From Chloroflexaceae bacterium (GTDB taxonomy: Bacteria > Chloroflexota > Chloroflexia > Chloroflexales > Chloroflexaceae): 64,000 bases of DNA. Positions 1-64,000 of this stretch are shown piece after piece. Location: contig JANWYD010000012.1 of assembly GCA_025057155.1 (NCBI GenBank), positions 1-64,000 on the forward strand, in the 5' to 3' direction. The notes beneath the pieces were generated by a model. It ran no database searches and was not told the origin of the DNA. It saw only the letters and a list, made by a program, of their open reading frames with translations. The translations under genes and the position numbers were made by a program. Numbering within the stretch: position 1 is the stretch's first letter; each line of letters begins with the position of its first letter.

Positions 1-227
<227 letters not shown>

Positions 228-329
228 AATCTGTCCTTGTTTGCTTGCGGCTCGCGCCGTAGTCATTCTCAGGCACGAACCAGCGTATTCTCCGGAGGGG
301 CATACCCTCGCAAACACCGAAATCTTCTA

Positions 330-1253
330 TCAAGAATAGCCCTGATGACGCCTCTGATCCAGCGACGCATGGCTGGACCAGCAGGCATACAGGGCCGCCG
401 GAAGCAGGCGCTGGCGCTGCCGTTCGGGCAGCACCAGTTCACCGACGCTGGTGGTTCCTCGGCGCCCGGCCAGGGCCGCGTCGAGGAGGTTCCCGAGGGT
501 CAGCGCCGACATACTGGTGGCGTAGGCGCTGATAAGCACTCCAAGCGGCGCGTCGCTCAACAGGCTGGCGACCTGCGCCACCAGGGCGGGCAGGTGCTCG
601 TGCAGGCGCCAGATCTCTCCTTTTGGCCCCCGCCCGAAGACGGGCGGATCCATCAAAACCAGGTCGTAGCGATGCCCGCGACGGATCTCGCGCGCCACGA
701 ACTTGCCCACATCATCAATCAGCCAGCGGATGGGCCGTTCACCTAGATCCGACAACTGCTGATTCTGCCGGGCCCAGAGAACGGCCGGTCGCGAGGCGTC
801 TACGTGGGTCACACGGGCGCCGTGCGCGGCGGCATAGAGGCTGCTGAGCCCGGTATAGCCAAAGAGCGCCAGCACGGTCGCCTCAGGCCGTGAGGCGACC
901 TGCGTTTTGAGCCAGGCCCAGTGGGCACTGTGCTCAGGGAAGACCCCGGTGTGGCGAAACGGGGTCAGGCGCACCCAGAACCGCAGGCAGTCATAGCGCA
1001 TCTGCCACTGGTCGGGCAGGGGGCGGCGCTGCCGCCAGACGCCCGGCCCCTCGTCGCCGCCCCGGCTCTTTTCAAAGACCGCATCGGCGCGCTGCCACTC
1101 GCGCTCCGGCAACCCGCGGGGCCAGAGCGCCTGGGTCTCTGGCCGCACGAGGGTATACGGTCCAAAGCGTTCCAACTTTGCGCCGTCGCCCGTATCGAGC
1201 AATTCATAATCGCTCCATTCGGGCGGGGCCAGGAGGCGCAACTCCTGCATCAC
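330..1253 (-). CDS. Class I SAM-dependent methyltransferase, RlmI/RlmK-like
   Basis: A 307-residue predicted methyltransferase. The central Rossmann part shows an SAM-binding LFGYTG loop (~residue 130), an acidic THVDAS strand end, and a DPPVFGRG catalytic-type motif (~residue 203), the arrangement seen in 23S rRNA cytosine methyltransferases of the RlmI/RlmK group. The N-terminal ~110 residues could be a substrate domain, but no PUA fold is recognisable. The start is GTG at 1253 or the adjacent ATG at 1250. It lies 54 bp after fusA and 102 bp before tuf on the same strand, so it interrupts the usual fusA-tuf adjacency. An rRNA target is inferred from family and context, not shown. Confidence 0.8.
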   Translation of the reverse strand: MMQELRLLAPPEWSDYELLDTGDGAKLERFGPYTLVRPETQALWPRGLPEREWQRADAVFEKSRGGDEGPGVWRQRRPLPDQWQMRYDCLRFWVRLTPFRHTGVFPEHSAHWAWLKTQVASRPEATVLALFGYTGLSSLYAAAHGARVTHVDASRPAVLWARQNQQLSDLGERPIRWLIDDVGKFVAREIRRGHRYDLVLMDPPVFGRGPKGEIWRLHEHLPALVAQVASLLSDAPLGVLISAYATSMSALTLGNLLDAALAGRRGTTSVGELVLPERQRQRLLPAALYACWSSHASLDQRRHQGYS

Positions 1254-1307
1254 CTCACGTGAAGGAAGCGCGCTGCCGCACAGGAAGGCGTTCTCTTCAC
1301 GCTCCTC

Positions 1308-3416
<2,109 letters not shown>

Positions 3417-3522
3417 ACCCGTCACTTGCTCCTGGCAGTCGAGCAACCGGTGAAGGTTGCTTGCTGGTATCTCGCTTCTCTTCTCTCTCCCCGTCTGCGA
3501 GGGCGCGGCGGGCAGCCTGCCC

Positions 3523-3996
3523 TCACAGCCGACCGTAGTGGGCGAAGGCGCGATTGGCCTCCGCCATCTTATGCACATCTTCTTTGCGCTTGATGGTGCT
3601 GCCCGTGTTGTTATACGCGTCAACCAGTTCAGCGGCGAGGCGTTCGTACATCGGGCGGCCGGTGCGGCTGCGCGCCGACATGAGCAGCCAGCGCATCGCC
3701 AGAGCATAGCGACGGTCGCTTTTTACTTCGACCGGCACCTGGTAGGTGGCGCCGCCGACGCGCTTGGGCTTCACCTCAATCGAGGGACTGGCGTTACGCA
3801 ACGCCTGTTCAAAGACCTCCAGCGGCGGCTTTTTGGTGCGCTCCGCGGCCAGGTCGAGCGCAGTGTAGACGATGCGCTCGGCCACGCTCTTCTTGCCCCG
3901 TTGCATGACCTTGTTGATAAACTTCTGCACCAGCACGCTATCATACCGCGGGTCGGGCGGAATGACGCGTTTTTCAATATTTCCACGGCGAGGCAT
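3523..3996 (-). CDS. rpsG: 30S ribosomal protein S7
   Basis: 157-residue S7, the 16S rRNA 3' domain assembly initiator. The N-terminus [20 protein letters not shown] and the block [19 protein letters not shown] are diagnostic, and the C-terminus [12 protein letters not shown] is the standard bacterial ending. Length is normal. It sits between rpsL and fusA in the str operon, where S7 commonly acts as translational regulator of the operon in other bacteria; no specific regulatory structure was identified here. Confidence 0.98.
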
Positions 3997-4134
3997 AGCA
4001 ACGTTCCTTCATGCGCCTGCGCCGGAGACCCGGACGCTCCGACGCGCTTCACTCAATGCCTATCTTACGAACCCGCCACCAGCATATACGCCGGGCCCCG
4101 CTTGCACGGATGCGTTCCCCCGGGCGGTCGCCCG

Positions 4135-4569
<435 letters not shown>

Positions 4570-4713
4570 CCAACACTCCTGGAGCTCAGGCGTCTCTCCC
4601 GTTAGACAAAATAATATCCGGGCCGCCCTCTGGTCGTAGCACTGGCTACGCCTTAGAGTGGGCCGGTAGAACACACACTAATACGGCACACGCGAGCAGC
4701 GCGGCGATACTGA

Positions 4714-4742
4714 AGTATAGCACTCGCCGGGAGGCTTGTCAA
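4714..4742 (-). promoter_or_regulatory. Near-consensus sigma-A promoter of the str operon
   Basis: Read on the minus strand, TTGACA (4742-4737) is followed by a 17-bp spacer and TATACT (4719-4714). This gives a perfect -35 and a 5/6 -10 at ideal spacing. Transcription would start near 4707, leaving a leader of about 140 nt before rpsL. Confidence 0.85.
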
Positions 4743-4781
4743 ATTGCGCCGCGCGGGACGTACAGCAAATCCGGCTCCCAT

Positions 4782-4816
4782 GGGGGTATGGGCCGGCTGA
4801 GCCGGCCCATACCCCC
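4782..4816. repeat. Perfect 17-bp inverted repeat, 1-nt loop
   Basis: The arms 4782-4798 and 4800-4816 (GGGGGTATGGGCCGGCT and its complement) are perfectly complementary around a single G. It lies upstream of the str promoter and downstream of nfi. No T-run follows on either strand, so it is a palindromic repeat or cruciform-prone site rather than a classic terminator. The rest of 4817-4992 is GC-rich, with further short C-run/G-run palindromes (about 4878-4955) and no gene. Confidence 0.75.
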
Positions 4817-4992
4817 CGTAAAGCAGCAGCGCCTACCTCTGTAATTAGTCTGTAAAGTAAGTTTCCTGGCATTTCCGCTCCCCTCCCGGCCTCCCCCCGT
4901 TGGGAGGAGGAGCCGGCCGCCCTCCTCCAGCAGGGGGGAGGGTTGGGGAGGGGACGGGAGTTTAGCGAAAGACTTTGTTTACAGACGAATAA

Positions 4993-5682
4993 TTATAATT
5001 TGCCGTGCGATGCCAGGTTGTGGGCGCAGCGGATGGGTTCGGGCAGGCGGTAGCGGGTGACCAGCCGCAGCGTCAGTTCGACGCTGCTGTCCAGGCCCAC
5101 GCGGTGGCCAGGCGAGACGTAGACCGGCTTTACCCCAGGGCGCGTCCGCAGGACCCAGCCGATCTGTTCGCGCTGGTGCACCAGGGGCGTGCGAGCGCCG
5201 CGCGCATCGGGCACCGGGGCGTGCGTTCCAACCAGCAGCGACTTGGCGCAGCCGATGGCCGGCAGGCCGCTGAGCAATCCCAGGTGGCAGGCGATGCCGA
5301 AGCGCCGGGGATGGGCGATGCCCTGGCCATCGCAGATCAGCAGGTCGGGAGACGCGGGAAGACGGGCGAGAGCGTCGAGAATGGCCGGGGCCTCGCGGAA
5401 GGAGAGCAGCCCCGGCACGTAGGGAAAGGCGACGGGGCGCCGCGCCAGGGCATGGGCGATGGGGGCGAGAGTCTCGAAGTCAAGCGCCACAACGGCGGCG
5501 CGGGCGACTTCCCCGTTTTCCTCGAAGCCAACGTCTACGCCGGCAACCGTCCGCAAGGGGCCGAAATCGTCGGCAAGCAGCACCTGGCGGCGCAGGCGCT
5601 CCTGAAGAGCCACGGCTTCATCAATGGTTTCGGGCCAGAGGGGCTCAATCAGCGTAGCGCTCCTCTTTCCAGGGGTCAGCAT
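4993..5682 (-). CDS. nfi: Endonuclease V (deoxyinosine 3'-endonuclease)
   Basis: 229-residue DNA repair nuclease that cuts near deoxyinosine. Family motifs are clear: AGVDVGF (first catalytic Asp, ~residue 50), YVPGLLSFREAP (Glu, ~residue 95), CDGQGIAHPRRFGIACHLG (second Asp, ~residue 120), GCAKSLLVG and the C-terminal SPGHRVGLDSS. Length is normal. The chosen ATG overlaps the preceding molybdopterin oxidoreductase gene by 38 bp, so a slightly later start is possible, but the pair is probably co-transcribed. Confidence 0.93.
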   Translation of the reverse strand: MLTPGKRSATLIEPLWPETIDEAVALQERLRRQVLLADDFGPLRTVAGVDVGFEENGEVARAAVVALDFETLAPIAHALARRPVAFPYVPGLLSFREAPAILDALARLPASPDLLICDGQGIAHPRRFGIACHLGLLSGLPAIGCAKSLLVGTHAPVPDARGARTPLVHQREQIGWVLRTRPGVKPVYVSPGHRVGLDSSVELTLRLVTRYRLPEPIRCAHNLASHGKL

Positions 5683-6259
5683 TGTTATTGTAGCCGTAGC
5701 GTTCCCAGAAGCCGAGCTTGTCGTGGCTGAGGAACTCGATCCCGCGCAGCCACTTGGCGCTCTTCCAGAAGTACTTGCCGGGCGTGAGCAGCCGCAGCGG
5801 GTAGCCGTGCTCAGGCGTCAGTTCCTCGCCCTCGTACTTGTAGGCCAGGAGCGCGTCGGGATGCAACAGCACTTCGAGCGGCACGTTAGTGGTGAACCCT
5901 TGCTCGCAGTGCGCCAGCACATACTTCGCGGTCGGTTTCAGCGAGGGAATATGTTTGAGAAACTCGCTGAAGCGCACGCCTTCCCAGCGGGTGTCAAGCT
6001 TGCTCCAGCGGGTCACGCAATGAATATCGGTCACCACCTCGACGGTGGGCAGGGCGCGGAACTCGGCGAAGCTCAGCCGGGCGGGCTGTTCGATTTCACC
6101 CCACACCCGCAGATCCCAGGTGTTTTCAACGTCGTGGTAGTGAGGCACCGAGCCGTAGTGCAGCACCGGAAACTTGTCGGTGACATACTGGCCGGGGGGT
6201 ACGCGCCCCTCTAACCCTCTGGGGGTGCGGTCGTGTTTCTGTTTAAAAATGTCAAACAT
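5645..6259 (-). CDS. Sulfite oxidase-like molybdopterin oxidoreductase
   Basis: 204-residue protein of the oxidoreductase molybdopterin-binding (SUOX/YedY-like) fold. The segment TDIHCVTRWSKLDTRWEGV carries the conserved Cys expected to bind the Mo centre, and PEHGYPLRLLTPGKYFWKSAKW matches the C-terminal part of the domain. No signal peptide is seen, so it looks cytoplasmic. The ATG at 6259 (MFDIFKQKHDRTP) was chosen over a longer frame because AGAAGG lies 9 nt upstream. Substrate is unknown; the compact single-domain form resembles uncharacterised bacterial members rather than full sulfite oxidase. Confidence 0.85.
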   Translation of the reverse strand: MFDIFKQKHDRTPRGLEGRVPPGQYVTDKFPVLHYGSVPHYHDVENTWDLRVWGEIEQPARLSFAEFRALPTVEVVTDIHCVTRWSKLDTRWEGVRFSEFLKHIPSLKPTAKYVLAHCEQGFTTNVPLEVLLHPDALLAYKYEGEELTPEHGYPLRLLTPGKYFWKSAKWLRGIEFLSHDKLGFWERYGYNNNADPWKEERYAD

Positions 6260-6363
6260 TTCCGGGTTCCTTCTAGTTTGATGGCTGCCCAAGGGGAGGG
6301 TCCGGGAAGGCTGCGCCTTTCCAGTATAGTCCCTATTTTATCGCAGGTCGGAAAGAGATGCGA

Positions 6364-6390
6364 GGAAACCGGTTTTCTCCACGCCCCTGC
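6364..6390. repeat. AAACC/GGTTT palindrome, intergenic family
   Basis: An AAACCGGTTTT palindrome followed by the tail CTCCACGCCCCTGC. It is one of several similar units in intergenic DNA of this window (see also 9838, 11397, 13293, 14261, 30761, 36339, 41330, 45490). It directly abuts the MITE-like element at 6397. Confidence 0.6.
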
Positions 6391-6396
6391 CCGACG

Positions 6397-6573
6397 GTTC
6401 TCAGGTGCAGGGTGTTCCGAGCGAGAAGCGGTTTTCGGCATTCCAATGCGCTTACGATCCTCACCCCCCCGCCCCCCTCTCCCGCGCGCGGGAGAGGGGG
6501 GCGGGGGGCGTCCCAATGCCCCGGATGGCGCGTGCGACGCGAGGATGCGCCGGAACACCCTACACCTGAGAAC
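6397..6573 (+). mobile_element. MITE-like palindromic element, copy A
   Basis: 177-bp non-coding element. Its ends are near-perfect 23-bp inverted repeats (left GTTCTCAGGTGCAGGGTGTT..., right complement differing by one base). The interior contains a further C-run/G-run palindrome around CTCCCGCGCGCGGGAG. The sequence CTGCCCGACGG occurs at both edges (6387-6397 and 6573-6583), as expected for a target-site duplication of about 9-11 bp. No transposase is encoded. Copies B (13117) and C (63810, inverted) share the same interior. Confidence 0.8.
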
Positions 6574-6651
6574 TGCCCGACGGGGAACCGGCAGTCGCGC
6601 AACCCTCGTGGCTGCGCGCGGGATTCAGGAGAGCCGCGCCCTCCCTGGATC

Positions 6652-9600
6652 TCATTCGACCGGTTCGAGCAGGAACACGCCACGGTCGCGGGTGGCAACC
6701 GCCACCTGCGACCCGTCGGAGCGAAAGGCGATGGCGAAGACGGCGCCTCCGTCGGTTGCAAAGTGACTCAATCGCTCACCTGTGGCGGTGTTCCAGAACT
6801 CCACCTCGCCGCTCAGGGCGCCGGTTGCCAGGACCGAAGCGTCGGGTGAAAAGGCGAGGCTGAAATACGAGCCTTGTTCCGACCCCGCTTGCAGGCTGCG
6901 CACCTCTTCGCCGCTCGAGGCTCGCCAGAGCTTCAGAGCGCCATCGGTGCTGGCGCTGGCGACCAGGTCATCGCGGGCAGCTACGTCAATCGAAGTAACC
7001 GGCGCGCCGTGGCCGCTGAAGGTGGAGCGGCGCTGGCCGTTCTGCGTATCCCAGACGATGAGCAGGGGACGATCAGAGGGTTCGTTGGTGACCGCGACGA
7101 GCGAACTCCCGTCACGGTTGAAGGCCAGGGCGGCGACCGGCCCGCCGATGCCGCGCAGGGTGCGCAGGCGCTCAAAAGTGCGCGCGTCCCAGAGGGCCAC
7201 GTCGCCGCGTTCGTTGCCCGCAGCGATCAGGCGCCGGTCGCGGCTGACGACGACGCTGAGGGCAAAGCCGTCGAGACCTTCCAGCGCGCGAGGTTCGACG
7301 CCGCCGGTCAGAGCGACGACCATCACCTTGCCGGAGTCGTTCACCACGACCAGTTGGGTATCGCTCAGAAAGCTGAGGTACTGGCTGGTCGGGGCGCCCC
7401 CGCTGAGGGCGATGGCGCGCCCATCTTCGAGCAGGTGCACCCGAATGGAGCCATTGATCCCGCCGGTAGCCAGGGCCTGGCCCGAGTCGGAGTAGCTCAG
7501 AGCGGTGACGCTGCCCTGGGCGAGCAAGGCCATCTGCAACATCTCCTGGCTATTCACGTCCCACAGGGTGACGCTGCCGCTCATATCGCTGCTCGTAGCG
7601 ATCCGCTGGCTATCGGCGCTCCAGCTCAGGCCGAGGAGGCGCAGGCCCTGCCGCTGCAAGACGCCGCGTTCCGCGCCCGAGGCGGGGTTCCACAGGTGCA
7701 CGGTGCCATCAAGACTGGCGCTGGCGAGCAGCCGCCCGTCGGGGCTGAAACTTACGCCGCGGATGACCACCCAGCCTTCGTGACCCTGCAACTCACGCTC
7801 GAGCTTGCCGGTGCGGGCGTCGAGCATGTAGACGCTGCCGCTGACCGAGCCGACGGCCAGTTGCTGCCCGTCGGGGCTGAAGGCGATGCCCGTGAGCCAG
7901 TAGGGAGCGCCGGTTGCGGGATTGGTCGGCGCGGTGTAGGCGAAGCCATCGCGGGGGGCGCCGCTGTCCACGTCCCAGAGACGAGCCGTACCATCGCGGG
8001 AGGCCGAGACCAGGCTGGACCCGTCCGGGCTGAAGGCGATGTTGCCGAGAAAATCGGTGTGGCCCTCAAGGGTGCGCAAACGCCGGCCGCTGGACACATC
8101 CCACAGCATGATTGTCGTATCAGTGCTGCCAGAGGCGAGGATGCGCCCGTCGGGGGAGAAGGCCAGACTGCGGATCCAGCCGCTGTGGCCGCGCAGGCGG
8201 CGCAGTTCCTGGCCGGTGCTTAGATCCCAGAGGATGATCTCGTTCTCGTCCTGAGCGCCGGAGGCGAGAAGTTGCCCGTCGGGGGAGAAGGCCAGGGCGC
8301 TGATGTCGCCGTTGTGGCCGGTAAGGGTGCGCCGGGCTTCGAGGCTCTCAGGATCGCGCAGGTGGATGGCGCCGCCAACGCCGACGGCGAGGGGGCCATC
8401 TCCGGGGGCGAACTGCACAGCGCCAACCGAGGCGTCTTCAAGCTGCGCGGTCTGGGTAAAGACGGCGCTCTCGGCCAGGAGCGGACCGGACGGCGCGGTG
8501 GGGGCCGCGGCGCCCTGGGCCCCGGTCCCGCTGGAGGCGGAACCGGCGTTCCCGGCGGGAGAGGTGGCGATTGTGCCGCCGCTGGAAAAGAATGGCAGTG
8601 ATGCGCCGGGGTTGGCGAGCAACCAGGCCAGGGCGGCGCCGACCAGGCAGACGCCCAGCGCCAGCACCGTAAGCAGGGCGACGATAGCCACCAGACATCC
8701 CGTGCTCAAACGTGGAGCGGTTCGCGGCGGAGCGGCAGCGGGCGCGGCCTGCCAGCCAGCGACCTGGCCCTGCGGCGTCACCGGCTGGCCAGGTTGGGGC
8801 GCGCCCGTCCAGATCGGAGGGGGCGCAGGCGGCGGCGGCCCTGCGGGCGCGATCGGACCGGCAGGGCTTCCCGCCGCAGGCGCACTCACGCTTGCGGAAG
8901 CCGAGCCAGGCGGCACGACCCTGTAGGACTCAGCCGGCTCGCTGGCGCCGAGGGGTCGCCCGGCCATCAGGCGCACTGTATCGAGTGCCCGGCGCATCTC
9001 GCGGGCCTGCTGATAACGATTGGCCGGTTTCATCTCCAGGGCGCGCAGCACCAGTTGTTCGGCGAGCGCCGAAATGCGCGCATTGAGAATGCGGGGGGCG
9101 TTTAGCGGCGCACCTGCCTGGCGCTGCGCCGACGTGGGCGGCGCCCAGCCGCACAACAACTGGTAGAGAACCGCGCCCATGGCGTACAGATCGCTCGAAG
9201 TCGTCAACTCAGCGCGGGGGTCGTTCAACTCAGGGGCGCGGTAGGGTGAGGGTTCGGCGCCGAGGGGACGCACCAGAGGAAAGGGGGCCAGAAACAGCCC
9301 GCCGTCGAGCGAGGACCATAGATCGGTGGGGCGCAGATCGCCGATGAGCAGCGGCGGAGCGTGCCCATGCAGCACCTCCAGCGTGCCCAGCAGCCGGTCG
9401 AGGTAGTTAAGCACCTCGTTTTCGGGCAATGGTCCGCCCCGGTCACGGGCGACGCGGTCGAGATCCTGGCCGCCAGGATCGTCGGCAACCAGGTAGTAGG
9501 TCAGATCACGGGCGAAGTGATCGCGCAGGCTGAGTAAACCGGGGGCGACAACGCGGGCGACCTGCTCGGCAAGGGCCCGGGCGTCGGCGAGGGCGCTCTC

Positions 9601-9741
9601 TGAAGGTTGGGGCAGTTCAGCAATCATGACGCGCAGCGATCCCTGCGCGTCGATGGCGCGGTAGAGCACGCAGTCGGGACGCTCTTCGACCACGTAGGTG
9701 ATACGATAGCGGTCGTTGAGGATGGTCTCAGGAGCGAGCAT
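6652..9741 (-). CDS. Pseudokinase with membrane anchor and 14 WD40 repeats
   Basis: 1029-residue protein. Residues ~1-265 follow a bacterial Ser/Thr kinase fold (YRAPEL in place of the APE motif, DLYAMGAVLYQLLCGWAP), but the key residues are gone: no glycine-rich loop, VMIAEL instead of a VAIK lysine, LIGDLRPTDLW instead of HRDxKxxN, and LAPFP instead of DFG. After a Pro/Ala-rich linker comes one hydrophobic segment (~345-375). The rest is 14 WD40 units, several with FSPDGxxLASGS and ending in LWD, enough for two seven-blade propellers, probably outside the membrane. ATG 9741 was chosen with GAGG 5 nt upstream. Likely role: sensing or scaffolding without phosphotransfer (inference). Confidence 0.9.
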   Translation of the reverse strand: MLAPETILNDRYRITYVVEERPDCVLYRAIDAQGSLRVMIAELPQPSESALADARALAEQVARVVAPGLLSLRDHFARDLTYYLVADDPGGQDLDRVARDRGGPLPENEVLNYLDRLLGTLEVLHGHAPPLLIGDLRPTDLWSSLDGGLFLAPFPLVRPLGAEPSPYRAPELNDPRAELTTSSDLYAMGAVLYQLLCGWAPPTSAQRQAGAPLNAPRILNARISALAEQLVLRALEMKPANRYQQAREMRRALDTVRLMAGRPLGASEPAESYRVVPPGSASASVSAPAAGSPAGPIAPAGPPPPAPPPIWTGAPQPGQPVTPQGQVAGWQAAPAAAPPRTAPRLSTGCLVAIVALLTVLALGVCLVGAALAWLLANPGASLPFFSSGGTIATSPAGNAGSASSGTGAQGAAAPTAPSGPLLAESAVFTQTAQLEDASVGAVQFAPGDGPLAVGVGGAIHLRDPESLEARRTLTGHNGDISALAFSPDGQLLASGAQDENEIILWDLSTGQELRRLRGHSGWIRSLAFSPDGRILASGSTDTTIMLWDVSSGRRLRTLEGHTDFLGNIAFSPDGSSLVSASRDGTARLWDVDSGAPRDGFAYTAPTNPATGAPYWLTGIAFSPDGQQLAVGSVSGSVYMLDARTGKLERELQGHEGWVVIRGVSFSPDGRLLASASLDGTVHLWNPASGAERGVLQRQGLRLLGLSWSADSQRIATSSDMSGSVTLWDVNSQEMLQMALLAQGSVTALSYSDSGQALATGGINGSIRVHLLEDGRAIALSGGAPTSQYLSFLSDTQLVVVNDSGKVMVVALTGGVEPRALEGLDGFALSVVVSRDRRLIAAGNERGDVALWDARTFERLRTLRGIGGPVAALAFNRDGSSLVAVTNEPSDRPLLIVWDTQNGQRRSTFSGHGAPVTSIDVAARDDLVASASTDGALKLWRASSGEEVRSLQAGSEQGSYFSLAFSPDASVLATGALSGEVEFWNTATGERLSHFATDGGAVFAIAFRSDGSQVAVATRDRGVFLLEPVE

Positions 9742-9837
9742 GAACACCTCGGAAACGGTATGGCGCCTGTTCGAACACCTCCTGGGAGAGGGTCCGGGCG
9801 GGCCTGGCCCTCCTGGAAATCCCGCTGGAGGAGGACA

Positions 9838-9868
9838 TGGAAACCCGGTTTCCCCACGCTCCTGCCTG
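9838..9868. repeat. AAACC/GGTTT palindrome, intergenic family
   Basis: GGAAACCCGGTTTCC followed by the tail CCACGCTCCTGCC, a member of the dispersed palindrome family. It is preceded at 9781-9815 by a GGGCGGGCCTGGCCCTCCTGG imperfect palindrome. It lies between crtP and the WD40 gene. Confidence 0.6.
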
Positions 9869-9928
9869 ATGCGAAGGGCCTGACCCTCCCGGAACGAAGT
9901 CGAATAACCAGGCTATGCAAACAGGCGT

Positions 9929-11317
9929 TTAATCGGCGGCGACCACCTCACGAGCAGGGGTAATGACCCCGCGGGCCACCGCGTCGGTGATACGCTCCAC
10001 GCACTGCTTCGCGCTGATGGTAGCGCCTTCGATGGAAGCCAGGAAGTGCTGCCGGGTGTAATCGCCGGCCAGAAAAAAATTGCTCACCGGACTGGCCTGG
10101 TCAGGACGATACTTATCCACGCCGGGCAGGGCCTGGTAGACCGAATTGGGAATGCGCACAATGGTGTGCTTGAGCAGGCGCGCCTCGCGGGCCACCGGGT
10201 GCAGACGCACGAACTCCTGCATCACGCATTGTACCAGTTCATCGTCGGGCAGGGTGATCAACTTCTCGGCAGGAGCGACGACGAACTGCATAATGCTTTT
10301 ACCACCCCGATGATACTCCGGCGCAACCATGGCCATGTCGGCGTAGACGCTCAGATGGGTGCCCGCGCTGAAGAGCAGGTTATCCACTCCGGCAATCTGC
10401 CGGTCAAAGAAGAGTTGCATGGTAATAACCGGCGCGCCCTTCAGGTGCTTGAGGTTGTCGAAGTAAGGAAACTTACGCCAGGCAGCGGGAAGCACCTTAC
10501 GCAGACTGTGCACCGGCATCGCCGAGACGTAGATGTCGCCAGTGACCAGGCTGCCATCGTCCATCTGGAAGCCGGTGACGCGATTGGCGGCTTCATCATA
10601 CTCGATGCCGACCACCTTGCGCCCGAGTTCCACGCGGCTCCCATGGGCCTCGATCTGCCGCATCAGCGGGCGCCAGATATTTACGTCGGGCGAGCCTTTG
10701 ACCAGGGCCATCATCGGGGCCTGCTTTTCGTGAGCAAAGTGGAGCATAGCCGTCAGGGGCAGCTTGGCCGAGACCTTATCGGCGGGCAGAAAGTTCAGCG
10801 CCAGGCACATCGTGTGCATGACCTCATCGAGGGAACGCTGGCCCATCCCGTGGCGCAGGTGCCATGAAGCATACGTCTCATCGTCCTGCTGGTCAACGTA
10901 CTGTTGATCGCCGAAGATCGGGCGCAACAGCCCCAGGCCCATGCGCAGCTTGTCGCCGAGGGATAGCGGCTTGAACCTCGCTACTCCAGCCAGCCCGTTG
11001 AACGGCGGAGGCAGCCAGGGCACAAAACGGATAGCGGCCAGACCGTGCCGCTCCGAGGCGAAGATCATCTCGGCGGGCTTCCAGTTAAAGGTATCGCCCA
11101 GACCGTAGCGGTTCAGAAAATCAAGCAAATGGTGATAGGCGCCAAAGAACACGTGCAGACCCGACTCGATCCAGTCGCCGTCGGCGTCCTGCCATGCCGA
11201 GACCTTCCCGCCGGGCACATCGCGCTTCTCAAGCAAGACAACTTCGTGGCCCCGTTCGACCAGCGTGCGGGCCGCAACGAATCCCGCCGGGCCGGCGCCA
11301 GCAATAACCACACGCAT
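9929..11317 (-). CDS. crtP: Phytoene desaturase, plant/cyanobacterial (PDS/CrtP) type
   Basis: 462-residue FAD-dependent carotenoid desaturase. It opens with the dinucleotide-binding MRVVIAGAGPAGFVAARTL and continues with LHVFFGAYHHLLDFLNRYG, MPVHSLRKVLPAAW, LLFSAGTHLSVYADMAMV and FFLAGDYTRQHFLASIEGA. These blocks align with plant and cyanobacterial phytoene desaturases rather than bacterial CrtI, which suggests it converts phytoene toward zeta-carotene. The zeta-carotene desaturase CrtQ is a close relative and cannot be fully excluded. ATG 11317 was chosen because the GAGPAG motif must lie at the N-terminus. It stands alone here; no other carotenoid gene adjoins it. Confidence 0.88.
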   Translation of the reverse strand: MRVVIAGAGPAGFVAARTLVERGHEVVLLEKRDVPGGKVSAWQDADGDWIESGLHVFFGAYHHLLDFLNRYGLGDTFNWKPAEMIFASERHGLAAIRFVPWLPPPFNGLAGVARFKPLSLGDKLRMGLGLLRPIFGDQQYVDQQDDETYASWHLRHGMGQRSLDEVMHTMCLALNFLPADKVSAKLPLTAMLHFAHEKQAPMMALVKGSPDVNIWRPLMRQIEAHGSRVELGRKVVGIEYDEAANRVTGFQMDDGSLVTGDIYVSAMPVHSLRKVLPAAWRKFPYFDNLKHLKGAPVITMQLFFDRQIAGVDNLLFSAGTHLSVYADMAMVAPEYHRGGKSIMQFVVAPAEKLITLPDDELVQCVMQEFVRLHPVAREARLLKHTIVRIPNSVYQALPGVDKYRPDQASPVSNFFLAGDYTRQHFLASIEGATISAKQCVERITDAVARGVITPAREVVAAD

Positions 11318-11359
11318 TGCAGGTGCTCTTTCGCATACAATATGAATCCGACCTGTACC

Positions 11360-11389
11360 GTTATAGCACGGGTTGAACAAACGGCGCAA
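11360..11389 (-). promoter_or_regulatory. Probable promoter of crtP
   Basis: On the minus strand TTGCGC (11389-11384) and TATAAC (11365-11360) are 18 bp apart, about 45 bp before the crtP ATG. The -10 is good and the -35 moderate. Confidence 0.5.
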
Positions 11390-11396
11390 GGCAGGG

Positions 11397-11427
11397 GTGG
11401 GGAAACCGGGTTTCCCCACGCCCTTCC
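11397..11427. repeat. GGGGAAACC/GGTTTCCCC palindrome
   Basis: GTGGGGAAACCGGGTTTCC and tail CCACGCCC. The 11318-11634 gap holds this unit, the crtP promoter, and two GGGAGGG...CCTCCC-type palindromes (11538-11559 and 11594-11614). No gene was recognised in the gap. Confidence 0.65.
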
Positions 11428-11634
11428 AACCGGCGCCGGACCGCCCCGGCGCCATCCCCTGGGCGCAGGCGCCGTGAACCTGGGGGACTCTGCGCCCCTA
11501 TGACCTTGCCGCATCAAAATGGGACAAAGAGTTTTCCTGGGAGGGTCTCGACCTCCCAAAGCCTCCGATAATCGGATAAAGTAGCGTTTGTCTCAGGAGG
11601 GCCTTGACCTCTCAAACCCTCTAATGCGGAGCTT

Positions 11635-12762
11635 ATGTTCACCTCGCGCCAGATCCCGCTACTTCTGATCATCGCGCTCATCCCGCTCCTGGGCCTGCAA
11701 TTCTTCGGCCCGCGGCTGCCCCGGCCCATGAACCTGCCCGCGCCGCAGACGGTGGAGACCCGTAACCCGCTGATCGGCGTGCACACGCGCCTGACCGGGG
11801 TCGGCGACGAGGCCTACATCCGGCGCACCCTGGAGCAGGTGCGCGAGATGGGCGCCCCCTGGATCGTCGAACTGTTCCCCTGGGCCTATGTGCAGCCCCG
11901 CTCGCGCTACGGCTACGACTGGGCCGGCGCCGACATGGTCATCGCCCACGCCCGGCGGCAGGGGCTGACCGTCGTGGCCCGCCTCGACCTGGTCCCTGCC
12001 TGGGCGCGCCCCCCGCGCACCACCGACCGTTACCTGGACCCCGAGCACTACGCCGACTACGCCGCCTATGCGGCCGCCTTCGCCGAACGCTACCGCCCGC
12101 TTGGCGTGCGCCACTTGATCATCTGGAACGAGCCGAACCTGCGCTTCGAGTGGGGCGAGCGCCCGCCCGACCCGGGGGCCTACGCCGCGCTGCTCAAGGC
12201 GGTCTACCCGGCGGTCAAGGCGGTCGTGCCCGACGCGATCGTGATCGCCGGCGCCCTCTCGCCGGGCGGCGCCCTCGATGGCGGGCAGACACGCATGGAC
12301 GATATGCAGTACCTGGCCTCGCTCTACGACGCCGAGGCCGGCCCCTTCTTCGATATGTGGGCCGTCCACGCCTACGGCGGCCAGGAACCACCCGACGCGC
12401 CGCCGGCCCCCGAGAAGGTCAACTTTCGCCGCATCGAACTGGTGCGCGCGCTGATGGACCGCTTTGGCGACGCGGCGAAGCCGATCATCGTCACCGAGGG
12501 GGGCTACAACGACCATCCGCGCTGGCAGGCCGCCGTGCGCCCCGCTGACCGCATCCGCTGGACGATCGCCACTTACGAGCAGGCGCGCAGCTACCCCTGG
12601 CTCGAAGCCGTGGCCCTCTGGCAGTTCTCCGCCCCCTACGCCACCCGCTCCTACCCGGACGCCTGGAACTTTGTGGCCCCCGATGGCACACCGCGGGCGA
12701 TCTACGACGCCGTGCGCGAGTATGCGCGGGGGAGGCAGGGGATTGGGAATTTTGGATTTTAG
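11635..12762 (+). CDS. Glycoside hydrolase-like TIM-barrel protein, membrane-anchored or secreted
   Basis: 375-residue protein with an N-terminal hydrophobic segment (residues ~8-23, LLLIIALIPLLGLQFF) and a clan-A glycosidase-like barrel. LIIWNEPNLRF (~residue 163) carries the Asn-Glu pair typical of the acid/base catalyst, and IIVTEGGYND (~residue 285) supplies a candidate nucleophile Glu at the end of a later strand. This places it near GH5/GH39-type enzymes; the substrate is unknown. The first residues overlap an N-terminal signal or anchor, so it acts outside the cytoplasm. The last codons run into an AT-rich heptamer repeat, so the C-terminus may have been altered by that repeat. Confidence 0.78.
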   Translation: MFTSRQIPLLLIIALIPLLGLQFFGPRLPRPMNLPAPQTVETRNPLIGVHTRLTGVGDEAYIRRTLEQVREMGAPWIVELFPWAYVQPRSRYGYDWAGADMVIAHARRQGLTVVARLDLVPAWARPPRTTDRYLDPEHYADYAAYAAAFAERYRPLGVRHLIIWNEPNLRFEWGERPPDPGAYAALLKAVYPAVKAVVPDAIVIAGALSPGGALDGGQTRMDDMQYLASLYDAEAGPFFDMWAVHAYGGQEPPDAPPAPEKVNFRRIELVRALMDRFGDAAKPIIVTEGGYNDHPRWQAAVRPADRIRWTIATYEQARSYPWLEAVALWQFSAPYATRSYPDAWNFVAPDGTPRAIYDAVREYARGRQGIGNFGF

Positions 12763-12796
12763 ATTTTGGATTTTAGATTTTGGATTTTGGGTTTGA
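12751..12796. repeat. Heptamer tandem repeat (TTTTGGA / TTTTAGA)
   Basis: A run of about six 7-bp units of the TTTTGGA or TTTTAGA type, AT-rich in an otherwise GC-rich region. It overlaps the 3' end of the glycosidase-like gene. The same heptamer, in the other orientation, recurs at 16954-16981 and 49935-49969. This resembles the short tandemly repeated heptamers known from cyanobacteria. Confidence 0.8.
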
Positions 12797-13116
12797 TGGG
12801 GCTGGTGCGGATGCTATGATTTTTAGCGTGGAGGGGGGAGGGGTTTGACTTGCCGCCTGTCCTCGGCATTCTCTGCGTTCTCGGCGGTGATTTCCAGTAC
12901 ACTTGACTTGTTGGCATATGCGAAACAGCTATGTGTCAGGTAATCGGATTTTCACTTCCCCTTGTCGCCGATGGTATGGCTGCGGTGCTATACTTTCGCT
13001 TAGCAACACTATACCCAACCCACTTCAAGTTCCAGAGCCTGGCCCAGTGTCAGGAAACATGTTCGGGCATCAGTGCTCTGGTCTTCTCCTCCCTTTCCCG
13101 CCAGGCGGGAGAGGGG
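12797..13116. other. Intergenic stretch without recognised gene
   Basis: No coding region with a plausible start, ribosome-binding site and family resemblance was seen. It contains a GGGGGGAGGGG tract near 12832. From 13117 the MITE-like copy B follows. Confidence 0.5.
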
Positions 13117-13292
13117 GTTCTCAGGTGCAGGGTTTTTCGAGCGAGAAGGGGTTTTCGGCATTCCAATGCGCTTGCGATCCTCACCCCCCGCCCCCCTCTC
13201 CCGCGCGCGAGAGAGGGGGGAGTTGGACGTCCCATTGCCCCGGATGGCGCATGCGAGGCGAGCAGGCACCGGAAAACCCTTCACCTGAGAAG
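13117..13292 (+). mobile_element. MITE-like palindromic element, copy B
   Basis: About 176 bp, same orientation as copy A. The left end GTTCTCAGGTGCAGGG and the right end CCCTTCACCTGAGAA are inverted repeats with a few mismatches. The interior shares the blocks CGGCATTCCAATGCGCTT and TGCCCCGGATGGCGC with copy A. No clear flanking duplication was seen, so this copy may be older or rearranged. A GGGAAACCGGGTTTCCC palindrome abuts its right end. Confidence 0.78.
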
Positions 13293-13323
13293 CGTGGGAA
13301 ACCGGGTTTCCCCACACCCCTGC
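13293..13323. repeat. GGGAAACC/GGTTTCCC palindrome
   Basis: CGTGGGAAACCGGGTTTCC with tail CCACACCCCTGC, directly right of MITE-like copy B. The remaining 13324-13621 carries a GAGGGCTTCGCCCTC palindrome with tail AGCTCCTCCTG (13583-13611) just before the TlpA gene, and no recognised gene. Confidence 0.6.
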
Positions 13324-13621
13324 TCGAGGGAAGGGTCGGGGCAGAGTCGCGCCCGGCAGCGACCGCCATGCCGTCGCGCCCGGGCGCGACGAATGGTATA
13401 ATCTCGTACTGGTTGGGGCGAAAAACCTCGCGGCCCCCCGTTGGGCCGAAAAATCTCTCACCTACCGGACAACCCGGTCTTCCCGGCGCGCCGTGAGCCG
13501 GAGGGTTTCCGCCCCCCGACCTCGCCGGTCCGGCACACCTGTGGGGTTCGGGTTATCTGCAAAACGAGCATGATATTTCGTGCGAGGGCTTCGCCCTCCC
13601 AGCTCCTCCTGTGAGGAACGT

Positions 13622-14248
13622 ATGCGCCCGATCTCCAGTGTTGCATTGATCACGCTGATGACCGCACTGCTTGTGACGGGTTGTAGCGCGGGGTCCGGCA
13701 ATACGAGCCGCGGGGTCGCCATTGGCCAGCCGCTGCCCCACGCCGAGTTCACCACCGGGCGCGGCGAGCGGGTCAGTGTGGCCGATCTGCGGGGCAATCC
13801 CGCAGTGATCAACTTCTGGGCCACTTGGTGCGCGCCGTGCCGCGAGGAGATCCCCGTGTTGCAGGCCGCGCACGCCGCGTATGGCCAGAAGGGGGTGGCC
13901 TTCCTCGCCGTCACCGATGAACTGCCCACCACTGTGCGCCCGTTTATGGAGCAGATCAATATGACCCTCCCGGTCTGGTACGATCCCGGCGGTCGCGCCG
14001 GACAGCGCTACGCCATTCAGAGCATTCCCACCACCTTCTTTCTCGATGCCGAGGGACGACTGGTGGCGCGCCATATCGGCGCGTTGACCCGCCGCCAGCT
14101 CGAAGCCTACCTGCAGCAACTCATGGCGGAGCGCCAGGAGCAGCGGGAGACCCCTCCCGGCGATCCCCCTCTGCCGACGCGCATCCCCGCCCCCGGCGGC
14201 GCCGATACGGTTGGCTGGCGGCGCGCCGAACCGTCCGCCACATGGTAA
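13622..14248 (+). CDS. TlpA/ResA-like thioredoxin-fold lipoprotein
   Basis: 208-residue thiol-disulfide oxidoreductase. The N-terminus MRPISSVALITLMTALLVTGC is a lipoprotein signal with Cys at ~residue 20. The thioredoxin core has NFWATWCAPCREEIP (~residue 67), giving a WCxPC active site, and the cis-proline loop IQSIPTTFFLD. Such proteins reduce or exchange disulfides on extracytoplasmic proteins, often during cytochrome c maturation. The ATG at 13622 was preferred over an upstream in-frame start because GAGGAA lies 5 nt before it and the signal peptide begins there. The C-terminal ~30 residues are Pro-rich. Confidence 0.88.
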   Translation: MRPISSVALITLMTALLVTGCSAGSGNTSRGVAIGQPLPHAEFTTGRGERVSVADLRGNPAVINFWATWCAPCREEIPVLQAAHAAYGQKGVAFLAVTDELPTTVRPFMEQINMTLPVWYDPGGRAGQRYAIQSIPTTFFLDAEGRLVARHIGALTRRQLEAYLQQLMAERQEQRETPPGDPPLPTRIPAPGGADTVGWRRAEPSATW

Positions 14249-14260
14249 GGCCCATCGGAG

Positions 14261-14293
14261 ATATGGGGAAACCAGGTTTCCCCATACTCCTGC
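14261..14293. repeat. GGGGAAACC/GGTTTCCCC palindrome
   Basis: ATATGGGGAAACCAGGTTTC with tail CCCATACTCCTGC, between the TlpA gene and the aminotransferase. It is followed by a longer inverted pair CTCACCCTCCCCC (14317-14329) / GGGGGAGGGTGAG (14387-14399) with an inner GCTCCACC/GGTGGAGC stem, reminiscent of the MITE interior. Confidence 0.6.
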
Positions 14294-14434
14294 AGACGGC
14301 AGCCAGGCGCCGCTCCTCACCCTCCCCCGCCTCGCTGCGCTCGGCGCCCCTCTCCTGCTCCACCGTTGGTGGAGCGGGAGGGGGAAGGGGGAGGGTGAGG
14401 ACCTCAAACCTGAGAAGCAAGAGGAGACTCCGGC

Positions 14435-15643
14435 ATGTCCTCCCAACCGCAGTACCGCCTGGCCCGGCGCCTGGCCCAGCTCGAACCGTCGGCCACCACC
14501 GCGATGAACGCCCGCGTGCAGCAGTTGCGCGCCGAAGGCGTCAAGGTGATCTCGTTCAGCGTCGGCGAACCCGACTTCAACACTCCCGAGCCGATCAAGG
14601 CCGCCGCGATTGAGGCGATCCACAAGAACTACACCCACTACACCCCGGCCGGCGGCATCGCCGAGTTGCGTAAAGCCGTGGCCGCCCGCGTCAGCGAGGA
14701 CCAGGGGCTGACTTACGGCGTCAACCAGGTGACGGTGACGACCGGAGCCAAGGAGGCGCTCTACCTGGCCTTCCAGGCCCTCTGCGACGACGGCGATGAG
14801 GCGATCATCCCCGCCCCGTACTGGGTTAGCTACGTTGAGCAGGCCAAACTGGCGGGCGCGGTTCCCGTCACGCCCATGGCGACCGAGGCTACCGGCTTCA
14901 AGCTCACCCCCGAGCAGTTGCGGGCGGCGCTCACCCCCCGCACGCGGCTGATCGTCCTCAACTCGCCCTCGAACCCCACCGGAGCGGTGTACAGCGCCGA
15001 AGAACTCCAGGCCCTCGCCGAGGTGATCCGGGACAGCGAGGCGCTGGTGATCACCGACGAGATCTACGACGCCATCAGCTACGTGCCCTACGCCAGGCTC
15101 CTGCGGGTGGCCCCCGACCTGGCCGACCGCACCCTGGTGGTAAATGGCGCCTCCAAGGCCTACGCGATGACCGGCTGGCGCGTCGGCTATGTGGCCGGGC
15201 CGCAGGCGATCATTACGGCGATCAAGGATATTCAGAGCCATTCCAGCACCCATACCGCCTCGATCTCGCAGTACGCGGCCCTGGCGGCCTACACGCCCAA
15301 CCCCGAGCTTGACGAGACGGTGCGCGAGATGGTCGCCGCGTTCCGCCGGCGCCGCGATTTGATTCTGGAACTGCTCGCCGAGATCCCCGGCGTCACCTGC
15401 AATGTGCCCGATGGGGCCTTCTACGTCTTCCCCAATGTCAGCGCTCTCCTGGGGCGGCCGCTCACGAACGGCATCGTGTGCGACAGTAGCGACGCCTTCA
15501 ACAATTACCTGCTCGACCACGCCCACATCGCCTGCGTGAGCGGCGAGTCGTTCGGCGCGCCGGGCTTTCTGCGGCTCTCCTACGCTACCAGCGAGGAGGA
15601 AATCGTTGAGGGCATGCGGCGCTTCCGCGCCAGCCTGGGGTGA
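14435..15643 (+). CDS. PLP-dependent aspartate/aromatic aminotransferase
   Basis: 402-residue fold-type I aminotransferase of the AspC/AAT group (class I-gamma). Conserved features in order: FSVGEPDFNTPEPI near the N-terminus, TTGAKEALYLAF, the NSPSNPTG substrate/cofactor loop (~residue 172), the ITDEIYD aspartate, the PLP-lysine motif NGASKAYAMTGWRVGY (~residue 240) and a C-terminal RLSYATS arginine. Such enzymes normally interconvert aspartate and oxaloacetate; aromatic or prephenate activity is also possible in this subgroup. GAGGAG precedes the ATG at proper spacing. Confidence 0.9.
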   Translation: MSSQPQYRLARRLAQLEPSATTAMNARVQQLRAEGVKVISFSVGEPDFNTPEPIKAAAIEAIHKNYTHYTPAGGIAELRKAVAARVSEDQGLTYGVNQVTVTTGAKEALYLAFQALCDDGDEAIIPAPYWVSYVEQAKLAGAVPVTPMATEATGFKLTPEQLRAALTPRTRLIVLNSPSNPTGAVYSAEELQALAEVIRDSEALVITDEIYDAISYVPYARLLRVAPDLADRTLVVNGASKAYAMTGWRVGYVAGPQAIITAIKDIQSHSSTHTASISQYAALAAYTPNPELDETVREMVAAFRRRRDLILELLAEIPGVTCNVPDGAFYVFPNVSALLGRPLTNGIVCDSSDAFNNYLLDHAHIACVSGESFGAPGFLRLSYATSEEEIVEGMRRFRASLG

Positions 15644-15743
15644 AGGAGGGCCATAGCGCTGGCTGCGCTAATGCTTCGGTCTTACAGGGCGAGGGCCTGC
15701 TCATCACGTGCGCCTGGACCGGTCATGTGACAACCTGGTTGTA

Positions 15744-16766
15744 ATGGACAGTCTTTCGCGGAGAGAACCGCGCCCTCCCACCGCCCTCTCTCTGGCCGCG
15801 CTGGTCCCGCGCCTGGCGGGGCGGCGCGTGCTGGTTATCGGCGATCTGACCCTCGACGAGTACCTGTACGGACGGGCCACGCGGCTCTCGCGGGAGGCGC
15901 CGATTCCGGTGCTGGAGTTCCTGCGGCGCGAGGTGATCCTGGGCGGGGCGGCCAATCCGGCCCGCAACATCGTGGCCCTGGGCGGTTTCGCCACCCAGGT
16001 GGGGATCGTCGGCGCGGACAGCGAGGGCGAGCAGGTGCGCGCGCTCTGCGAAGCAGCGGGCATTGACGCCGCCGGGCTGATCGTCGTTCCCGAACGGCCC
16101 ACGACGCGCAAGACGCGCATCCTGGCCGATGAGGCGCCGCGCCTGCCGCAGCAGGTGGCGCGCCTTGATCGGCTGGAACGCGCTCCGCTGGGGCCGGAGG
16201 ACGAGGCGCGAGTGGTGGAGATGCTCCACGCCCTTGTGCCCGGGCACGCGGCGGTGCTGTGCTCTGACTACCAACTGGGGTTGTTGACGCCGCGGGTGGT
16301 GCGAGCGGTCCGGACGCTCTGCCAGGCGCATGGGGCGCTCTTCTGCGTGGATGCCCAGGGCAACTCGCACTACTACGCCGGGGCCGACCTGTTTCGCTGT
16401 AACAACCGCGAAGCCGAGGCGGCTCTGAACCAACCGCTGCGCAGCGAAGCCGACTTCCAGCGCGGGGTTGGCCGGCTGCGCGCCGAGTTGAACGCGCGGC
16501 TGATCATGGTGACCCGCGGACCTGAGGGTTTATCGCTGGAAGGTGATGAAGTGGCTTACACTCGCGTGCCGGCGCTGCAGATCAGCGAAGTGTACGACAC
16601 GACCGGGGCGGGCGATACGTTTGTGGCCGTAGCGACCCTGGCGCTGGCCGCCGGCATTGCGGCGCTTCCGGCGGCGCAACTGGCCAATGCCGCCGCAGCG
16701 CTCGTCGTGCGGCGATTCGGCAACGCCGTGGTTACGCCCGAAGAGTTGCGCGACGCGCTGGGGTGA
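15744..16766 (+). CDS. PfkB-family sugar kinase, HldE/RfaE kinase-domain-like
   Basis: About 340 residues. The N-terminal RRVLVIGDLTLDEYLYG, the RLSREAPIPVLEF segment and LGGAANPARNIVALGG match the kinase domain of D-glycero-beta-D-manno-heptose-7-phosphate kinase (RfaE domain I). The PfkB signature DTTGAGDTFVA with its catalytic Asp lies at ~residue 290. No nucleotidyltransferase domain II is attached. The start is uncertain: ATG 15744 gives a compact N-terminus, while an in-frame GTG at 15708 is also possible; neither has a clear Shine-Dalgarno. It may act in nucleotide-sugar supply; heptose as substrate is inferred from similarity only. Confidence 0.8.
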   Translation: MDSLSRREPRPPTALSLAALVPRLAGRRVLVIGDLTLDEYLYGRATRLSREAPIPVLEFLRREVILGGAANPARNIVALGGFATQVGIVGADSEGEQVRALCEAAGIDAAGLIVVPERPTTRKTRILADEAPRLPQQVARLDRLERAPLGPEDEARVVEMLHALVPGHAAVLCSDYQLGLLTPRVVRAVRTLCQAHGALFCVDAQGNSHYYAGADLFRCNNREAEAALNQPLRSEADFQRGVGRLRAELNARLIMVTRGPEGLSLEGDEVAYTRVPALQISEVYDTTGAGDTFVAVATLALAAGIAALPAAQLANAAAALVVRRFGNAVVTPEELRDALG

Positions 16767-16953
16767 ACTCAGACCCTCACGGGTTTAACCGGTCACCGCA
16801 GAGGGCGCGGAGAAGCGCGGAAGGTTTGGTAACGTTCATCCTCTGCATGCTCCGCGGTAAACCTGAACAAGCACACCCGATTTCCTTCCATTCACATCGG
16901 TCCCGACGGAAGAGCAAGTTATACCAATCCTTGTCACTACACATCAACCGCTA

Positions 16954-16981
16954 TAAATCCAAAATCCAAAATCCAAAATCC
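16954..16981. repeat. Heptamer tandem repeat (AAATCCA)n
   Basis: About three and a half units of AAATCCA, ending next to the stop codon of the STAS gene. It is the complement of the repeat at 12751 and matches 49935. The rest of 16767-16953 shows no gene. Confidence 0.8.
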
Positions 16982-17344
16982 TCATGACCGGGCTTTAAAC
17001 GCCGCCAGGGCCTCCTGCTCATCCTGATAAATCTCGGCGTACTGGGCCAGCCCGACCATGCGGAAGATTTTCTGGAAATGCTGTGAGAGACCGCTGACGG
17101 CGAGTTTCTGATCGTTCCGGGTGACCTCGGTTACAATCCCGATCAAAATAGCGATCCCGGCGCTATTAATGTAATCATTCTGGCGAAAGTTCAACAGCAC
17201 GTTGCGCGCGCCCTTGCTCGTCACCTCGCGATAGGCGTTATTGATCTTCTCCTCGGCAAAGGTAGTGACATCACCGGAGAGATCAATAATGGCCACCCCA
17301 TCGCGCTCACGGGTGCTGACCGTCAACTCATCTTCAAGCATCAT
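16982..17344 (-). CDS. STAS-domain anti-sigma factor antagonist (RsbV/SpoIIAA-like)
   Basis: 120-residue single STAS domain. VAIIDLSGDVTTFAEEKI and the phosphoacceptor-type segment YINSAGIAILIG (Ser at ~residue 57) are typical of antagonists that are switched by serine phosphorylation. The first of two adjacent ATG codons at 17344 was chosen because GGAGG lies about 10 nt upstream; a longer in-frame version from 17392 lacks a good site. It lies 123 bp downstream of two RsbW-like kinase genes on the same strand, so the three probably form one partner-switching module. Confidence 0.9.
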   Translation of the reverse strand: MMLEDELTVSTRERDGVAIIDLSGDVTTFAEEKINNAYREVTSKGARNVLLNFRQNDYINSAGIAILIGIVTEVTRNDQKLAVSGLSQHFQKIFRMVGLAQYAEIYQDEQEALAAFKARS

Positions 17345-17467
17345 AACGCCTGTCCTCCCTCCCCTGGCCGCCAGCAACTCAGTGGCGTCCACTTGTCCGA
17401 CATCAACGGCCGGGGCTACGCATCGCTCCCTTCACGGACTGCGCAGCGCTCCGCTCCGCGTCGCGCA

Positions 17468-17929
17468 TCAGCCGGGCAGGCTGTGCCCTGCCTGGCGATG
17501 AAACGCGAAACGAAACCGGTTACCCGGCCCGGACCATGGCACAAAACCGGCCTCGTCACACAACTGGCTGATGAGGATCAGACCCATACCGCGCAACGAC
17601 CCCCGGCCGGCCACCTTCTCGCCGATGCTGAGCGGCGTAGCGCCAGCGGTATACTGGCGCACTCCCTGGTCAAGCACTTCAACCACCAGACGCTCATCCT
17701 CGACCCGGCAAAAAATCTCCACGCGCAGGCCCGGATCGAGCGAGTTGCCGTGCTCCATCGCATTGATGCAGGCCTCGCACAGGACCGTCTTGAGATCCTC
17801 AATACGGTCAGAGGGGAGGCCGAGACGACGGGCAAATGCAGCAACCGCATCGCGAGCGATCACTTCATAGCCAAGCTCGCTGGGCAGAGAAAGTTCAAGA
17901 CTGGCGTAAGAGCAGGCAGAAGCGCTCAT
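17468..17929 (-). CDS. RsbW-like anti-sigma factor serine kinase (second copy)
   Basis: 153-residue GHKL-type ATPase. CEACINAMEHGN is the N-box, LDQGVRQY stands for the G1 box and LRGMGLILISQLCDEAGF for the G2 region. Its ATG overlaps the stop codon of the preceding kinase gene (ATGA at 17926-17929), which implies translational coupling. Family members bind and phosphorylate STAS antagonists or sequester a sigma factor. No sigma factor gene is nearby, so the final target is unknown. It is related to its upstream neighbour but clearly diverged, suggesting distinct partners or a heterodimer. Confidence 0.87.
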   Translation of the reverse strand: MSASACSYASLELSLPSELGYEVIARDAVAAFARRLGLPSDRIEDLKTVLCEACINAMEHGNSLDPGLRVEIFCRVEDERLVVEVLDQGVRQYTAGATPLSIGEKVAGRGSLRGMGLILISQLCDEAGFVPWSGPGNRFRFAFHRQAGHSLPG

Positions 17930-18384
17930 TGCTCGAGATGGATCACCATACGTATCTGGTTGCCCCCGCTTGGCGCGGTAGAAAACTCGACTTCGTCCAT
18001 CAGTTCGCGGATCAGCCATATACCCCAGCCGCCCTTATCGTTTTGTTCCAGGACCTCTTCAATAATCGGGCGGCGGATGGCCCGACTCTGGTCGAAGGGC
18101 TTACGCCCCTGGTCGGACACATCAACAATCAGCTCCTCGGCGCGCGCAGTGAGCAGAACGACGACCTTCGTGGCCGCATCGTATTCGTTGCCATGCTCAA
18201 TGGCATTCGTTACTGCCTCGCTGACCGCGGTTTTCAGGGACTCGACGCGATCAGGCTGAAACCCCATCCGGCGGGCCAGCGAGGAGGCGGTATCCATTGC
18301 GACACGCTCGTAACCGAGCTTACTCGGCAGTCGCAGTTCGATCACTCGTTCGACTGGCTCGCGCAGAGGAGTTTCGCCACTCAT
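17926..18384 (-). CDS. RsbW-like anti-sigma factor serine kinase (first copy)
   Basis: 152-residue GHKL ATPase domain. SEAVTNAIEHGNEYD is the N-box, VSDQGRKPFD the G1-type box, and KGGWGIWLIRELMDEVEF the G2 region. It is the first gene of the kinase-kinase-STAS set. The ATG at 18384 (MSGETPLREP) was chosen because homology begins soon after; the frame stays open to 18585 but the upstream residues look non-protein-like. The upstream 200 bases may instead be a structured leader (see findings). Regulates a STAS partner in stress or developmental signalling by family analogy. Confidence 0.85.
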   Translation of the reverse strand: MSGETPLREPVERVIELRLPSKLGYERVAMDTASSLARRMGFQPDRVESLKTAVSEAVTNAIEHGNEYDAATKVVVLLTARAEELIVDVSDQGRKPFDQSRAIRRPIIEEVLEQNDKGGWGIWLIRELMDEVEFSTAPSGGNQIRMVIHLEQ

Positions 18385-18655
18385 GCGTCTAAGTTCTACT
18401 GCTGAATAGCAGCTCAGATGGCCAACTGCCGGGGCGCAGATGTAAGGGGGCTGTGCGGGCCTGTGGCCCTGGCAAGTCTCCTGGTTCTGGCACGAGGCCA
18501 GTGTTGCTGCAATACCGGTGAGAGCCGAGGACCATCCCGCACCGAAAGGCGGGCAGACGAACAACAAATAGCGTGTAAGATACACGCGATCTGTTGGGAA
18601 TCATAGCACAGGGAACGAAGGCGACGCAATAGGACGGACGTTCGAAATGTTGCGT
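18385..18655. other. Non-coding leader region, possible structured RNA (minus)
   Basis: No gene. Read on the minus strand it holds several short helices, including CCCGC/GCGGG and CTGGC/GCCAG hairpins, and the 16-mer AACCAGGAGACTTGCC (18485-18470), which differs from the cobalamin-riboswitch B12 box at two positions. The remaining conserved cobalamin core was not recognised, so no riboswitch call is made. Confidence 0.3.
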
Positions 18656-18697
18656 TGATGGAACGTCTCCGAGGCAAGTCCCGGAGACGTTCCATCA
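18656..18697 (-). terminator. Strong hairpin downstream of the carboxyltransferase gene
   Basis: Perfect 16-bp arms TGATGGAACGTCTCCG (18656-18671) and its complement (18682-18697) around a 10-nt loop. It lies 65 bp after the stop of the carboxyltransferase gene. No long T-run follows, so intrinsic termination is plausible but not certain. Confidence 0.55.
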
Positions 18698-18762
18698 GCC
18701 CTGAGATTGAACGACGATGGAGGAAGAAGTCTGCAAGCGCCGGCCCCTCCCGCTTCTCCAGG

Positions 18763-20316
18763 TTACAGCGGAATGTTCCCGTGTTTGCGCGCAGGCATGC
18801 TCTGGCGCTTGGTGCGAGCGATGCGGAGGGCGCGGATCAGGGCCGAGCGCGTCTCCCTGGGTTCGATCACGGCGTCAATATAGCCACGCTCGGCGGCGAC
18901 ATAGGGATTGGCAAAGCGGTTCTGGTAATCCTCGACCAGTTCAGCCAGGCGCTGCTGCGGGTCGGCGGCCTCGGCAAGCTCTTTGCGGAAGATGATGCGC
19001 ACGGCGGCGTCCACACCCATCACGGCAATCTCGGCAGTAGGCCAGGCGAAGTTAAAATCGGCGCGGATATGTTTGGAGGCCATCACATCGTAGGCCCCGC
19101 CGTAGGCCTTGCGGGTAATCACGGTGAGCTTGGGCACGGTGGCCTCGCAGTAGGCGTAGAGCAGCTTGGCCCCGTGACGAATGATGCCGCCGTACTCCTG
19201 CTGCGTGCCCGGCAGGAAGCCCGGCACGTCCACGAAGGTCACCAGGGGGATGTTGAAGGCGTCGCAGAAGCGCACAAAACGCGCCCCCTTGACCGAACTG
19301 TCAATATCCAGCGTGCCGGCGAGATGCATCGGCTGGTTGGCGACCACGCCGACGGCATGGCCATCGAGCCGGGCGAAGCCGATGACAATGTTGCGCGCCC
19401 AGAAGGGCTGCACCTCGAAGAACTCGCCGTGATCCACTACCGCCTCGATGACCTGAACCATATCGTAAGCCTTGCGCGGGTTATCGGGGATCAGGGTCTG
19501 CAGATCCTCCTCGGCGCGTTCGGGATCATCGGTGGGGGGGATGGAGGGCGGGTCGTCCATGTTATTCGACGGAATGAACGAGAGCAGGGTGCGCAACTGG
19601 TCGAAGCATTCGTCCTCGCTATCGGCGGCGAAGTGAGCGACGCCGCTGCGGGTGTTGTGGGTCATCGCTCCGCCCAGTTCTTCAAACCCCACTTCTTCTC
19701 CGGTAACCGTTTTGATCACGTCCGGGCCGGTAATGAACATCTGGCTGGAACCCTTAACCATGAGGATAAAATCGGTCATGGCCGGAGAGTACACGGCTCC
19801 GCCAGCGCAGGGGCCGGCAATAATCGAGAGTTGCGGGATTACGCCGCTGCTGATCACGTTACGGTAGAAGATCTCGGCATAGCCGCCAAGACTGACGACC
19901 CCTTCCTGAATGCGCGCGCCGCCCGAGTCGTTGATGCCGATGCAGGGCACGCCCATCCGAAGGGCCAGATCCATCACTTTGCAGATCTTCTCGGCAAAGA
20001 CCTCGCCCAGACTGCCGCCAAAGATGGTGAAATCCTGGGAGAACAGGCAGACCGGACGCCCATCAATGGTGCCGTGACCGGTAATCACGCCGTCGCCGAG
20101 GGGTTTGCGCCGTTCCATGCCAAAGGCGGACGTGCGATGGACGGCGAAGGCATCCAGTTCGACAAACGATCCGGGGTCGAGCAACCGGTCAATCCGCTCC
20201 CGCGCAGTGAGCTTGCCGCGTTCGTGTTGCTTCTGAATGGCCTGGGGATCGCCGGTCAGCACCTGCTGGCGGCGGCGGCGCAACTCTTCGATCTTCTCGG
20301 CAGTCGTCTGGGACAT
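18763..20316 (-). CDS. pccB: Acyl-CoA (propionyl/methylmalonyl-CoA) carboxyltransferase beta subunit
   Basis: 517-residue biotin-dependent carboxyltransferase. [22 protein letters not shown], the CoA-site segment [15 protein letters not shown]-type (here [16 protein letters not shown], ~residue 130), [16 protein letters not shown] and [24 protein letters not shown] are diagnostic. [18 protein letters not shown] closes the second half. The length fits PccB/MmdA. It transfers CO2 from carboxybiotin to propionyl-CoA (or acetyl-CoA). In Chloroflexus-type phototrophs this step belongs to the 3-hydroxypropionate cycle, but no other cycle gene is here. AAGGAG precedes the ATG. Confidence 0.92.
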
Positions 20317-20752
20317 AGAACTGCTCCTTAGCAGAGACTACGAACCTATCCAGATAACCAGGTTATCAGATGACGTTCTGGAAGGGCGTAGCCCTCCCAG
20401 ACCCACCCCTTTCCATTCCCCACGATGCTCATCTGGCGATTGAAACCGCGCCTGCCCAGGCTGAAGCCGGCTATTCGCACCGATGAATAACGGCGACTAC
20501 ACAGCAAGATGACCGGCCCTCCGCCCCCCATGCGCGACCTATGGTTAAGAAATAAACCCGGTATAGCCCGCGCAGGCGGGCTTCCCATCGGCAGCCCGCG
20601 GCTTCGGCCGCCGGGCTGCCGGGAGAATGCCCGTTCATATGCTTCTTCGTCATCAGTCGCCAGCCGCGGCTGCCCTTACAACCTGATGCGACACGCGGGT
20701 AATGCATAGGACCCTCACGGAGGGTCAGGAGTCATCGGGCGCGCAGGCAAGT
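20317..20752. other. Intergenic region with palindromes, no gene recognised
   Basis: Contains GATAACCAGGTTATC (20353-20367), a GGAAGGGCGTAGCCCTCCC palindrome (20390-20409) of the GGGAGGGC family, and a GCAGCCCG.../CGGGCTGC hairpin (20591-20619). No open frame here has a convincing start or family resemblance. Confidence 0.5.
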
Positions 20753-21514
20753 TTATCCTCGGCGCCCCCGCGTCACCACGGCCCAGGCAAAGCGGGGCAC
20801 GGCATCAACAATGCGCGGCCAGCGCTGAGGCTGTTGCAGAAGACGATAGAACCACTCCAGCCCCGCGCGGCGCATCCACGCCGGGGCGCGCGGCACGCGC
20901 CCGGACAAATAATCGAACACGCCGCCCACGCCAATCGCCAGCGGAACGTTCAGATAGGGCTGGTTGCGGGCGATCCAGATGTCCTGGCGCGGATGCCCGT
21001 AGGCCACCAGCAGAATATGGGGTTGCGCCGCGACGATCAATTGGCGCAGGAACGGCTCGTGACGCGGATCAGGCGAGCCGTCGAAGGTTCCCGCGATGAT
21101 CAGCCCCGGATAGCGGCGCTGGAGGGCCAGCGCTGCAGCCTGCGCCACGCCGGGGGCCGCCCCGAGCAGAAAAAGCCGGTAGCCGCGTTGCGCGCTCAGG
21201 GCGGCGAGGCGGTGCGTCAGCTCCACCCCCGTGACGCGGCCTCGCAGCGGCGCACCCAGGTAGCGTGCCGCCAGCAACAACCCCACCCCGTCGGGCGTGG
21301 CCAGGTCGGCATCCTCCAGCGCCGCGGCAAAGACCGGATTGCGCTGCGCCTCGATGACGAACTCCGGGTTCACGGTGACGACCTGATGCCGCCCGCCGGC
21401 GCGGATCAGCGCGTCGGCGAAGAGCACCGCTTCATCTTCGGTGACATCGTCAATGCGCACCCCGAGAATACGCACCGAGCGCCTCACGCCGGCCGGCGCT
21501 GCTGTTGTCGCCAT
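20753..21514 (-). CDS. WecG/TagA/CpsF-family glycosyltransferase (GT26)
   Basis: 253-residue glycosyltransferase of the family that adds N-acetylmannosaminuronic acid or ManNAc to lipid-linked sugar. Diagnostic parts: VTVNPEFVIEAQRNPVF, the catalytic-type LATPDGVGLLLAARY (~residue 72), YGHPRQDIWI, and GVGGVFDYLSGRVPRAPAWMR followed by GLEWFYRLLQQP. No membrane segment, so a cytoplasmic peripheral enzyme of cell-surface polysaccharide synthesis. It stands alone, 437 bp before the carboxyltransferase gene on the same strand. Confidence 0.92.
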   Translation of the reverse strand: MATTAAPAGVRRSVRILGVRIDDVTEDEAVLFADALIRAGGRHQVVTVNPEFVIEAQRNPVFAAALEDADLATPDGVGLLLAARYLGAPLRGRVTGVELTHRLAALSAQRGYRLFLLGAAPGVAQAAALALQRRYPGLIIAGTFDGSPDPRHEPFLRQLIVAAQPHILLVAYGHPRQDIWIARNQPYLNVPLAIGVGGVFDYLSGRVPRAPAWMRRAGLEWFYRLLQQPQRWPRIVDAVPRFAWAVVTRGRRG

Positions 21515-21996
21515 GATGCACCGTCCAGTTACAACCGCTAAGACATGGCTTCAGCAGACCAACACCTGCATTACGGTCGCGTTCCGCTTGCCCTCCCTGA
21601 CCCTCCTCCGCCTGGGGCGGGATCAGGCGGAGGCCGGGGGAGGGGCGGAACCCTGCAAGCGGGACCGTACCCGTGCAACCGCTCTCTCAAACCCGAAACA
21701 CCTCCGAGCCGCCGCGCGGCGCTTACGCTGATTATCCAAGACGTGCAAGGTCGCCGGGTCTGCCCCGGACCCCAGGTTTTTCGCTGGTTCTGGCGGCTAC
21801 GCCGGCCCGATCTCCTCCCCGGGGCGGACTTCGCACTAGTGTTACGCTGATTATAGCGTAAGAACGGCGTCAGGGCTGCGCCGTGTTATAATGCCAGGGA
21901 TTGCGCATCCTCGAGCTGCTCGGGCCTGCAAAGGTTGCGTACGCCCAGAACTATCTCGAAGTGGATTAAGGTTTTTTCAGACTGTCAGGAGAGCGT
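21515..21996. other. Intergenic region between WecG-like gene and aspS
   Basis: Holds an inverted pair CCTCCGCCTGGGGCGGGATC / AGGCGGAGG (around 21605-21637), a half-palindrome TGGTTCTGGCGGCTACGCCGG (21785-21805) that matches the full palindrome at 23856, and the aspS promoter. No gene recognised. Confidence 0.5.
21884..21892 (+). promoter_or_regulatory. Extended -10 promoter of aspS
   Basis: TGTTATAAT combines the TGn extension with a perfect TATAAT (21887-21892). No good -35 is seen, as is common with extended -10 promoters. The start site would be near 21899, about 98 nt before the aspS ATG. Confidence 0.6.
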
Positions 21997-23760
21997 ATGT
22001 TCCGCTCGCACACCTGCGGCGAGCTGCGGCAGGAGCACATTGGCGCCACGGTCACCCTGGCGGGATGGGTGCACCGCCGCCGCGACCATGGCGAACTGAT
22101 CTTTATTGACCTGCGCGACCGCTACGGCATTACCCAGGTCGTCTTTGACAGCGCCGTTGCCGCGGCCCACCGGGTCGCCGATGAGGCGCGTTCCGAGTAT
22201 GTGTTGCAGGTGCGAGGGGTGGTACGCCCACGGCCCTCTGAAGCCATCAACCCCGAACTGCCCACCGGGACGATTGAGCTTGAGGCGCTTGAGGCCAGGG
22301 TGCTCAACCCGTCCCGCACGCCGCCGATCTACATCGCCAAAGAGGGCGGCGAGGACGAGGCGCTGCGCCTCAAGTATCGCTACCTCGATCTGCGGCGCGA
22401 ACGCATGCAGCGGAACCTTATCCTGCGCCATCGGGTCGTCAAGTTTATGCGCGATTTTCTTGATCGCGAGGGCTTTCTTGAGATCGAGACGCCCATTCTC
22501 ATCAAATCAACTCCCGAGGGCGCGCGCGACTACCTGGTGCCCTCGCGCCTGCATCCGGGCAAGTTCTACGCCCTGCCGCAGAGTCCGCAGCAACTCAAGC
22601 AGTTGCTGATGGTGGCAGGCTTTGACAAGTACTTCCAGATCGCCCGCTGTTTCCGCGATGAAGATCAGCGCGCCGACCGGCAACCCGAGTTTACCCAGCT
22701 CGATCTCGAAATGAGTTTCGTGGAGCAGGAGGACGTGCTCAACCTGATTGAGCGGCTGTTCATCGCCCTGTGCCAGACGATCACCCCGCACAAGGCCCTC
22801 CCCACGCCGTTTCGGCGCCTGACGTATGCTGAGGCGATGGAACGCTACGGCTCCGACAAGCCCGATTTGCGCTATGACCTCGAGCTGGTCAACCTGGGTG
22901 ATGTGCTTGCCAACACGCCCTTCCAGATGTTCCAGGGCGCCCTCGAGCGCGGCGGGCAGGTCAAGGGCCTGCGAGCGCCAGGGTGCGCAGGCTTCTCGCG
23001 CAAGCAGATTGACGAACTGGCTGAACTGGCCCGTGTGGGCGGCGCGCGCGGCCTGGCCTGGGCGGCCCTGCCCGCCGACGGCGGCGAGGTGCGCTCGTCG
23101 TTCGCAAAGAACCTGGCGCCAGGCGAGCTTGAAGCGATCATCGAGCGTATGGGCGCTCGCCCTGGCGATTTGCTCTTGATCGTGGCTGATACGCCCTCCG
23201 TCGTGGCCGCGGCCCTTGACCGGTTGCGCCGTGAACTGGCCGCGCGCCTCGGGCTGATTGATCCCAACATTCTCAGCTTCGCCTGGATCGTTGATTTCCC
23301 CATGTTCGAGTGGAATCCCGAAGAAGAACGCTGGGACGCCGTCCACCACCCCTTCACCTCGCCCCGCGACGAGGACCTGCCGTTGCTCGACAGTGATCCC
23401 GGCAAGGTGCGCGCCAAAGCCTACGATCTGGTGCTCAACGGCTATGAGGTCGGCGGCGGCTCGATCCGTATTCATCGCCGCGAGGTGCAACAGAAGGTCT
23501 TTGACCTGCTCGGCATCAGCCGTGAGGCGGCCATGGCCCAGTTCGGGCACATGCTCGAAGCCTTTGAGTACGGCGCCCCGCCCCACGGCGGCATCGCTCC
23601 CGGCGTTGATCGCATCGTCATGATCCTGGCCGATGAAAGCACCATTCGCGAGGTCATGGCTTTCCCCAAGACCCAGCAGGCCGTCGATCTGATGACCAAC
23701 GCCCCTTCGCCCGTAGACGAACGGCAACTCAAGGAATTGCATATCCAGTTGCGCCCATAA
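21997..23760 (+). CDS. aspS: Aspartyl-tRNA synthetase
   Basis: 587-residue class II synthetase of the bacterial type. The N-terminal OB-fold ([21 protein letters not shown]) binds the anticodon. Motif 2 is seen in [23 protein letters not shown] (~residue 210) and motif 3 in [14 protein letters not shown] near the end. The GAD insertion domain lies between ~290 and ~415. Preceded by CAGGAGAGCGT just before the ATG. Whether it charges tRNA-Asn as well cannot be decided here. Confidence 0.97.
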
Positions 23761-24075
23761 CATCGGGCTGGCGGGGCAGGGGCGCGAGTTTCGTCCTGCC
23801 AGCTCCTTCCCTTCCCCTGCGGATAACAATAAGTAAACCCGGAAGTCCGCGGTTGTCGTTGGTTCTGGCGGCTACGCCGCCAGAACCAACGAAACCCCGC
23901 CTGTGGTCGGGCGGCTGCGCCCCCCACTTCCCGCCGCTGAATGCGGACGCCGCACCAGGCTCGGAGATAATCAGGGCGCAGACCTCCCTTCGTACCAGGA
24001 ATAGGGTATACTACAGCAACCGCCAGTGATCAGCGGCGGCAGGCGTAACCGACATCCCGCAACAGGGAGCTGATC
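23761..24075. other. Intergenic region with a perfect 17-bp inverted repeat
   Basis: The arms TCGTTGGTTCTGGCGGC (23856-23872) and complement (23876-23892) are perfect around the loop TAC. Partial copies of the same unit lie at 21785 and about 49888-49916, so it is a dispersed palindrome. A possible -10 TATACT (24007-24012) precedes the next gene; its -35 is poor. No gene recognised. Confidence 0.6.
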
Positions 24076-25035
24076 ATGGAGAAACGCATTCTGGTCGTAG
24101 ATGACGACCCGAACGTTCGGCGCGTTGTCAGCCTGGCCCTGAGCCACGACTCACCGTATATCGTTCACGCTGTTCCCTCGGCGGAGGCGGCGTTGCTGCA
24201 GATCGCGCGCCAACCGGTTGATCTGCTCTTTACCGACATTCGCATGCCGGGTATGAGCGGCCTGGAACTGGTGCAGCGGGTGCGCGAACTGGACCCGAAG
24301 ACGGCGGTGATCGTCTTTACAGTTGGCCCCGAAGATCTGACCCCTGAACGGGCCGCTGAATTGAAGATCGACTGTCTGCTGGAGAAGCCGGCTTCGCCTG
24401 AACGGTTACGCCTGGCCGTTGATCTGCTGCTCGACCCGATCAAACTGCTGCCGCGCCCCTCACAGCGTAGCGAACCGCCACCTCCTTCCGCGCCAGCGCC
24501 AGCCCAGACCACCCCCCTGTCGCCGCAGACGGGACCGCTGGGGCAGCGCCTGGCGGCAGCCAGGGCCCGCCGGCAGACGATGCCGCTGCAAGGCGCCCCT
24601 GTGGCTGTTCGGCTGACATCCGGCCCCGCGGGGCGAGGCAGTCGCACCTACACCGAAGGGCAGATCGAGGCCATGCGCCAGGCGCTCAAGGAACTGGCCC
24701 TCGAACCTGACGTCCACTGCGCCGTGCTGGCCGATATCAGCGGCATCGTCCTCACGCACTGGAGCCGCCGGCGCGATATCAATGTCACGGTCATTGCCGC
24801 TCTGGCAGCGGGCAATACCATGGCCCTGGCAGAGATAGGGCGCAACCTGGGGCAGCAACAGCCGGGCTACCTGGTGATCCAGGAGGGTCACGACCAGAGC
24901 ATCATTATGGCCACGATGGACGACCTGCTGCTGCTCGTGGCCATCGGGCCAAATGCCTCCCTCGGCTGGGCGCGCATCGCCACCCTGCGCGCCTGTGAAG
25001 AGGTGTTGCGCATCGCCCAGGGGCCAGCCGCCTAG
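24076..25035 (+). CDS. Response regulator receiver fused to roadblock/LC7 domain
   Basis: 319 residues in three parts. Residues 1-120 are a CheY-like receiver: ILVVDDDPN with acidic pocket, LLFTDIRMPGMSG with phosphoacceptor Asp (~residue 55), and the LLEKPAS lysine. A Pro/Ala/Gln-rich linker (~125-200) follows. Residues ~205-315 resemble a roadblock/LC7 domain (VHCAVLADISGIVLTHW...), the fold of GTPase regulators such as MglB. No DNA-binding domain is present. This links phosphorelay input to a small-GTPase-type output (inference). It is a single gene just before the rplU promoter. Confidence 0.85.
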   Translation: MEKRILVVDDDPNVRRVVSLALSHDSPYIVHAVPSAEAALLQIARQPVDLLFTDIRMPGMSGLELVQRVRELDPKTAVIVFTVGPEDLTPERAAELKIDCLLEKPASPERLRLAVDLLLDPIKLLPRPSQRSEPPPPSAPAPAQTTPLSPQTGPLGQRLAAARARRQTMPLQGAPVAVRLTSGPAGRGSRTYTEGQIEAMRQALKELALEPDVHCAVLADISGIVLTHWSRRRDINVTVIAALAAGNTMALAEIGRNLGQQQPGYLVIQEGHDQSIIMATMDDLLLLVAIGPNASLGWARIATLRACEEVLRIAQGPAA

Positions 25036-25036
25036 T

Positions 25037-25065
25037 TTGACACTGCCCCCTCGCTCTGCTATAAT
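25037..25065 (+). promoter_or_regulatory. Perfect consensus sigma-A promoter of the rplU-rpmA-rpmE cluster
   Basis: TTGACA (25037-25042), a 17-bp spacer and TATAAT (25060-25065): full consensus. The start site would be near 25072, giving a leader of about 180 nt before rplU. The leader includes a GGGAGAGCTGCGTCCTCCC palindrome (25189-25207) that could act in regulation, or is another copy of the dispersed GGGAGGGC family. Confidence 0.9.
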
Positions 25066-25253
25066 CACCAGAGTTAAGGGCGGTTCAGCCGCTCTGTTTT
25101 CTTGTTGTCTTTGGTATGGTCGGGGAGGGTATGCAGGAGGGCCAATGCCCGCCACACGCTCCCTGAGGTGCTGCAACATGATTTTTCCGGGAGAGCTGCG
25201 TCCTCCCGGCTCCTCCTGCGAGAGCGGGGGTGTGGAGCATAAGGAGCACGTTC

Positions 25254-25568
25254 GTGTATGCGATTATCCGTGACCGCGGGATGCAGTACCGCGTCGAGCA
25301 GGGTCAGGTCCTGCTGCTCGATCTGATCGAACAGGCCGCGCCTGGCAGCCAGATTGAAATTGGCGAGGTCCTGCTGATTGGCGATGGGGATAACGTACAG
25401 GTCGGTTCGCCTACCCTGGCCGGGGCCAGGGTGCGCGCCGAGGTGCTCGGCGAAATGAAGGGCGAGAAGATCGTGGTGTTCCGCTATCGCAATAAGAAGC
25501 GCTATCGCCGCCGGACCGGGCATCGCCAGCGCTACACCCAGGTCAAGATCACGGAGATCCTTGCCTGA
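25254..25568 (+). CDS. rplU: 50S ribosomal protein L21
   Basis: 104-residue L21. The GTG at 25254 ([18 protein letters not shown]) was chosen since bacterial L21 starts with this strand and AAGGAG lies exactly 7 nt upstream; an in-frame ATG at 25230 would add eight residues with no support. The C-terminal [23 protein letters not shown] is the conserved basic tail. First gene of an L21-L27 pair, with L31 following. Confidence 0.96.
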
Positions 25569-25717
25569 TGTTAGTTCTCGCTATGGGGAGAGGGCGAGCA
25601 ATCTGCACTCCCTGCGAAAATGCTTTGCCGGGGCCGGGCGAAACCGGATGCGGTCCGGTGTGAAACAAAATGTGGCATTGGCGCGCCGAGCGTGCGCCGT
25701 GAGAGGAGATAGCGACA

Positions 25718-26002
25718 ATGGCACATAAAAAGGGTGTTGGCAGTTCACGCAATGGTCGCGACAGCAACCCGAAGATGCGCGGGGTCAAGGTGTACGGCGG
25801 CCAGCGCGTCGTGCCTGGTAATATTATCGTCCGTCAGTGCGGCACAAAGATCCGTCCGGGCATGAATGTCGGCCTGGGCCGCGACTACACTATCTACGCC
25901 CTGGTGGAGGGTACAGTCAAGTTCCAACCGTACTCGCGGACCCAGAAGATGGTCAGCGTCATTCCCCTTGAGCCTTCGGTCGAGGGCGCTGCCGGCAACT
26001 GA
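25718..26002 (+). CDS. rpmA: 50S ribosomal protein L27
   Basis: 94-residue L27 near the peptidyl transferase centre. It begins [20 protein letters not shown], so it lacks the cleavable N-terminal extension found in Firmicutes. The block [19 protein letters not shown] is typical. AGAGGAG precedes the ATG. The 149-bp gap to rplU carries a GGCGCGC/GTGCGCC hairpin. Confidence 0.97.
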
Positions 26003-26162
26003 GAGCCTGTTCGGATAATCCGGTTATCGGGTTGCCCGGCGGGAGGACTACGCTTCCCCTCAAATCTGCAGTCAACCCGGAGGTTTGCGCGCACATCAGG
26101 CTCGGTACGCAGCGTATTTGTCAGTCCGCGCACGCTCGCGGCTTCACACGAGGAGCACGCAG

Positions 26163-26462
26163 GTGAAAAAGGGTATTCACCCCCAGTACCATATGGACGG
26201 GATCGTCTGCACGACGTGCGGCACGCGCTGGGCCATTGGTTCGACGCGCCGCAATCTGCGGGTCGAGATCTGCTCCAATTGCCACCCGTTTTACACGGGC
26301 GAACAACGGATCGTGGACACCGCCGGGCAGGTTGATCGCTTCATGCGGCGGTTGAGCACCGCCCAGGCGCATCAGGCCGACAGGGAGAAGCGCCGCGAGG
26401 CCCGCAACCAGCAGCCGAAGAAGCCGAGCCTGCTTAAAGAACTGTACGGGGAAGACGCGTAG
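26163..26462 (+). CDS. rpmE: 50S ribosomal protein L31, zinc-binding type
   Basis: 99-residue L31. The GTG at 26163 (VKKGIHPQYH) was chosen because the family starts here and GAGGAG lies upstream. Two Cys pairs, CTTC (~residue 16) and CSNC (~residue 37), mark the zinc-binding (C+) form. After the core HPFYTGEQRIVDTAGQVDRF it has a longer basic C-terminus (~35 residues) than E. coli L31. Followed by a terminator. Confidence 0.95.
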   Translation: MKKGIHPQYHMDGIVCTTCGTRWAIGSTRRNLRVEICSNCHPFYTGEQRIVDTAGQVDRFMRRLSTAQAHQADREKRREARNQQPKKPSLLKELYGEDA

Positions 26463-26482
26463 TTCGCCGACCGTGGTGATCA

Positions 26483-26519
26483 GAAGGGGGCGCCGTCGCC
26501 GGTCGCCCCCTTCGTGCTT
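26483..26519 (+). terminator. Hairpin terminator after rpmE
   Basis: Perfect 10-bp arms GAAGGGGGCG (26483-26492) and CGCCCCCTTC (26504-26513) with an 11-nt loop, followed by GTGCTT, 21 bp after the rpmE stop. Confidence 0.65.
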
Positions 26520-26589
26520 GCCGAAAGGCGAAGTTCTCTCCCCTCGCCCGGTCTTCGTGATCTCCGGGTCGCAGTGATGGATGCACGCT

Positions 26590-26784
26590 TCAAAGGACGA
26601 ACGAGGCGCCGACCATGAGCGCCAGGAGGATGCCGCCAATAATCGCGATACGGATCAGATCCTGTTGCACATAGGCATAGTCGCGCGAATAATCCGGCGG
26701 CTCGATGGCGCGCGTTACTGCAGGACGGCGCTGGAGGCTGCGAACGGGTTGACGGCGACGGGCGCCGCGCGAGGAACTGGCCAT
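26590..26784 (-). CDS. Small single-pass membrane protein, unknown function
   Basis: 64 residues: a basic, Arg-rich N-terminal half (residues 1-30) followed by IRIAIIGGILLALMVGASFVL, one clear transmembrane helix at the C-terminus. The N-terminus would be cytoplasmic by the positive-inside rule. It lies between rpmE and purK, on the opposite strand. No known family recognised. Confidence 0.6.
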   Translation of the reverse strand: MASSSRGARRRQPVRSLQRRPAVTRAIEPPDYSRDYAYVQQDLIRIAIIGGILLALMVGASFVL

Positions 26785-26978
26785 ACCGAACCCTTCTGAT
26801 CAGGCCGCTCTGAGCAGCCCACGTCGCTAACGCGCATAAAGACGGCTGGAAGTGGCGGGACCCGCTTTTCCTGCCTGCCCGCTGGCAAGGCTATACTCTC
26901 CGGCGCACAGGCTGTCTCACTCAACCGTTGCGCCATAGTGACAACTACAGTGATTATACCATTCCTTCCTGCATAGTT

Positions 26979-28109
26979 ATGAAGCGCATTGGAATCTTTG
27001 GCGGGGGCCAGCTTGCCCAGATGCTCACCCAGGCGGCCATTTCACTGGGCGTGGAAACGACGATCTTCGAGCGCGCCGCCGATAGTCCTGCCGGGCGGCT
27101 GACCCAGCGCGAGATCGTCGGCGCATGGGACGACCCTGCGGCCCTCGAGCGTTTTGCCGCTCTGAGCGATCTGGTAACCCTGGAGAACGAGTTCGTTGAC
27201 GCGGCCATTCTTGCTCGCCTTGAACAGCAGGGGATGGCCGTAAGGCCTTCGTCGGCGACTGTGGCAGTGGTGCAGGACAAGCTGCTTCAGAAAGAGCGTA
27301 TCGCCGCAGCCGGACTTGCCCTGCCGCCCTTCCGCGCCGTGTCCAGTCCGGAGGAAGTGGTGGAGGCAGGAGCAGCTTTCGGCTGGCCAATGGTGCTGAA
27401 GGCGCGCCGCAATGGGTATGATGGCTATGGCAACGCGACGGTGCGCCATGCCGACGAGGTGGCCCCGGCGTGGGAACGCCTGACCCGTGGCGGCAGCCCG
27501 TTGCTGGTGGAGTCCTGGGTGCCATTTGCCCGCGAACTGGCCGTGATGGTGGTGCGCGCCCGTGACGGCGAGATGCGCGCCTATCCCGTCGTCGAGACGG
27601 TGCAGCTCAATCACATCTGCCACATCGTGCGGGCGCCGGCCCCCGTGCCCGCTGCAGCTTCGGCGGCGGCCACGGAACTGGCCCTGCGCGCAGTGCAAGC
27701 CGTAGACGGCGTCGGCATCTTTGGCGTCGAGTTGTTTGAACTGCCCGATGGGCGCGTGCTCTACAATGAAATGGCCCCACGCCCCCACAACTCCGGCCAC
27801 TATACCATTGAAGGGTGCGTCACCTCGCAGTTTGAAAATCACCTGCGCGCAGTGCTAGGCTGGCCCCTCGGTCCGACTGACATGCGCGCCCCCGCGGCAG
27901 TGATGGTCAACCTCCTGGGCCGGTACCACGGTCCGGTGCGCGGCGACGTGCTGCGCCAGGCGCTGGCGGTGCCGGGGGCGCATGTGCACCTGTACGGCAA
28001 GCGTGAAAATCGTATCGGCCGCAAGATGGGTCACATCACCGCGCTTGGCGCCACCCTGGCCGAGGCGGAGGCGGTGGCGCGCCGCGCCGCCGAGAGTGTG
28101 GAGCTTTGA
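26979..28109 (+). CDS. purK: N5-carboxyaminoimidazole ribonucleotide synthase
   Basis: 376-residue ATP-grasp enzyme of purine synthesis, making N5-CAIR from AIR, ATP and bicarbonate. IGIFGGGQLAQMLTQAA starts the N-terminal domain; VLKARRNGYDGYGN and the metal/ATP segment GIFGVELFELPDGRVLYNEMAPRPHNSGH are typical. The ATG at 26979 lacks an evident Shine-Dalgarno, while TATACC (26955-26960) sits only ~20 bp upstream, so a very short or leaderless mRNA is possible. purE follows. Confidence 0.95.
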   Translation: MKRIGIFGGGQLAQMLTQAAISLGVETTIFERAADSPAGRLTQREIVGAWDDPAALERFAALSDLVTLENEFVDAAILARLEQQGMAVRPSSATVAVVQDKLLQKERIAAAGLALPPFRAVSSPEEVVEAGAAFGWPMVLKARRNGYDGYGNATVRHADEVAPAWERLTRGGSPLLVESWVPFARELAVMVVRARDGEMRAYPVVETVQLNHICHIVRAPAPVPAAASAAATELALRAVQAVDGVGIFGVELFELPDGRVLYNEMAPRPHNSGHYTIEGCVTSQFENHLRAVLGWPLGPTDMRAPAAVMVNLLGRYHGPVRGDVLRQALAVPGAHVHLYGKRENRIGRKMGHITALGATLAEAEAVARRAAESVEL

Positions 28110-28145
28110 CAGGGCGATCCGGCAGGCAACTTCGTGGAGCAAGCT

Positions 28146-28667
28146 ATGACGCCAGTAGTCGGCATCGTGATGGGGAGCGACAGCGATCTGCCTACGTTGC
28201 AGGGCGCTATCGAGGTGTGCGCGGAGTTTGGCGTGCCCTGCGAGGTGCGAGTGGTCTCGGCGCATCGCACCCCGCATGATATGATTGAGTACGGACGCAG
28301 CGCCCACGAGCGCGGCCTGCGCGTGATCATTGCCGGAGCGGGAGGTGCAGCGCACCTGCCGGGCATGCTCGCCGCCTGCTCGCCACTGCCGGTGATCGGC
28401 GTGCCCGTGCCGAGCAAGGCCCTTAACGGGCTAGACTCGCTCCTCTCCATCGTGCAGATGCCCGCTGGCGTGCCGGTTGCCACAGTGGCCATCGGCGGCG
28501 GGCGTAACGCTGGCCTGCTGGCGGTCCAGATCCTCGCCACGAGTGACCCGGCCTTGCTGGCCCGATTGCTCGAATACAAGGCCCGTCTGGCCGAGGAGTC
28601 GCGGGCGAAGAATATCAACCTTCTCCGGCCTTTGGATGGAGATCTTACTCCCGGCGACCGTTCATGA
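28146..28667 (+). CDS. purE: N5-CAIR mutase
   Basis: 173-residue class I PurE, which converts N5-CAIR to [20 protein letters not shown], the catalytic [14 protein letters not shown] (His ~43) and [14 protein letters not shown] are diagnostic. ATG 28146 preferred over an in-frame GTG at 28134 because GGAGC lies 7 nt before it. It follows purK by 36 bp and precedes rfbB by 33 bp, so all three may share a transcript. Confidence 0.96.
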
Positions 28668-28700
28668 TCAACGACGCTTTACTTTCGCTATGGAGCAACT

Positions 28701-29717
28701 ATGCGCAATCTACTCATCACCGGCGGCGCGGGCTTTATCGGTTCGAATTTCGTCCACTACATGCTTGAGACCCATCCCGACTACCGGATTGTGGTCTTCG
28801 ATAAGCTAACCTATGCGGGACGTCGCGAGAATCTGGAACGGGTTGCGAACAACCCGCAGTTTCATTTCATTCAGGGGGACATCTGCGACATGCAGGCGGT
28901 GCGCGCAGCGGTGCGCGAGCACAAGATTGACACCATCGTCAATTTTGCGGCCGAGACCCACGTGGATCGCTCGATCATGGCCCCGGATGCAGTCATAACT
29001 ACGAATGTCAATGGCGCCTGGACACTGCTCGAGGTGGCGCGCGAAGCTGGTCTGGAGCGCTTTCACCAGATCAGCACCGATGAGGTTTACGGAGCGATCC
29101 CCGCCCCGCGGCGCTCGCGCGAGGGCGATCCGCTGGAACCACGCAGCCCGTACTCGGCGAGCAAAGCCGGAGCGGAACATCTGGTCTACGCTTACTTTAT
29201 TACCTACGGCCTGCCGGTAACAACGACGCGCGGCTCGAACAACATTGGTCCCTATCACTACCCCGAGAAGGCGGTGCCTCTCTTCACGACGAATGCGATT
29301 GACGACCTCCCGCTGCCCATCTACGGCGATGGCTTGCAGGTGCGCGACTACCAGTACGTGCTGGACCACTGCGAGGCGATTGATGTCGTCCTGCACCGCG
29401 GGCAGATCGGCGAGGTCTATAACGTCGGCACCGAGGTCGAAACGCCAAATATCGAAATGGCCCACAAGATCCTTGACCTGCTGGGCAAGCCGCGCAGCCT
29501 GATCAAGCACGTGACCGATCGCGCCGGTCACGACCGGCGCTACGCGCTCGACTGCTCGAAGCTGCGCGCCCTGGGGTGGCGGTCGCGACACACCTTTGAC
29601 GAGGCGCTGGAGAAGACCGTGCGCTGGTTCGTCGAGAATGAAGCCTGGTGGCGGCCCATCAAGTCGGGAGAGTATCTGGAGTACTACCGCCGACAGTACG
29701 AGGAGCGCGGGGCATAG
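28701..29717 (+). CDS. rfbB: dTDP-glucose 4,6-dehydratase
   Basis: 338-residue extended short-chain dehydrogenase. NAD-binding ITGGAGFIGSNFVHYML opens the protein; FAAETHVDRSI, the TDEVYG motif (catalytic Asp-Glu, ~residue 128) and YSASKAGAEHLV (Tyr-Lys pair) complete the active site. It supplies dTDP-4-keto-6-deoxyglucose for rhamnose or other deoxysugars. No rfbA, C or D adjoins it. GGAG lies 5 nt before the ATG. Confidence 0.93.
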   Translation: MRNLLITGGAGFIGSNFVHYMLETHPDYRIVVFDKLTYAGRRENLERVANNPQFHFIQGDICDMQAVRAAVREHKIDTIVNFAAETHVDRSIMAPDAVITTNVNGAWTLLEVAREAGLERFHQISTDEVYGAIPAPRRSREGDPLEPRSPYSASKAGAEHLVYAYFITYGLPVTTTRGSNNIGPYHYPEKAVPLFTTNAIDDLPLPIYGDGLQVRDYQYVLDHCEAIDVVLHRGQIGEVYNVGTEVETPNIEMAHKILDLLGKPRSLIKHVTDRAGHDRRYALDCSKLRALGWRSRHTFDEALEKTVRWFVENEAWWRPIKSGEYLEYYRRQYEERGA

Positions 29718-29740
29718 CAAGGCAGCGCCATGGTTATGGG

Positions 29741-29767
29741 GGGAGCGGGGAGGACCACCCCGCTCCC
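29741..29767 (+). terminator. Hairpin after rfbB
   Basis: Perfect 10-bp arms GGGAGCGGGG / CCCCGCTCCC around a 7-nt loop, 23 bp after the rfbB stop. No T-run, so termination is a tentative call. Confidence 0.45.
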
Positions 29768-29826
29768 TGCCCCTGATGGCTTGACGCCGTGGTTCGCCAG
29801 CGAGCGGGATGACCGCACCGGATGCC

Positions 29827-30054
29827 CTAGAGGCCCGTCAGGTACTCCTCGGCGTCCTCGATGATAACCTCATAACCGCTCTCGATGCGGCGAAAGCGCA
29901 GGTGGCGCGGGACGACGGCCAACCCGCGGTCCATGAGTTCCCGATGAACGATGGTTTGCACCTCGCCCCAGAGTTCAGCCTCACCATCGTAGTAGCGCCG
30001 CAACAGCGCGGCCAGTTCCGGGCTGGCGCTCCAGCGGATCTGCCTGGTGCTCAT
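29827..30054 (-). CDS. Small conserved-looking protein, unknown function
   Basis: 75 residues, acidic C-terminus (VIIEDAEEYLTGL), no membrane segment or known motif. The reading is supported by AGGAG 7 nt before the ATG and by its position alone between two plus-strand genes. Function not recognised. Confidence 0.6.
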   Translation of the reverse strand: MSTRQIRWSASPELAALLRRYYDGEAELWGEVQTIVHRELMDRGLAVVPRHLRFRRIESGYEVIIEDAEEYLTGL

Positions 30055-30098
30055 GAGGGTCTCCTGCCCGCAATGAAGGTTTCACAGATCGTGGGGGC

Positions 30099-30126
30099 TT
30101 GTGTCTGGCTCGACCAGGAGTATAAC
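30099..30126 (+). promoter_or_regulatory. Possible promoter of tdk
   Basis: TTGTGT (30099-30104) and TATAAC (30121-30126) 16 bp apart, about 38 bp before the tdk ATG. Confidence 0.45.
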
Positions 30127-30163
30127 ACGGCAGTGGACTTCTGCAAGCAAGGACAGAACGGTA

Positions 30164-30745
30164 ATGACACGACCCAGTAGCAGTGGCCGGATCGAAGTAA
30201 TATGCGGGTGCATGTTCAGCGGAAAGACGGAGGAGCTGATCCGGCGCATGCGCCAGGTGATGATTGCCCGCCAGCCCTGCCGCATCTTCACACCACGGCT
30301 GGATACCCGTTACAGCGCGCGGCACGTCGCCAGCCATGCCGGCGCGCGTCTGGAGGCCGTGGCGGTCAGCTCGATCCGCGAGGTGCTTGCCGCAGCCGAT
30401 GACGTACAGGTGATCGCCATTGATGAACTGCACTTTCTGAGCGACGAACCAGAGGCGATAGTTGGCGCCTGCCAGGGACTAGCCGATCGCGGCTTACGGG
30501 TGATTGTCGCCGGCCTGGATCAGAATTACCGGGCCGAGCCGTTTCCCGCGATGATGCATCTGATGGCGATCGCCGAGCAGGTGGACAAGCTATATGCGAT
30601 TTGCGCCCGCTGCGGAGCCTATGCCACTCGTTCGCAACGGCTGATTAACGGCAAGCCGGCGCCTGCCGACGCGCCAACGATCGTCGTTGGCGGCCTGGAG
30701 TTGTACGAGGCCCGCTGCCGCGCGTGCTACGAGCCGGCACGTTAG
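30164..30745 (+). CDS. tdk: Thymidine kinase (type II)
   Basis: 193-residue deoxypyrimidine kinase of the salvage pathway. The P-loop [17 protein letters not shown] (~residue 13), IAIDELHFL (Walker B), the lasso [13 protein letters not shown] and two zinc-ribbon pairs CARC...CRAC near the C-terminus are all present. ATG 30164 was chosen with AAGGA 9 nt upstream; the frame extends further upstream without support. Confidence 0.95.
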
Positions 30746-30760
30746 CGGCACGAACAGCAG

Positions 30761-30790
30761 AGGGTGGGGAAACTGCGGTTCCCCACCCTC
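30761..30790. terminator. Palindrome/terminator between tdk and pspA
   Basis: GAGGGTGGGGAA...TTCCCCACCCTC, 12-bp arms around ACTGCGG-like loop, 16 bp after tdk and 40 bp after the convergent pspA stop. It belongs to the GGGGAAACC palindrome family and could serve both genes. Confidence 0.55.
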
Positions 30791-30829
30791 TATTATGGTT
30801 ATGGTGTTGACCATAGGGCCGGCGACTGA

Positions 30830-31492
30830 TCAGGACATGCCCAGCTTGCGCTTGAGTTCGGCCAGTTCGGAGTCGACCGCGGTCTGCTGCTCAAGGTTCT
30901 GGAAGCGGGCCTCGAGGGAGCCCTGCTCGAGTTTGGCCATCGCCTCGGCGCGGGCAAGCCGGTCGTCCACCTTCTCCTCGAGCTGCTCGAGCTTCTCAAT
31001 GCTCGAGATGCGGCCCACGCTCTGGGCGGTGCGCTGCAGGGCCTCCTGGGTCTGGGCGCGGTTCTTCTTGGCAATGATCAACTCCTTCTTGGCCCGCACC
31101 TCGGCAATGCGGGTTTCGAGCTGCACCAGCGCCTCTTGCATGGCATTAACTTGCTCCTCCTGGGCCTTCTCCTGGGCCAGGTACTGTTCGGCGAGCTTCT
31201 GGGCGTGAACCTTGCGGGCCAGGGCGGCCCTGGCGAGTTCTTCGTCGCCAGCGCGAAGGGCGGCCTCAGCTTTCGCTTCCCACTGGGTCACCTCGGCCTG
31301 GGCGGCAATGCGGCGCTGCTCCAGTTTGGTCTCATCGGCCATCGCCGCGGCCACGCCGGTGCGCACCTCGTACAGTTCATTAGTGAGCTGGCGCAGGTAT
31401 TCATTGGCCATCTTCTCCGGATCCTCGGCCTTGTCGAGCATCGCATTGACGTTGGCGCTAATGAGATCGCTGATGCGGCTCAGGATGGACAT
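30830..31492 (-). CDS. pspA: PspA/IM30-family membrane-associated coiled-coil protein
   Basis: 220 residues. It opens MSILSRISDLISANVNAMLDK, the amphipathic helix typical of PspA/Vipp1, followed by DPEKMANEYLRQL and long heptad-rich helices rich in Glu, Ala, Gln and Lys to the end. The family (ESCRT-III related) coats and protects the inner membrane. AAGGAG precedes the ATG. No pspBC or sigma-54 regulator is nearby. Confidence 0.9.
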   Translation of the reverse strand: MSILSRISDLISANVNAMLDKAEDPEKMANEYLRQLTNELYEVRTGVAAAMADETKLEQRRIAAQAEVTQWEAKAEAALRAGDEELARAALARKVHAQKLAEQYLAQEKAQEEQVNAMQEALVQLETRIAEVRAKKELIIAKKNRAQTQEALQRTAQSVGRISSIEKLEQLEEKVDDRLARAEAMAKLEQGSLEARFQNLEQQTAVDSELAELKRKLGMS

Positions 31493-31703
31493 GGTCGACT
31501 CCTTCTTGCGACTAGGTCATATCAAATGCCATTGTTGAAACCTGCTGTGGACCTTCGCGCTGCACCCGCAGAGCCTGGACGGGCCGGCGAGGGACGCCTC
31601 GCTTCCGCAACCTCTAAAGCGTTGACGACGCTGCGGAAGGGATCACGTAGAACGCCCAGGACATTCTATCACGCCTCCCGTACCGCATGCCAACCAGCGG
31701 CGA

Positions 31704-32420
31704 TTACAACGGACGACGAGCGGGTATGCCGACGGCGCGGGGGTAGCGCGGGTCGGTGGGCGCCACTTTGCGCGCCACCACCAGGGTGCGCGGTTCGACG
31801 CCCGGCAGTTCAATGGGGACGACCCGTTCGATGGTTCCGCCGAGGAGCGCCATGGCGCGCCGCGCCTCTTCGACTTCTCCGGCTACATCGGCGCCCTTGG
31901 GCGCCAGCAACAGGCCGCCGACACGCAGGAGCGGCATGGCGTATTCCGCCAGCACGCGCAGGTCGGCCACCGCCCGAGCGGTGACCACATCGTAGCGTTC
32001 ACGTTCGCCCGGATCGCGCCCAAGGGCTTCCGCGCGACCGGTAACGACCCGTACCTGCGTGAGTCCCAGCGTGGTGATCAGGTGGGTCAGAAAGGCGGTC
32101 TTTTTGCCCACCGACTCGATCAGGGTCAGGGCCAGCGGAGGATGCAGGATCTTGAGGGGCACACCAGGAAATCCGGCCCCCGTGCCGATATCGGCCAGGG
32201 TTGCGGGAGGCGGGCCCCAGAAGCGGGCCAGCGCCAGGGAGTCGAGAAAATGGCGCACGTAGATAGCCGGGCGGTCGGTGATGGCGGTGAGGTTGGTACG
32301 GGCGTTCCAGGCCAGCAATTCGTCGGCGTAGCGCGCGAACTGGCGGAGCTGGTCGGCATTGAGGGGCAACCCCCAGGCTGTGGCGGTATCGGCCAGGAGC
32401 CGTTCGGCGGGGTCAGCCAT
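31704..32420 (-). CDS. rsmG: 16S rRNA (guanine-N7) methyltransferase
   Basis: 238-residue RsmG/GidB, which methylates G527 of 16S rRNA. NARTNLTAITDRPAIYVRHFLDSL, the SAM loop ADIGTGAGFPGVPLKI (~residue 75) and VTARAVADLRVLAEYA are characteristic. Start ATG 32420 overlaps the end of nadD by 8 bp, which supports coupling and decides against a longer frame. Confidence 0.94.
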   Translation of the reverse strand: MADPAERLLADTATAWGLPLNADQLRQFARYADELLAWNARTNLTAITDRPAIYVRHFLDSLALARFWGPPPATLADIGTGAGFPGVPLKILHPPLALTLIESVGKKTAFLTHLITTLGLTQVRVVTGRAEALGRDPGERERYDVVTARAVADLRVLAEYAMPLLRVGGLLLAPKGADVAGEVEEARRAMALLGGTIERVVPIELPGVEPRTLVVARKVAPTDPRYPRAVGIPARRPL

Positions 32421-33063
32421 AGGCGGGGTCCTCGCGGTACAGCCCCTGGTCGGCGATGTAGCGGCGAACGGCTTCAGGCAGCAGGTAGCGCACCGGCCGA
32501 CCGGCCGCGATACGGCGGCGGATCTCAGTGCTGGAGAGGTCGAGGCGCGGGCCGTCGAGAAGGACATAGCGCCCGGCGACTTTCGGCACTGCCTGCTCGA
32601 AGGCGCCGGGATCAAAGGCATGGCCCGGACGTGCAACGATTGCCAGACGGGCCAGAGTCACCAGCTCGGTCACACGGCGCCAGCGTGGCAGATCGCGGGC
32701 GGCATCGGCGCCGATGATGAACCAGAGTTCAGCGGCGGAACCAAACCGCGCGCGCAGGTGTTCGAGCGTCTCGACCGTATACGAAGGCGGCGGGCGGCGC
32801 AGTTCGAGGTCATCGGGGACGAAGGCGGGATTATCGGCGCAGGCCAGGTTGAGCATCGCCAGGCGCTGGGCGGGGGTGGCGCCGGGAGAGACGTCCTTGA
32901 GCGGCTGGCGAGCAGCGGGAACGAAGCGCACCTGCTGAAGATCGAGGGCCCAGCGCGCCTCTTCGGCAATTGCCAGGTGGGCAATGTGGACCGGATCGAA
33001 TGTGCCGCCATAGACGCCCACGCGGATAGGTTCATCAGCGGCGTCTACCCGCGCAGCTCCCAC
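32413..33063 (-). CDS. nadD: Nicotinate-nucleotide adenylyltransferase
   Basis: 216-residue enzyme of NAD synthesis. VGVYGGTFDPVHIAHLAIAEEA carries the nucleotidyltransferase HxGH-type motif; the C-terminal LDGPRLDLSSTEIRRRIAAG carries the SxTxxR motif. The start is GTG 33063, 7 nt after an AGGAGG sequence and overlapping the upstream small gene by 19 bp. It forms a tight cluster with that gene and rsmG. Confidence 0.94.
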   Translation of the reverse strand: MGAARVDAADEPIRVGVYGGTFDPVHIAHLAIAEEARWALDLQQVRFVPAARQPLKDVSPGATPAQRLAMLNLACADNPAFVPDDLELRRPPPSYTVETLEHLRARFGSAAELWFIIGADAARDLPRWRRVTELVTLARLAIVARPGHAFDPGAFEQAVPKVAGRYVLLDGPRLDLSSTEIRRRIAAGRPVRYLLPEAVRRYIADQGLYREDPAYG

Positions 33064-33290
33064 TCGCAGCCCTCCTGGAAGAGATGCCAGACCATCCAGG
33101 CGACATCCTGCTGATCCTCCAGCAGCAGATCATCAACAAACGGCTCCACAAGCTGGGCGACATCGGCGCGCGTGAGCAGGTAGACGCGCGCGCCGAGCGT
33201 CTCGTAGAGATGCAGCGCCAGCGCATCGGACAGTTCGAACAGGTCACGCTCGGAGAGGCGCCGATCAGCGCTGAAGTGGAAGCCGTTCAT
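33045..33290 (-). CDS. Small acidic protein upstream of nadD, unknown function
   Basis: 81 residues, acidic, no membrane segment, with ADVAQLVEPFVDDLLLEDQQDVAWMVW in the middle. Overlap with nadD (19 bp) and GAGG upstream support translation. Function not recognised. Confidence 0.62.
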   Translation of the reverse strand: MNGFHFSADRRLSERDLFELSDALALHLYETLGARVYLLTRADVAQLVEPFVDDLLLEDQQDVAWMVWHLFQEGCEWELRG

Positions 33291-33355
33291 GACGATGACC
33301 TCTGGCCTGGCGACGGCTGGCGTATGCTTTGATCAAACAGGCGCGCCGCTGACGA

Positions 33356-34243
33356 TCACCACGAGCGGCCAGGACGGAGACGCTGGCCTTCATGGCCGGG
33401 ATCATCAAAGCGCTCATCATCATAGGAATGAACCGAATGCGGCTCGGCCTGGTTGGTCAGGAGGGCGCTTTCGGTGAGGCTTTCGCTGATATACTCCAGA
33501 TACCCGCGGATATCCTCATTATCTTCCAACGAATTGAAGGGGATCGTCGCGCCGCTGACCGTTTTGACCGAATCCCGAATATCACGGAGCGTCTGATCAA
33601 TGCCCCTTACCAGACCGCGCATCACGCCGGCCAGTTCTTCGCGTTCCTGGATGGTGAGATTGGCGAAGCCGCGAAGGGCCTTTTCCTGCGCGCGAAGCAG
33701 CGTGGCGCGCAGAATGGCGATATCGGCCTGGGTTTGCAATTCATAGCGGCGCACCAGATGGGCCTGGCGCACCTGCTCGAACAACTCCTCGCTGGTCACG
33801 GGCGTCCACAGCAAGGCGGGAATGATAATGAAACCGATAATGCCGATGATCACCTGTTGCAGGATCAGCCCGGTTTCGGCGACGGCGGCCTGAGCCGCCC
33901 ACCAGGAATACTGGATTTCGAACGAGTAGTACAGGAGATAGAGGGCCGCGCCGATAATGACCGTATAGCCGATCGTTCGCGCATTAATGCGCTGCAACAA
34001 CATGCCCCCGGGCGACCAGGGGATCAGAAACGATGTCAGGCTAGGGGGGGCCAGCACGAGAATAGCGGTAAAAGCCGCGGCGACGATCCAGTTGCTGGTC
34101 AGTTGGCTCTGGACGCCCCACCAGTAGACCGCCGAGCCTATCATGGCGATGAAGGCGAGGATGGCCAGCAGCGTTTTGGCGGAGAACTGCCAGCCGCTGC
34201 GGCGGCGTTGACCGCGCACAAGATCAAGGTATCTGCTGCTCAC
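33356..34243 (-). CDS. Four-helix membrane protein with cytoplasmic coil, unknown function
   Basis: 295 residues starting at GTG. Four hydrophobic segments lie at about residues 25-43, 53-75, 90-108 and 122-145. The remaining half is soluble and helical (LRATLLRAQEKALRGFANLTIQ...), ending in an acidic, His/Asp/Arg-rich tail. No catalytic motif recognised. It is preceded on the same strand by a lipoprotein gene and followed by the nadD cluster. Confidence 0.65.
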   Translation of the reverse strand: MSSRYLDLVRGQRRRSGWQFSAKTLLAILAFIAMIGSAVYWWGVQSQLTSNWIVAAAFTAILVLAPPSLTSFLIPWSPGGMLLQRINARTIGYTVIIGAALYLLYYSFEIQYSWWAAQAAVAETGLILQQVIIGIIGFIIIPALLWTPVTSEELFEQVRQAHLVRRYELQTQADIAILRATLLRAQEKALRGFANLTIQEREELAGVMRGLVRGIDQTLRDIRDSVKTVSGATIPFNSLEDNEDIRGYLEYISESLTESALLTNQAEPHSVHSYDDERFDDPGHEGQRLRPGRSW

Positions 34244-34305
34244 GTTCGGGCGACCCTTTCAGGCGAATCGCAACCAGACCTGCCGCTCGCCGATTAAGCA
34301 GGGCT

Positions 34306-34998
34306 TTAGCGGGGATGCACATCGGGAGAAGCGAGCACATATGTTTCGACCCAGTCAACGTACCCGGCAGCCTTGAGGCGCTCGATATACGCTGGCGAGA
34401 GGGCGGTCAGCCCATAACTGACATTGATGCGATAGGGAACCTCCAGGGCCGGCAAGCCCCTATCGCGGAGCACAAACGTCGCCTGAACCAGAAAATCGCC
34501 CCCGATACGCCCCAGCACGACGTGTTGCTGGTTAAGCGGGTCATACCAGCATAGCTCTGCATTCCGGGTAGTATACAGACGCGGCGCAGGGAACACCTGG
34601 CGATCAAGTTGCTGCTCGCGCCATCTTTGCTCGTTCGAGCGTTCGGGCGCCGGTGCGATGAGCAGCGGCGGCGCTTCAGCGGCCGCAGACGTCGCCAGGG
34701 GCAACACCGAAACTGCTGGCATAGTCGGCGTGGGGGCGATTGTTGCCGGGTCGAGCGCCATACTACCAGCGGTCGTTGGAGTGGCCGGCACGTCTGGCGC
34801 CCCGAACGGCTGCGGGGAGGCTACGGAAGCTACGAGCGGCGCCTGAACAGGGCGATGCTCGCTTTGAAGGGCCTCCATACATCCGCCGAGGGCCACAACC
34901 AGCACCACGCTGACCGCTATGCGTATAAACCGACTTTCACCTCCACGCTGGCAGTGGCTCGCACGCGGCGAACCTGTCTCAACACGCGTCCGATGCAC
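34306..34998 (-). CDS. Predicted lipoprotein, unknown function
   Basis: 230 residues. IAVSVVLVVALGGC (~residues 27-40) is a lipobox signal, although ~26 basic residues precede it. A Pro/Thr/Ala-rich linker (~45-110) follows, then a folded C-terminal part with QVFPAPRLYTTRNAELCWYDPLNQQHVVLGRIGGDF. Start GTG 34998 is the best available but has no strong ribosome-binding site. Surface-anchored protein of unknown role. Confidence 0.6.
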   Translation of the reverse strand: MHRTRVETGSPRASHCQRGGESRFIRIAVSVVLVVALGGCMEALQSEHRPVQAPLVASVASPQPFGAPDVPATPTTAGSMALDPATIAPTPTMPAVSVLPLATSAAAEAPPLLIAPAPERSNEQRWREQQLDRQVFPAPRLYTTRNAELCWYDPLNQQHVVLGRIGGDFLVQATFVLRDRGLPALEVPYRINVSYGLTALSPAYIERLKAAGYVDWVETYVLASPDVHPR

Positions 34999-35167
34999 GG
35001 TTGCTCACTTCGCGCCGCCGTTTCGATACCCTATAGCTCACATAGCGCGCCGCTCAGGTCGTAAGAAAGAGCAACGCCTATAGCCTCTCCGCCCGCCAGG
35101 TATATGAATGTGCACTAACGGTGCGACACCGGTCAAGTAACAGTAAAGTTAAAAATCTATCCACAAA

Positions 35168-35196
35168 ATAGTATCACGCTGTCGAACATGTGTCAA
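35168..35196 (-). promoter_or_regulatory. Promoter upstream of the lipoprotein gene
   Basis: On the minus strand TTGACA (35196-35191), a 17-bp spacer and TACTAT (35173-35168). Perfect -35, 4/6 -10. The rest of 34999-35402 holds a GGGAGGGCCTGGCCCTCCC palindrome (35353-35371) and no gene. Confidence 0.65.
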
Positions 35197-35402
35197 GATT
35201 AATCCTTTACCGGCAGGGCCTGCGCGCCGTCTGTCTGGCGCAATCAGATGCGCCAGGGCGGGTCATGAGACATCGGGATTACAGCTAGCGCCGGGGAACA
35301 GTTTAGCAGGCTGGAGACCAGGCGGGCGTGAGAACGGCCTGGAAAAACGGCCGGGAGGGCCTGGCCCTCCCGGCGATGGTCAGACGATCCAGCGCGCCGA
35401 TT

Positions 35403-36191
35403 TCAGAGAGCGGCGCGGCGGCGCAGCAGCACGGCCGCGCCGAGAAACACGGCCGCCACGACCGCCAGCAGGGCCAGGGGCGCAGTTGGACCCTCAGAGG
35501 TGGCGGGCAGCGTGCCAGGCGTGGCGACGGGAGTGGTCACCGCCACCTGCGGGGTAATGCTGGCGACGACGTTGGTGGCGAAAACGCTGTAGATCTTGCC
35601 GGCCTCGAGAGTGGTGTTGGCAAGGTCAATCACCACGGCGCTCCCGCCAGCAGGGGTGACCTGCAAATTGTAGGTTCCGGCGGGAACATTGAGGTAGGCG
35701 CTCGCGTCGGGGAAGGCCAGGCTCGAAATCAGCGTGGCGCCATTGGCGACTTTGACGTCAACCGCGGGCGCGTCGGGCGAGAAGTGATACACGCGCACCT
35801 TGGCGTTGCCGCTCGCTGGCGCGCTCAGATCGTCTTCGATCACCGTCGGCTTGATCTGAGCGACCAGGCCGGTTGCAGCGACGCTGTACGCCTTGCCCGC
35901 CTGGAAGGTCGCCGTGGCGTCAATCACCGCCGCGCTGACGGGCTGGCCGGTCGGAGCGATCTGCAGGCGGTACCTGCCAGGGGCGAGATCCAGGTAATCA
36001 CTGGCGGTGAAGAAGGGGACATTGGTCAGCGTGCGGTTGCCGTTGACAAACACGTCAACTGCCGGGGCGTCGGGCGAGGCGTGAATCACCCGCACCTTCG
36101 CCGTGCCACTCTGGGCGAATACGGATGGAACGAGCGCCAGCGCCAGCGTCAACGCCGCCAGCGAGCGCCAGATCAGGCTCAGAACGTTCAC
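35403..36191 (-). CDS. DUF4397-repeat surface protein with LPATS-type C-terminal anchor
   Basis: 262 residues. A signal peptide (RSLAALTLALALVPSVFAQ) is followed by two DUF4397 repeats marked by VRVIHASPDAPAVDVFV and VRVYHFSPDAPAVDVKV. The C-terminus has LPATSEG, then a hydrophobic stretch (APLALLAVVAAVFLGAAVLL) and RRR, the layout of a sortase sorting signal with Ser instead of Gly. Start GTG 36191 was chosen because AAGGAGG (36204-36198) lies exactly 6 nt upstream; the longer ATG starts would overlap this site. A cell-surface role is inferred. Confidence 0.82.
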   Translation of the reverse strand: MNVLSLIWRSLAALTLALALVPSVFAQSGTAKVRVIHASPDAPAVDVFVNGNRTLTNVPFFTASDYLDLAPGRYRLQIAPTGQPVSAAVIDATATFQAGKAYSVAATGLVAQIKPTVIEDDLSAPASGNAKVRVYHFSPDAPAVDVKVANGATLISSLAFPDASAYLNVPAGTYNLQVTPAGGSAVVIDLANTTLEAGKIYSVFATNVVASITPQVAVTTPVATPGTLPATSEGPTAPLALLAVVAAVFLGAAVLLRRRAAL

Positions 36192-36330
36192 AGCGTACCT
36201 CCTTAGCATCGATCCGTCGGGTACTGCGTGTATGCAAAGGTCATTAAAAGATTTTGCACACACTTTTCTTACGCAGCAGCGCCGATCGTGGATGTGTGCC
36301 AGCGGCCTCTGTTGCGCTCCGACGCTACGG

Positions 36331-36365
36331 AAAAAAAAGTTGGGGAGAACCGAGTTCTCCCCAAC
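36331..36365 (-). terminator. Intrinsic terminator of the CPBP-like gene
   Basis: On the minus strand GTTGGGGAGAAC/GTTCTCCCCAAC arms (36365-36339), loop TCG-like, followed by TTTTTTTT (36338-36331). It is a strong Rho-independent terminator 29 bp past the gene stop, and at the same time a member of the GGGGAAACC palindrome family. Confidence 0.85.
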
Positions 36366-36393
36366 CCTCCCGTGAGACTGGCGCTGACGGATA

Positions 36394-37068
36394 TTACCCG
36401 GCGCTGCGCGCGCCGAAGATCGGCGGGCGCACCTTGAGCATCAGCCCGATGTCAACCAGGACGTGGAGGAAGACCACCGTCCACACATCGCGTGTCAGCC
36501 AGAAGCACAGGCTCCAGCCGATCACCAGCGCCACCTCGGCGAATGGGCGGAGCTGGCGGATCTTGCGCGAACGGGGCGAGTCGTCGAGGTGTGGAGGCAG
36601 CATTGACAACCAGAAGAGGCTGTGGATCAGGCCGCCATACCCGATGAAAAAGAGCACCCCCAGCAGGAAGCCGGCAAAGCTGGCGATTGACGGGGCGAAC
36701 AGGCCCGCCAGGCCCGCGCCTATCAACTCTCCGATACGATAGACGACGCCAAAGGCCAGCGCCTCGGCTATGCCGTTGCCAAGCGCGAACACCACCGTCG
36801 CGCCCCAGTGGATCGGTCGCCCATCGTAGCGCGCGACCAGCATGTAGAGCACCTGGCTGAGCGCGAAGGTGACCACGAGATAGAGAGGCAGACCAGGAAG
36901 CTGCAACGTAGCGGGCACATTCCAGGCGCTGATCCAGTCCCAAAGAACCAGAAGGCCGAGCGTCGCAGCGATCGCCCAGTAGGTCAGGAGCATGCGCTCC
37001 ACCTTGAGCGAGCCCTCCCTGGCGGCTTTCCTGGTTGCGGCAAGGCGCTCGTTGAGCTTGAGATCCAC
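36394..37068 (-). CDS. Polytopic membrane protein, possibly CPBP-type protease relative
   Basis: 224 residues with about six hydrophobic segments. NGIAEALAFGVVYRIGE, GYGGLIHSLFW and FLHVLVDIG recall the EExxxR, FxxxH and HxxxD/N motifs of CPBP intramembrane proteases, but the first motif is degenerate, so activity is doubtful. Start GTG 37068 was chosen because GGAG lies 6 nt upstream; the frame extends 21 codons further to a TTG without a site. Ends before a T-run terminator. Confidence 0.6.
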   Translation of the reverse strand: MDLKLNERLAATRKAAREGSLKVERMLLTYWAIAATLGLLVLWDWISAWNVPATLQLPGLPLYLVVTFALSQVLYMLVARYDGRPIHWGATVVFALGNGIAEALAFGVVYRIGELIGAGLAGLFAPSIASFAGFLLGVLFFIGYGGLIHSLFWLSMLPPHLDDSPRSRKIRQLRPFAEVALVIGWSLCFWLTRDVWTVVFLHVLVDIGLMLKVRPPIFGARSAG

Positions 37069-37209
37069 GGGTGGCTCCGGGTACAGATGGGCGCCCAACC
37101 TGAAGCAATTACTTCTTGTCAAAAAGAACAAGAGATTTGTTTATAAGCAATAGAAGTATACCATAAAGCCTCCTCCGGTGCAAGGGAGGATGTACCTGTC
37201 AGCCTGGCA

Positions 37210-37238
37210 TTGACAAACGTATCGCTCCAAGCTACACT
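37210..37238 (+). promoter_or_regulatory. Promoter of the transporter/dihydropyrimidinase operon
   Basis: TTGACA (37210-37215), a 17-bp spacer, TACACT (37233-37238). Start near 37245, leaving a ~160-nt leader. Confidence 0.65.
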
Positions 37239-37244
37239 TTTTAT

Positions 37245-37405
37245 AACCCAGAGTTCCTGACAACCCCCGTTGTGGAGTGATGCTGCTACGAAAGCAGCCT
37301 CTCCGGTAGCCTATCCCGTCGGTCGTGTGACACTGCCGTCTGCGACCCCCGTTCCAGCGTTAACTCAGACGGTTGTCGTCGCGCCTCAACTGATGGAGGC
37401 CTGAT
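37245..37405 (+). promoter_or_regulatory. Structured 5' leader, possible riboswitch (unclassified)
   Basis: The leader contains successive helices: ACAAC/GTTGT, GGAG..GCTGCT-ACGAA-AGCAGC..CTCC (two stacked stems), and CCGTCTG/CAGACGG spanning ~25 nt. It does not match the TPP THI box, the guanidine-I or the purine motif as far as can be seen. Candidate ligand-sensing leader for a pyrimidine-like compound (inference). Confidence 0.35.
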
Positions 37406-38227
37406 TTGACGCACCCTGCTCAAGGCGCTCCCGAAGCTCTCGTTCGGCGCGCCCTGCCGATTATTGGCGTGATCGCCACCCTGCTGCTGCTCTGGGAAGG
37501 GGCCCGGCTGCTGTTTGGCCTCTCCGAGCAACGTCTGCCGTCGCTCGGCTCGATCATCGAGACGATGTTCACCCCCACTCGCGGGGGCGCAGGGCCGCTA
37601 TTGATCGTGCAGATGCTGGCTAATGGCTGGGCCACCTTTCGCGTGGCCCTGGGGGGCTTTGTCATTGGCGGCTTGCTGGGCTTTGGTCTGGCGGTGCTGT
37701 TTATGCGCCTGCCGATACTGGAACGGGGCCTGATGCCCTACGTCATCGGCTCGCAGACCGTCCCTATTCTCGCTATTGCGCCTATGGTCGTTGTTGGCTT
37801 CGGGCGCATGGGCGCGCCGGCCTGGCTGGCCAAGATGGTGGTCGCCGCCTATCTGACGTTCTTTCCTGTAACGATCGGCATGTTGCGCGGGCTGCGCGCG
37901 GCCTCCCCCCAGAGCCTTGACCTGATGCACTCCTACGCCGCCACGCCGTTCCAGTACTTCTGGAAGCTACGGCTGCCGGTTTCGCTGCCCTACCTGTTTA
38001 CCGCGCTCAAAATCGCCGCCTCGGCAGCGGTGATCGGGGCGATTGTGGCCGAGTTGCCCTCAGGCGCCCAGGAGGGCATCGGGGTGATGATCCTTAACGC
38101 TGCTCAATACTACAACTCGCGACCACAGGCCCTCTACCTGGCGATCCTGGTCGCCGGCCTGGTGGGGGTCAGTTTCTATGGTCTGGTAGTGCTGGCCGAG
38201 CACCTGATCGTGAAACGGCGCGCGTAG
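37406..38227 (+). CDS. ABC transporter permease (SsuC/ThiX type), first of two
   Basis: 273 residues, about six membrane segments, with the inner-membrane component signature around LDLMHSYAATPFQYFWKLRLPVSLPYLFTALK (the EAA-type loop near residue 170) that docks to the ATPase. Starts at TTG 37406, 9 nt after GGAGG. Belongs to the nitrate/sulfonate/taurine/pyrimidine-precursor import family. First gene of a seven-gene same-strand cluster. Confidence 0.88.
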   Translation: MTHPAQGAPEALVRRALPIIGVIATLLLLWEGARLLFGLSEQRLPSLGSIIETMFTPTRGGAGPLLIVQMLANGWATFRVALGGFVIGGLLGFGLAVLFMRLPILERGLMPYVIGSQTVPILAIAPMVVVGFGRMGAPAWLAKMVVAAYLTFFPVTIGMLRGLRAASPQSLDLMHSYAATPFQYFWKLRLPVSLPYLFTALKIAASAAVIGAIVAELPSGAQEGIGVMILNAAQYYNSRPQALYLAILVAGLVGVSFYGLVVLAEHLIVKRRA

Positions 38228-38257
38228 CCACGGCACCACTCTGTCAGTTGCCCGTGG

Positions 38258-38301
38258 GCGCAACCCTCCGGGTTGCGCGCAACCCTCCGGGTTGCGCCCA
38301 T
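38258..38301. repeat. Tandem GCGCAACCCTCCGGGTTGCGC palindromes
   Basis: Two adjacent copies of a 19-20 bp palindrome, GCAACCCTCCGGGTTGC with flanking GC, between the permease and ATPase genes. A third, single copy is at 42533-42549 before the dihydropyrimidinase gene. Confidence 0.75.
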
Positions 38302-38396
38302 GCCTGTTCCCGGCAGGCAGAGACCTGGGGAACTCTGGTTTTTCCATAGTTCGGTTGGCGTCAAAGGTTTCCCCCGATACGGGTTCGAGGTTTTTG

Positions 38397-39194
38397 ATGA
38401 ACACTGCGCCCATCATCGAATTCGATCGCGTCAGCAAAGTCTACCAGAGCGGCGGCGGGCCGGTAACCGCCCTGCTCGATGTCAGCCTGAATATTGCCGC
38501 TGGCGAATTTATCGCCCTGATCGGTCCAAGCGGCTGTGGCAAAAGCACCCTGATGCGCCTGATCGGCGACCTCGAGCGCCCCAGTTCGGGCACGGTGCGG
38601 GTGAAAGGGAAAACACCGGAACAGGCCCGTCTCGATCGCGACTACGGCATCGTGTTCCAGGCGCCCGTGCTCTACGAGTGGCGCACCGTGCGCCGGAACG
38701 TGGAACTGCCGCTGGAGATCATGGGGCGCCCCCCGGCGGAGCGCCGGGAACGCGCTATGAGCCTGCTGCGCATGGTCGGCCTGGGCGATTTCGGCGACGC
38801 CTATCCGCACCAGCTTTCGGGCGGCATGCAACAGCGGGCGGCGATCGCTCGCGCCCTCTCCTTCGAGCCGTCCATTCTCCTGATGGACGAGCCGTTCGGC
38901 GCGCTCGACGAGATCACCCGCGAGCGCATGCAGACCGAGCTGCTCGGCCTCTGGTCGAGCGCCGATCCCCGCCCCACGGTCATCTTTGTCACCCACAGCA
39001 TCCCCGAAGCGGTGTTTCTGGCCGACCGGGTGGTGGTTATGTCGCCCCGACCGGGCCGCGTTCAGCGCATCGTGCCGATTGATCTACCGCGCCCGCGGGT
39101 CTTCGAGACCCGCGAGTCGCCCGCATTCTTCAGTCTGGTGACCGAGGTGCGCGAGGCCCTTCGCGCCACCGAGAACGAACGGGTGCAGGTATGA
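38397..39194 (+). CDS. ABC transporter ATP-binding protein (SsuB/TauB type)
   Basis: 265 residues. Walker A LIGPSGCGKSTLMR (~residue 44), Q-loop QAPVL, signature LSGGMQQRAAIARAL, Walker B ILLMDEPFGALDE and the H-loop THSIPEA are intact. ATG 38397 chosen with CGAGG upstream. Its stop overlaps the next permease start (ATGA, 39191-39194). Energises import for the two flanking permeases. Confidence 0.95.
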   Translation: MNTAPIIEFDRVSKVYQSGGGPVTALLDVSLNIAAGEFIALIGPSGCGKSTLMRLIGDLERPSSGTVRVKGKTPEQARLDRDYGIVFQAPVLYEWRTVRRNVELPLEIMGRPPAERRERAMSLLRMVGLGDFGDAYPHQLSGGMQQRAAIARALSFEPSILLMDEPFGALDEITRERMQTELLGLWSSADPRPTVIFVTHSIPEAVFLADRVVVMSPRPGRVQRIVPIDLPRPRVFETRESPAFFSLVTEVREALRATENERVQV

Positions 39195-40009
39195 GCGCGC
39201 CGGTACGGGCAGCCGCCGCAGCGCCTCAGGCGGGTCGGGCGGAGCGCAGGGGCTTCAGTGTGCACGACCTGTGGCCGCCGCTGCTCACCTTCGCGCTGGT
39301 GATCGGGCTATGGGAACTGGCAGTGCGGCTGTTCCAGATCCCCATCTACCTGCTGCCCGCCCCGAGCCAGATCCTGGAAACCTTCCTGGCCCGCCCGGCT
39401 TTCCTGCTGCGTATCGGGCTGGTCACATTCACCAATGCGGTGGTTGGATGCGCCATCGGGGTGAGCCTGGGCTGCCTGGCGGCGGCGCTGTGCGTGCGCT
39501 GGCGCGTGGTCGCTGACGGATTGGTGCCGCTGGCGGTGGCGGCCAGCGCGGTCCCCATCATCGCTCTCTCGCCGCTGATGGGCATCTGGCTGGGAAGCGT
39601 CAGCCCGCTCTCGAAGATCGCCGTGGTGGCGGTGATGACCTTTTTCCCGACCCTGGTGAGCGTCTACCGCGGCCTGGTCTCACCCGCCGCCGACGCGCTG
39701 ATGCTGATGCGCTCCTACGCCGCGCCGCAGCGGGCGGTGTTCGCCAAACTGCGGGCGCCGGCGGCGCTGCCATTCCTCTTTGGCGCGCTGCGGGTCTGCG
39801 CCACGCTCAGCATGATCGGCGCCGTGGTGGCCGAGTTCTTCGGCGGCCCGCAGAACGCTCTGGGGGTGTACATCAAAACCCAGGCCGGCATTCTGCACAC
39901 CCGTGAGGCCTGGTCGGCCATCCTGGTCGCCTGCCTCTTCGGGCTGGCCTTCTACCTGGCAGTGGTGCTCGCCGAGCGCGCCGCCATGCCCTGGAAACGG
40001 AGTCGCTAA
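39191..40009 (+). CDS. ABC transporter permease, second of two
   Basis: 272 residues, six or so membrane segments, EAA-type loop at ALMLMRSYAAPQRAVFAKLRAPAALPFLFGALR (~residue 160). It is homologous to but distinct from the permease at 37406, so the transporter is likely a permease heterodimer. Start overlaps the ATPase stop by 4 bp. Confidence 0.9.
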   Translation: MSAPVRAAAAAPQAGRAERRGFSVHDLWPPLLTFALVIGLWELAVRLFQIPIYLLPAPSQILETFLARPAFLLRIGLVTFTNAVVGCAIGVSLGCLAAALCVRWRVVADGLVPLAVAASAVPIIALSPLMGIWLGSVSPLSKIAVVAVMTFFPTLVSVYRGLVSPAADALMLMRSYAAPQRAVFAKLRAPAALPFLFGALRVCATLSMIGAVVAEFFGGPQNALGVYIKTQAGILHTREAWSAILVACLFGLAFYLAVVLAERAAMPWKRSR

Positions 40010-40202
40010 CGCGATAACGCTGAAGGAGGATCTGACGCCAGGCGTTCTCTTTTCTCCCGACACCCCCGCCGCGCAGAAGGGTTCGGGAGGGCAAAGCCCT
40101 GCCGGGAAAATCTTTTCCATCGCAGCCGGGCAGCGCCGCCCGCCGGCAACGGGGCAAGGGTTGATCGTTCGTGTTCGGGATGGTTGACTAAGGAGGATGA
40201 CC

Positions 40203-41267
40203 GTGCAGATGTTCAGACGCTTCGGATGGATCGCCGCCCTGCTGCTGATCGGCGCCTTGCTGAGCGCCTGCGGCCAGGCCCCCGCCACCGCGCCCACTGC
40301 CGCCCCCGCCGCGCCCACCACCGCCCCGGCTGCCCTCGTTCCCGTGCGGCTACAGTTGAAGTGGGTGACACAGGCCCAGTTTGCCGGCTACTACGCCGCC
40401 CTCGACCAGGGCTTCTACGCCGAAGAGGGACTCGATGTGACCATTCTGCCCGGCGGTCCTGACATTGTGCCGGAGCAGGTGGTCGCCGCCGGCCAGGCCG
40501 AGTTCGGCATCAACTGGATGGCCAGCCTGCTCGCCACTCGTGAGCAGGGCGTCCCGCTGATCAACATCGCCCAGGTCTTCACTCGCGCCGGGATGCGCCA
40601 GCTCTCCTGGAAGGACAGCAACATCACTTCGCCCGCCGACCTCAAGGGGCGCAAGGTGGCGGTCTGGTTCGGGGGGAACGAGTACAACCTGCTGGCAACC
40701 CTCAGCAAGTATAATATTAATAAGGATACCGATCTGACCCTGGTGCAACAGCCGTTTGATATGAACCTGCTGCTCAACCGCGAGGTTGACTCGGCCGCGG
40801 CGATGACCTACAACGAGCTGTACCAGGTGCTCAGCGCAGGCCACACCATCGAAGAATTGAACATCCTCGATTACAACGCTGAAGGCACCGCTATGCCCGA
40901 AGATGGCATCTTCGTGACCGAGGACTGGCTTAATGCCGATCCGCAGCACAAGGACATCGCCGCCCGCTTCCTGCGGGCCTCGTTCAAGGGTTGGGCTTAC
41001 TGCCGCGATAATCCCGAGAGCTGCGTTGACATCGTGCTGAAGCAGGATAGCGGCGGCGTGATGACCAGAGAGGCCCAGACCTGGCAGATGAACGAGGTCA
41101 ATAAGCTGATCTGGGGCGATCCGATTGATCCGAACACGAAGATCGGCTACCTGGAGCCATCGCTGTTCAAATTTGCGGCGGATACCGCCCTGCAGTTCGG
41201 GGTAATTAAGCAACCTGCCGATGAGTCGGCATATACTCACGAAATCTGGGAAATGGCAACGAAGTAG
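40203..41267 (+). CDS. NMT1/THI5-like substrate-binding lipoprotein
   Basis: 354 residues. The lipoprotein signal ends in LIGALLSAC (Cys ~residue 22), then a Pro/Ala linker. The body has VRLQLKWVTQAQFAGYYAALDQGFY and the WFGGNEYNLL region typical of the NMT1/THI5 periplasmic fold that binds pyrimidines and related compounds. Start GTG 40203 was chosen because AGGAGG (40191-40196) lies 6 nt upstream; an ATG at 40197 touches the site and is unlikely. Captures the substrate of the transporter. Confidence 0.9.
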   Translation: MQMFRRFGWIAALLLIGALLSACGQAPATAPTAAPAAPTTAPAALVPVRLQLKWVTQAQFAGYYAALDQGFYAEEGLDVTILPGGPDIVPEQVVAAGQAEFGINWMASLLATREQGVPLINIAQVFTRAGMRQLSWKDSNITSPADLKGRKVAVWFGGNEYNLLATLSKYNINKDTDLTLVQQPFDMNLLLNREVDSAAAMTYNELYQVLSAGHTIEELNILDYNAEGTAMPEDGIFVTEDWLNADPQHKDIAARFLRASFKGWAYCRDNPESCVDIVLKQDSGGVMTREAQTWQMNEVNKLIWGDPIDPNTKIGYLEPSLFKFAADTALQFGVIKQPADESAYTHEIWEMATK

Positions 41268-41329
41268 GGCCGAAGCATTGGCTGCGCCAATGCCTTGGCC
41301 TGGTTCCGGTGCAGTAGTAGCCAAGATCC

Positions 41330-41360
41330 CGGTATGGGGGAACCGGGTTCCCCCATACCG
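41330..41360. repeat. GGTATGGGGGAACC/GGTTCCCCCATACC palindrome
   Basis: Near-perfect 14-bp arms between the binding-protein and oxidoreductase genes, a member of the dispersed palindrome family. It could attenuate or mark the transcript between transport and catabolic genes. Confidence 0.65.
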
Positions 41361-41411
41361 CCACCGGCAGGCGACGCCGTGGGCGCCTGAAAAGGTCGTG
41401 AAAGGTGCTTT

Positions 41412-42407
41412 ATGGATTTTGCCATCACCCTGAAACTGGATATGCCGCCGGCTCGCAGCGTGGCCCTGACCCGCCAGGCCGAGGCGGCCGGCTTTAGCTA
41501 CGGCTGGGTCTTCGACTCCCACGTGCTCTGGCAGGAACCCTATCCGCTGCTCACGCTCATGGCCGCCAACACCGAGCGCATGCGCCTGGGCACCTGTGTC
41601 ACCAATCCCGCGGTGCGCGATGTCACCGTGACTGCCAGCGCTCTGGCGACCCTCAACCTGATCTCCGGCGGGCGCATGGATCTTGGCATCGGGCGCGGCG
41701 ATAGTTCCCGCCGCGTCCTCGGCAAAAAGCCCGCCACCCTGGAACACCTGGAGATCGCCACCCGCAAGATCCAGGCTCTGGCGACCGGCGTCGAGGTCGA
41801 ACACGAGGGCGCGCCGGTGCGCCTGACGTGGGCCAATCCGGCCTATCAACTGCCGGTCTGGGTGGCGGCCTATGGCCCGAAGGCCCTGCGCCTCACCGGC
41901 CGCATCGCCGACGGGGTGATCCTGCAGTTCGCCGATCCCGACCTGATCCGCTGGTGCCTGACCTTCGTCCACGAAGGCGCCCGCGCTGCCGGGCGCGATC
42001 CTGCTTCAATCAAGGTGATGGCCGCGGCGCCCGTATGGGTTTCCGACGATCTGGCCCTGGCCCGTGACCGGGTGCGCTGGTTCCCCGCCCTCGTGTCCAA
42101 CCACGTGGTCGATCTGCTGTCACGCTACGATCCCGCCGAACTGCCTCCGGCGCTGACCGCCTACGTCCAGAACCGCGCGGGCTACGACTACCGCCAGCAC
42201 GCCGAGGTAGGCTCGTCCAACGCCGCCTTTGTGAGCGATGAGGTGGTGGACCGGTTCTGTATCGTCGGCCCGCTGGAGGAACACCGCCAGCGTCTGGAGG
42301 AACTGGCGGCAATTGGCGTCAATCAGTTTAATATCTATCTCATGTCCGGCGATGAGGAGGGATGTCTGGAGCAGTACGCGCGTCTGACGCCGGAGTTCTG
42401 CGCGTAG
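41412..42407 (+). CDS. Luciferase-like (LLM) flavin/F420-dependent oxidoreductase
   Basis: 331 residues with a TIM-barrel typical of the bacterial luciferase/methylenetetrahydromethanopterin reductase superfamily. DFAITLKLDMPPARSVALTRQAE, TLMAANTERMRLGTCVTNPAVR and LGIGRGDSSRRVLGKKP are conserved parts; no cofactor discrimination can be read. It resembles the F420-type subgroup. It sits between a pyrimidine-type transporter and dihydropyrimidinase, so it may oxidise or reduce a ring before or after hydrolysis (inference). AAAGGTG precedes the ATG. Confidence 0.82.
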   Translation: MDFAITLKLDMPPARSVALTRQAEAAGFSYGWVFDSHVLWQEPYPLLTLMAANTERMRLGTCVTNPAVRDVTVTASALATLNLISGGRMDLGIGRGDSSRRVLGKKPATLEHLEIATRKIQALATGVEVEHEGAPVRLTWANPAYQLPVWVAAYGPKALRLTGRIADGVILQFADPDLIRWCLTFVHEGARAAGRDPASIKVMAAAPVWVSDDLALARDRVRWFPALVSNHVVDLLSRYDPAELPPALTAYVQNRAGYDYRQHAEVGSSNAAFVSDEVVDRFCIVGPLEEHRQRLEELAAIGVNQFNIYLMSGDEEGCLEQYARLTPEFCA

Positions 42408-42451
42408 AGTCAATACCTTCGAGACGCCGCTCACGGCAGGGCCCCCCTCCC

Positions 42452-42503
42452 AGCCTCCCCCCGCTGGGGGGAGGCTCATGGTTCCCTCCCCCACTGGGGG
42501 AGG
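42452..42503. repeat. Two C-run/G-run hairpins
   Basis: AGCCTCCCCCC/GGGGGGAGGCT (42452-42476, loop GCT) and CCCTCCCCCA/GGGGGAGGG (42485-42504) follow the oxidoreductase stop. Within an operon, they may reduce read-through. A similar sequence occurs around 4878-4955. Confidence 0.55.
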
Positions 42504-42613
42504 GTCAGGAAGGGGGCGAGTCGGCACGGTAGTGCAACCCTCCGGGTTGCGCGCCGGGGTTGGGAGGGCTCACCCCCCCCAGAACATCATCGAATTATCA
42601 AAGGAGCTAACCC

Positions 42614-44014
42614 GTGTCAACGCTGATCAAAGGTGGAACCATCGTCACGGCCAGCGACACCTTCGCTGCCGATGTCTTGATCGAAGGCGAGCAGATCGTC
42701 GCCGTGGGCCAGGGTTTGAGCGGAAACACGGTGATTGACGCCAGCGGCGCCTACGTCATTCCCGGCGGCATTGATGTGCATACGCACCTGGATATGCCCT
42801 TCGGAGGCACAGTCTCGTCGGACGATTTCTTCACCGGCCAGCGCGCAGCCGCGTTTGGCGGCACCACCATGCACATTGACTTCGCCATCCAGCCTCGCGG
42901 CGCCACCCTGCGCGAAACGCTCGACCTGTGGCACGCCAAAGCCGAGGGCAAGGCGGTGATTGACTATGGCTTCCACGTAGCCATCACCGATCTGCCCGAC
43001 AGCGTGCTCGAGGAGATGCCCCGCTGCGTTGAGTACGGGGCCACGAGCATGAAGCTCTTCATGGCCTACAAGGGCGCGCTGCAGGTTGACGATATGACCC
43101 TCTTCCGCGCCATGCAGCAGGCGGCGCGGCACCGCCTGCTGATCATGGTCCACGCCGAGAATGGCGACGCGATTGACGTGCTCATTCGCGAGGCAGTGGC
43201 CGCCGGGCAGCTTGCCCCGAAGTACCACGCCCTGACGCGCCCCCCTGAGCTTGAAGCTGAGGCTACTGCTCGCGCCGTGCGTCTGGCCGAAGTGGCCGGC
43301 GCGCCGCTCTACGTGGTGCACCTGACCAACGCCGGGGCGCTGGAAGCGGTGCGCCTGGCCCGCGCGCGAGGCAGGGCGGGGCAGATCTTCGCTGAGACCT
43401 GCACCCAGTACTTCTTCTTCACCAAAGACGACCTGGCGCGCGAGGGCTTCGAGGGGGCCAAGTGGGTCTGCTCGCCGCCTTTCCGCTCGCCTCACGACCA
43501 GGAGGCCCTCTGGCAGGGGGTGGCCGACAATTCGCTCCAGGTGGTCTCCACCGACCACTGCCCATTCTGGTTCCAGGGGGGCATTGAGGGGCGCCCTGCC
43601 GGCAAGGAACTGGGTCGCGAGAGCTTCGCCAAGATCCCTAACGGCTGCCCGGGCATCGAGGAGCGGATGATGCTCCTCTACACCTACGGCGTGCGCGCGG
43701 GCCGCATCTCCCTCAACCGCTGGGTGGAACTGTGCTGCACCAACCCCGCCAGGCTCTTCGGCTGCTACCCCCGCAAGGGCACCCTCACTCCCGGCGCTGA
43801 CGCCGATATTGTAGTGTGGGACCCGGAGGCCCGACGCACCCTCAGCGCCGCCACCCTGCACCAGCGCACCGACTATACGCTCTACGAAGGCTGGGAGGTC
43901 ACCGGCGCGCCACGGGTGGTGCTCTCGCGGGGCCGGGTGATCGTCGAGGGCGACGCCTGGACCGGCGAGGCCGGCACGGGGCGCTTCGTGCATCGTGCGC
44001 CGTTCAGCGTGTGA
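42614..44014 (+). CDS. hydA: Dihydropyrimidinase / D-hydantoinase
   Basis: 466-residue cyclic amidohydrolase. DVHTHLDMPF gives the first metal His pair, MKLFMAYKGA the carboxylated lysine (~residue 149), MVHAENGD and VVHLTN further ligands, and STDHCPF the catalytic Asp (~residue 316). It opens the ring of dihydrouracil, dihydrothymine or hydantoins. Start GTG 42614 with AAGGAG 8 nt upstream. Next gene encodes a matching amidohydrolase, forming a two-step hydrolysis. Confidence 0.93.
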   Translation: MSTLIKGGTIVTASDTFAADVLIEGEQIVAVGQGLSGNTVIDASGAYVIPGGIDVHTHLDMPFGGTVSSDDFFTGQRAAAFGGTTMHIDFAIQPRGATLRETLDLWHAKAEGKAVIDYGFHVAITDLPDSVLEEMPRCVEYGATSMKLFMAYKGALQVDDMTLFRAMQQAARHRLLIMVHAENGDAIDVLIREAVAAGQLAPKYHALTRPPELEAEATARAVRLAEVAGAPLYVVHLTNAGALEAVRLARARGRAGQIFAETCTQYFFFTKDDLAREGFEGAKWVCSPPFRSPHDQEALWQGVADNSLQVVSTDHCPFWFQGGIEGRPAGKELGRESFAKIPNGCPGIEERMMLLYTYGVRAGRISLNRWVELCCTNPARLFGCYPRKGTLTPGADADIVVWDPEARRTLSAATLHQRTDYTLYEGWEVTGAPRVVLSRGRVIVEGDAWTGEAGTGRFVHRAPFSV

Positions 44015-44140
44015 GGTGCGTTTCAGACCTGGGCGTTTCAGTCTGACCGTTGCTCCATACGTTCACGTAACCAATCCGTGGAGGCGGGGAGGTGGAGCAG
44101 ACAAGCAGCGTGCGACCAGCCTTGCCGTTGCTCTACAACT

Positions 44141-44171
44141 CCACACCTCTACACCTCCACACCTCCACCAA
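44141..44171. repeat. CTCCACACC-type short tandem repeat
   Basis: Imperfect repeats of TCCACACC/TCTACACC just before the amidohydrolase gene, pairing partly with GGAGGTGGAG at 44087. Low-complexity; function unknown. Confidence 0.5.
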
Positions 44172-44209
44172 GACGAAGTCTCGTCGCAGCACCATCAAAG
44201 GGCATGGCC

Positions 44210-45460
44210 ATGACAACCTCAACCCTCAACCCGGCCCGCACCATCGCCGAACTGAAAGAGTTGCGGGCCCTGACGGGCAACGCCGATGGCGCGCAACGGG
44301 TGGCCTGGACCGACACCTGGGCGGCGGCGCGGGACTGGTACCGCGGGAAACTGGCCGACCTGCCGGTGCGCGTTGAGACCGACGAGGCCGGCAACCTCTG
44401 GGCCACCCTGCCGGGCGCCTCGGAACGGGCCCTGCTGATCGGCGGCCATCTGGACTCGGTGCCGAACGGCGGCTGGCTCGACGGCTGCCTGAACGTGCTC
44501 GCCGGCCTCGAAGTGCTGCGCCGGGTCGCCGCCGAAGGCACGCCGCCGGTAACGCTGCGCCTGGTAGACTGGGCCGACGAAGAGGGGGCCCGTTTCGGGC
44601 GCAGCCTGCTCGGCTCCAGCGCCTTCTCGGGCACGCTCGACCCTGCGAGCGTCGCCGATCTGCGCGACCGCGATGGCGTTCTGTTGCCCGAGGCCCTGGC
44701 CGCCCACGGCGTGAACCTGGAAGGCATGCTGGCCGCCCGGCGCCAGCAGGCCAATGCCGCAGCCTACCTGGAACTGCACATCGAGCAGGGGCCAGTGCTT
44801 GAGGATCTGGGCCTGCCCCTGGGCGTGGTGATTGGCACCTTCGGCGTGGAGCGCCATCGCATTACCTTCACCGGCCAGGCGGCCCACGCTGGCTCAACGC
44901 CAATGAACCGGCGCCGCGACGCCTTCGCCGCCGCGGCGAAACTGGGCCTGGAGATCCGCGCGATCGCCGCGGGGCACGGGGGGGTCTGCACCATCGGAAG
45001 CTGCATTACCCGCCCGGGGATTGTGACGGCAGTGGTGGGAGAGTGCACCGTCACGCTGGATCAGCGCCATATGGACGCGGCGGCGCTGGCGGCAATGCTC
45101 CAGGAGGCCCGGGAGGCGGCGGGGCGCTTCGCCGCCGAGGAGGGCTGCACGGTGGCCTGGGCGCCGATCTGGAGGATCGATCCCATTCCCTTCCACCCCG
45201 ACCTGATCGCCATGGGCGAAGCGGCGATCCGCGAAGTGGCCGGCGCGGCGCATCGCCTGCCGAGCGGCCCCCTGCACGACGCGGCTGAGGTGGCCCGGGC
45301 GGGCATCCCCACTGTGATGCTCTTCGTGCAGAGCCTGGGAGGCATTTCGCACAACAAGATCGAAGACACTCGCGAAGAGCACATCGCCCTGTCGGTGCAG
45401 GCCCTCGACCGTCTCGCCGATAAGGCGATGGCGTGGATCCAGGGGGCGACGGGGGTGTAG
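44210..45460 (+). CDS. M20-family N-carbamoyl-amino-acid / ureidopropionate amidohydrolase
   Basis: 416-residue metallo-amidase of the hydantoinase/carbamoylase group (also close to allantoate amidohydrolase). Dinuclear metal ligands: GGHLDSVPNGG, LDGCLNVLAG, DEEGARFGRSLLGS, LELHIEQGP and the late GGISHNKIED. It would hydrolyse the N-carbamoyl product of the preceding dihydropyrimidinase to an amino acid, CO2 and ammonia. Two ATG codons (44204, 44210) are possible; 44210 fits the AAAGG spacing better. Confidence 0.9.
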   Translation: MTTSTLNPARTIAELKELRALTGNADGAQRVAWTDTWAAARDWYRGKLADLPVRVETDEAGNLWATLPGASERALLIGGHLDSVPNGGWLDGCLNVLAGLEVLRRVAAEGTPPVTLRLVDWADEEGARFGRSLLGSSAFSGTLDPASVADLRDRDGVLLPEALAAHGVNLEGMLAARRQQANAAAYLELHIEQGPVLEDLGLPLGVVIGTFGVERHRITFTGQAAHAGSTPMNRRRDAFAAAAKLGLEIRAIAAGHGGVCTIGSCITRPGIVTAVVGECTVTLDQRHMDAAALAAMLQEAREAAGRFAAEEGCTVAWAPIWRIDPIPFHPDLIAMGEAAIREVAGAAHRLPSGPLHDAAEVARAGIPTVMLFVQSLGGISHNKIEDTREEHIALSVQALDRLADKAMAWIQGATGV

Positions 45461-45489
45461 CGCCCATCCGCCCTCTCCTCGGAGAGGGG

Positions 45490-45514
45490 CGTGGGGAAAC
45501 CAGGCTTCCCCACG
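45490..45514. repeat. GTGGGGAAACC/GGCTTCCCCAC palindrome
   Basis: 12-bp arms, 29 bp after the amidohydrolase stop; likely operon end and member of the dispersed family. The rest to 45669 shows no gene. Confidence 0.6.
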
Positions 45515-45669
45515 TGTTTCAATGCAGCGCGGCGATGGCGCACTGCACCAGGAAGGGAAGATCTTCGGGGACCTGCAGTCCACGCCAGGGGCAAAGTGAC
45601 AAAGTAGAGGTAAAGCCGTTTGTCGAGTTTGTTGAGACAGCGAAGGGCTTGTCATTCAACAAACAGAGT

Positions 45670-47208
45670 TCAAATCTTGTAACAGGATTCGCTTTCAAAT
45701 AAGCGCATTTGCAGTTGCAATACTGAACGTTCAATCAGATATTCAGGGATCGGCAACTTTTCTAGAGCGCGCGGTTCGACTTTCACGGCGCCATCACCAT
45801 ACGACTTTCCGATCATTGCGAGATTGGCAACCACATCACTATGATTCAAAATCCGCCAAAGATGATCCATATACTCATCTGTATTTATTTTAGGATAGAC
45901 GCACAGAAAGCTTGTCAGAGGGACAACCTTTGCCGTATTACGGATAAATCTCAAATTTCGACGTCCTAGATATGCAAATAAGAAAGGCGGAGGGATCCGT
46001 GACTCCATTTTATACCAGGGCTTCCGCTGAGAGATGAGCGGTTTTTGTGGCAATCCAAGAGCCTCGCCTTTTCGCAGATAATCCCTTAAACTGTCAGGAT
46101 ACTCCTCTAAGGACTCGGCATCCAGGGAAAGCAGATAGGTGGGTCTCCCTTTAGCTTCAAGTGAGTCCAAGGTTTCCTGAATAATTTCACTACCGGGCAC
46201 ATCTCTTGTGCGTCCAATCGCTCTTACGAAGTAATGAACCGGGATACGAGTACGTCGGACCTGTTCAGCGGTCATAAAAAAGAAATCATTAGCTCCAGTC
46301 GCGACTCCGCGGATTATCTGCGCGAAATCGCCAAGAACATACTTGCTTACACTCCCTGTTACTGGTGGTCGTGATAGACCTGTAGTCAAAGCCTCAGAAA
46401 GTTCGCGTTGAGTTACGCTCAAACCGTCGAAAGGCTGAATTGCAAACCCCGAACGAACCCACGTTTTCAGAATATCAGGCCGAGGCTCGTAGCACTTTGC
46501 CCAAAAACAACTTTTTTTAGGCGGCGCATTGCGAATAAAGAATACGATCGGATTCGTGTCCACACTTGGAAAAGGAGAAGCATCCGGAGAGAAGGTGAGA
46601 ACGGCATCCAGAGCATAACTTGATAAAATCCAACGCCATAGATCATATGCAAATTTACCTTCGCAAGTGTCAGCAGGCATAATAAAAGCCAAACGACCGT
46701 CTTCATTAAGCAAAGTCAAAGCGCGAATCAAGAAATATACATGCAAACCGGCACGACCGTCCAAGATTTTACCCAGAGTTCTCAAACTCAACTGCTTAAG
46801 AGACTCTTTGGTTTCATTTGACAGGCGATGATGCCGAATGTAAGGAGGATTAGCCACTATAGCAGACAACTTCTCAAGGGGGGGATGAAAAATAAAATCA
46901 CCAATCCTAACACCTCTAAGGTCATTATGACTTAATCCCTGCTCTATCGCCTGATGTAGCGCCATCGGATCAATATCCATTCCCATCAGGATGACAGATA
47001 ATTGTTTTTCTTTTTCGATGGCTTTTGCCGCCCGAAAGAAGGCTCCTGCTCCCACAGCAGGATCAAACAATGTGCGGCTCTGGTCAGCGAGCACATATTC
47101 AACCATCGCTTCAGCAACCCAATCGGGCGTCCAGAACTGCCCTTTCTGGCGCAGCAATTCTCTAGCCGCACCTGACGAAGGAATTTTATAGTAGTTAATC
47201 TTTTGCAT
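45670..47208 (-). CDS. Type II DNA adenine-N6 methyltransferase (gamma class)
   Basis: 512 residues. FDPAVGAGAFFRA (~residue 48) is the SAM motif, VANPPYIRHH (~residue 118) the NPPY catalytic motif with target recognition C-terminal to it (Eco57I-like gamma order). It protects sites cleaved by the neighbouring endonuclease. The gene is visibly AT-richer than its neighbours, consistent with acquisition. Its ATG overlaps the endonuclease stop by 14 bp. Confidence 0.88.
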   Translation of the reverse strand: MQKINYYKIPSSGAARELLRQKGQFWTPDWVAEAMVEYVLADQSRTLFDPAVGAGAFFRAAKAIEKEKQLSVILMGMDIDPMALHQAIEQGLSHNDLRGVRIGDFIFHPPLEKLSAIVANPPYIRHHRLSNETKESLKQLSLRTLGKILDGRAGLHVYFLIRALTLLNEDGRLAFIMPADTCEGKFAYDLWRWILSSYALDAVLTFSPDASPFPSVDTNPIVFFIRNAPPKKSCFWAKCYEPRPDILKTWVRSGFAIQPFDGLSVTQRELSEALTTGLSRPPVTGSVSKYVLGDFAQIIRGVATGANDFFFMTAEQVRRTRIPVHYFVRAIGRTRDVPGSEIIQETLDSLEAKGRPTYLLSLDAESLEEYPDSLRDYLRKGEALGLPQKPLISQRKPWYKMESRIPPPFLFAYLGRRNLRFIRNTAKVVPLTSFLCVYPKINTDEYMDHLWRILNHSDVVANLAMIGKSYGDGAVKVEPRALEKLPIPEYLIERSVLQLQMRLFESESCYKI

Positions 47209-48151
47209 TCGCCAACTCCCTTAGAATATGCAGCGCTTCTTGGGTTAAAGACATTGCCCCACCCTCGAAGTGAATGTATGGCAATATATGACCGTTTTTA
47301 TCTATGATATATTTGGCGATAAGATTTGGCTCATCATGAGCATCACTGACCTGATAACCATAGTGGTAATAAAATTTATAAATCATCTTTCTAGTTATTG
47401 CGCCTCCAGGAGCTTGAAAAGTCTGTTCTACCGGCTGGATATAACCTTCCTCTATTAATCTTTGACCTTCATCGAAAGCAATTCCAAATGCCATATCGTA
47501 GAACACATGCCAAATGTGAACAGGGACATTATTCGTATCTTGCCAGATCTGTAACTGTTTACGGTCCTCTTCTTTCAAGATAATCGTAGGCAGAACTGCA
47601 TTCTTTCTCAAGCCTTTTTTACCGCCTAATCTTTTTTGCGGCTTCAAATCAGCTCCATAATCCGGCATGAGCTTCGCCTTCCAGAGGCTATTCTCGCATT
47701 CTACTGCAACAATAGCTTTCTGCAATAACATTTGCATATCCTTGCCGTCTTCCGTAGTAAAAGGCAACTCAGAAACGCCGCCAAGATGCTCAACCACTTT
47801 CTCGATGAATCGTTGGTCTGCTTTGTTGAAAACTAACAGGTCCGGGCGCTTTATTTCACCTAGTCCGGCCTTTTCTAAACGCTCAAAATAGAGTTCGAAC
47901 TCCCTGACATCATTATCCGGCGCGGTCCCGCTGGGACCATATCGTATTGCAAAGAAATCATTGGTTTCATTGACTGCCTGAACGATACGTTCTTCACTCC
48001 ATAAACCTTGTGACCACCGCATAAGAAAATCACTGCCTCGCAAGCGACGAGGATTGAGCAGAAAACTTGACCACTCGACAGAGGCATGTCCCTTGAGTTC
48101 AAACTCGATATCCTCAACGCATGCACTAAATATGTCATCAAAGAGGCGCAT
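47195..48151 (-). CDS. Type II restriction endonuclease, AccI/XamI-like
   Basis: 318 residues. KRPDLLVFNK (~residue 100) followed about 70 residues later by VAVECENSLWKAKLMPDYG is compatible with a PD-(D/E)xK nuclease core. The protein resembles type II enzymes partnered with gamma methyltransferases, perhaps AccI-like or XamI-like; specificity is not predictable. Upstream of and overlapping the methylase gene, same AT-rich composition. No controller protein seen. Confidence 0.72.
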   Translation of the reverse strand: MRLFDDIFSACVEDIEFELKGHASVEWSSFLLNPRRLRGSDFLMRWSQGLWSEERIVQAVNETNDFFAIRYGPSGTAPDNDVREFELYFERLEKAGLGEIKRPDLLVFNKADQRFIEKVVEHLGGVSELPFTTEDGKDMQMLLQKAIVAVECENSLWKAKLMPDYGADLKPQKRLGGKKGLRKNAVLPTIILKEEDRKQLQIWQDTNNVPVHIWHVFYDMAFGIAFDEGQRLIEEGYIQPVEQTFQAPGGAITRKMIYKFYYHYGYQVSDAHDEPNLIAKYIIDKNGHILPYIHFEGGAMSLTQEALHILRELANAKD

Positions 48152-48337
48152 CCGGTGTAGATCTGGATCTGTCTCTCTGAGGAACAGTCGTTATTAAGGA
48201 GATCTTGAAAGCGGGCTGGCGCTGGGAACGCCGGCAGCAGCGTCTCACTGGTCCGAAGGCGACCAGTTCAAATCCGCACAGCGTTTGCGGCGCAAAGCAG
48301 CATAGCCTAAGCAAAGAATCCTGGATACGCCCTACAA
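48152..48337. other. Right edge of the restriction-modification segment
   Basis: Non-coding. Contains a CTGGTC/GACCAG hairpin and AGTTCAAATC (48265-48274), a 10-bp direct repeat of 45667-45676 at the methylase stop codon. It resembles part of a tRNA T-loop, but no complete tRNA folds. Confidence 0.4.
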
Positions 48338-48700
48338 CTACAACTCCGCGCGCATGCGCTCAACCATCTGCTCCAGCACGCTGCGGGCGTGGGCCGCATC
48401 GGCGCCGGCGGGGAGGCCGAGGACGGCGAAGTAATCGGGAGTAATCAGCAGGGCCAGGAAGGTAAAGGCATCGGTTTCCAGAGTCAGCGCGCGCGCCAGA
48501 CCGGCGCCCATGCGGCCCGAGGCAGAGGTGGCCAGCGCGGCCAGACTGGACAGTTCGATCTCCGCGAGTTCCAGATCGTAGGCCGCGGCCTCGTCCACAA
48601 AGACCATCTCAATGCCCAGCCCATCGGTGCCGACCACACCCGCGAACTTCGCCTGGTTTACCAGATCGAGGGTGTTATTGAGGATCGTCGTCAGGCTCAT
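48338..48700 (-). CDS. Roadblock/LC7-like small protein
   Basis: 120 residues of alpha-beta pattern. LVNQAKFAGVVGTDGLGIEMVF opens the fold typical of roadblock/LC7 proteins, the regulators of Ras-like GTPases such as MglA. AAGGAG precedes the ATG. It is 21 bp downstream of recR and so appended to the dnaX-ybaB-recR operon. Its fold matches the C-terminal domain of the protein at 24076. Confidence 0.75.
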   Translation of the reverse strand: MSLTTILNNTLDLVNQAKFAGVVGTDGLGIEMVFVDEAAAYDLELAEIELSSLAALATSASGRMGAGLARALTLETDAFTFLALLITPDYFAVLGLPAGADAAHARSVLEQMVERMRAEL

Positions 48701-48721
48701 TGGGCGAAGCTCCTTCCAGCT

Positions 48722-49339
48722 CTACAACTCGCGGCGTCCTTCCAGCGCCGCTCCAAGGGTGTCAGGGTCGGCCCATTCCAGATCGCCGCCCGTTGGCAAG
48801 CCGCGGGAGAGGCGCGTCACACGCACTCCCAGCGGCGCCAGGTCACGCAGGAGCAAAAATGCGGTCGCTTCGCCCTCGGTGTTGGGATTGGTAGCCAGGA
48901 TCACCTCGTCCACCGGTTCGGCGCGCACGCGGGCAAGCAACTCATCAATCTTGAGGTTCTCGCGGTAGACGCCTTCAAGAGGCGCCAGATGGCCGTGAAG
49001 CACGTGGTACAACCCGCGATACACGCCGGTGCGCTCGATGGCCAGCACATCAAGCGGCTCTTCCACCACGCAGATCTTGGTCTGATCACGGGCAGGATCG
49101 GCGCAGACAGGGCACAGTTCGCCGACAGTGATGTTGTAACACCGGGTACAGAGGGTGACACGCTCACGCAGATCGAGGAGGGCCTGCGCGAGGGCGCGCG
49201 CCTGTTCTTCCTCGGCGCGCAAGAGATAGAAGGTCAGCCTTGAGGCCGTCTTCGGTCCAATGCCCGGCAGCTTGCTGAACTCTTCGATGAGCCGCGCCAC
49301 TGGCCCGGCAATCAGGCTTTCACTGCGCGAAAAGGTCAT
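48722..49339 (-). CDS. recR: Recombination mediator RecR
   Basis: 205 residues. SLIAGPVARLIEEFSKLPGIGPKTASRL is the helix-hairpin-helix, CTRCYNITVGELCPVC the zinc finger (~residue 57), and ICVVEEPLDVLAIE starts the Toprim domain. ATG 49339 (MTFSRSESL) gives normal length; an upstream TTG is unlikely. Acts with RecF/RecO in gap repair. Third gene of dnaX-ybaB-recR. Confidence 0.95.
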   Translation of the reverse strand: MTFSRSESLIAGPVARLIEEFSKLPGIGPKTASRLTFYLLRAEEEQARALAQALLDLRERVTLCTRCYNITVGELCPVCADPARDQTKICVVEEPLDVLAIERTGVYRGLYHVLHGHLAPLEGVYRENLKIDELLARVRAEPVDEVILATNPNTEGEATAFLLLRDLAPLGVRVTRLSRGLPTGGDLEWADPDTLGAALEGRREL

Positions 49340-49423
49340 AACAGCAAAGGTTGCCGCTGGCAACCAGAAAACAACGCGCCAGGGCCTCGCAGGCGGTCTG
49401 GCGGCCCGGAGGGCGTCAGGACG

Positions 49424-49735
49424 TCAAAACAGACCGGGCATGCCTTTTATCCCGCCCATGAGCGGCCCCATACGCTGTTCGGCGAGATCCTGGGCCTTCT
49501 TCGTCGCGTCGTGGATGGCGGCCAGCAGCAGATCCTGCAACATCTCGACATCGTCGGGGTCCACCACTTCGGGAGAGATGGTAATACTCTGCACCTCGCG
49601 ATGGCCATTCATCTGCACCGTAATGGCGCCTCCGCCGGCCGTTCCTTCAACCGTCGCGGCGGCCAGTTCCTCCTGGATCTTCTGCATCTGGCGCTGCATC
49701 TGCTGGGCCATCTGCTGTAGCTGGCGCGGGTTCAT
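49424..49735 (-). CDS. ybaB: YbaB/EbfC nucleoid-associated protein
   Basis: 103 residues. MNPRQLQQMAQQMQRQMQKIQEEL is the typical helical start and VEGTAGGGAITVQMNGHREVQSI the beta part. Dimeric DNA-binding protein. AAGGAG before the ATG; lies between dnaX and recR as in most bacteria. Confidence 0.94.
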   Translation of the reverse strand: MNPRQLQQMAQQMQRQMQKIQEELAAATVEGTAGGGAITVQMNGHREVQSITISPEVVDPDDVEMLQDLLLAAIHDATKKAQDLAEQRMGPLMGGIKGMPGLF

Positions 49736-49887
49736 GGATGCTCCTTAGTTTGATGCGCGCGGCGCGCGCCCTTGCAAAGGGGGAATACTCGCTGCTAGCT
49801 TACCACACAGCCAGTGTTGGCGCAAAGGAAAGCTGCGCTTTCTCCAGGGCTAGTGCAAAATCCGCCTCCACCGGGGGATGGGAGCGG

Positions 49888-49920
49888 CTGCGCCGCCTGA
49901 TGCCGCCAGAACCAGCAAAA
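49888..49920. repeat. Partial GGTTCTGGCGG palindrome
   Basis: CTGCGCCGCC...GCCGCCAGAACCAGC, a diverged copy of the palindrome at 23856, between dnaX and ybaB. Confidence 0.45.
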
Positions 49921-49934
49921 AACCCCCATACCTA

Positions 49935-49969
49935 CATCCAAAATCCGAAATCCAAAATCCAAAATCGCC
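49935..49969. repeat. Heptamer tandem repeat (AAATCCA)n
   Basis: Four to five AAATCCA/AAATCCG units directly after the dnaX stop. Third locus of the same heptamer (12751, 16954). Confidence 0.8.
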
Positions 49970-51763
49970 TTACTCCGGCGGTTCAATATCCACAATATGG
50001 GCCTCGAAGATATTCATCGCCGCACGGACGAGTTCGTCTTTGCGCGCTTCGCGGATCTGGCTGCGCAGATCGCGCGACTCGGCGCGGGCCTCGATAGTGC
50101 AGCGCAGCGCCACCGTGACGCCCAGGCGCCGCTGGATGACCTCCTCGACGATGCGGCGGTTCTGCGCCTTCTCCAGATTCTCCTTGTGGAAGGGCGAGGC
50201 GGCCAGCAGCACCACCGTGTTGCCCTCCACATCAATCGGGCGCACGCTGTGGAGCAGCGCCTGCACCGTCGGGCTGCGGGGCCGCACATCGCGCTTGATC
50301 TCCTCCCAGTGGGCCTCCACCAGTTCGAGCAGCGAGAAGTCGGCGTTGGCGGCCGCCGCCGCCTCGGGCGAACGGGCCACCGGCGCGGCGGGAACGGGAC
50401 GACTTATCCGATCATCAGAGCTGGCCGGGGCGGCCTCTGCTGCCAAGGCAGGCTCGGAGCCGCCCGGCGGCGACGAGAAGCTCATCGGCGGCGCAGCCTC
50501 CTCTGGAGGGGGCGCCGGGGCGGTCGGAAGCGTCGTAGGTGAAGAGTCCAGACGAGGAGCGGGGGCCTCGGTCTGGACCGGAGCGGGGGCGCGGCGCGCG
50601 GGTGCGGCGGCCTGGCTCGGCGGGACCCGCGCGCCGGAGGCTTCAGGACGCCGCGCGGGGGCGAGGGGCTGCGCGGGCTGCTCCAGCAGCGCCTCGACAA
50701 CCGCCAGTTCGAGCGGCAACTGGCCGTAGGGCGTGGCGCGCAACTGGTGATCCAGGGCGCTGAACAGCTTCACCCAGTGCAGCAGGCGCCCGGTCTCGGC
50801 TCGTCGCGCCCAGGCCGTCATCATCTCACGCTCATCATCGCCGATATCGGCGAGCGCATGGTCGCCGGCGGCCAGCAGCAGCAGCAGCGAGCGCAGGCGC
50901 TCCACCAGGTCGCGGGTGAACTGGCGTAGATCGGCGCCCTGATCGGCTACGGCGTTAACCGCCCGCAGCGCCGCCGCCGCGTCGCCATCGAGGAGCGCCT
51001 CGATCAGCGCGGCCACCTCGGCGGACGAGGTCATTCCCAGCAGGCTCTGCACCTGGGCCACACTGATGCGGCCGCTGGTATAGGAGGCCAGTTGTTCCAG
51101 CACCCCCAGAGCATCGCGCAGGCTGCCTGTGGCGGCGCGGGCGATGGCCTCCGCCGCCCCCGGCTCCAGTTCCAACCCTTCGGACGCGGCGACACGGCGC
51201 AGGTGCGCGGCAGTGCTGGCGACGCCGTGGCGCGTAAAGGTGAAACGCTGGCAGCGCGACAGAATGGTGGCCGGAACCTTGTGCACCTCGGTGGTCGCCA
51301 GGACGAAGATGGCGTGCTCGGGAGGCTCTTCCAGGGTCTTGAGCAGGGCGTTGAAGGCGGCGGTGGAAAGCATGTGCGCCTCGTCAATGATGTAGACGCG
51401 GTAGCGCCCGCGGGTTGGCCGCGTCATCACGCCGCTGATCAGGGTGCGGGCATCCTCGACGCTGGTATTCGAGGCGGCGTCCATTTCGATCACATCCACC
51501 GCGCGGCCCTCGGCAATCTCCAGGCACATCTCACACTGGCCGCAGGGCCGGGCTGCACGTTCGGCGGCCAGACAATTCACCGCCTTGGCCAGCAGGCGGG
51601 CCACACTCGTCTTGCCTACTCCCCGCGGCCCGGTGAACAGGTAGGCATGGGCCACGCGCTCCTCGACAATGGCATTGCGCAGCGTCCGCACCACATGCTC
51701 CTGGCCGACGAGTTCGGCGAACGTCTGGGAGCGCCATTTGCGATACAGAGACAGTGAAGCCAT
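49970..51763 (-). CDS. dnaX: DNA polymerase III subunits gamma/tau
   Basis: 597 residues. MASLSLYRKWRSQTFAELVGQEHV opens the AAA+ clamp loader; Walker A FTGPRGVGKTSVARLLAK, a zinc module with four Cys (~residues 63-78), and YIIDEAHMLSTAAFNALLKTLEEPPEH follow. A Pro/Ala-rich linker (~380-480) leads to a tau-like C-terminal region. ATG 51763 chosen by homology and GGAGG upstream. No programmed frameshift site was identified. Confidence 0.96.
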   Translation of the reverse strand: MASLSLYRKWRSQTFAELVGQEHVVRTLRNAIVEERVAHAYLFTGPRGVGKTSVARLLAKAVNCLAAERAARPCGQCEMCLEIAEGRAVDVIEMDAASNTSVEDARTLISGVMTRPTRGRYRVYIIDEAHMLSTAAFNALLKTLEEPPEHAIFVLATTEVHKVPATILSRCQRFTFTRHGVASTAAHLRRVAASEGLELEPGAAEAIARAATGSLRDALGVLEQLASYTSGRISVAQVQSLLGMTSSAEVAALIEALLDGDAAAALRAVNAVADQGADLRQFTRDLVERLRSLLLLLAAGDHALADIGDDEREMMTAWARRAETGRLLHWVKLFSALDHQLRATPYGQLPLELAVVEALLEQPAQPLAPARRPEASGARVPPSQAAAPARRAPAPVQTEAPAPRLDSSPTTLPTAPAPPPEEAAPPMSFSSPPGGSEPALAAEAAPASSDDRISRPVPAAPVARSPEAAAAANADFSLLELVEAHWEEIKRDVRPRSPTVQALLHSVRPIDVEGNTVVLLAASPFHKENLEKAQNRRIVEEVIQRRLGVTVALRCTIEARAESRDLRSQIREARKDELVRAAMNIFEAHIVDIEPPE

Positions 51764-51791
51764 GCCTCGACCTCCAGTACCCGATTTTGCC

Positions 51792-51820
51792 ATTATACCT
51801 GACAGAACACCTGGTCGCAA
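51792..51820 (-). promoter_or_regulatory. Promoter of the dnaX operon
   Basis: On the minus strand TTGCGA (51820-51815), a 17-bp spacer and a perfect TATAAT (51797-51792). The leader would be only ~22 nt. Confidence 0.7.
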
Positions 51821-52043
51821 AGACGGTGTCCGGGGGATAGCGTTCGCATCTCCCGGACACGTTCGCACCGCCGAGGGCGCGGAGGGTGCAGGGAGCCTCA
51901 AAAAGCTCATTCTTCACGTCTTCTGCGCGCTCTGCGGCAGATCTAAACACATACAGTCGGGGAGGCGGCGCACAACGCTTAACCGCTCGCCTTCTGCCTT
52001 GTAGTGGTTGCGCACATGTGGTACAGTGGTCGAGGCGTCTATC

Positions 52044-52808
52044 ATGGGACGGGGGACTCTCTTGACGCGGCGTTACGCAATCGCCGGTATTGTCGCGACA
52101 ATGTTCATCTGGCTGGCCGCCTGCGGCGGCCAGGCGGTCCGCGACCCGACAGCCCCGGCGCCGCCGATGGTCGCAGCGACTACTACGCCTCTGCCCACAG
52201 CCTCACCGTCGCGTGCGGCATCTACTGTGACGCCCGGCGCGCCGGTCAGCGCACCTGATGAGGTCTACCCCGGCGTACCTCGCTCGCGCACTGCCGAGGG
52301 CTACCATCAACTCGGCGATCCCGAATCGCCGGTCGCCCTCGTGATGTATTCCGACTTTCTCTGAACGGCCTGCGCGCTCCACGTGCTGGAGACCGAGCCA
52401 CGCATCGTTGATGAGTATGTACAACCTGGCAAGGCGCGTCTGATCTATCGCCATTTGCTGCAACTGGGCGAGCGCTCCGAACTCCTGGCGGAAGCCGCCG
52501 AGTGCGCTGCCGACCAGGGGCGCTTCTGGGATATGCGTCAGGCCATCTATCGGCGCTACAATCAACTGTATACCGAGACGCAGGCCGGCGTCGCCGCCGC
52601 CGCCGTGGAAGCCGGCGTTGACGTAGAGGCATTACGGGCCTGTCTCGCCGCCGGAACTCACGAGGCCGCCGTTCGGGCCGATTATGAGGCTGCCGTGTCC
52701 GAGGGCATCCGCTCCCGTCCGGTCTTTGTCATCGGTGAGCGGCGCATCGTCGGGGCGCAGCCGTTCAACGTCTTTCAGGAACTGCTTGACCGCGCTTCCG
52801 GCGCCTGA
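52044..52808 (+). CDS. DsbA-like thioredoxin-fold lipoprotein, candidate selenoprotein (in-frame TGA)
   Basis: 254 residues if the TGA at 52362-52364 is read as selenocysteine (residue 107). The signal ends in FIWLAAC, then a Pro/Ala/Thr linker. The fold begins GDPESPVALVMYSDFL, then TGA, then TACALHVLETEPRIVDEYV; related DsbA proteins have SDFxCPxC at this spot, so the motif is UxxC. After the TGA the same frame runs 148 codons with YRHLLQLGERSELLAEAAECAADQGRFW and the cis-Pro loop SRPVFVIG. A hairpin CTCCA-CGTGC-TGGAG (52377-52391) starts 13 nt after the TGA, with its loop beginning 18 nt after it. Alternative: a nonsense mutation of TGC. GAGG precedes ATG 52044. Confidence 0.72.
52377..52391 (+). 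promoter_or_regulatory. Candidate bacterial SECIS hairpin
   Basis: Stem CTCCA/TGGAG with a five-base loop CGTGC; a lower GGC/GCC pairing (52367-52369 with 52397-52399) may extend it. The loop starts 18 nt past the TGA and has G at its second position, as in bacterial SECIS elements. The helix is short, so the call is tentative. Confidence 0.45.
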
Positions 52809-52852
52809 CGGAATACGTTCCGCGTGCGTCGGACGCGAAGCCTTCTAAGCCT

Positions 52853-53545
52853 ATGCCACATCGTAGCATCGCCCTGCCGCTCAGTCTGGTGGTTGTGTTC
52901 ACAGGGTTAACCCTGGCCCTGCTTGTCGGCGCACTGCCCGCAACAGCACCTGTCTCAATCGCTCAGAATACGAATTGCCCGTATCCCGGGGCGAGCACCT
53001 GCGTTGAAAACCAGCAAGACACCTCCTATCCTGCCCAGACGCAGACCGCCCAGGTCCAGCAGACGCAGACCGTCCAGCCTCAGGCAACGCCTACGGCCAC
53101 GAGCACCTTCACCGCCACTCCGACCGGCACCGCGCAGACCCCGACAACCCGCCCGCAGACACCAACGCTTACCGCTACTGCGGCTCCTACGCGCACGCGC
53201 CCTCCGGCCCCGACCGGCCCCACGCCGACCCCGACCAGCCCCCTGCCCCCAGGGGTCGAGGTCCTGACGTGCATTCCCGGCGAAACCATCACGCTGGCAG
53301 GCTCGGGGCCGCCCAGCACCGCGCTGCTGGTCTACTTCAACGGGCGACCCGTGGGTGGCGGCTTTAGCCGGGCCGACGGGAGCTTCAGCATTGACCTGGT
53401 GATCGGCGCCGAGCGGCCGGGGCAGTACCTGGTGGAGGTGCGCAAGCGCGACGATCGCGAGCGCGTGAGCCAGTGGGGCTGCGAGGTGCCCGGCGCGACG
53501 CCTACACCGACCCTGGTCGGGCCGTCGCCTACCGGGAGCGGCTAA
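52853..53545 (+). CDS. Secreted Pro/Thr-rich protein with C-terminal beta domain
   Basis: 230 residues. Signal peptide (~residues 1-37), then a low-complexity Gln/Thr/Pro region (~60-135, repeated TPT and TAT units), then a small domain with LTCIPGETITLAGSGPPST and two Cys (~141 and ~213) that could form a disulfide, ending in another Pro/Thr tail. Resembles Big/Ig-like extracellular add-ons; function unknown. It follows the DsbA-like gene by 44 bp, so the thiol enzyme may serve this two-Cys protein (inference). Confidence 0.7.
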   Translation: MPHRSIALPLSLVVVFTGLTLALLVGALPATAPVSIAQNTNCPYPGASTCVENQQDTSYPAQTQTAQVQQTQTVQPQATPTATSTFTATPTGTAQTPTTRPQTPTLTATAAPTRTRPPAPTGPTPTPTSPLPPGVEVLTCIPGETITLAGSGPPSTALLVYFNGRPVGGGFSRADGSFSIDLVIGAERPGQYLVEVRKRDDRERVSQWGCEVPGATPTPTLVGPSPTGSG

Positions 53546-53578
53546 CTCTCCAACACAGCACGTTCCCTGACCAAAAGC

Positions 53579-53620
53579 AGCCGGAGGGTCGGCGCCGTTG
53601 CCGACCCTCCGGCTTTGCTT
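53579..53620 (+). terminator. Terminator after the secreted protein gene
   Basis: Perfect 15-bp arms AGCCGGAGGGTCGGC / complement (53579-53593, 53600-53614), 6-nt loop, followed by TTGCTT. Confidence 0.75.
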
Positions 53621-53799
53621 CAAAGGATAACCGCTGATCACTGAAAAAGCAATACGTAGCTGTACTGAACGGCAACCTGTAGGTTTGCGGAGGCTCCTGG
53701 TCTGGGAAGAGAACGACAAGCCTTACCGGCGAGCCTGGAGGGTGCGCGCACCAATCCTCAGCATCACATGGCGCGACCTCGCGGGAACGCCACGGCGCG

Positions 53800-54456
53800 T
53801 CACCCGTCCAGGGTGACAATCCCGCGCCGCACGGCATAGCGAATCAGATCCAGAGGGGTATGTAGACCCAGTTTGCGCATCATGCTCGCCCGGTGGGTAT
53901 CCACCGTCCGCACGCCGATCATCAGATGCTCGGCGATTTCGGCGCTGGTAAGGCCCTGGGCCGCCAGGTAGAGGATCTCGCGCTCACGGGCGGTAAGAGT
54001 CTCGTAGAGATCCAGGTTGGTCTCCGCAGTCTGGCTGGCGTAGGCGTCAATCGCGCGGTCGGAGAGCGGCGGGCTCAGGTAGCGGCGTCCCTGGGCCGCC
54101 TGCTGGATGGCGTAGAGGAACTCCGTCGAGAGCGTTTCTTTGAGCACGTAGGCAGTAACGCCGGCGCGCAGGGCCTCGCGCACATACGACTCATCGGCGT
54201 GCATGGAGAGGATGACAATCCGGGTGTTGGGGGAAACGACCCGGGTCTGGCGCGCCACCTCCAGGCCGCTCAACCCTGGCATAATCAGGTCGGCGATCAG
54301 CAGGTCGGGCTGGAGCCGCTCAACCATGGCCAGCGCTTCGGGACCATTGCCGGCCTCGCCAACCACTGTACAATTCATCTCGTTCTCCAGCAAGACCCGC
54401 AGGCCGCTGCGTACAACATGGTGATCGTCGGCCAGTACGATCGTCAGTGGTCGCAT
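53800..54456 (-). CDS. NarL/LuxR-family response regulator
   Basis: 218 residues. Receiver: IVLADDHHVVRSGL, LLIADLIMPGLSG (phosphoacceptor Asp ~54), SMHADESYV and the VLKETLS lysine. C-terminal HTH: LTAREREILYLAAQGLTSAEIAEHLMIGVRTVDTHRA. Overlaps its kinase gene by 13 bp. Targets unknown. Confidence 0.94.
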   Translation of the reverse strand: MRPLTIVLADDHHVVRSGLRVLLENEMNCTVVGEAGNGPEALAMVERLQPDLLIADLIMPGLSGLEVARQTRVVSPNTRIVILSMHADESYVREALRAGVTAYVLKETLSTEFLYAIQQAAQGRRYLSPPLSDRAIDAYASQTAETNLDLYETLTAREREILYLAAQGLTSAEIAEHLMIGVRTVDTHRASMMRKLGLHTPLDLIRYAVRRGIVTLDG

Positions 54457-55730
54457 CGGTCGCTTTCCTTCCAGGCCGGCAACGGCAGTTCGGCAAGAAT
54501 GCGCGTTCCGGCATTCGGGGCCGTTTCGATGGTCAGCGTGCCTCCAGCCAGCCGCACACGTTCGGCCATACCCGCCAGGCCGAGCGAGTCGCTGGCAGAG
54601 AGTTCATTGATCTCGAACCCGCGGCCCTCGTCCACCACCTGCACCGCCAGCATATCATCGGTGGCCCAGACCTGGGCGCGGGCATGGTCCACCCCGGCGT
54701 GACGCGCCACATTGGTCAGAGCCTCCTGCAACACACGGTAGGCCGTATTGGCCACTGACTGCGGAATGGGCCGGTCGAGACCGGCGTGCTGCAACTGCAC
54801 CTGGATTCCTGTCTGGTCGGTGTACCGTCGCGTGAACCAGAACAGGGCGGGGAGCAGGCCGAGATCATCGAGCATAGCCGGGCGGAGATTCAAGGAGAGG
54901 GCGCGCACCTGGGCGGTCAACTGGTTCACCTGGCGCTGCGCCTGGACCATGCGTTCGCGCAGCGTCTCAGGACTAGTGCGGGGGCCAACTGTCAGGGCCA
55001 GGCTCAGGCCGGTAAGCATCTGGCCAATCTCGTCGTGCAACTCGCGAGCCAGGTGCGCCCGTTCGGCTTCCTGCACCTCCACCAGGCGTTCGGAGAGGGC
55101 CTGGAGGCGCGCCTGGCCAGCCTGCACCTGGGCGAAGAGTCGCGCGTTCTGGAGAGCAATGGCCGCGGGAATGGCGAGCAATTCCGCCGTGTTGACGTGC
55201 TCGGGAGTAAAGAAGGCCGGAACCGTCTTATCGGCGCAGAAGAACCCGATCACCTCCTTACCGGCGACCAGGGGCACGGCAAACCAGTTGCGAACATGTT
55301 CAAGACCGGGCCGCGTGCGCCAACTGGCCGTGCGCGCCGTGTCAAGCACGACAAAACTGCGCCGGCGGGCGATTAACTGTTGGAAGAGCGGATCCTCTAC
55401 CGGATTAATGCTCAATCCTTCCACCAGCGCCGGATCGGTGAACGCCTCGTATCCGCGGGTGGCGCGAACGCGCAGCATCTCATCGCTCTCCAGCAGCATA
55501 ACACAGGCGCTGTCGTAAGGCACGAGCTGGGCCATGTGCGCCAGGAGGGTCGTCGTGACGACCTGCGGATCGAGGCTGCGGGAGAGGGCGATATGCGACG
55601 CATGGAGCACCTCGGCCACCTGGCGCGCGCGCCGTTCGGCGGCCAGGGCCTGGCGCAAAGCCTCGACCGATGCCGCTCCGCTGGCTAGAGATGATATGGG
55701 GGCAGATGAAGTATCCGATGACACAGGCAT
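54444..55730 (-). CDS. GAF-domain sensor histidine kinase (HisKA_3/NarX type)
   Basis: 428 residues: N-terminal helix, GAF domain (~50-200), short coiled segment, then ERAHLARELHDEIGQMLTGLSLAL with the phospho-His (~residue 235) and an HATPase with ALTNVARHAG (N-box), VVDEGRGFE and DSLGLAGMAERVRLAGG. No membrane segments, so a cytoplasmic sensor. Partner of the NarL regulator next door. Confidence 0.93.
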   Translation of the reverse strand: MPVSSDTSSAPISSLASGAASVEALRQALAAERRARQVAEVLHASHIALSRSLDPQVVTTTLLAHMAQLVPYDSACVMLLESDEMLRVRATRGYEAFTDPALVEGLSINPVEDPLFQQLIARRRSFVVLDTARTASWRTRPGLEHVRNWFAVPLVAGKEVIGFFCADKTVPAFFTPEHVNTAELLAIPAAIALQNARLFAQVQAGQARLQALSERLVEVQEAERAHLARELHDEIGQMLTGLSLALTVGPRTSPETLRERMVQAQRQVNQLTAQVRALSLNLRPAMLDDLGLLPALFWFTRRYTDQTGIQVQLQHAGLDRPIPQSVANTAYRVLQEALTNVARHAGVDHARAQVWATDDMLAVQVVDEGRGFEINELSASDSLGLAGMAERVRLAGGTLTIETAPNAGTRILAELPLPAWKESDRCDH

Positions 55731-55974
55731 ACCCTTCAGCGCAGGGGGTTATCTGTGACTCTACCTCACAGTATACGCAGTCCGGGCGCGCCTGTACAGG
55801 TAGTCGGAGCCGTTGGACCCCAGACGACAGGCAGAGGGTATGGGGCGTGCACGGTTGCCCGGGACTCTCCAACCGGCACGTTCACACCAGGCGCCGATCC
55901 GGGTTCGCCGCACAACAAAAAGCGAGGGTCTGGGAGGAGCGGACCTCCCAGCCCCTCGCGTCCAGGGCCTGCGT
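55731..55974. other. Short intergenic region
   Basis: Holds a CTGGGAGG..CCTCCCAG palindrome (55930-55951) of the GGGAGG family after the TPR gene. No gene. Confidence 0.5.
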
Positions 55975-56412
55975 TCAGGCTCCCGCCAATCGCCGCAGAT
56001 TGGCCCGCGCCGCCGCCGCTGCGTCACGGCGCCCGATGACGTTATAAACGTTGATTGCAGCAATGATCATGCTGCGGGCCGTTTCAAAGTCGCCCCGGCA
56101 GGCCGCGACCAGGCCCAGATTGTGCAGCGACGACGCCACACCAACGTCCAGTCGCAGGGCGCGGCACTCGCTGAGAACGGCGCTGTGCAGTTCGTAACTC
56201 TCCTCCAGATCACCGCGCGCAAACGCCAGACCAGCGAGCAGTTGCATTGCGCCGAGACGCCCGGCGGCACAGCCGATCTTTTCGGCAACTTCAAATGCTC
56301 GCTCCAGATGCGCCTTCGCGGCGCTCAGCGCGCCTTCGAGCCACAACTGCGCGCCTTCGTTGAGGAGCAACGCCACCATAGCGGGCATACCCATGCTGAA
56401 CTGGTTATCCAC
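55975..56412 (-). CDS. TPR-repeat protein
   Basis: 145 residues, all helical. Three to four TPR-like units, e.g. GRLGAMQLLAGLAFARGDLEESYELHSAVL and ASSLHNLGLVAACRGDFETARSMI, separated by ~40 residues. Protein-protein interaction module, possibly a remnant of a larger LuxR/TPR regulator. No Shine-Dalgarno of note. Confidence 0.65.
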   Translation of the reverse strand: MDNQFSMGMPAMVALLLNEGAQLWLEGALSAAKAHLERAFEVAEKIGCAAGRLGAMQLLAGLAFARGDLEESYELHSAVLSECRALRLDVGVASSLHNLGLVAACRGDFETARSMIIAAINVYNVIGRRDAAAAARANLRRLAGA

Positions 56413-56817
56413 GGGACCCTCCGCGGCTCGGAAGATTGTCTGATTATTAAGGAGCGTTAGTGGGGCAAGGGCTTACACTTTCCCGTTGCGGCAAATCATT
56501 CGTAATCACGAAGATTACCAGATCTCACAGCTATGACGTATTGGCAATCACCAGGGCGGCGCAGAGCAGATACGGCCCGGCGGGCCGTCTCTGCATGGCC
56601 CGGCGGCTTTGACACCCCCATCAACGCTCGGTATGATACCCTGGGACAGAGAGCGCCGCCCTTCCGTCCCGATGGCGCTGGCACAAACGTCGCTCGTATC
56701 GCGACTCCAGCGAGTCTGGTCACCCGTCATGCGGGGAGGGTCTGGAAGGGAGCAGCCTGCAGGAGCTTTCCGTTCGAGAAGTCGCCGGATACGCTACGAT
56801 AATTAAGGACACAACTC
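56413..56817. other. Intergenic region without recognised gene
   Basis: Carries an imperfect hairpin GCAGATACGGCCC/GGGCCGTCTCTGC (56567-56595). Frames present look like chance openings. Confidence 0.45.
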
Positions 56818-57918
56818 ATGCACTCCGCGCAGGACGCGCTTGACTTTCTGGGGATAGATTATGTCGAACTGTACGTCAGCAACGCGCGCCAGGCCGCGCA
56901 CTTCTACCGCACCACCCTCGGTCTTGTCCCGGTGGCCTATGCCGGCCTCGAAACCGGCCTGCGCGACCGGGCCAGCTACGTGCTGCAACGCCGCGATGTG
57001 CGCTTCGTGCTTACCGCGCCGCTGCTGCCTGATCACCCTATCGGCGCCTACCTGGCCCGTCACGGAGACGGGGTCAAAGACATCGCGCTGCGCGTGCGCA
57101 ATGCTGCCGCGGCCTATGCCGCCGCGCTGCGTAACGGCGCCATCGGCGTTCAGGCGCCGACCAGCTTCGAGGATGCTGGCGGGCGGGTAGTCAAAGCCAC
57201 CATCGCCGCCTACGGCGATACCGTTCATAGTTTTATTGAACGTGAGGGCTATGAAGGGCTGTTCATGCCGGGTTTCCGGCGCATCGAGCGCCAGGAGCCT
57301 GTGCCCGACACCGGCATCTTCGCCATTGACCATATTGTTGGCAATGTTGAAGCCGGGGCGATGGATCGCTGGGTGGCCTTCTACCGCGACGTGCTTGGCT
57401 TCAAGCAACTGGTGCACTTCGACGATCGCGACATCGCCACCGAATACTCCGCGCTCATGTCCAAGGTGATGCAGAACGGCAGCGGCAAGATCAAGTTTCC
57501 GATCAACGAACCGGCCGAAGGTCGCAAGAAAAGCCAGATTGCCGAATATCTCGAGTACCACGGCGGCCCCGGAGTGCAACACATCGCCCTGGCAACCAGC
57601 GACATCTGCGCCACGGTGGACGCGCTCCGCGCCGCAGGCATCTCCTTTCTCACCGTTCCAGCGGCTTACTACGACGACCTCGAACGCCGCGTGGGCGCGA
57701 TTGATGAGAGCCGCCGGGCTCTCCAGGAGCGGAATATTCTGGTTGACCGCGACGACGAGGGCTACCTGCTCCAGATCTTCAGCCAGCCAGTGCAGGACCG
57801 GCCGACGCTCTTTATCGAGATCATCCAGCGAAAAGGCAGCCGTGGATTTGGCAAAGGCAACTTCAAGGCGCTCTTCGAGGCCATCGAGCGTGAACAGGCC
57901 CGGCGAGGGAACCTCTAA
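56818..57918 (+). CDS. hppD: 4-Hydroxyphenylpyruvate dioxygenase
   Basis: 366 residues, two vicinal-oxygen-chelate halves. Iron ligands: FAIDHIVGN (~residue 180), GVQHIALAT (~residue 260) and FIEIIQRKG (~residue 340). Converts 4-hydroxyphenylpyruvate to homogentisate, for tyrosine breakdown or tocopherol/plastoquinone-like synthesis. AAGGA before the ATG. Next gene is an FAH-family hydrolase; no homogentisate dioxygenase is present. Confidence 0.95.
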   Translation: MHSAQDALDFLGIDYVELYVSNARQAAHFYRTTLGLVPVAYAGLETGLRDRASYVLQRRDVRFVLTAPLLPDHPIGAYLARHGDGVKDIALRVRNAAAAYAAALRNGAIGVQAPTSFEDAGGRVVKATIAAYGDTVHSFIEREGYEGLFMPGFRRIERQEPVPDTGIFAIDHIVGNVEAGAMDRWVAFYRDVLGFKQLVHFDDRDIATEYSALMSKVMQNGSGKIKFPINEPAEGRKKSQIAEYLEYHGGPGVQHIALATSDICATVDALRAAGISFLTVPAAYYDDLERRVGAIDESRRALQERNILVDRDDEGYLLQIFSQPVQDRPTLFIEIIQRKGSRGFGKGNFKALFEAIEREQARRGNL

Positions 57919-57984
57919 GCCTGTATCCACCTGGAGGGCCTGGTGGTGCAAGTCTGAGGATTGCACCATTACAGAAGGACTGCT

Positions 57985-59010
57985 ATGCGACTGGTTTCCT
58001 TCGTTCCACCCGATGGCGCGCCGCGCGCCGGCGCCCTCCTTGGCGATACGGTGGTTGACCTGGCGGTCGCCGCCCCCCTGGTGATCGAGGAGGCCGAGGG
58101 CCTGCGCTGGGATATGGCCAGTCTTCTCCGCGCCGACCAGAACGAGGTCAACCTCGAGAGCGCCGCTGACATTCTGGCCGCCGTGACACACCTGCTCGGC
58201 GGCCAGACGGCAACCTCAGAGGAAGACTGGCACGGCGTAGAGTCCGCTGGCCTGGCCGGCAGCCTCTCGATCGGCGGGGCGGCCTTGCTGCTGCCAGTCA
58301 GCCAGGTGCGCCTCCTGGCGCCGCTGACTCGCCCGACCAGCCTGCGGGTCTACGAGAGCTTCGAGGAGCACGCCATCGCCGTGCGAACCATTCGCGGCGC
58401 CGGTCTGCCCGACACGTGGTACCGCGGCCCGATGTTTGCATTCGCCAACCACGGCGCCATTTTTGGCCCCGATGAGGCGGTGCCGATGCCTCGGGGCGCG
58501 ATGCTTGATTATGGCCTCGGCCTGGCCTGCGTCATCGGCCGGCAGGCGCGTGACCTGCTCCCCGAAGAGGCCCTGACGGTGATTGCCGGCTATACCCTGG
58601 CGAATACCTGGGTGGACCGCGACGCTGAAGAGAATGAACGCGCCCTTGGCCTCGGCCCCGCCAAGTCGCGCGATTTTGCCACCTCGCTCGGCCCCTGGCT
58701 CGTCACCCCCGATGAACTTGAACTGTATGCCGACGACGATGGGCGCCTGAACCTGGTGCTGATCGGGCGCGTCAATGGCATCGAACGCTGCCGCGCGGCG
58801 AGCGGGAACCAGTTCTACAGTTTCGCCCAACTGATCGCCCACGCCAGCCGTGGTGTGACCCTCTTTCCCGGCGATGTGATCGCCAGCGGCCCCGTCGGCG
58901 GCGGTACGCTCCTGGAGAGCGGCGGCGGCTATGGCCCCTGGCTGGAACCCGACGATGTAGTGGAACTGGAGGCCACCGCCCTCGGGGTGCTTCGCAATGT
59001 GATCGCCTGA
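57985..59010 (+). CDS. Fumarylacetoacetate hydrolase-family protein
   Basis: 341 residues. YESFEEHAIAVR, the metal-site WVDRDAEENERALGLGPAKSRDFATSLGPWLVTPDEL and VTLFPGDVIASGPVGGGTLLE follow the FAH C-terminal fold. In the tyrosine pathway FAH cleaves fumarylacetoacetate; related members act on other 2-oxo acids. ATG 57985 with AGAAGGA upstream. Probably co-transcribed with hppD. Confidence 0.88.
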   Translation: MRLVSFVPPDGAPRAGALLGDTVVDLAVAAPLVIEEAEGLRWDMASLLRADQNEVNLESAADILAAVTHLLGGQTATSEEDWHGVESAGLAGSLSIGGAALLLPVSQVRLLAPLTRPTSLRVYESFEEHAIAVRTIRGAGLPDTWYRGPMFAFANHGAIFGPDEAVPMPRGAMLDYGLGLACVIGRQARDLLPEEALTVIAGYTLANTWVDRDAEENERALGLGPAKSRDFATSLGPWLVTPDELELYADDDGRLNLVLIGRVNGIERCRAASGNQFYSFAQLIAHASRGVTLFPGDVIASGPVGGGTLLESGGGYGPWLEPDDVVELEATALGVLRNVIA

Positions 59011-59201
59011 GGGCCGCGAGTTGCGCTGGTACGCCCTATCTGGTATAGTCGCACTAACCTGCCCTCACCGGTGCGAGGGCCTGCAAGGACAGAGTCCTCT
59101 CAGAAAACATCCCGGAGGAGCGCGGAGAGCTATAACCTCCGCATCTCCCCCCAGCCGGCACGCCAACGGCTGCACAGCGCAATCGTGTCTACACTCGAAC
59201 A

Positions 59202-60002
59202 ATGGAAACGAGCGAATACACAACCCTGGCCTCGGTCGAGTTGCGCCACTGGTGGCACCGGGGAATGCGCGCTATCAGTGCGGTCCTGCTTGACCCGCAC
59301 TACACCAGGTGGCCCGGTCTGCGCCTCCTTGATGCTGGCTGCGGCGCCGGCGGCGACGGGTTGTTTCTCGAACGTTACGGCCAGGTGATCGGCATAGACT
59401 ACAGTCCCGAAGCGACGGCCTGGGCCAGTCAGCGCATGCCCGGGCGCGTCGGGCGAGCGTCGGTGCTGGCCCTCCCATTTGCAGACGACAGCTTTGATCT
59501 GGTTACCTGCTACGATGTGCTCTACCACCAGGGCGTGCCTGACGAGGCCATGGCGCTGCGTGAGTTCCGGCGCGTGCTGCGTCCCGGCGCCCGGCTGCTG
59601 CTGCGCCTGCCGGCATACAACTGGCTGCGCTCGCGTCACGACCGGCAGGTGCACACGCGCCGCCGCTACACTGCCAGCGAGGTGCGTGCCATGCTCACCG
59701 ACGCTGGCTTTGCGGTCGAGCGCTGCACCTACGGGCTAACCCTGCTCTTTCCCCTCTCGCTGGCCACGCGGCTGCTCGAGCGCTTTACTCCCGACCGGGG
59801 CGATGCATCGGCCATGGCCCTGCCCGCCGCGCCGATCAATGAGGCGCTTCATAGTATTATGGCCCTCGAAGCCGCCTGGATTGCCGCTGGCAGGAACTTC
59901 CCGTTTGGCCTTTCGGTGATCGTCCTGGCCCGAAACGCCAAGCCCTTCACTCCGCGCCCGAAGGCTGTCGCATCACACCCCCAGCCTGTGGAGGTGCCCT
60001 GA
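59202..60002 (+). CDS. SAM-dependent methyltransferase (Methyltransf_11 type)
   Basis: 266 residues. LLDAGCGAGGDGLFLERYG is the SAM loop (~residue 45), IGIDYSPEA the acidic strand, FDLVTCYDVLYHQGVPDEA the post-motif. Start has a weak ribosome-binding site. Its stop overlaps the next methyltransferase start. Substrate unknown; context suggests a lipid or sugar carrier. Confidence 0.85.
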   Translation: METSEYTTLASVELRHWWHRGMRAISAVLLDPHYTRWPGLRLLDAGCGAGGDGLFLERYGQVIGIDYSPEATAWASQRMPGRVGRASVLALPFADDSFDLVTCYDVLYHQGVPDEAMALREFRRVLRPGARLLLRLPAYNWLRSRHDRQVHTRRRYTASEVRAMLTDAGFAVERCTYGLTLLFPLSLATRLLERFTPDRGDASAMALPAAPINEALHSIMALEAAWIAAGRNFPFGLSVIVLARNAKPFTPRPKAVASHPQPVEVP

Positions 60003-60637
60003 TGTCCCTCGGCGCGCCAGCGACCCTCTTGCAGGAAGCTCTCGACCGCCTCAGCGCCAGCCCGCGGATGTGGGACGCGCTGCGCTGGACGGTGGAAGCT
60101 GGCTTTGAGGGCGAACGCCTGGTGATCGCCCGCGAACTGCGCCCCTGGCACGGCGACCGGCGCCGTTTTCTCGATCTAGGTTGCGGCACCGGCATCTTCG
60201 CCACGGAGTTTCCGCCCGGGCGCTATATCGGAGTTGATATCGCGCCCGGCTACCTTCGCTTCGCCGCCCGGCGGCGTCCGGGCAGCTATGTCGTCAGCGC
60301 GGGCGAGGCCCTGGCATTCGCCGACGCCAGCTTCGATGCGGCGCTGGTGCTCGGCGTGCTTCACCATCTGCCCGACGCCACCGCTCGCGCCGCGATGGAT
60401 GAACTGGCGCGCGTCCTGCGCCCTGGCGCGATCGCTCTGGTGATGGAAGACACCCCGCCCCCCGAGGGCGAGAACCTCGCCGGTCACCTTATGCACGCCC
60501 TTGATCGGGGCGAGCATATCCGCTCGGAGGCCGAATATCGGGTCGTCTTCGGCCCGCGCTTCGCCATCGAACGGGCCTATCCGATGCGGAGCGGTATCTG
60601 TGATTATGCCGTTTTCGTTCTCGAACGCACGCCATGA
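60002..60637 (+). CDS. SAM-dependent methyltransferase, second
   Basis: 211 residues. FLDLGCGTGIFATEFPPGRYIGVDIAPGYL is the SAM site, FDAALVLGVLHHLPDATARAAMDELARVLRPGA the downstream part. Different from its neighbour. Stop overlaps the start of the next gene (ATGA). Confidence 0.85.
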   Translation: MSLGAPATLLQEALDRLSASPRMWDALRWTVEAGFEGERLVIARELRPWHGDRRRFLDLGCGTGIFATEFPPGRYIGVDIAPGYLRFAARRRPGSYVVSAGEALAFADASFDAALVLGVLHHLPDATARAAMDELARVLRPGAIALVMEDTPPPEGENLAGHLMHALDRGEHIRSEAEYRVVFGPRFAIERAYPMRSGICDYAVFVLERTP

Positions 60638-61095
60638 TCAGCAATCAGTCGCGCCAGTCTGTCAAACCGTTGCTCCCAGGCGCACAACGCGCACCAGTAA
60701 AAAGGTCGGCCATGCTTCCCGTTATCGCCATGCTGCTCACCGCCAGCACCCTGACCGTCGTCGGCGAGGTGCTGCTCAAACTGGGGATGAACGCCGTCAG
60801 CGCCCGCGTCGGCCACTTCTCGTTCAATCCCGGCGTACTCTGGGCCACCTTCACCGACTGGCGCGTCCTCATGGGCTTCGCGCTGGTCTTTGGCGGCGCG
60901 CTCTTCTGGCTCGGGGTGATCTCCCGCGTCAATCTCTCGTTCGCCTACCCACTGCTGGCGCTGAACTATGTGATCATTCTCATTCCCTCACGCCTGTTCC
61001 TCAACGAGACGATCACCCCCTACAAGCTGATCGGCGCGGTGATCGTGGTGATCGGGGTGGTGATTATTACCTGGGGCGCGGCGAGCCAGCACTGA
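60634..61095 (+). CDS. Small EmrE/EamA-type membrane protein
   Basis: 153 residues, about four membrane helices, with VVGEVLLKLGMN and SFAYPLLALNYVIILIPSRLFLNE-like parts characteristic of the ArnE/SMR/EamA fold. Likely a lipid-linked sugar or small-molecule flippase half. Start ATG 60634 is coupled to the previous stop; a later ATG (60712) would also retain all helices. Confidence 0.78.
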   Translation: MISNQSRQSVKPLLPGAQRAPVKRSAMLPVIAMLLTASTLTVVGEVLLKLGMNAVSARVGHFSFNPGVLWATFTDWRVLMGFALVFGGALFWLGVISRVNLSFAYPLLALNYVIILIPSRLFLNETITPYKLIGAVIVVIGVVIITWGAASQH

Positions 61096-63119
61096 TCGCG
61101 CCTCGACGGTCATTCTCCGCGCGGGGCCTGTGGGCGGAACTCCTGGCGCTGCTGGGCTGCGCCCTCGCCCTGTGGCTGCTGGCCTACCAGGCCCCCTTCG
61201 ACCACACGCTGTTCGTCGGCGGCGAGCCGGCCCTGCAGCGCCGCGAGGACGATGCGCCCTTCCTGCGCGGCGCCCATGGCTCCGAACCGCCCGAGCGCGT
61301 GCTCACCTCCGACGATCCGCGCGGCTACATCTGGTGGTGGGAGGCGCTGGAACGCACCGGCGGCCGGCCCTACCGCTGGATGCGCCCGGAGGCGGCGATC
61401 GTGCTTCCCGGCGCCGGCGGCGGCCTGCACGTGGTCTCCCTGCTTGCCGCGGGCAGCCCGGTCGGCACCGAAACGGTCTGGGAGACCGGCCTGGGGACGC
61501 CGTACACCCTCACCCTCCCGCCCGGCGAACCGCGACGCTACCACCTGCTGGCCCGCTCCGCTCGCACTGGCGATCTGCGCATCAATATGCGCTCAACGTC
61601 CTTCGTCCCCCCCGGCGATCCGCGCGAATTAAGCTTCATCCTCTACGAAGCGCGCCAGCGTAGCGCGAACGGCCCGCCCCGCGCTCCGGCCTGGCCAGTA
61701 CTGGCCTGGCTGACTCTGAGTCTGACGGTGATCTTTATCCTCGCCCGCGACCTCGGCGCGGGCCGACGCGGCGCACTGGCGCTCGCTGGCGGGGCCGCGC
61801 TGGTCGCCGCCTGGCTCCTGGCCTTTCACCGCCTGGCCCTCACGGTCGTTGCGCCACACCTGGGCATACTGGCGCTCAGTTGCGCCGCTCTGGCTGTCCT
61901 GGCTCTGCTGCTGACCAAACCCGGCGCCGGAGCGGCAGCGCGTCCTGTCATCGGCCTGATGGTCCTTGCCTTCGCCCTGCGCATGGGAGGCATGCTGCAT
62001 CCCCAGGCCCTCTTCAGCGACCTGGGGTTGCATGCCAACAATCTGTTCAAGGTCACGCTGGGAATGGTCTTTTTTACCACCGGCCTGCCCGGCGATGCCG
62101 GCGGCGGGCAGCAGCCCTACCCGCCAGGGACGTACCTGCTGCTGCTGCCGGGCCAACTGGTGGCCGCCAGCGACGCGACGCGCCGGCTGCTGGTGCAGGG
62201 GGGCGCGGCCCTGCTCGACGTGCTGAGCATTAGTCTGATCTGGGCGCTGCTGGGCCGGGCAGGATTTAGCAGGCGCGCGCGGCTGCTGGGCGCGGCCCTT
62301 TATCTGCTGCCGACGCCCGCGCTGGAGTCGTTTTCTATCGGTGAATACGCCAACCTTGGCGGCCAGGCCCTGGCGCTCCCGCTCCTCGCCATGCTCGGCC
62401 TGGGGCTGGCAGGAGCACAACCGTCGGCGGAGCGGCCACTGCAAGGGCGCGCGCGCACCATGGCCGCGCTGACGGTCGCAGTGGGGCTGGGGTTGCTGGG
62501 CCATTCCGGAGTGACGCTCTCGGTGGGCGCGCTCATTGCCGCCGCCTGGCTCTTCGCCTGGGCCGACCGGTTGAGGGGCCGGACCCCCGCCATCGCGCTG
62601 GCGAAACTGACGCTTGCCAGCGCCATCGGCCTGGGAGCGGCGATCCTGTTCTTTTACAGCGCGCCGATTTTCGTTGAAGCCATAGCCGAACGTGAGAGCG
62701 GCGGCGGCGGCGCGCCCCTGCCGCAGGTGCTGTGGGACACGCTGGCGGCCCTGGCGGGCCTGGCGCCGCCGCAGGGCGCGCGGGTGCGCCTGCCGCCGCT
62801 GATCGGCCCGCTGGCCGTGGCCGGGCTGGCGCTACTATTGCTGCGCCGCGACCCGCAGGCCGCGCCGCTCCGCGTGCTCCTTGCCGCCTGGTGGGCCGGC
62901 GTGGCCCTGAGCCTGGGTCTGCTAATCGTGGCAGGCCAGGGGGTGCGCTGGGCCATCTTTCTCTACCCGGCGCTGTGCGTTTCCGCCGGCCTCCTACTGG
63001 ACAGGCTGGGCCGGCGCGGCCGGGGAGGCCAGGCCGTGGCCCTGGCAACCCTGATCCTCGTTCTGGCTGTGGGCATGGGCGCCTGGATCGTGCAGATCCG
63101 CGACTACATTCACACCTGA
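61092..63119 (+). CDS. Large polytopic membrane protein, GT-C glycosyltransferase-like
   Basis: About 675 residues: one N-terminal helix, a ~150-residue soluble segment, then twelve or so membrane helices. SDLGLHANNLFKV and QQPYPPGTYLLLLPGQLV recall GT-C enzymes that use lipid-linked sugars. The frame has no ATG, GTG or TTG between the previous gene and the clear protein start; CTG at 61092, overlapping the upstream TGA, is the only plausible initiation codon. Last gene of the four-gene set. Confidence 0.75.
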   Translation: MIAPRRSFSARGLWAELLALLGCALALWLLAYQAPFDHTLFVGGEPALQRREDDAPFLRGAHGSEPPERVLTSDDPRGYIWWWEALERTGGRPYRWMRPEAAIVLPGAGGGLHVVSLLAAGSPVGTETVWETGLGTPYTLTLPPGEPRRYHLLARSARTGDLRINMRSTSFVPPGDPRELSFILYEARQRSANGPPRAPAWPVLAWLTLSLTVIFILARDLGAGRRGALALAGGAALVAAWLLAFHRLALTVVAPHLGILALSCAALAVLALLLTKPGAGAAARPVIGLMVLAFALRMGGMLHPQALFSDLGLHANNLFKVTLGMVFFTTGLPGDAGGGQQPYPPGTYLLLLPGQLVAASDATRRLLVQGGAALLDVLSISLIWALLGRAGFSRRARLLGAALYLLPTPALESFSIGEYANLGGQALALPLLAMLGLGLAGAQPSAERPLQGRARTMAALTVAVGLGLLGHSGVTLSVGALIAAAWLFAWADRLRGRTPAIALAKLTLASAIGLGAAILFFYSAPIFVEAIAERESGGGGAPLPQVLWDTLAALAGLAPPQGARVRLPPLIGPLAVAGLALLLLRRDPQAAPLRVLLAAWWAGVALSLGLLIVAGQGVRWAIFLYPALCVSAGLLLDRLGRRGRGGQAVALATLILVLAVGMGAWIVQIRDYIHT

Positions 63120-63137
63120 GGCGGCCACAAACGCGAG

Positions 63138-63168
63138 GGCGTGGGAGGGCTTTGCCTTCCCACGCCCC
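63138..63168. repeat. GCGTGGGAGGGC/GCCTTCCCACGC palindrome
   Basis: Palindrome just past the GT-C gene, with the CCCTGTTCAGCCTGC tail; probable terminator and member of the dispersed family. Confidence 0.6.
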
Positions 63169-63216
63169 TGTTCAGCCTGCAGAAACGCCCGACCCCCCAC
63201 CGTCGGCGTTACACCC

Positions 63217-63618
63217 TCAACTCCGCGCAATGTCGCGCACTACATCGGTTACCGACAGCACGCCGATCGGCTTGACCCCCTCGCCAGCATCTTCCACCAC
63301 GACCACGCGATGGATGCGCCGCTCCATCATGAGACGGCTCGCGTCCTGCACGGTATCATTCGGGCGCACCGAAACCACATCCGTCACCATGATGTGTCCG
63401 GCGGTCAGACCGCGCCAGTGCTTCCAGTACTGCTCGTAGAGGCGCGCATTCACCAGATCCGTGCGAGAGATCAGCCCGATCATGTTGCCTTCATCGTTGA
63501 CCACAACGAGCGCGCTCACATCTTGCTCCGACATCTGTCGCGCCACATCCTGGATCGGGGTCTCGCGACGACACGTCAACACGCCGTGATGCATGACCTC
63601 ACCCACAAGACGTTCCAT
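63217..63618 (-). CDS. CBS-domain pair protein
   Basis: 133 residues, two CBS motifs: VGEVMHHGVLTCRRETPIQDVARQM...GLISRTDLV and AGHIMVTDVVSVRPNDTVQDASRLM...GVLSVTDVV. Binds adenosine nucleotides in many proteins; a free-standing pair is usually regulatory. AAAGGA upstream of the ATG. Transcribed from the promoter at 63672. Confidence 0.92.
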   Translation of the reverse strand: MERLVGEVMHHGVLTCRRETPIQDVARQMSEQDVSALVVVNDEGNMIGLISRTDLVNARLYEQYWKHWRGLTAGHIMVTDVVSVRPNDTVQDASRLMMERRIHRVVVVEDAGEGVKPIGVLSVTDVVRDIARS

Positions 63619-63671
63619 ATGCGCTGTCCTTTCGAGGCGTGACTATCCATTTGTGACACAGGGTACATACG

Positions 63672-63700
63672 AGTATAATCCTTCTGACACGCTGCGTCAA
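63672..63700 (-). promoter_or_regulatory. Promoter of the CBS gene
   Basis: On the minus strand TTGACG (63700-63695), a 17-bp spacer, TATACT (63677-63672). Leader ~47 nt. Confidence 0.75.
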
Positions 63701-63809
63701 CTACTCGTGCGGGTAGGACAGGTGGGGAGGGTGAGGCTATCCTCCCTACCCGTTTGCATATGAGGCAGCGGGGCAATGGAGGAAGGGCGTCCAACTACGC
63801 CCCCCAACG

Positions 63810-63984
63810 GTTCTCAGGTGCAGGGTTTTCCGGAACCTCCTCGCGTCACATTCGTCATCAGGGGCATTGGGACGCCCAGATCCTCCCTCTCTACCTACGG
63901 TGGAGAGAGGGGCAGGGGGGTGAGGATCAGAAGCGCATTGGAATGCCGAAAACCCCTTCTCGCTCGAAAAACCCTACACCTGAG
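63810..63984 (-). mobile_element. MITE-like palindromic element, copy C (inverted)
   Basis: About 175 bp, in the opposite orientation to copies A and B. Left end TTCTCAGGTGCAGGGTTTTC, right end ACCCTACACCTGAG. GCCCCCCAACGG lies at both edges (63799-63810 and 63985-63996), a 12-bp direct repeat as expected for a target duplication. The interior shares CGCATTGGAATGCCGAAAA with the complement of copies A and B. Confidence 0.8.
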
Positions 63985-64000
63985 GCCCCCCAACGGGGAG

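Follow-up and report, generated by a model that had tools for sequence, protein, structure and literature searches.

Which enzyme performs the first step of pyrimidine breakdown when a gene cluster carries a dihydropyrimidinase and a carbamoylase and no dehydrogenase? The question is raised by a stretch of 64,000 nucleotides, referred to here as the window (Chloroflexaceae bacterium, GCA_025057155.1, contig JANWYD010000012.1, positions 1–64,000, forward strand), which lies on contig 12 of a source genome of 5.13 Mb (189 contigs, rated 100% complete). The initial annotation described, on one strand, a luciferase-like (LLM) oxidoreductase gene between an NMT1-type importer and dihydropyrimidinase/carbamoylase genes, noted that the cluster holds no dehydrogenase gene, and inferred a possible flavin- or F420-linked ring step within a variant pathway. 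The arrangement was confirmed by open reading frame calls together with Pfam and NCBIfam matches, and so was the absence of a dehydrogenase gene from the cluster. We consider it likely that the LLM protein is an F420H2-dependent dihydropyrimidine dehydrogenase (uracil/thymine reductase) that replaces PydA (PreTA), an enzyme with iron-sulfur clusters and FMN, as step 1 of the pathway. The proposal is made without biochemistry; the identity, order, conservation and neighbours of the gene, as well as the predicted fold of its product, are observed.

The seven-gene run and the missing dehydrogenase

The run of seven genes occupies positions 37406–45460 of the + strand:

37406–38227, +, ABC importer permease 1 (PF00528; 44% to a permease of the Roseinatronobacter preTA-hydA operon)
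38292–39194, +, ABC importer ATPase (PF00005; 53% to the Roseinatronobacter pyd-operon ATPase); by eye, the real start is probably near 38400
39191–40009, +, ABC importer permease 2 (PF00528; 41% to the second Roseinatronobacter permease)
40197–41267, +, NMT1/THI5-type substrate-binding protein of the importer (PF09084, 151 bits; 47% and 43% to its counterparts in two preTA-hydA operons)
41412–42407, +, LLM oxidoreductase of 331 residues (TIGR03842, 431.7 bits), putative F420H2-dependent uracil/thymine reductase
42614–44014, +, dihydropyrimidinase hydA (TIGR02033, 598 bits, cut-off 393.25)
44204–45460, +, M20 N-carbamoyl amidohydrolase, beta-ureidopropionase candidate (TIGR01879, 286 bits, cut-off 204); start picked by eye, the frame being open from 44078

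A dihydropyrimidinase (TIGR02033) and an N-carbamoyl amidohydrolase (TIGR01879), both above cut-off, are thus found together, which was the criterion for a reductive pyrimidine operon. The solved structures nearest to HydA are those of D-hydantoinase/dihydropyrimidinase, and the solved relatives of the M20 protein include beta-alanine synthase and N-carbamoyl-beta-alanine amidohydrolase as well as allantoate and N-carbamoyl-L-amino-acid hydrolases. A scan of the sequence for sigma-70 promoters and terminators gave counts no better than those in shuffled sequence. Directly after the operon, on the - strand (45670–48151), an Eco57I-type N6 methylase and an AccI-type endonuclease form a probable type II restriction-modification pair.

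A PydA-type dehydrogenase encoded elsewhere in the genome would have refuted the variant pathway; it was looked for and none was found above cut-off. The best match of the source genome to the PreA model (NF006183) reached 70.7 bits against a cut-off of 335, and none of the 80 related genomes, the source genome included, encodes a protein above this cut-off. Four DHO_dh matches are present in the source genome, i.e., a quinone-type PyrD, a PRK07565 protein, a PyrD-like protein below cut-offs and one match of 21 bits.

Family, fold and conserved residues of the LLM protein

The LLM protein matches PF00296 with 203 bits (cut-off 27.9) and exceeds the cut-off of TIGR03842 (F420_CPS_4043) with 431.7 vs. 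295.45 bits over 323 of 329 positions. The latter is a luciferase-like NCBIfam family that is labelled F420-dependent and classed as a hypothetical equivalog, without assigned function. The next-best model is one of Mer, whose two cut-offs are not reached (161.2 vs. 276 and 134.6 vs. 348.7 bits), and PreA (NF006183) is not among the 25 listed of the 27 families matched. The AlphaFold model, built from 45 sequences, has a mean pLDDT of 94.2 and a pTM of 0.92. In structural comparison its nearest folds are those of Mer (Z 36.1–37.5), which is put first by Foldseek as well and also ranks first by sequence among solved structures. F420-dependent alcohol, hydroxymycolic acid and glucose-6-phosphate dehydrogenases follow (Z 29.2–33.3), so that the top 15 structural matches (Z 29.2–37.5) are all F420 enzymes, while FMN enzymes start at Z 28.1. 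By sequence and by fold, the closest relatives of the protein are F420 enzymes.

These comparisons bear on the possibility that the protein is an FMN- and O2-dependent ring-opening monooxygenase similar to RutA, which is itself a luciferase-fold enzyme acting on uracil and whose structure (6sgg) was matched at Z 25.9, rank 34. Since all of the 15 best structural matches are F420 enzymes, and no RutA chain occurs among the 17 solved-structure sequence matches at E ≤ 1e-3, this reading was judged very improbable. The product of RutA would, moreover, have no need of a dihydropyrimidinase, which argues in the same direction.

In Mer, the catalytic Glu6, a cis-peptide between Gly61 and Val62, and Asp96 have been described (PMC11094777). 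When aligned by eye, Gly61-Val62 and Asp96 correspond to Cys62-Val63 and Asp97 of the window protein, and the position of Glu6 is taken by Thr6. Threonine stands at this position in 45 of 45 close relatives, and 12 distant members have Cys, Val or Thr, four each. The exchange of Glu6 for Thr6 is in keeping with an enzyme in which the F420 site is retained and methylene-pterin is not protonated. Despite an overall identity of 43%, the 16 conserved residues that were checked are the same in the window protein and in the protein encoded on Leisingera plasmids (N65, R69, R95-G96-D97, R101, Y154, Q172, W223-F224, N230-H231, Y258, Y260, H263 and Y309), and it is inferred that they line the pocket. 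Counting against this correspondence, the conserved positions T6C, C62L, D175E and N270Y are changed in the Leisingera protein. For the residue comparison, 13 proteins were added locally to the 45-sequence alignment, two of which (Leisingera) are near-identical.

Gene neighbourhoods, plasmid operons and PreA-type genes

Among the 80 related genomes the LLM gene is present in 20, source genome included. In 17 of the 19 other neighbourhoods the next pathway gene is hydA, on the same strand and no more than 671 bases downstream, and the other two neighbourhoods are cut short by a contig end, 205 and 32 bases beyond the LLM gene; the linkage of the LLM gene with hydA is more than chance. Might the protein act at a downstream step, e.g., in an F420-linked reduction of malonate semialdehyde, with step 1 left to an unlinked enzyme? 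Alcohols and sugars are indeed substrates of other LLM F420 enzymes (1rhc, 3b4y), and some genomes with the LLM gene also hold PreA or PreA-like genes. However, the gene stays with hydA in these neighbourhoods, only four of which carry an aminotransferase and one MmsA, and PreA above cut-off is lacking from all 80 related genomes, so that a downstream role can be given very little weight.

A wider scan of GTDB genomes, in which the best 80 of 111 loci were taken and a tblastn score of 60 bits or more was required for a neighbour to be counted, covered Chloroflexota, Acidobacteria, one Armatimonadetes and one Myxococcales; the proteins closest to that of the window within this set come from a Chloroflexaceae genome (96% identity) and a Chloroflexi genome (94%). 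A hydA gene was found in 52 of the 80 loci, a beta-ureidopropionase-type nitrilase in 52, an M20 gene in 7, a class-III aminotransferase in 31, MmsA in 18 and an NCS1 symporter in 7, and at least one of these six in 72. Two loci (L087 and L116) each carry hydA, nitrilase, aminotransferase, MmsA and NCS1 together. cofE is present in six loci (five Chloroflexota, one Armatimonadetes), PreA in none and a PreA-like gene in two. Eight loci lack a pathway gene; in six of them the LLM gene is no more than 500 bases from a contig end, and in L101 and L142 a contig end is reached within about 2.1 kb on one side. If the count is restricted to the 32 loci that extend 3 kb to either side, hydA is present in 25, and at least one of hydA, nitrilase and M20 in 30; the other two (L110 and L143) carry aminotransferase, cofE and F420-type genes. 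The reference neighbours were verified, MmsA being above the MMSDH cut-off, NCS1 above the ncs1 cut-off and CofE above its own. The nearest solved relatives of the nitrilase are the fly and human beta-ureidopropionases, and its best NCBIfam model, N-carbamoylputrescine amidase, is matched below cut-off. In an unsupervised clustering of open reading frames the pathway and importer families also come first; the biggest cluster mixed several families with antisense frames, and the counts were taken from tblastn instead. The phylum and order of the G-numbered genomes were inferred via contigs that match named ones. The 80 loci overlap the 19 related neighbourhoods and several contigs are identical, so the two counts are not independent.

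A further 14 loci of the phylum, chosen by us, include 12 with hydA or nitrilase and two (L198, L199) with neither. The latter come from genomes of 13.7 and 8.9 Mb that have an FO synthase and in which the LLM gene lies apart from pyrimidine genes. The five other LLM genes of the source genome have no hydA, carbamoylase or nitrilase match within 1.5 kb on each side (more for three of them), and four haloarchaeal LLM loci have no hydA, M20 or nitrilase match. The haloarchaeal loci are not clean controls, as hydantoinase/oxoprolinase (HyuA/HyuB) genes are annotated in three of the four. An independent archaeal hint is offered by Haloferax volcanii, in which the luciferase-family gene HVO_A0295A is reported to be co-induced with dpyS and amaB2, i.e., dihydropyrimidinase and carbamoylase (PMC6801745).

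The neighbours also bear on the substrate. TIGR02033 covers hydantoinases and dihydropyrimidinases alike, hence another heterocycle (hydantoin, xanthine-derived yanthine or a barbiturate-like ring) could be reduced or oxidised by the LLM enzyme and then opened by HydA and the carbamoylase. In PMC12507026, a luciferase-family F420 yanthine reductase is proposed in uric-acid clusters of Chloroflexota, and SsnA of such clusters is often found together with HyuA and with YgeY, an enzyme of PF01546. Nevertheless, the nitrilase, class-III aminotransferase, MmsA and NCS1 neighbours fit the formation and use of beta-alanine, the importer of the window is homologous to those of preTA operons, and the Leisingera regulator is homologous to theirs, which makes another heterocycle improbable as compared with uracil or thymine.

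On plasmids, the LLM gene was detected at E ≤ 1e-60 in 12 of 72,556 records, and three annotated ones were inspected. The plasmids of Leisingera aquaemixtae and L. caerulea carry the order cofG-cofH-cofD-cofC-cofE-npdG-LLM-TetR, where npdG encodes an NADPH:F420 reductase, and divergently from it pntA-pntB-aminotransferase-M20 (Zn hydrolase)-hydA-NCS1. The plasmid of Paracoccus alcaliphilus has cofG-H-D-C-E-npdG-LLM followed by an ABC importer of a different type, whose binding protein shows 25–26% to those of preTA operons, and no hydA is annotated within 12 kb of its LLM gene. An unannotated Streptomyces plasmid has a nitrilase, hydA and a weak aminotransferase match near the LLM gene. The Paracoccus, L. 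aquaemixtae and Streptomyces proteins all exceed the TIGR03842 cut-off. The order of LLM, hydantoinase and carbamoylase genes had been singled out for a conservation survey, and the linkage proved to be kept in Chloroflexota, Acidobacteria, one Streptomyces plasmid and two Leisingera plasmids. Of the two ring chemistries named at the outset, the F420-linked one is strongly favoured by the cof-npdG-LLM order of Leisingera and Paracoccus, and the flavin/RutA one is weakened, as the nearest structures are F420 enzymes.

Two other plasmid genes fall below the TIGR03842 cut-off. A plasmid of Variovorax sp. PBL-E5 (L215) encodes an LLM protein of 202.7 bits together with cofGHDCE, npdG, a nitrilase and a HydA-like gene, possibly a second F420 heterocycle pathway. 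A Rhodococcus plasmid LLM protein (221.8 bits, fragment scanned) has no pathway gene match and a partial CofH match nearby.

PreA was found in 62 plasmid records; no Leisingera, Paracoccus or Streptomyces is among the 60 listed, and three were inspected. Those of Roseinatronobacter and Qingshengfaniella (Rhodobacterales) have the order preT-preA-TetR-M20-hydA-ATPase-permease-permease-binding protein, and in Sinorhizobium pSymB preT-preA is not accompanied by hydA within the stretch shown. The determinants reported for competitive Sinorhizobium strains (PMC8407117) include an fbi operon together with pntAB, dihydroorotase, M20 and luciferase-family groups. HydA of the window is 48% and 45% identical to that of the two preTA operons, the Leisingera M20 and HydA proteins are 68–74% identical to theirs, and the Leisingera TetR shows 53% and 47% to their TetRs and 47% to Sinorhizobium RutR (198 bits against the RutR model, under its cut-off of 368). 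The importer and HydA of the window and the Leisingera M20, HydA and TetR are thus homologous to components of preTA operons, so that importer, regulator and hydrolases are found again around a different reductase. The M20 protein of the window shares only 31% identity with its preTA-operon counterparts, which counts against this.

Do the two reductases exclude each other? Strict mutual exclusion failed in 400 genomes of the phylum, where the LLM gene is present in 76 and PreA above cut-off in 7: PreA types are commoner where the LLM gene is present. Above cut-off they occur in 4 of the 76 LLM-gene genomes vs. 3 of the 324 others (p 0.03), and matches at E ≤ 1e-60 in 13 of 76 vs. 4 of 324 (p 2e-7). 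The stretches around the four PreA genes above cut-off in LLM-gene genomes (L188–L191) showed no hydA or LLM match. In two of the 80 loci (L100 and L116, the latter also seen as L186) the LLM pyrimidine cluster itself contains a PreA-like gene, scored on the G204 copy (L186) at 290.9 bits against the cut-off of 335, so both reductase types co-occur there, and these clusters weaken the replacement reading for their clade. The inference of a variant pathway is well supported by context, i.e., by the conserved linkage and the lack of PydA above cut-off, with the caveat that PreA-type genes co-occur in some relatives.

Within the 80 related genomes, the highest PreA matches below cut-off (152–155 bits) belong to ferredoxin-bearing DHOD-type proteins of G007, G022 and G029, all of which have the LLM gene. 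The G029 protein, of 423 residues, is of DHOD type with ferredoxin motifs and reached 166.9 of the 335 bits when scanned. In the corresponding loci (L065, L064 and L063 in G022, G007 and G029, genomes whose LLM contigs match Candidatus Chloroploca), a second DHOD-like frame precedes this gene, and in G029 a xanthine-dehydrogenase-like gene follows it, as in a possible reductive purine cluster. Given this neighbour, the G029 protein is perhaps a purine enzyme; it recalls the uric-acid reductase UacX (PMC12507026), but could act on uracil too.

F420 supply, the proposed pathway and known systems

If the enzyme uses F420, the source organism must obtain the cofactor, and a check for F420 synthesis genes gave a mixed outcome. 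The tail enzymes exceed their cut-offs, with 327.5 bits for CofD (257.45), 179.9 for CofC (105) and 278.6 for CofE (180.65), and are encoded on contig 24 (L014), where cofC and cofD are adjacent and cofE lies about 1.9 kb off:

4236–5267, LLM gene of TIGR03557
8031–8651, cofC
8670–9599, cofD
11450–12205, cofE

The LLM gene of this contig, about 3 kb from the cof genes, belongs to the F420-type family TIGR03557 (286.3 bits, cut-off 210.4) and also scores 312.8 bits against the FMN-type TIGR03885, below its cut-off of 398.7. An FO synthase, be it CofG/CofH or FbiC, was not found in the source genome, with no TIGR03550 or TIGR03551 match at E ≤ 0.001. The same holds generally in its order. In the 80 related genomes, single-contig ones included, CofD is above cut-off in 61 and CofH in 1; CofD (E ≤ 1e-30) is present in 19 of the 20 LLM-gene carriers, none of which has CofH above cut-off, and in 47 of the 60 non-carriers. 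The finding exposes a bacterial order with F420 tail enzymes and almost no recognisable FO synthase. An argument from co-occurrence of F420 synthesis within the phylum failed, as carriers of the LLM gene do not possess FO synthase more often than non-carriers: CofH is above cut-off in 54 of the 400 phylum genomes, i.e., in 8 of 76 with the LLM gene vs. 46 of 324 without (Fisher p 0.46).

It may thus be asked if the Chloroflexota members perform the same reaction with another donor, FMNH2 or NAD(P)H, in organisms unable to make FO, which would agree with the missing CofG/CofH of the source genome and with an FO synthase that does not track the LLM gene in the phylum. On the other hand, CofC, CofD and CofE are above their cut-offs in the source genome and cofC is adjacent to cofD in 29 of 30 loci, source genome included, so that a deazaflavin precursor is presumably available; the nearest folds are those of F420 enzymes, and many conserved residues match the Leisingera protein, which is encoded with a full F420 pathway. 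A different donor was accordingly held to be unlikely, though not negligible. The use of F420 is well supported for the family by the Leisingera and Paracoccus operons, and less certain for the source organism; there it would require FO uptake or an unknown FO synthase.

In the proposed pathway the ABC importer would take up uracil, thymine or a close relative, and the LLM enzyme would transfer a hydride from F420H2 to the C5=C6 double bond, yielding dihydrouracil or dihydrothymine. HydA would then open the ring, and the M20 enzyme may remove the carbamoyl group to give beta-alanine or beta-aminoisobutyrate. The reaction, its direction, the cofactor in the source organism and the imported substrate are inferred only. 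The proposal offers a testable function for TIGR03842, so far a hypothetical equivalog. It would also give the rare cofactor F420 a defined task in Alphaproteobacteria and Chloroflexota, and so in bacteria for which the purpose of this cofactor is obscure. The redox solutions known for uracil and thymine reduction are NAD(P)H and ferredoxin (PMC7332683); if the proposal is true, F420 is the third. No published assignment of TIGR03842 to pyrimidine breakdown was found among the papers listed in searches of openly licensed PMC literature, without preprints. A bolder extension, for now doubtful, is that pyrimidine breakdown is one of the chief tasks of F420 in many non-mycobacterial bacteria, that Rhodobacterales plasmids carry the whole F420 pathway for this one step, and that in the Chloroflexota order of the source organism, with its tail enzymes and no known FO synthase, the step relies on FO imported from neighbouring organisms or produced by an unrecognised enzyme.

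How does the window system compare with known ones? With PydA/PreTA it shares the slot beside HydA and M20, an importer homologous to that of preTA operons and, in Leisingera, a homologous regulator. Unlike PydA/PreTA, the LLM gene has no FAD or Fe-S subunit beside it, and the proposed electron carrier is F420 in place of NAD(P)H or ferredoxin; the protein has no BLAST match better than E 0.37 to 14 preTA-locus proteins and none to Roseinatronobacter PreT or PreA. It resembles Mer, the F420-dependent methylene-tetrahydromethanopterin reductase, in structure (1f07, Z 37.5, rmsd 2.5, 312 aligned residues, 28% identity), but differs in scoring below the Mer cut-offs and in having Thr6 for Glu6. 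With RutA, the FMN-dependent uracil monooxygenase, it has in common the luciferase fold and the presumed substrate, whereas the fold score is lower and the downstream genes differ. Finally, the putative yanthine reductase is likewise an F420 LLM protein in the slot of a DHOD-type/YgfK enzyme before a cyclic amidohydrolase; unlike the enzyme proposed here, it is placed in a purine pathway with SsnA, and that proposal is a close conceptual precedent (PMC12507026).
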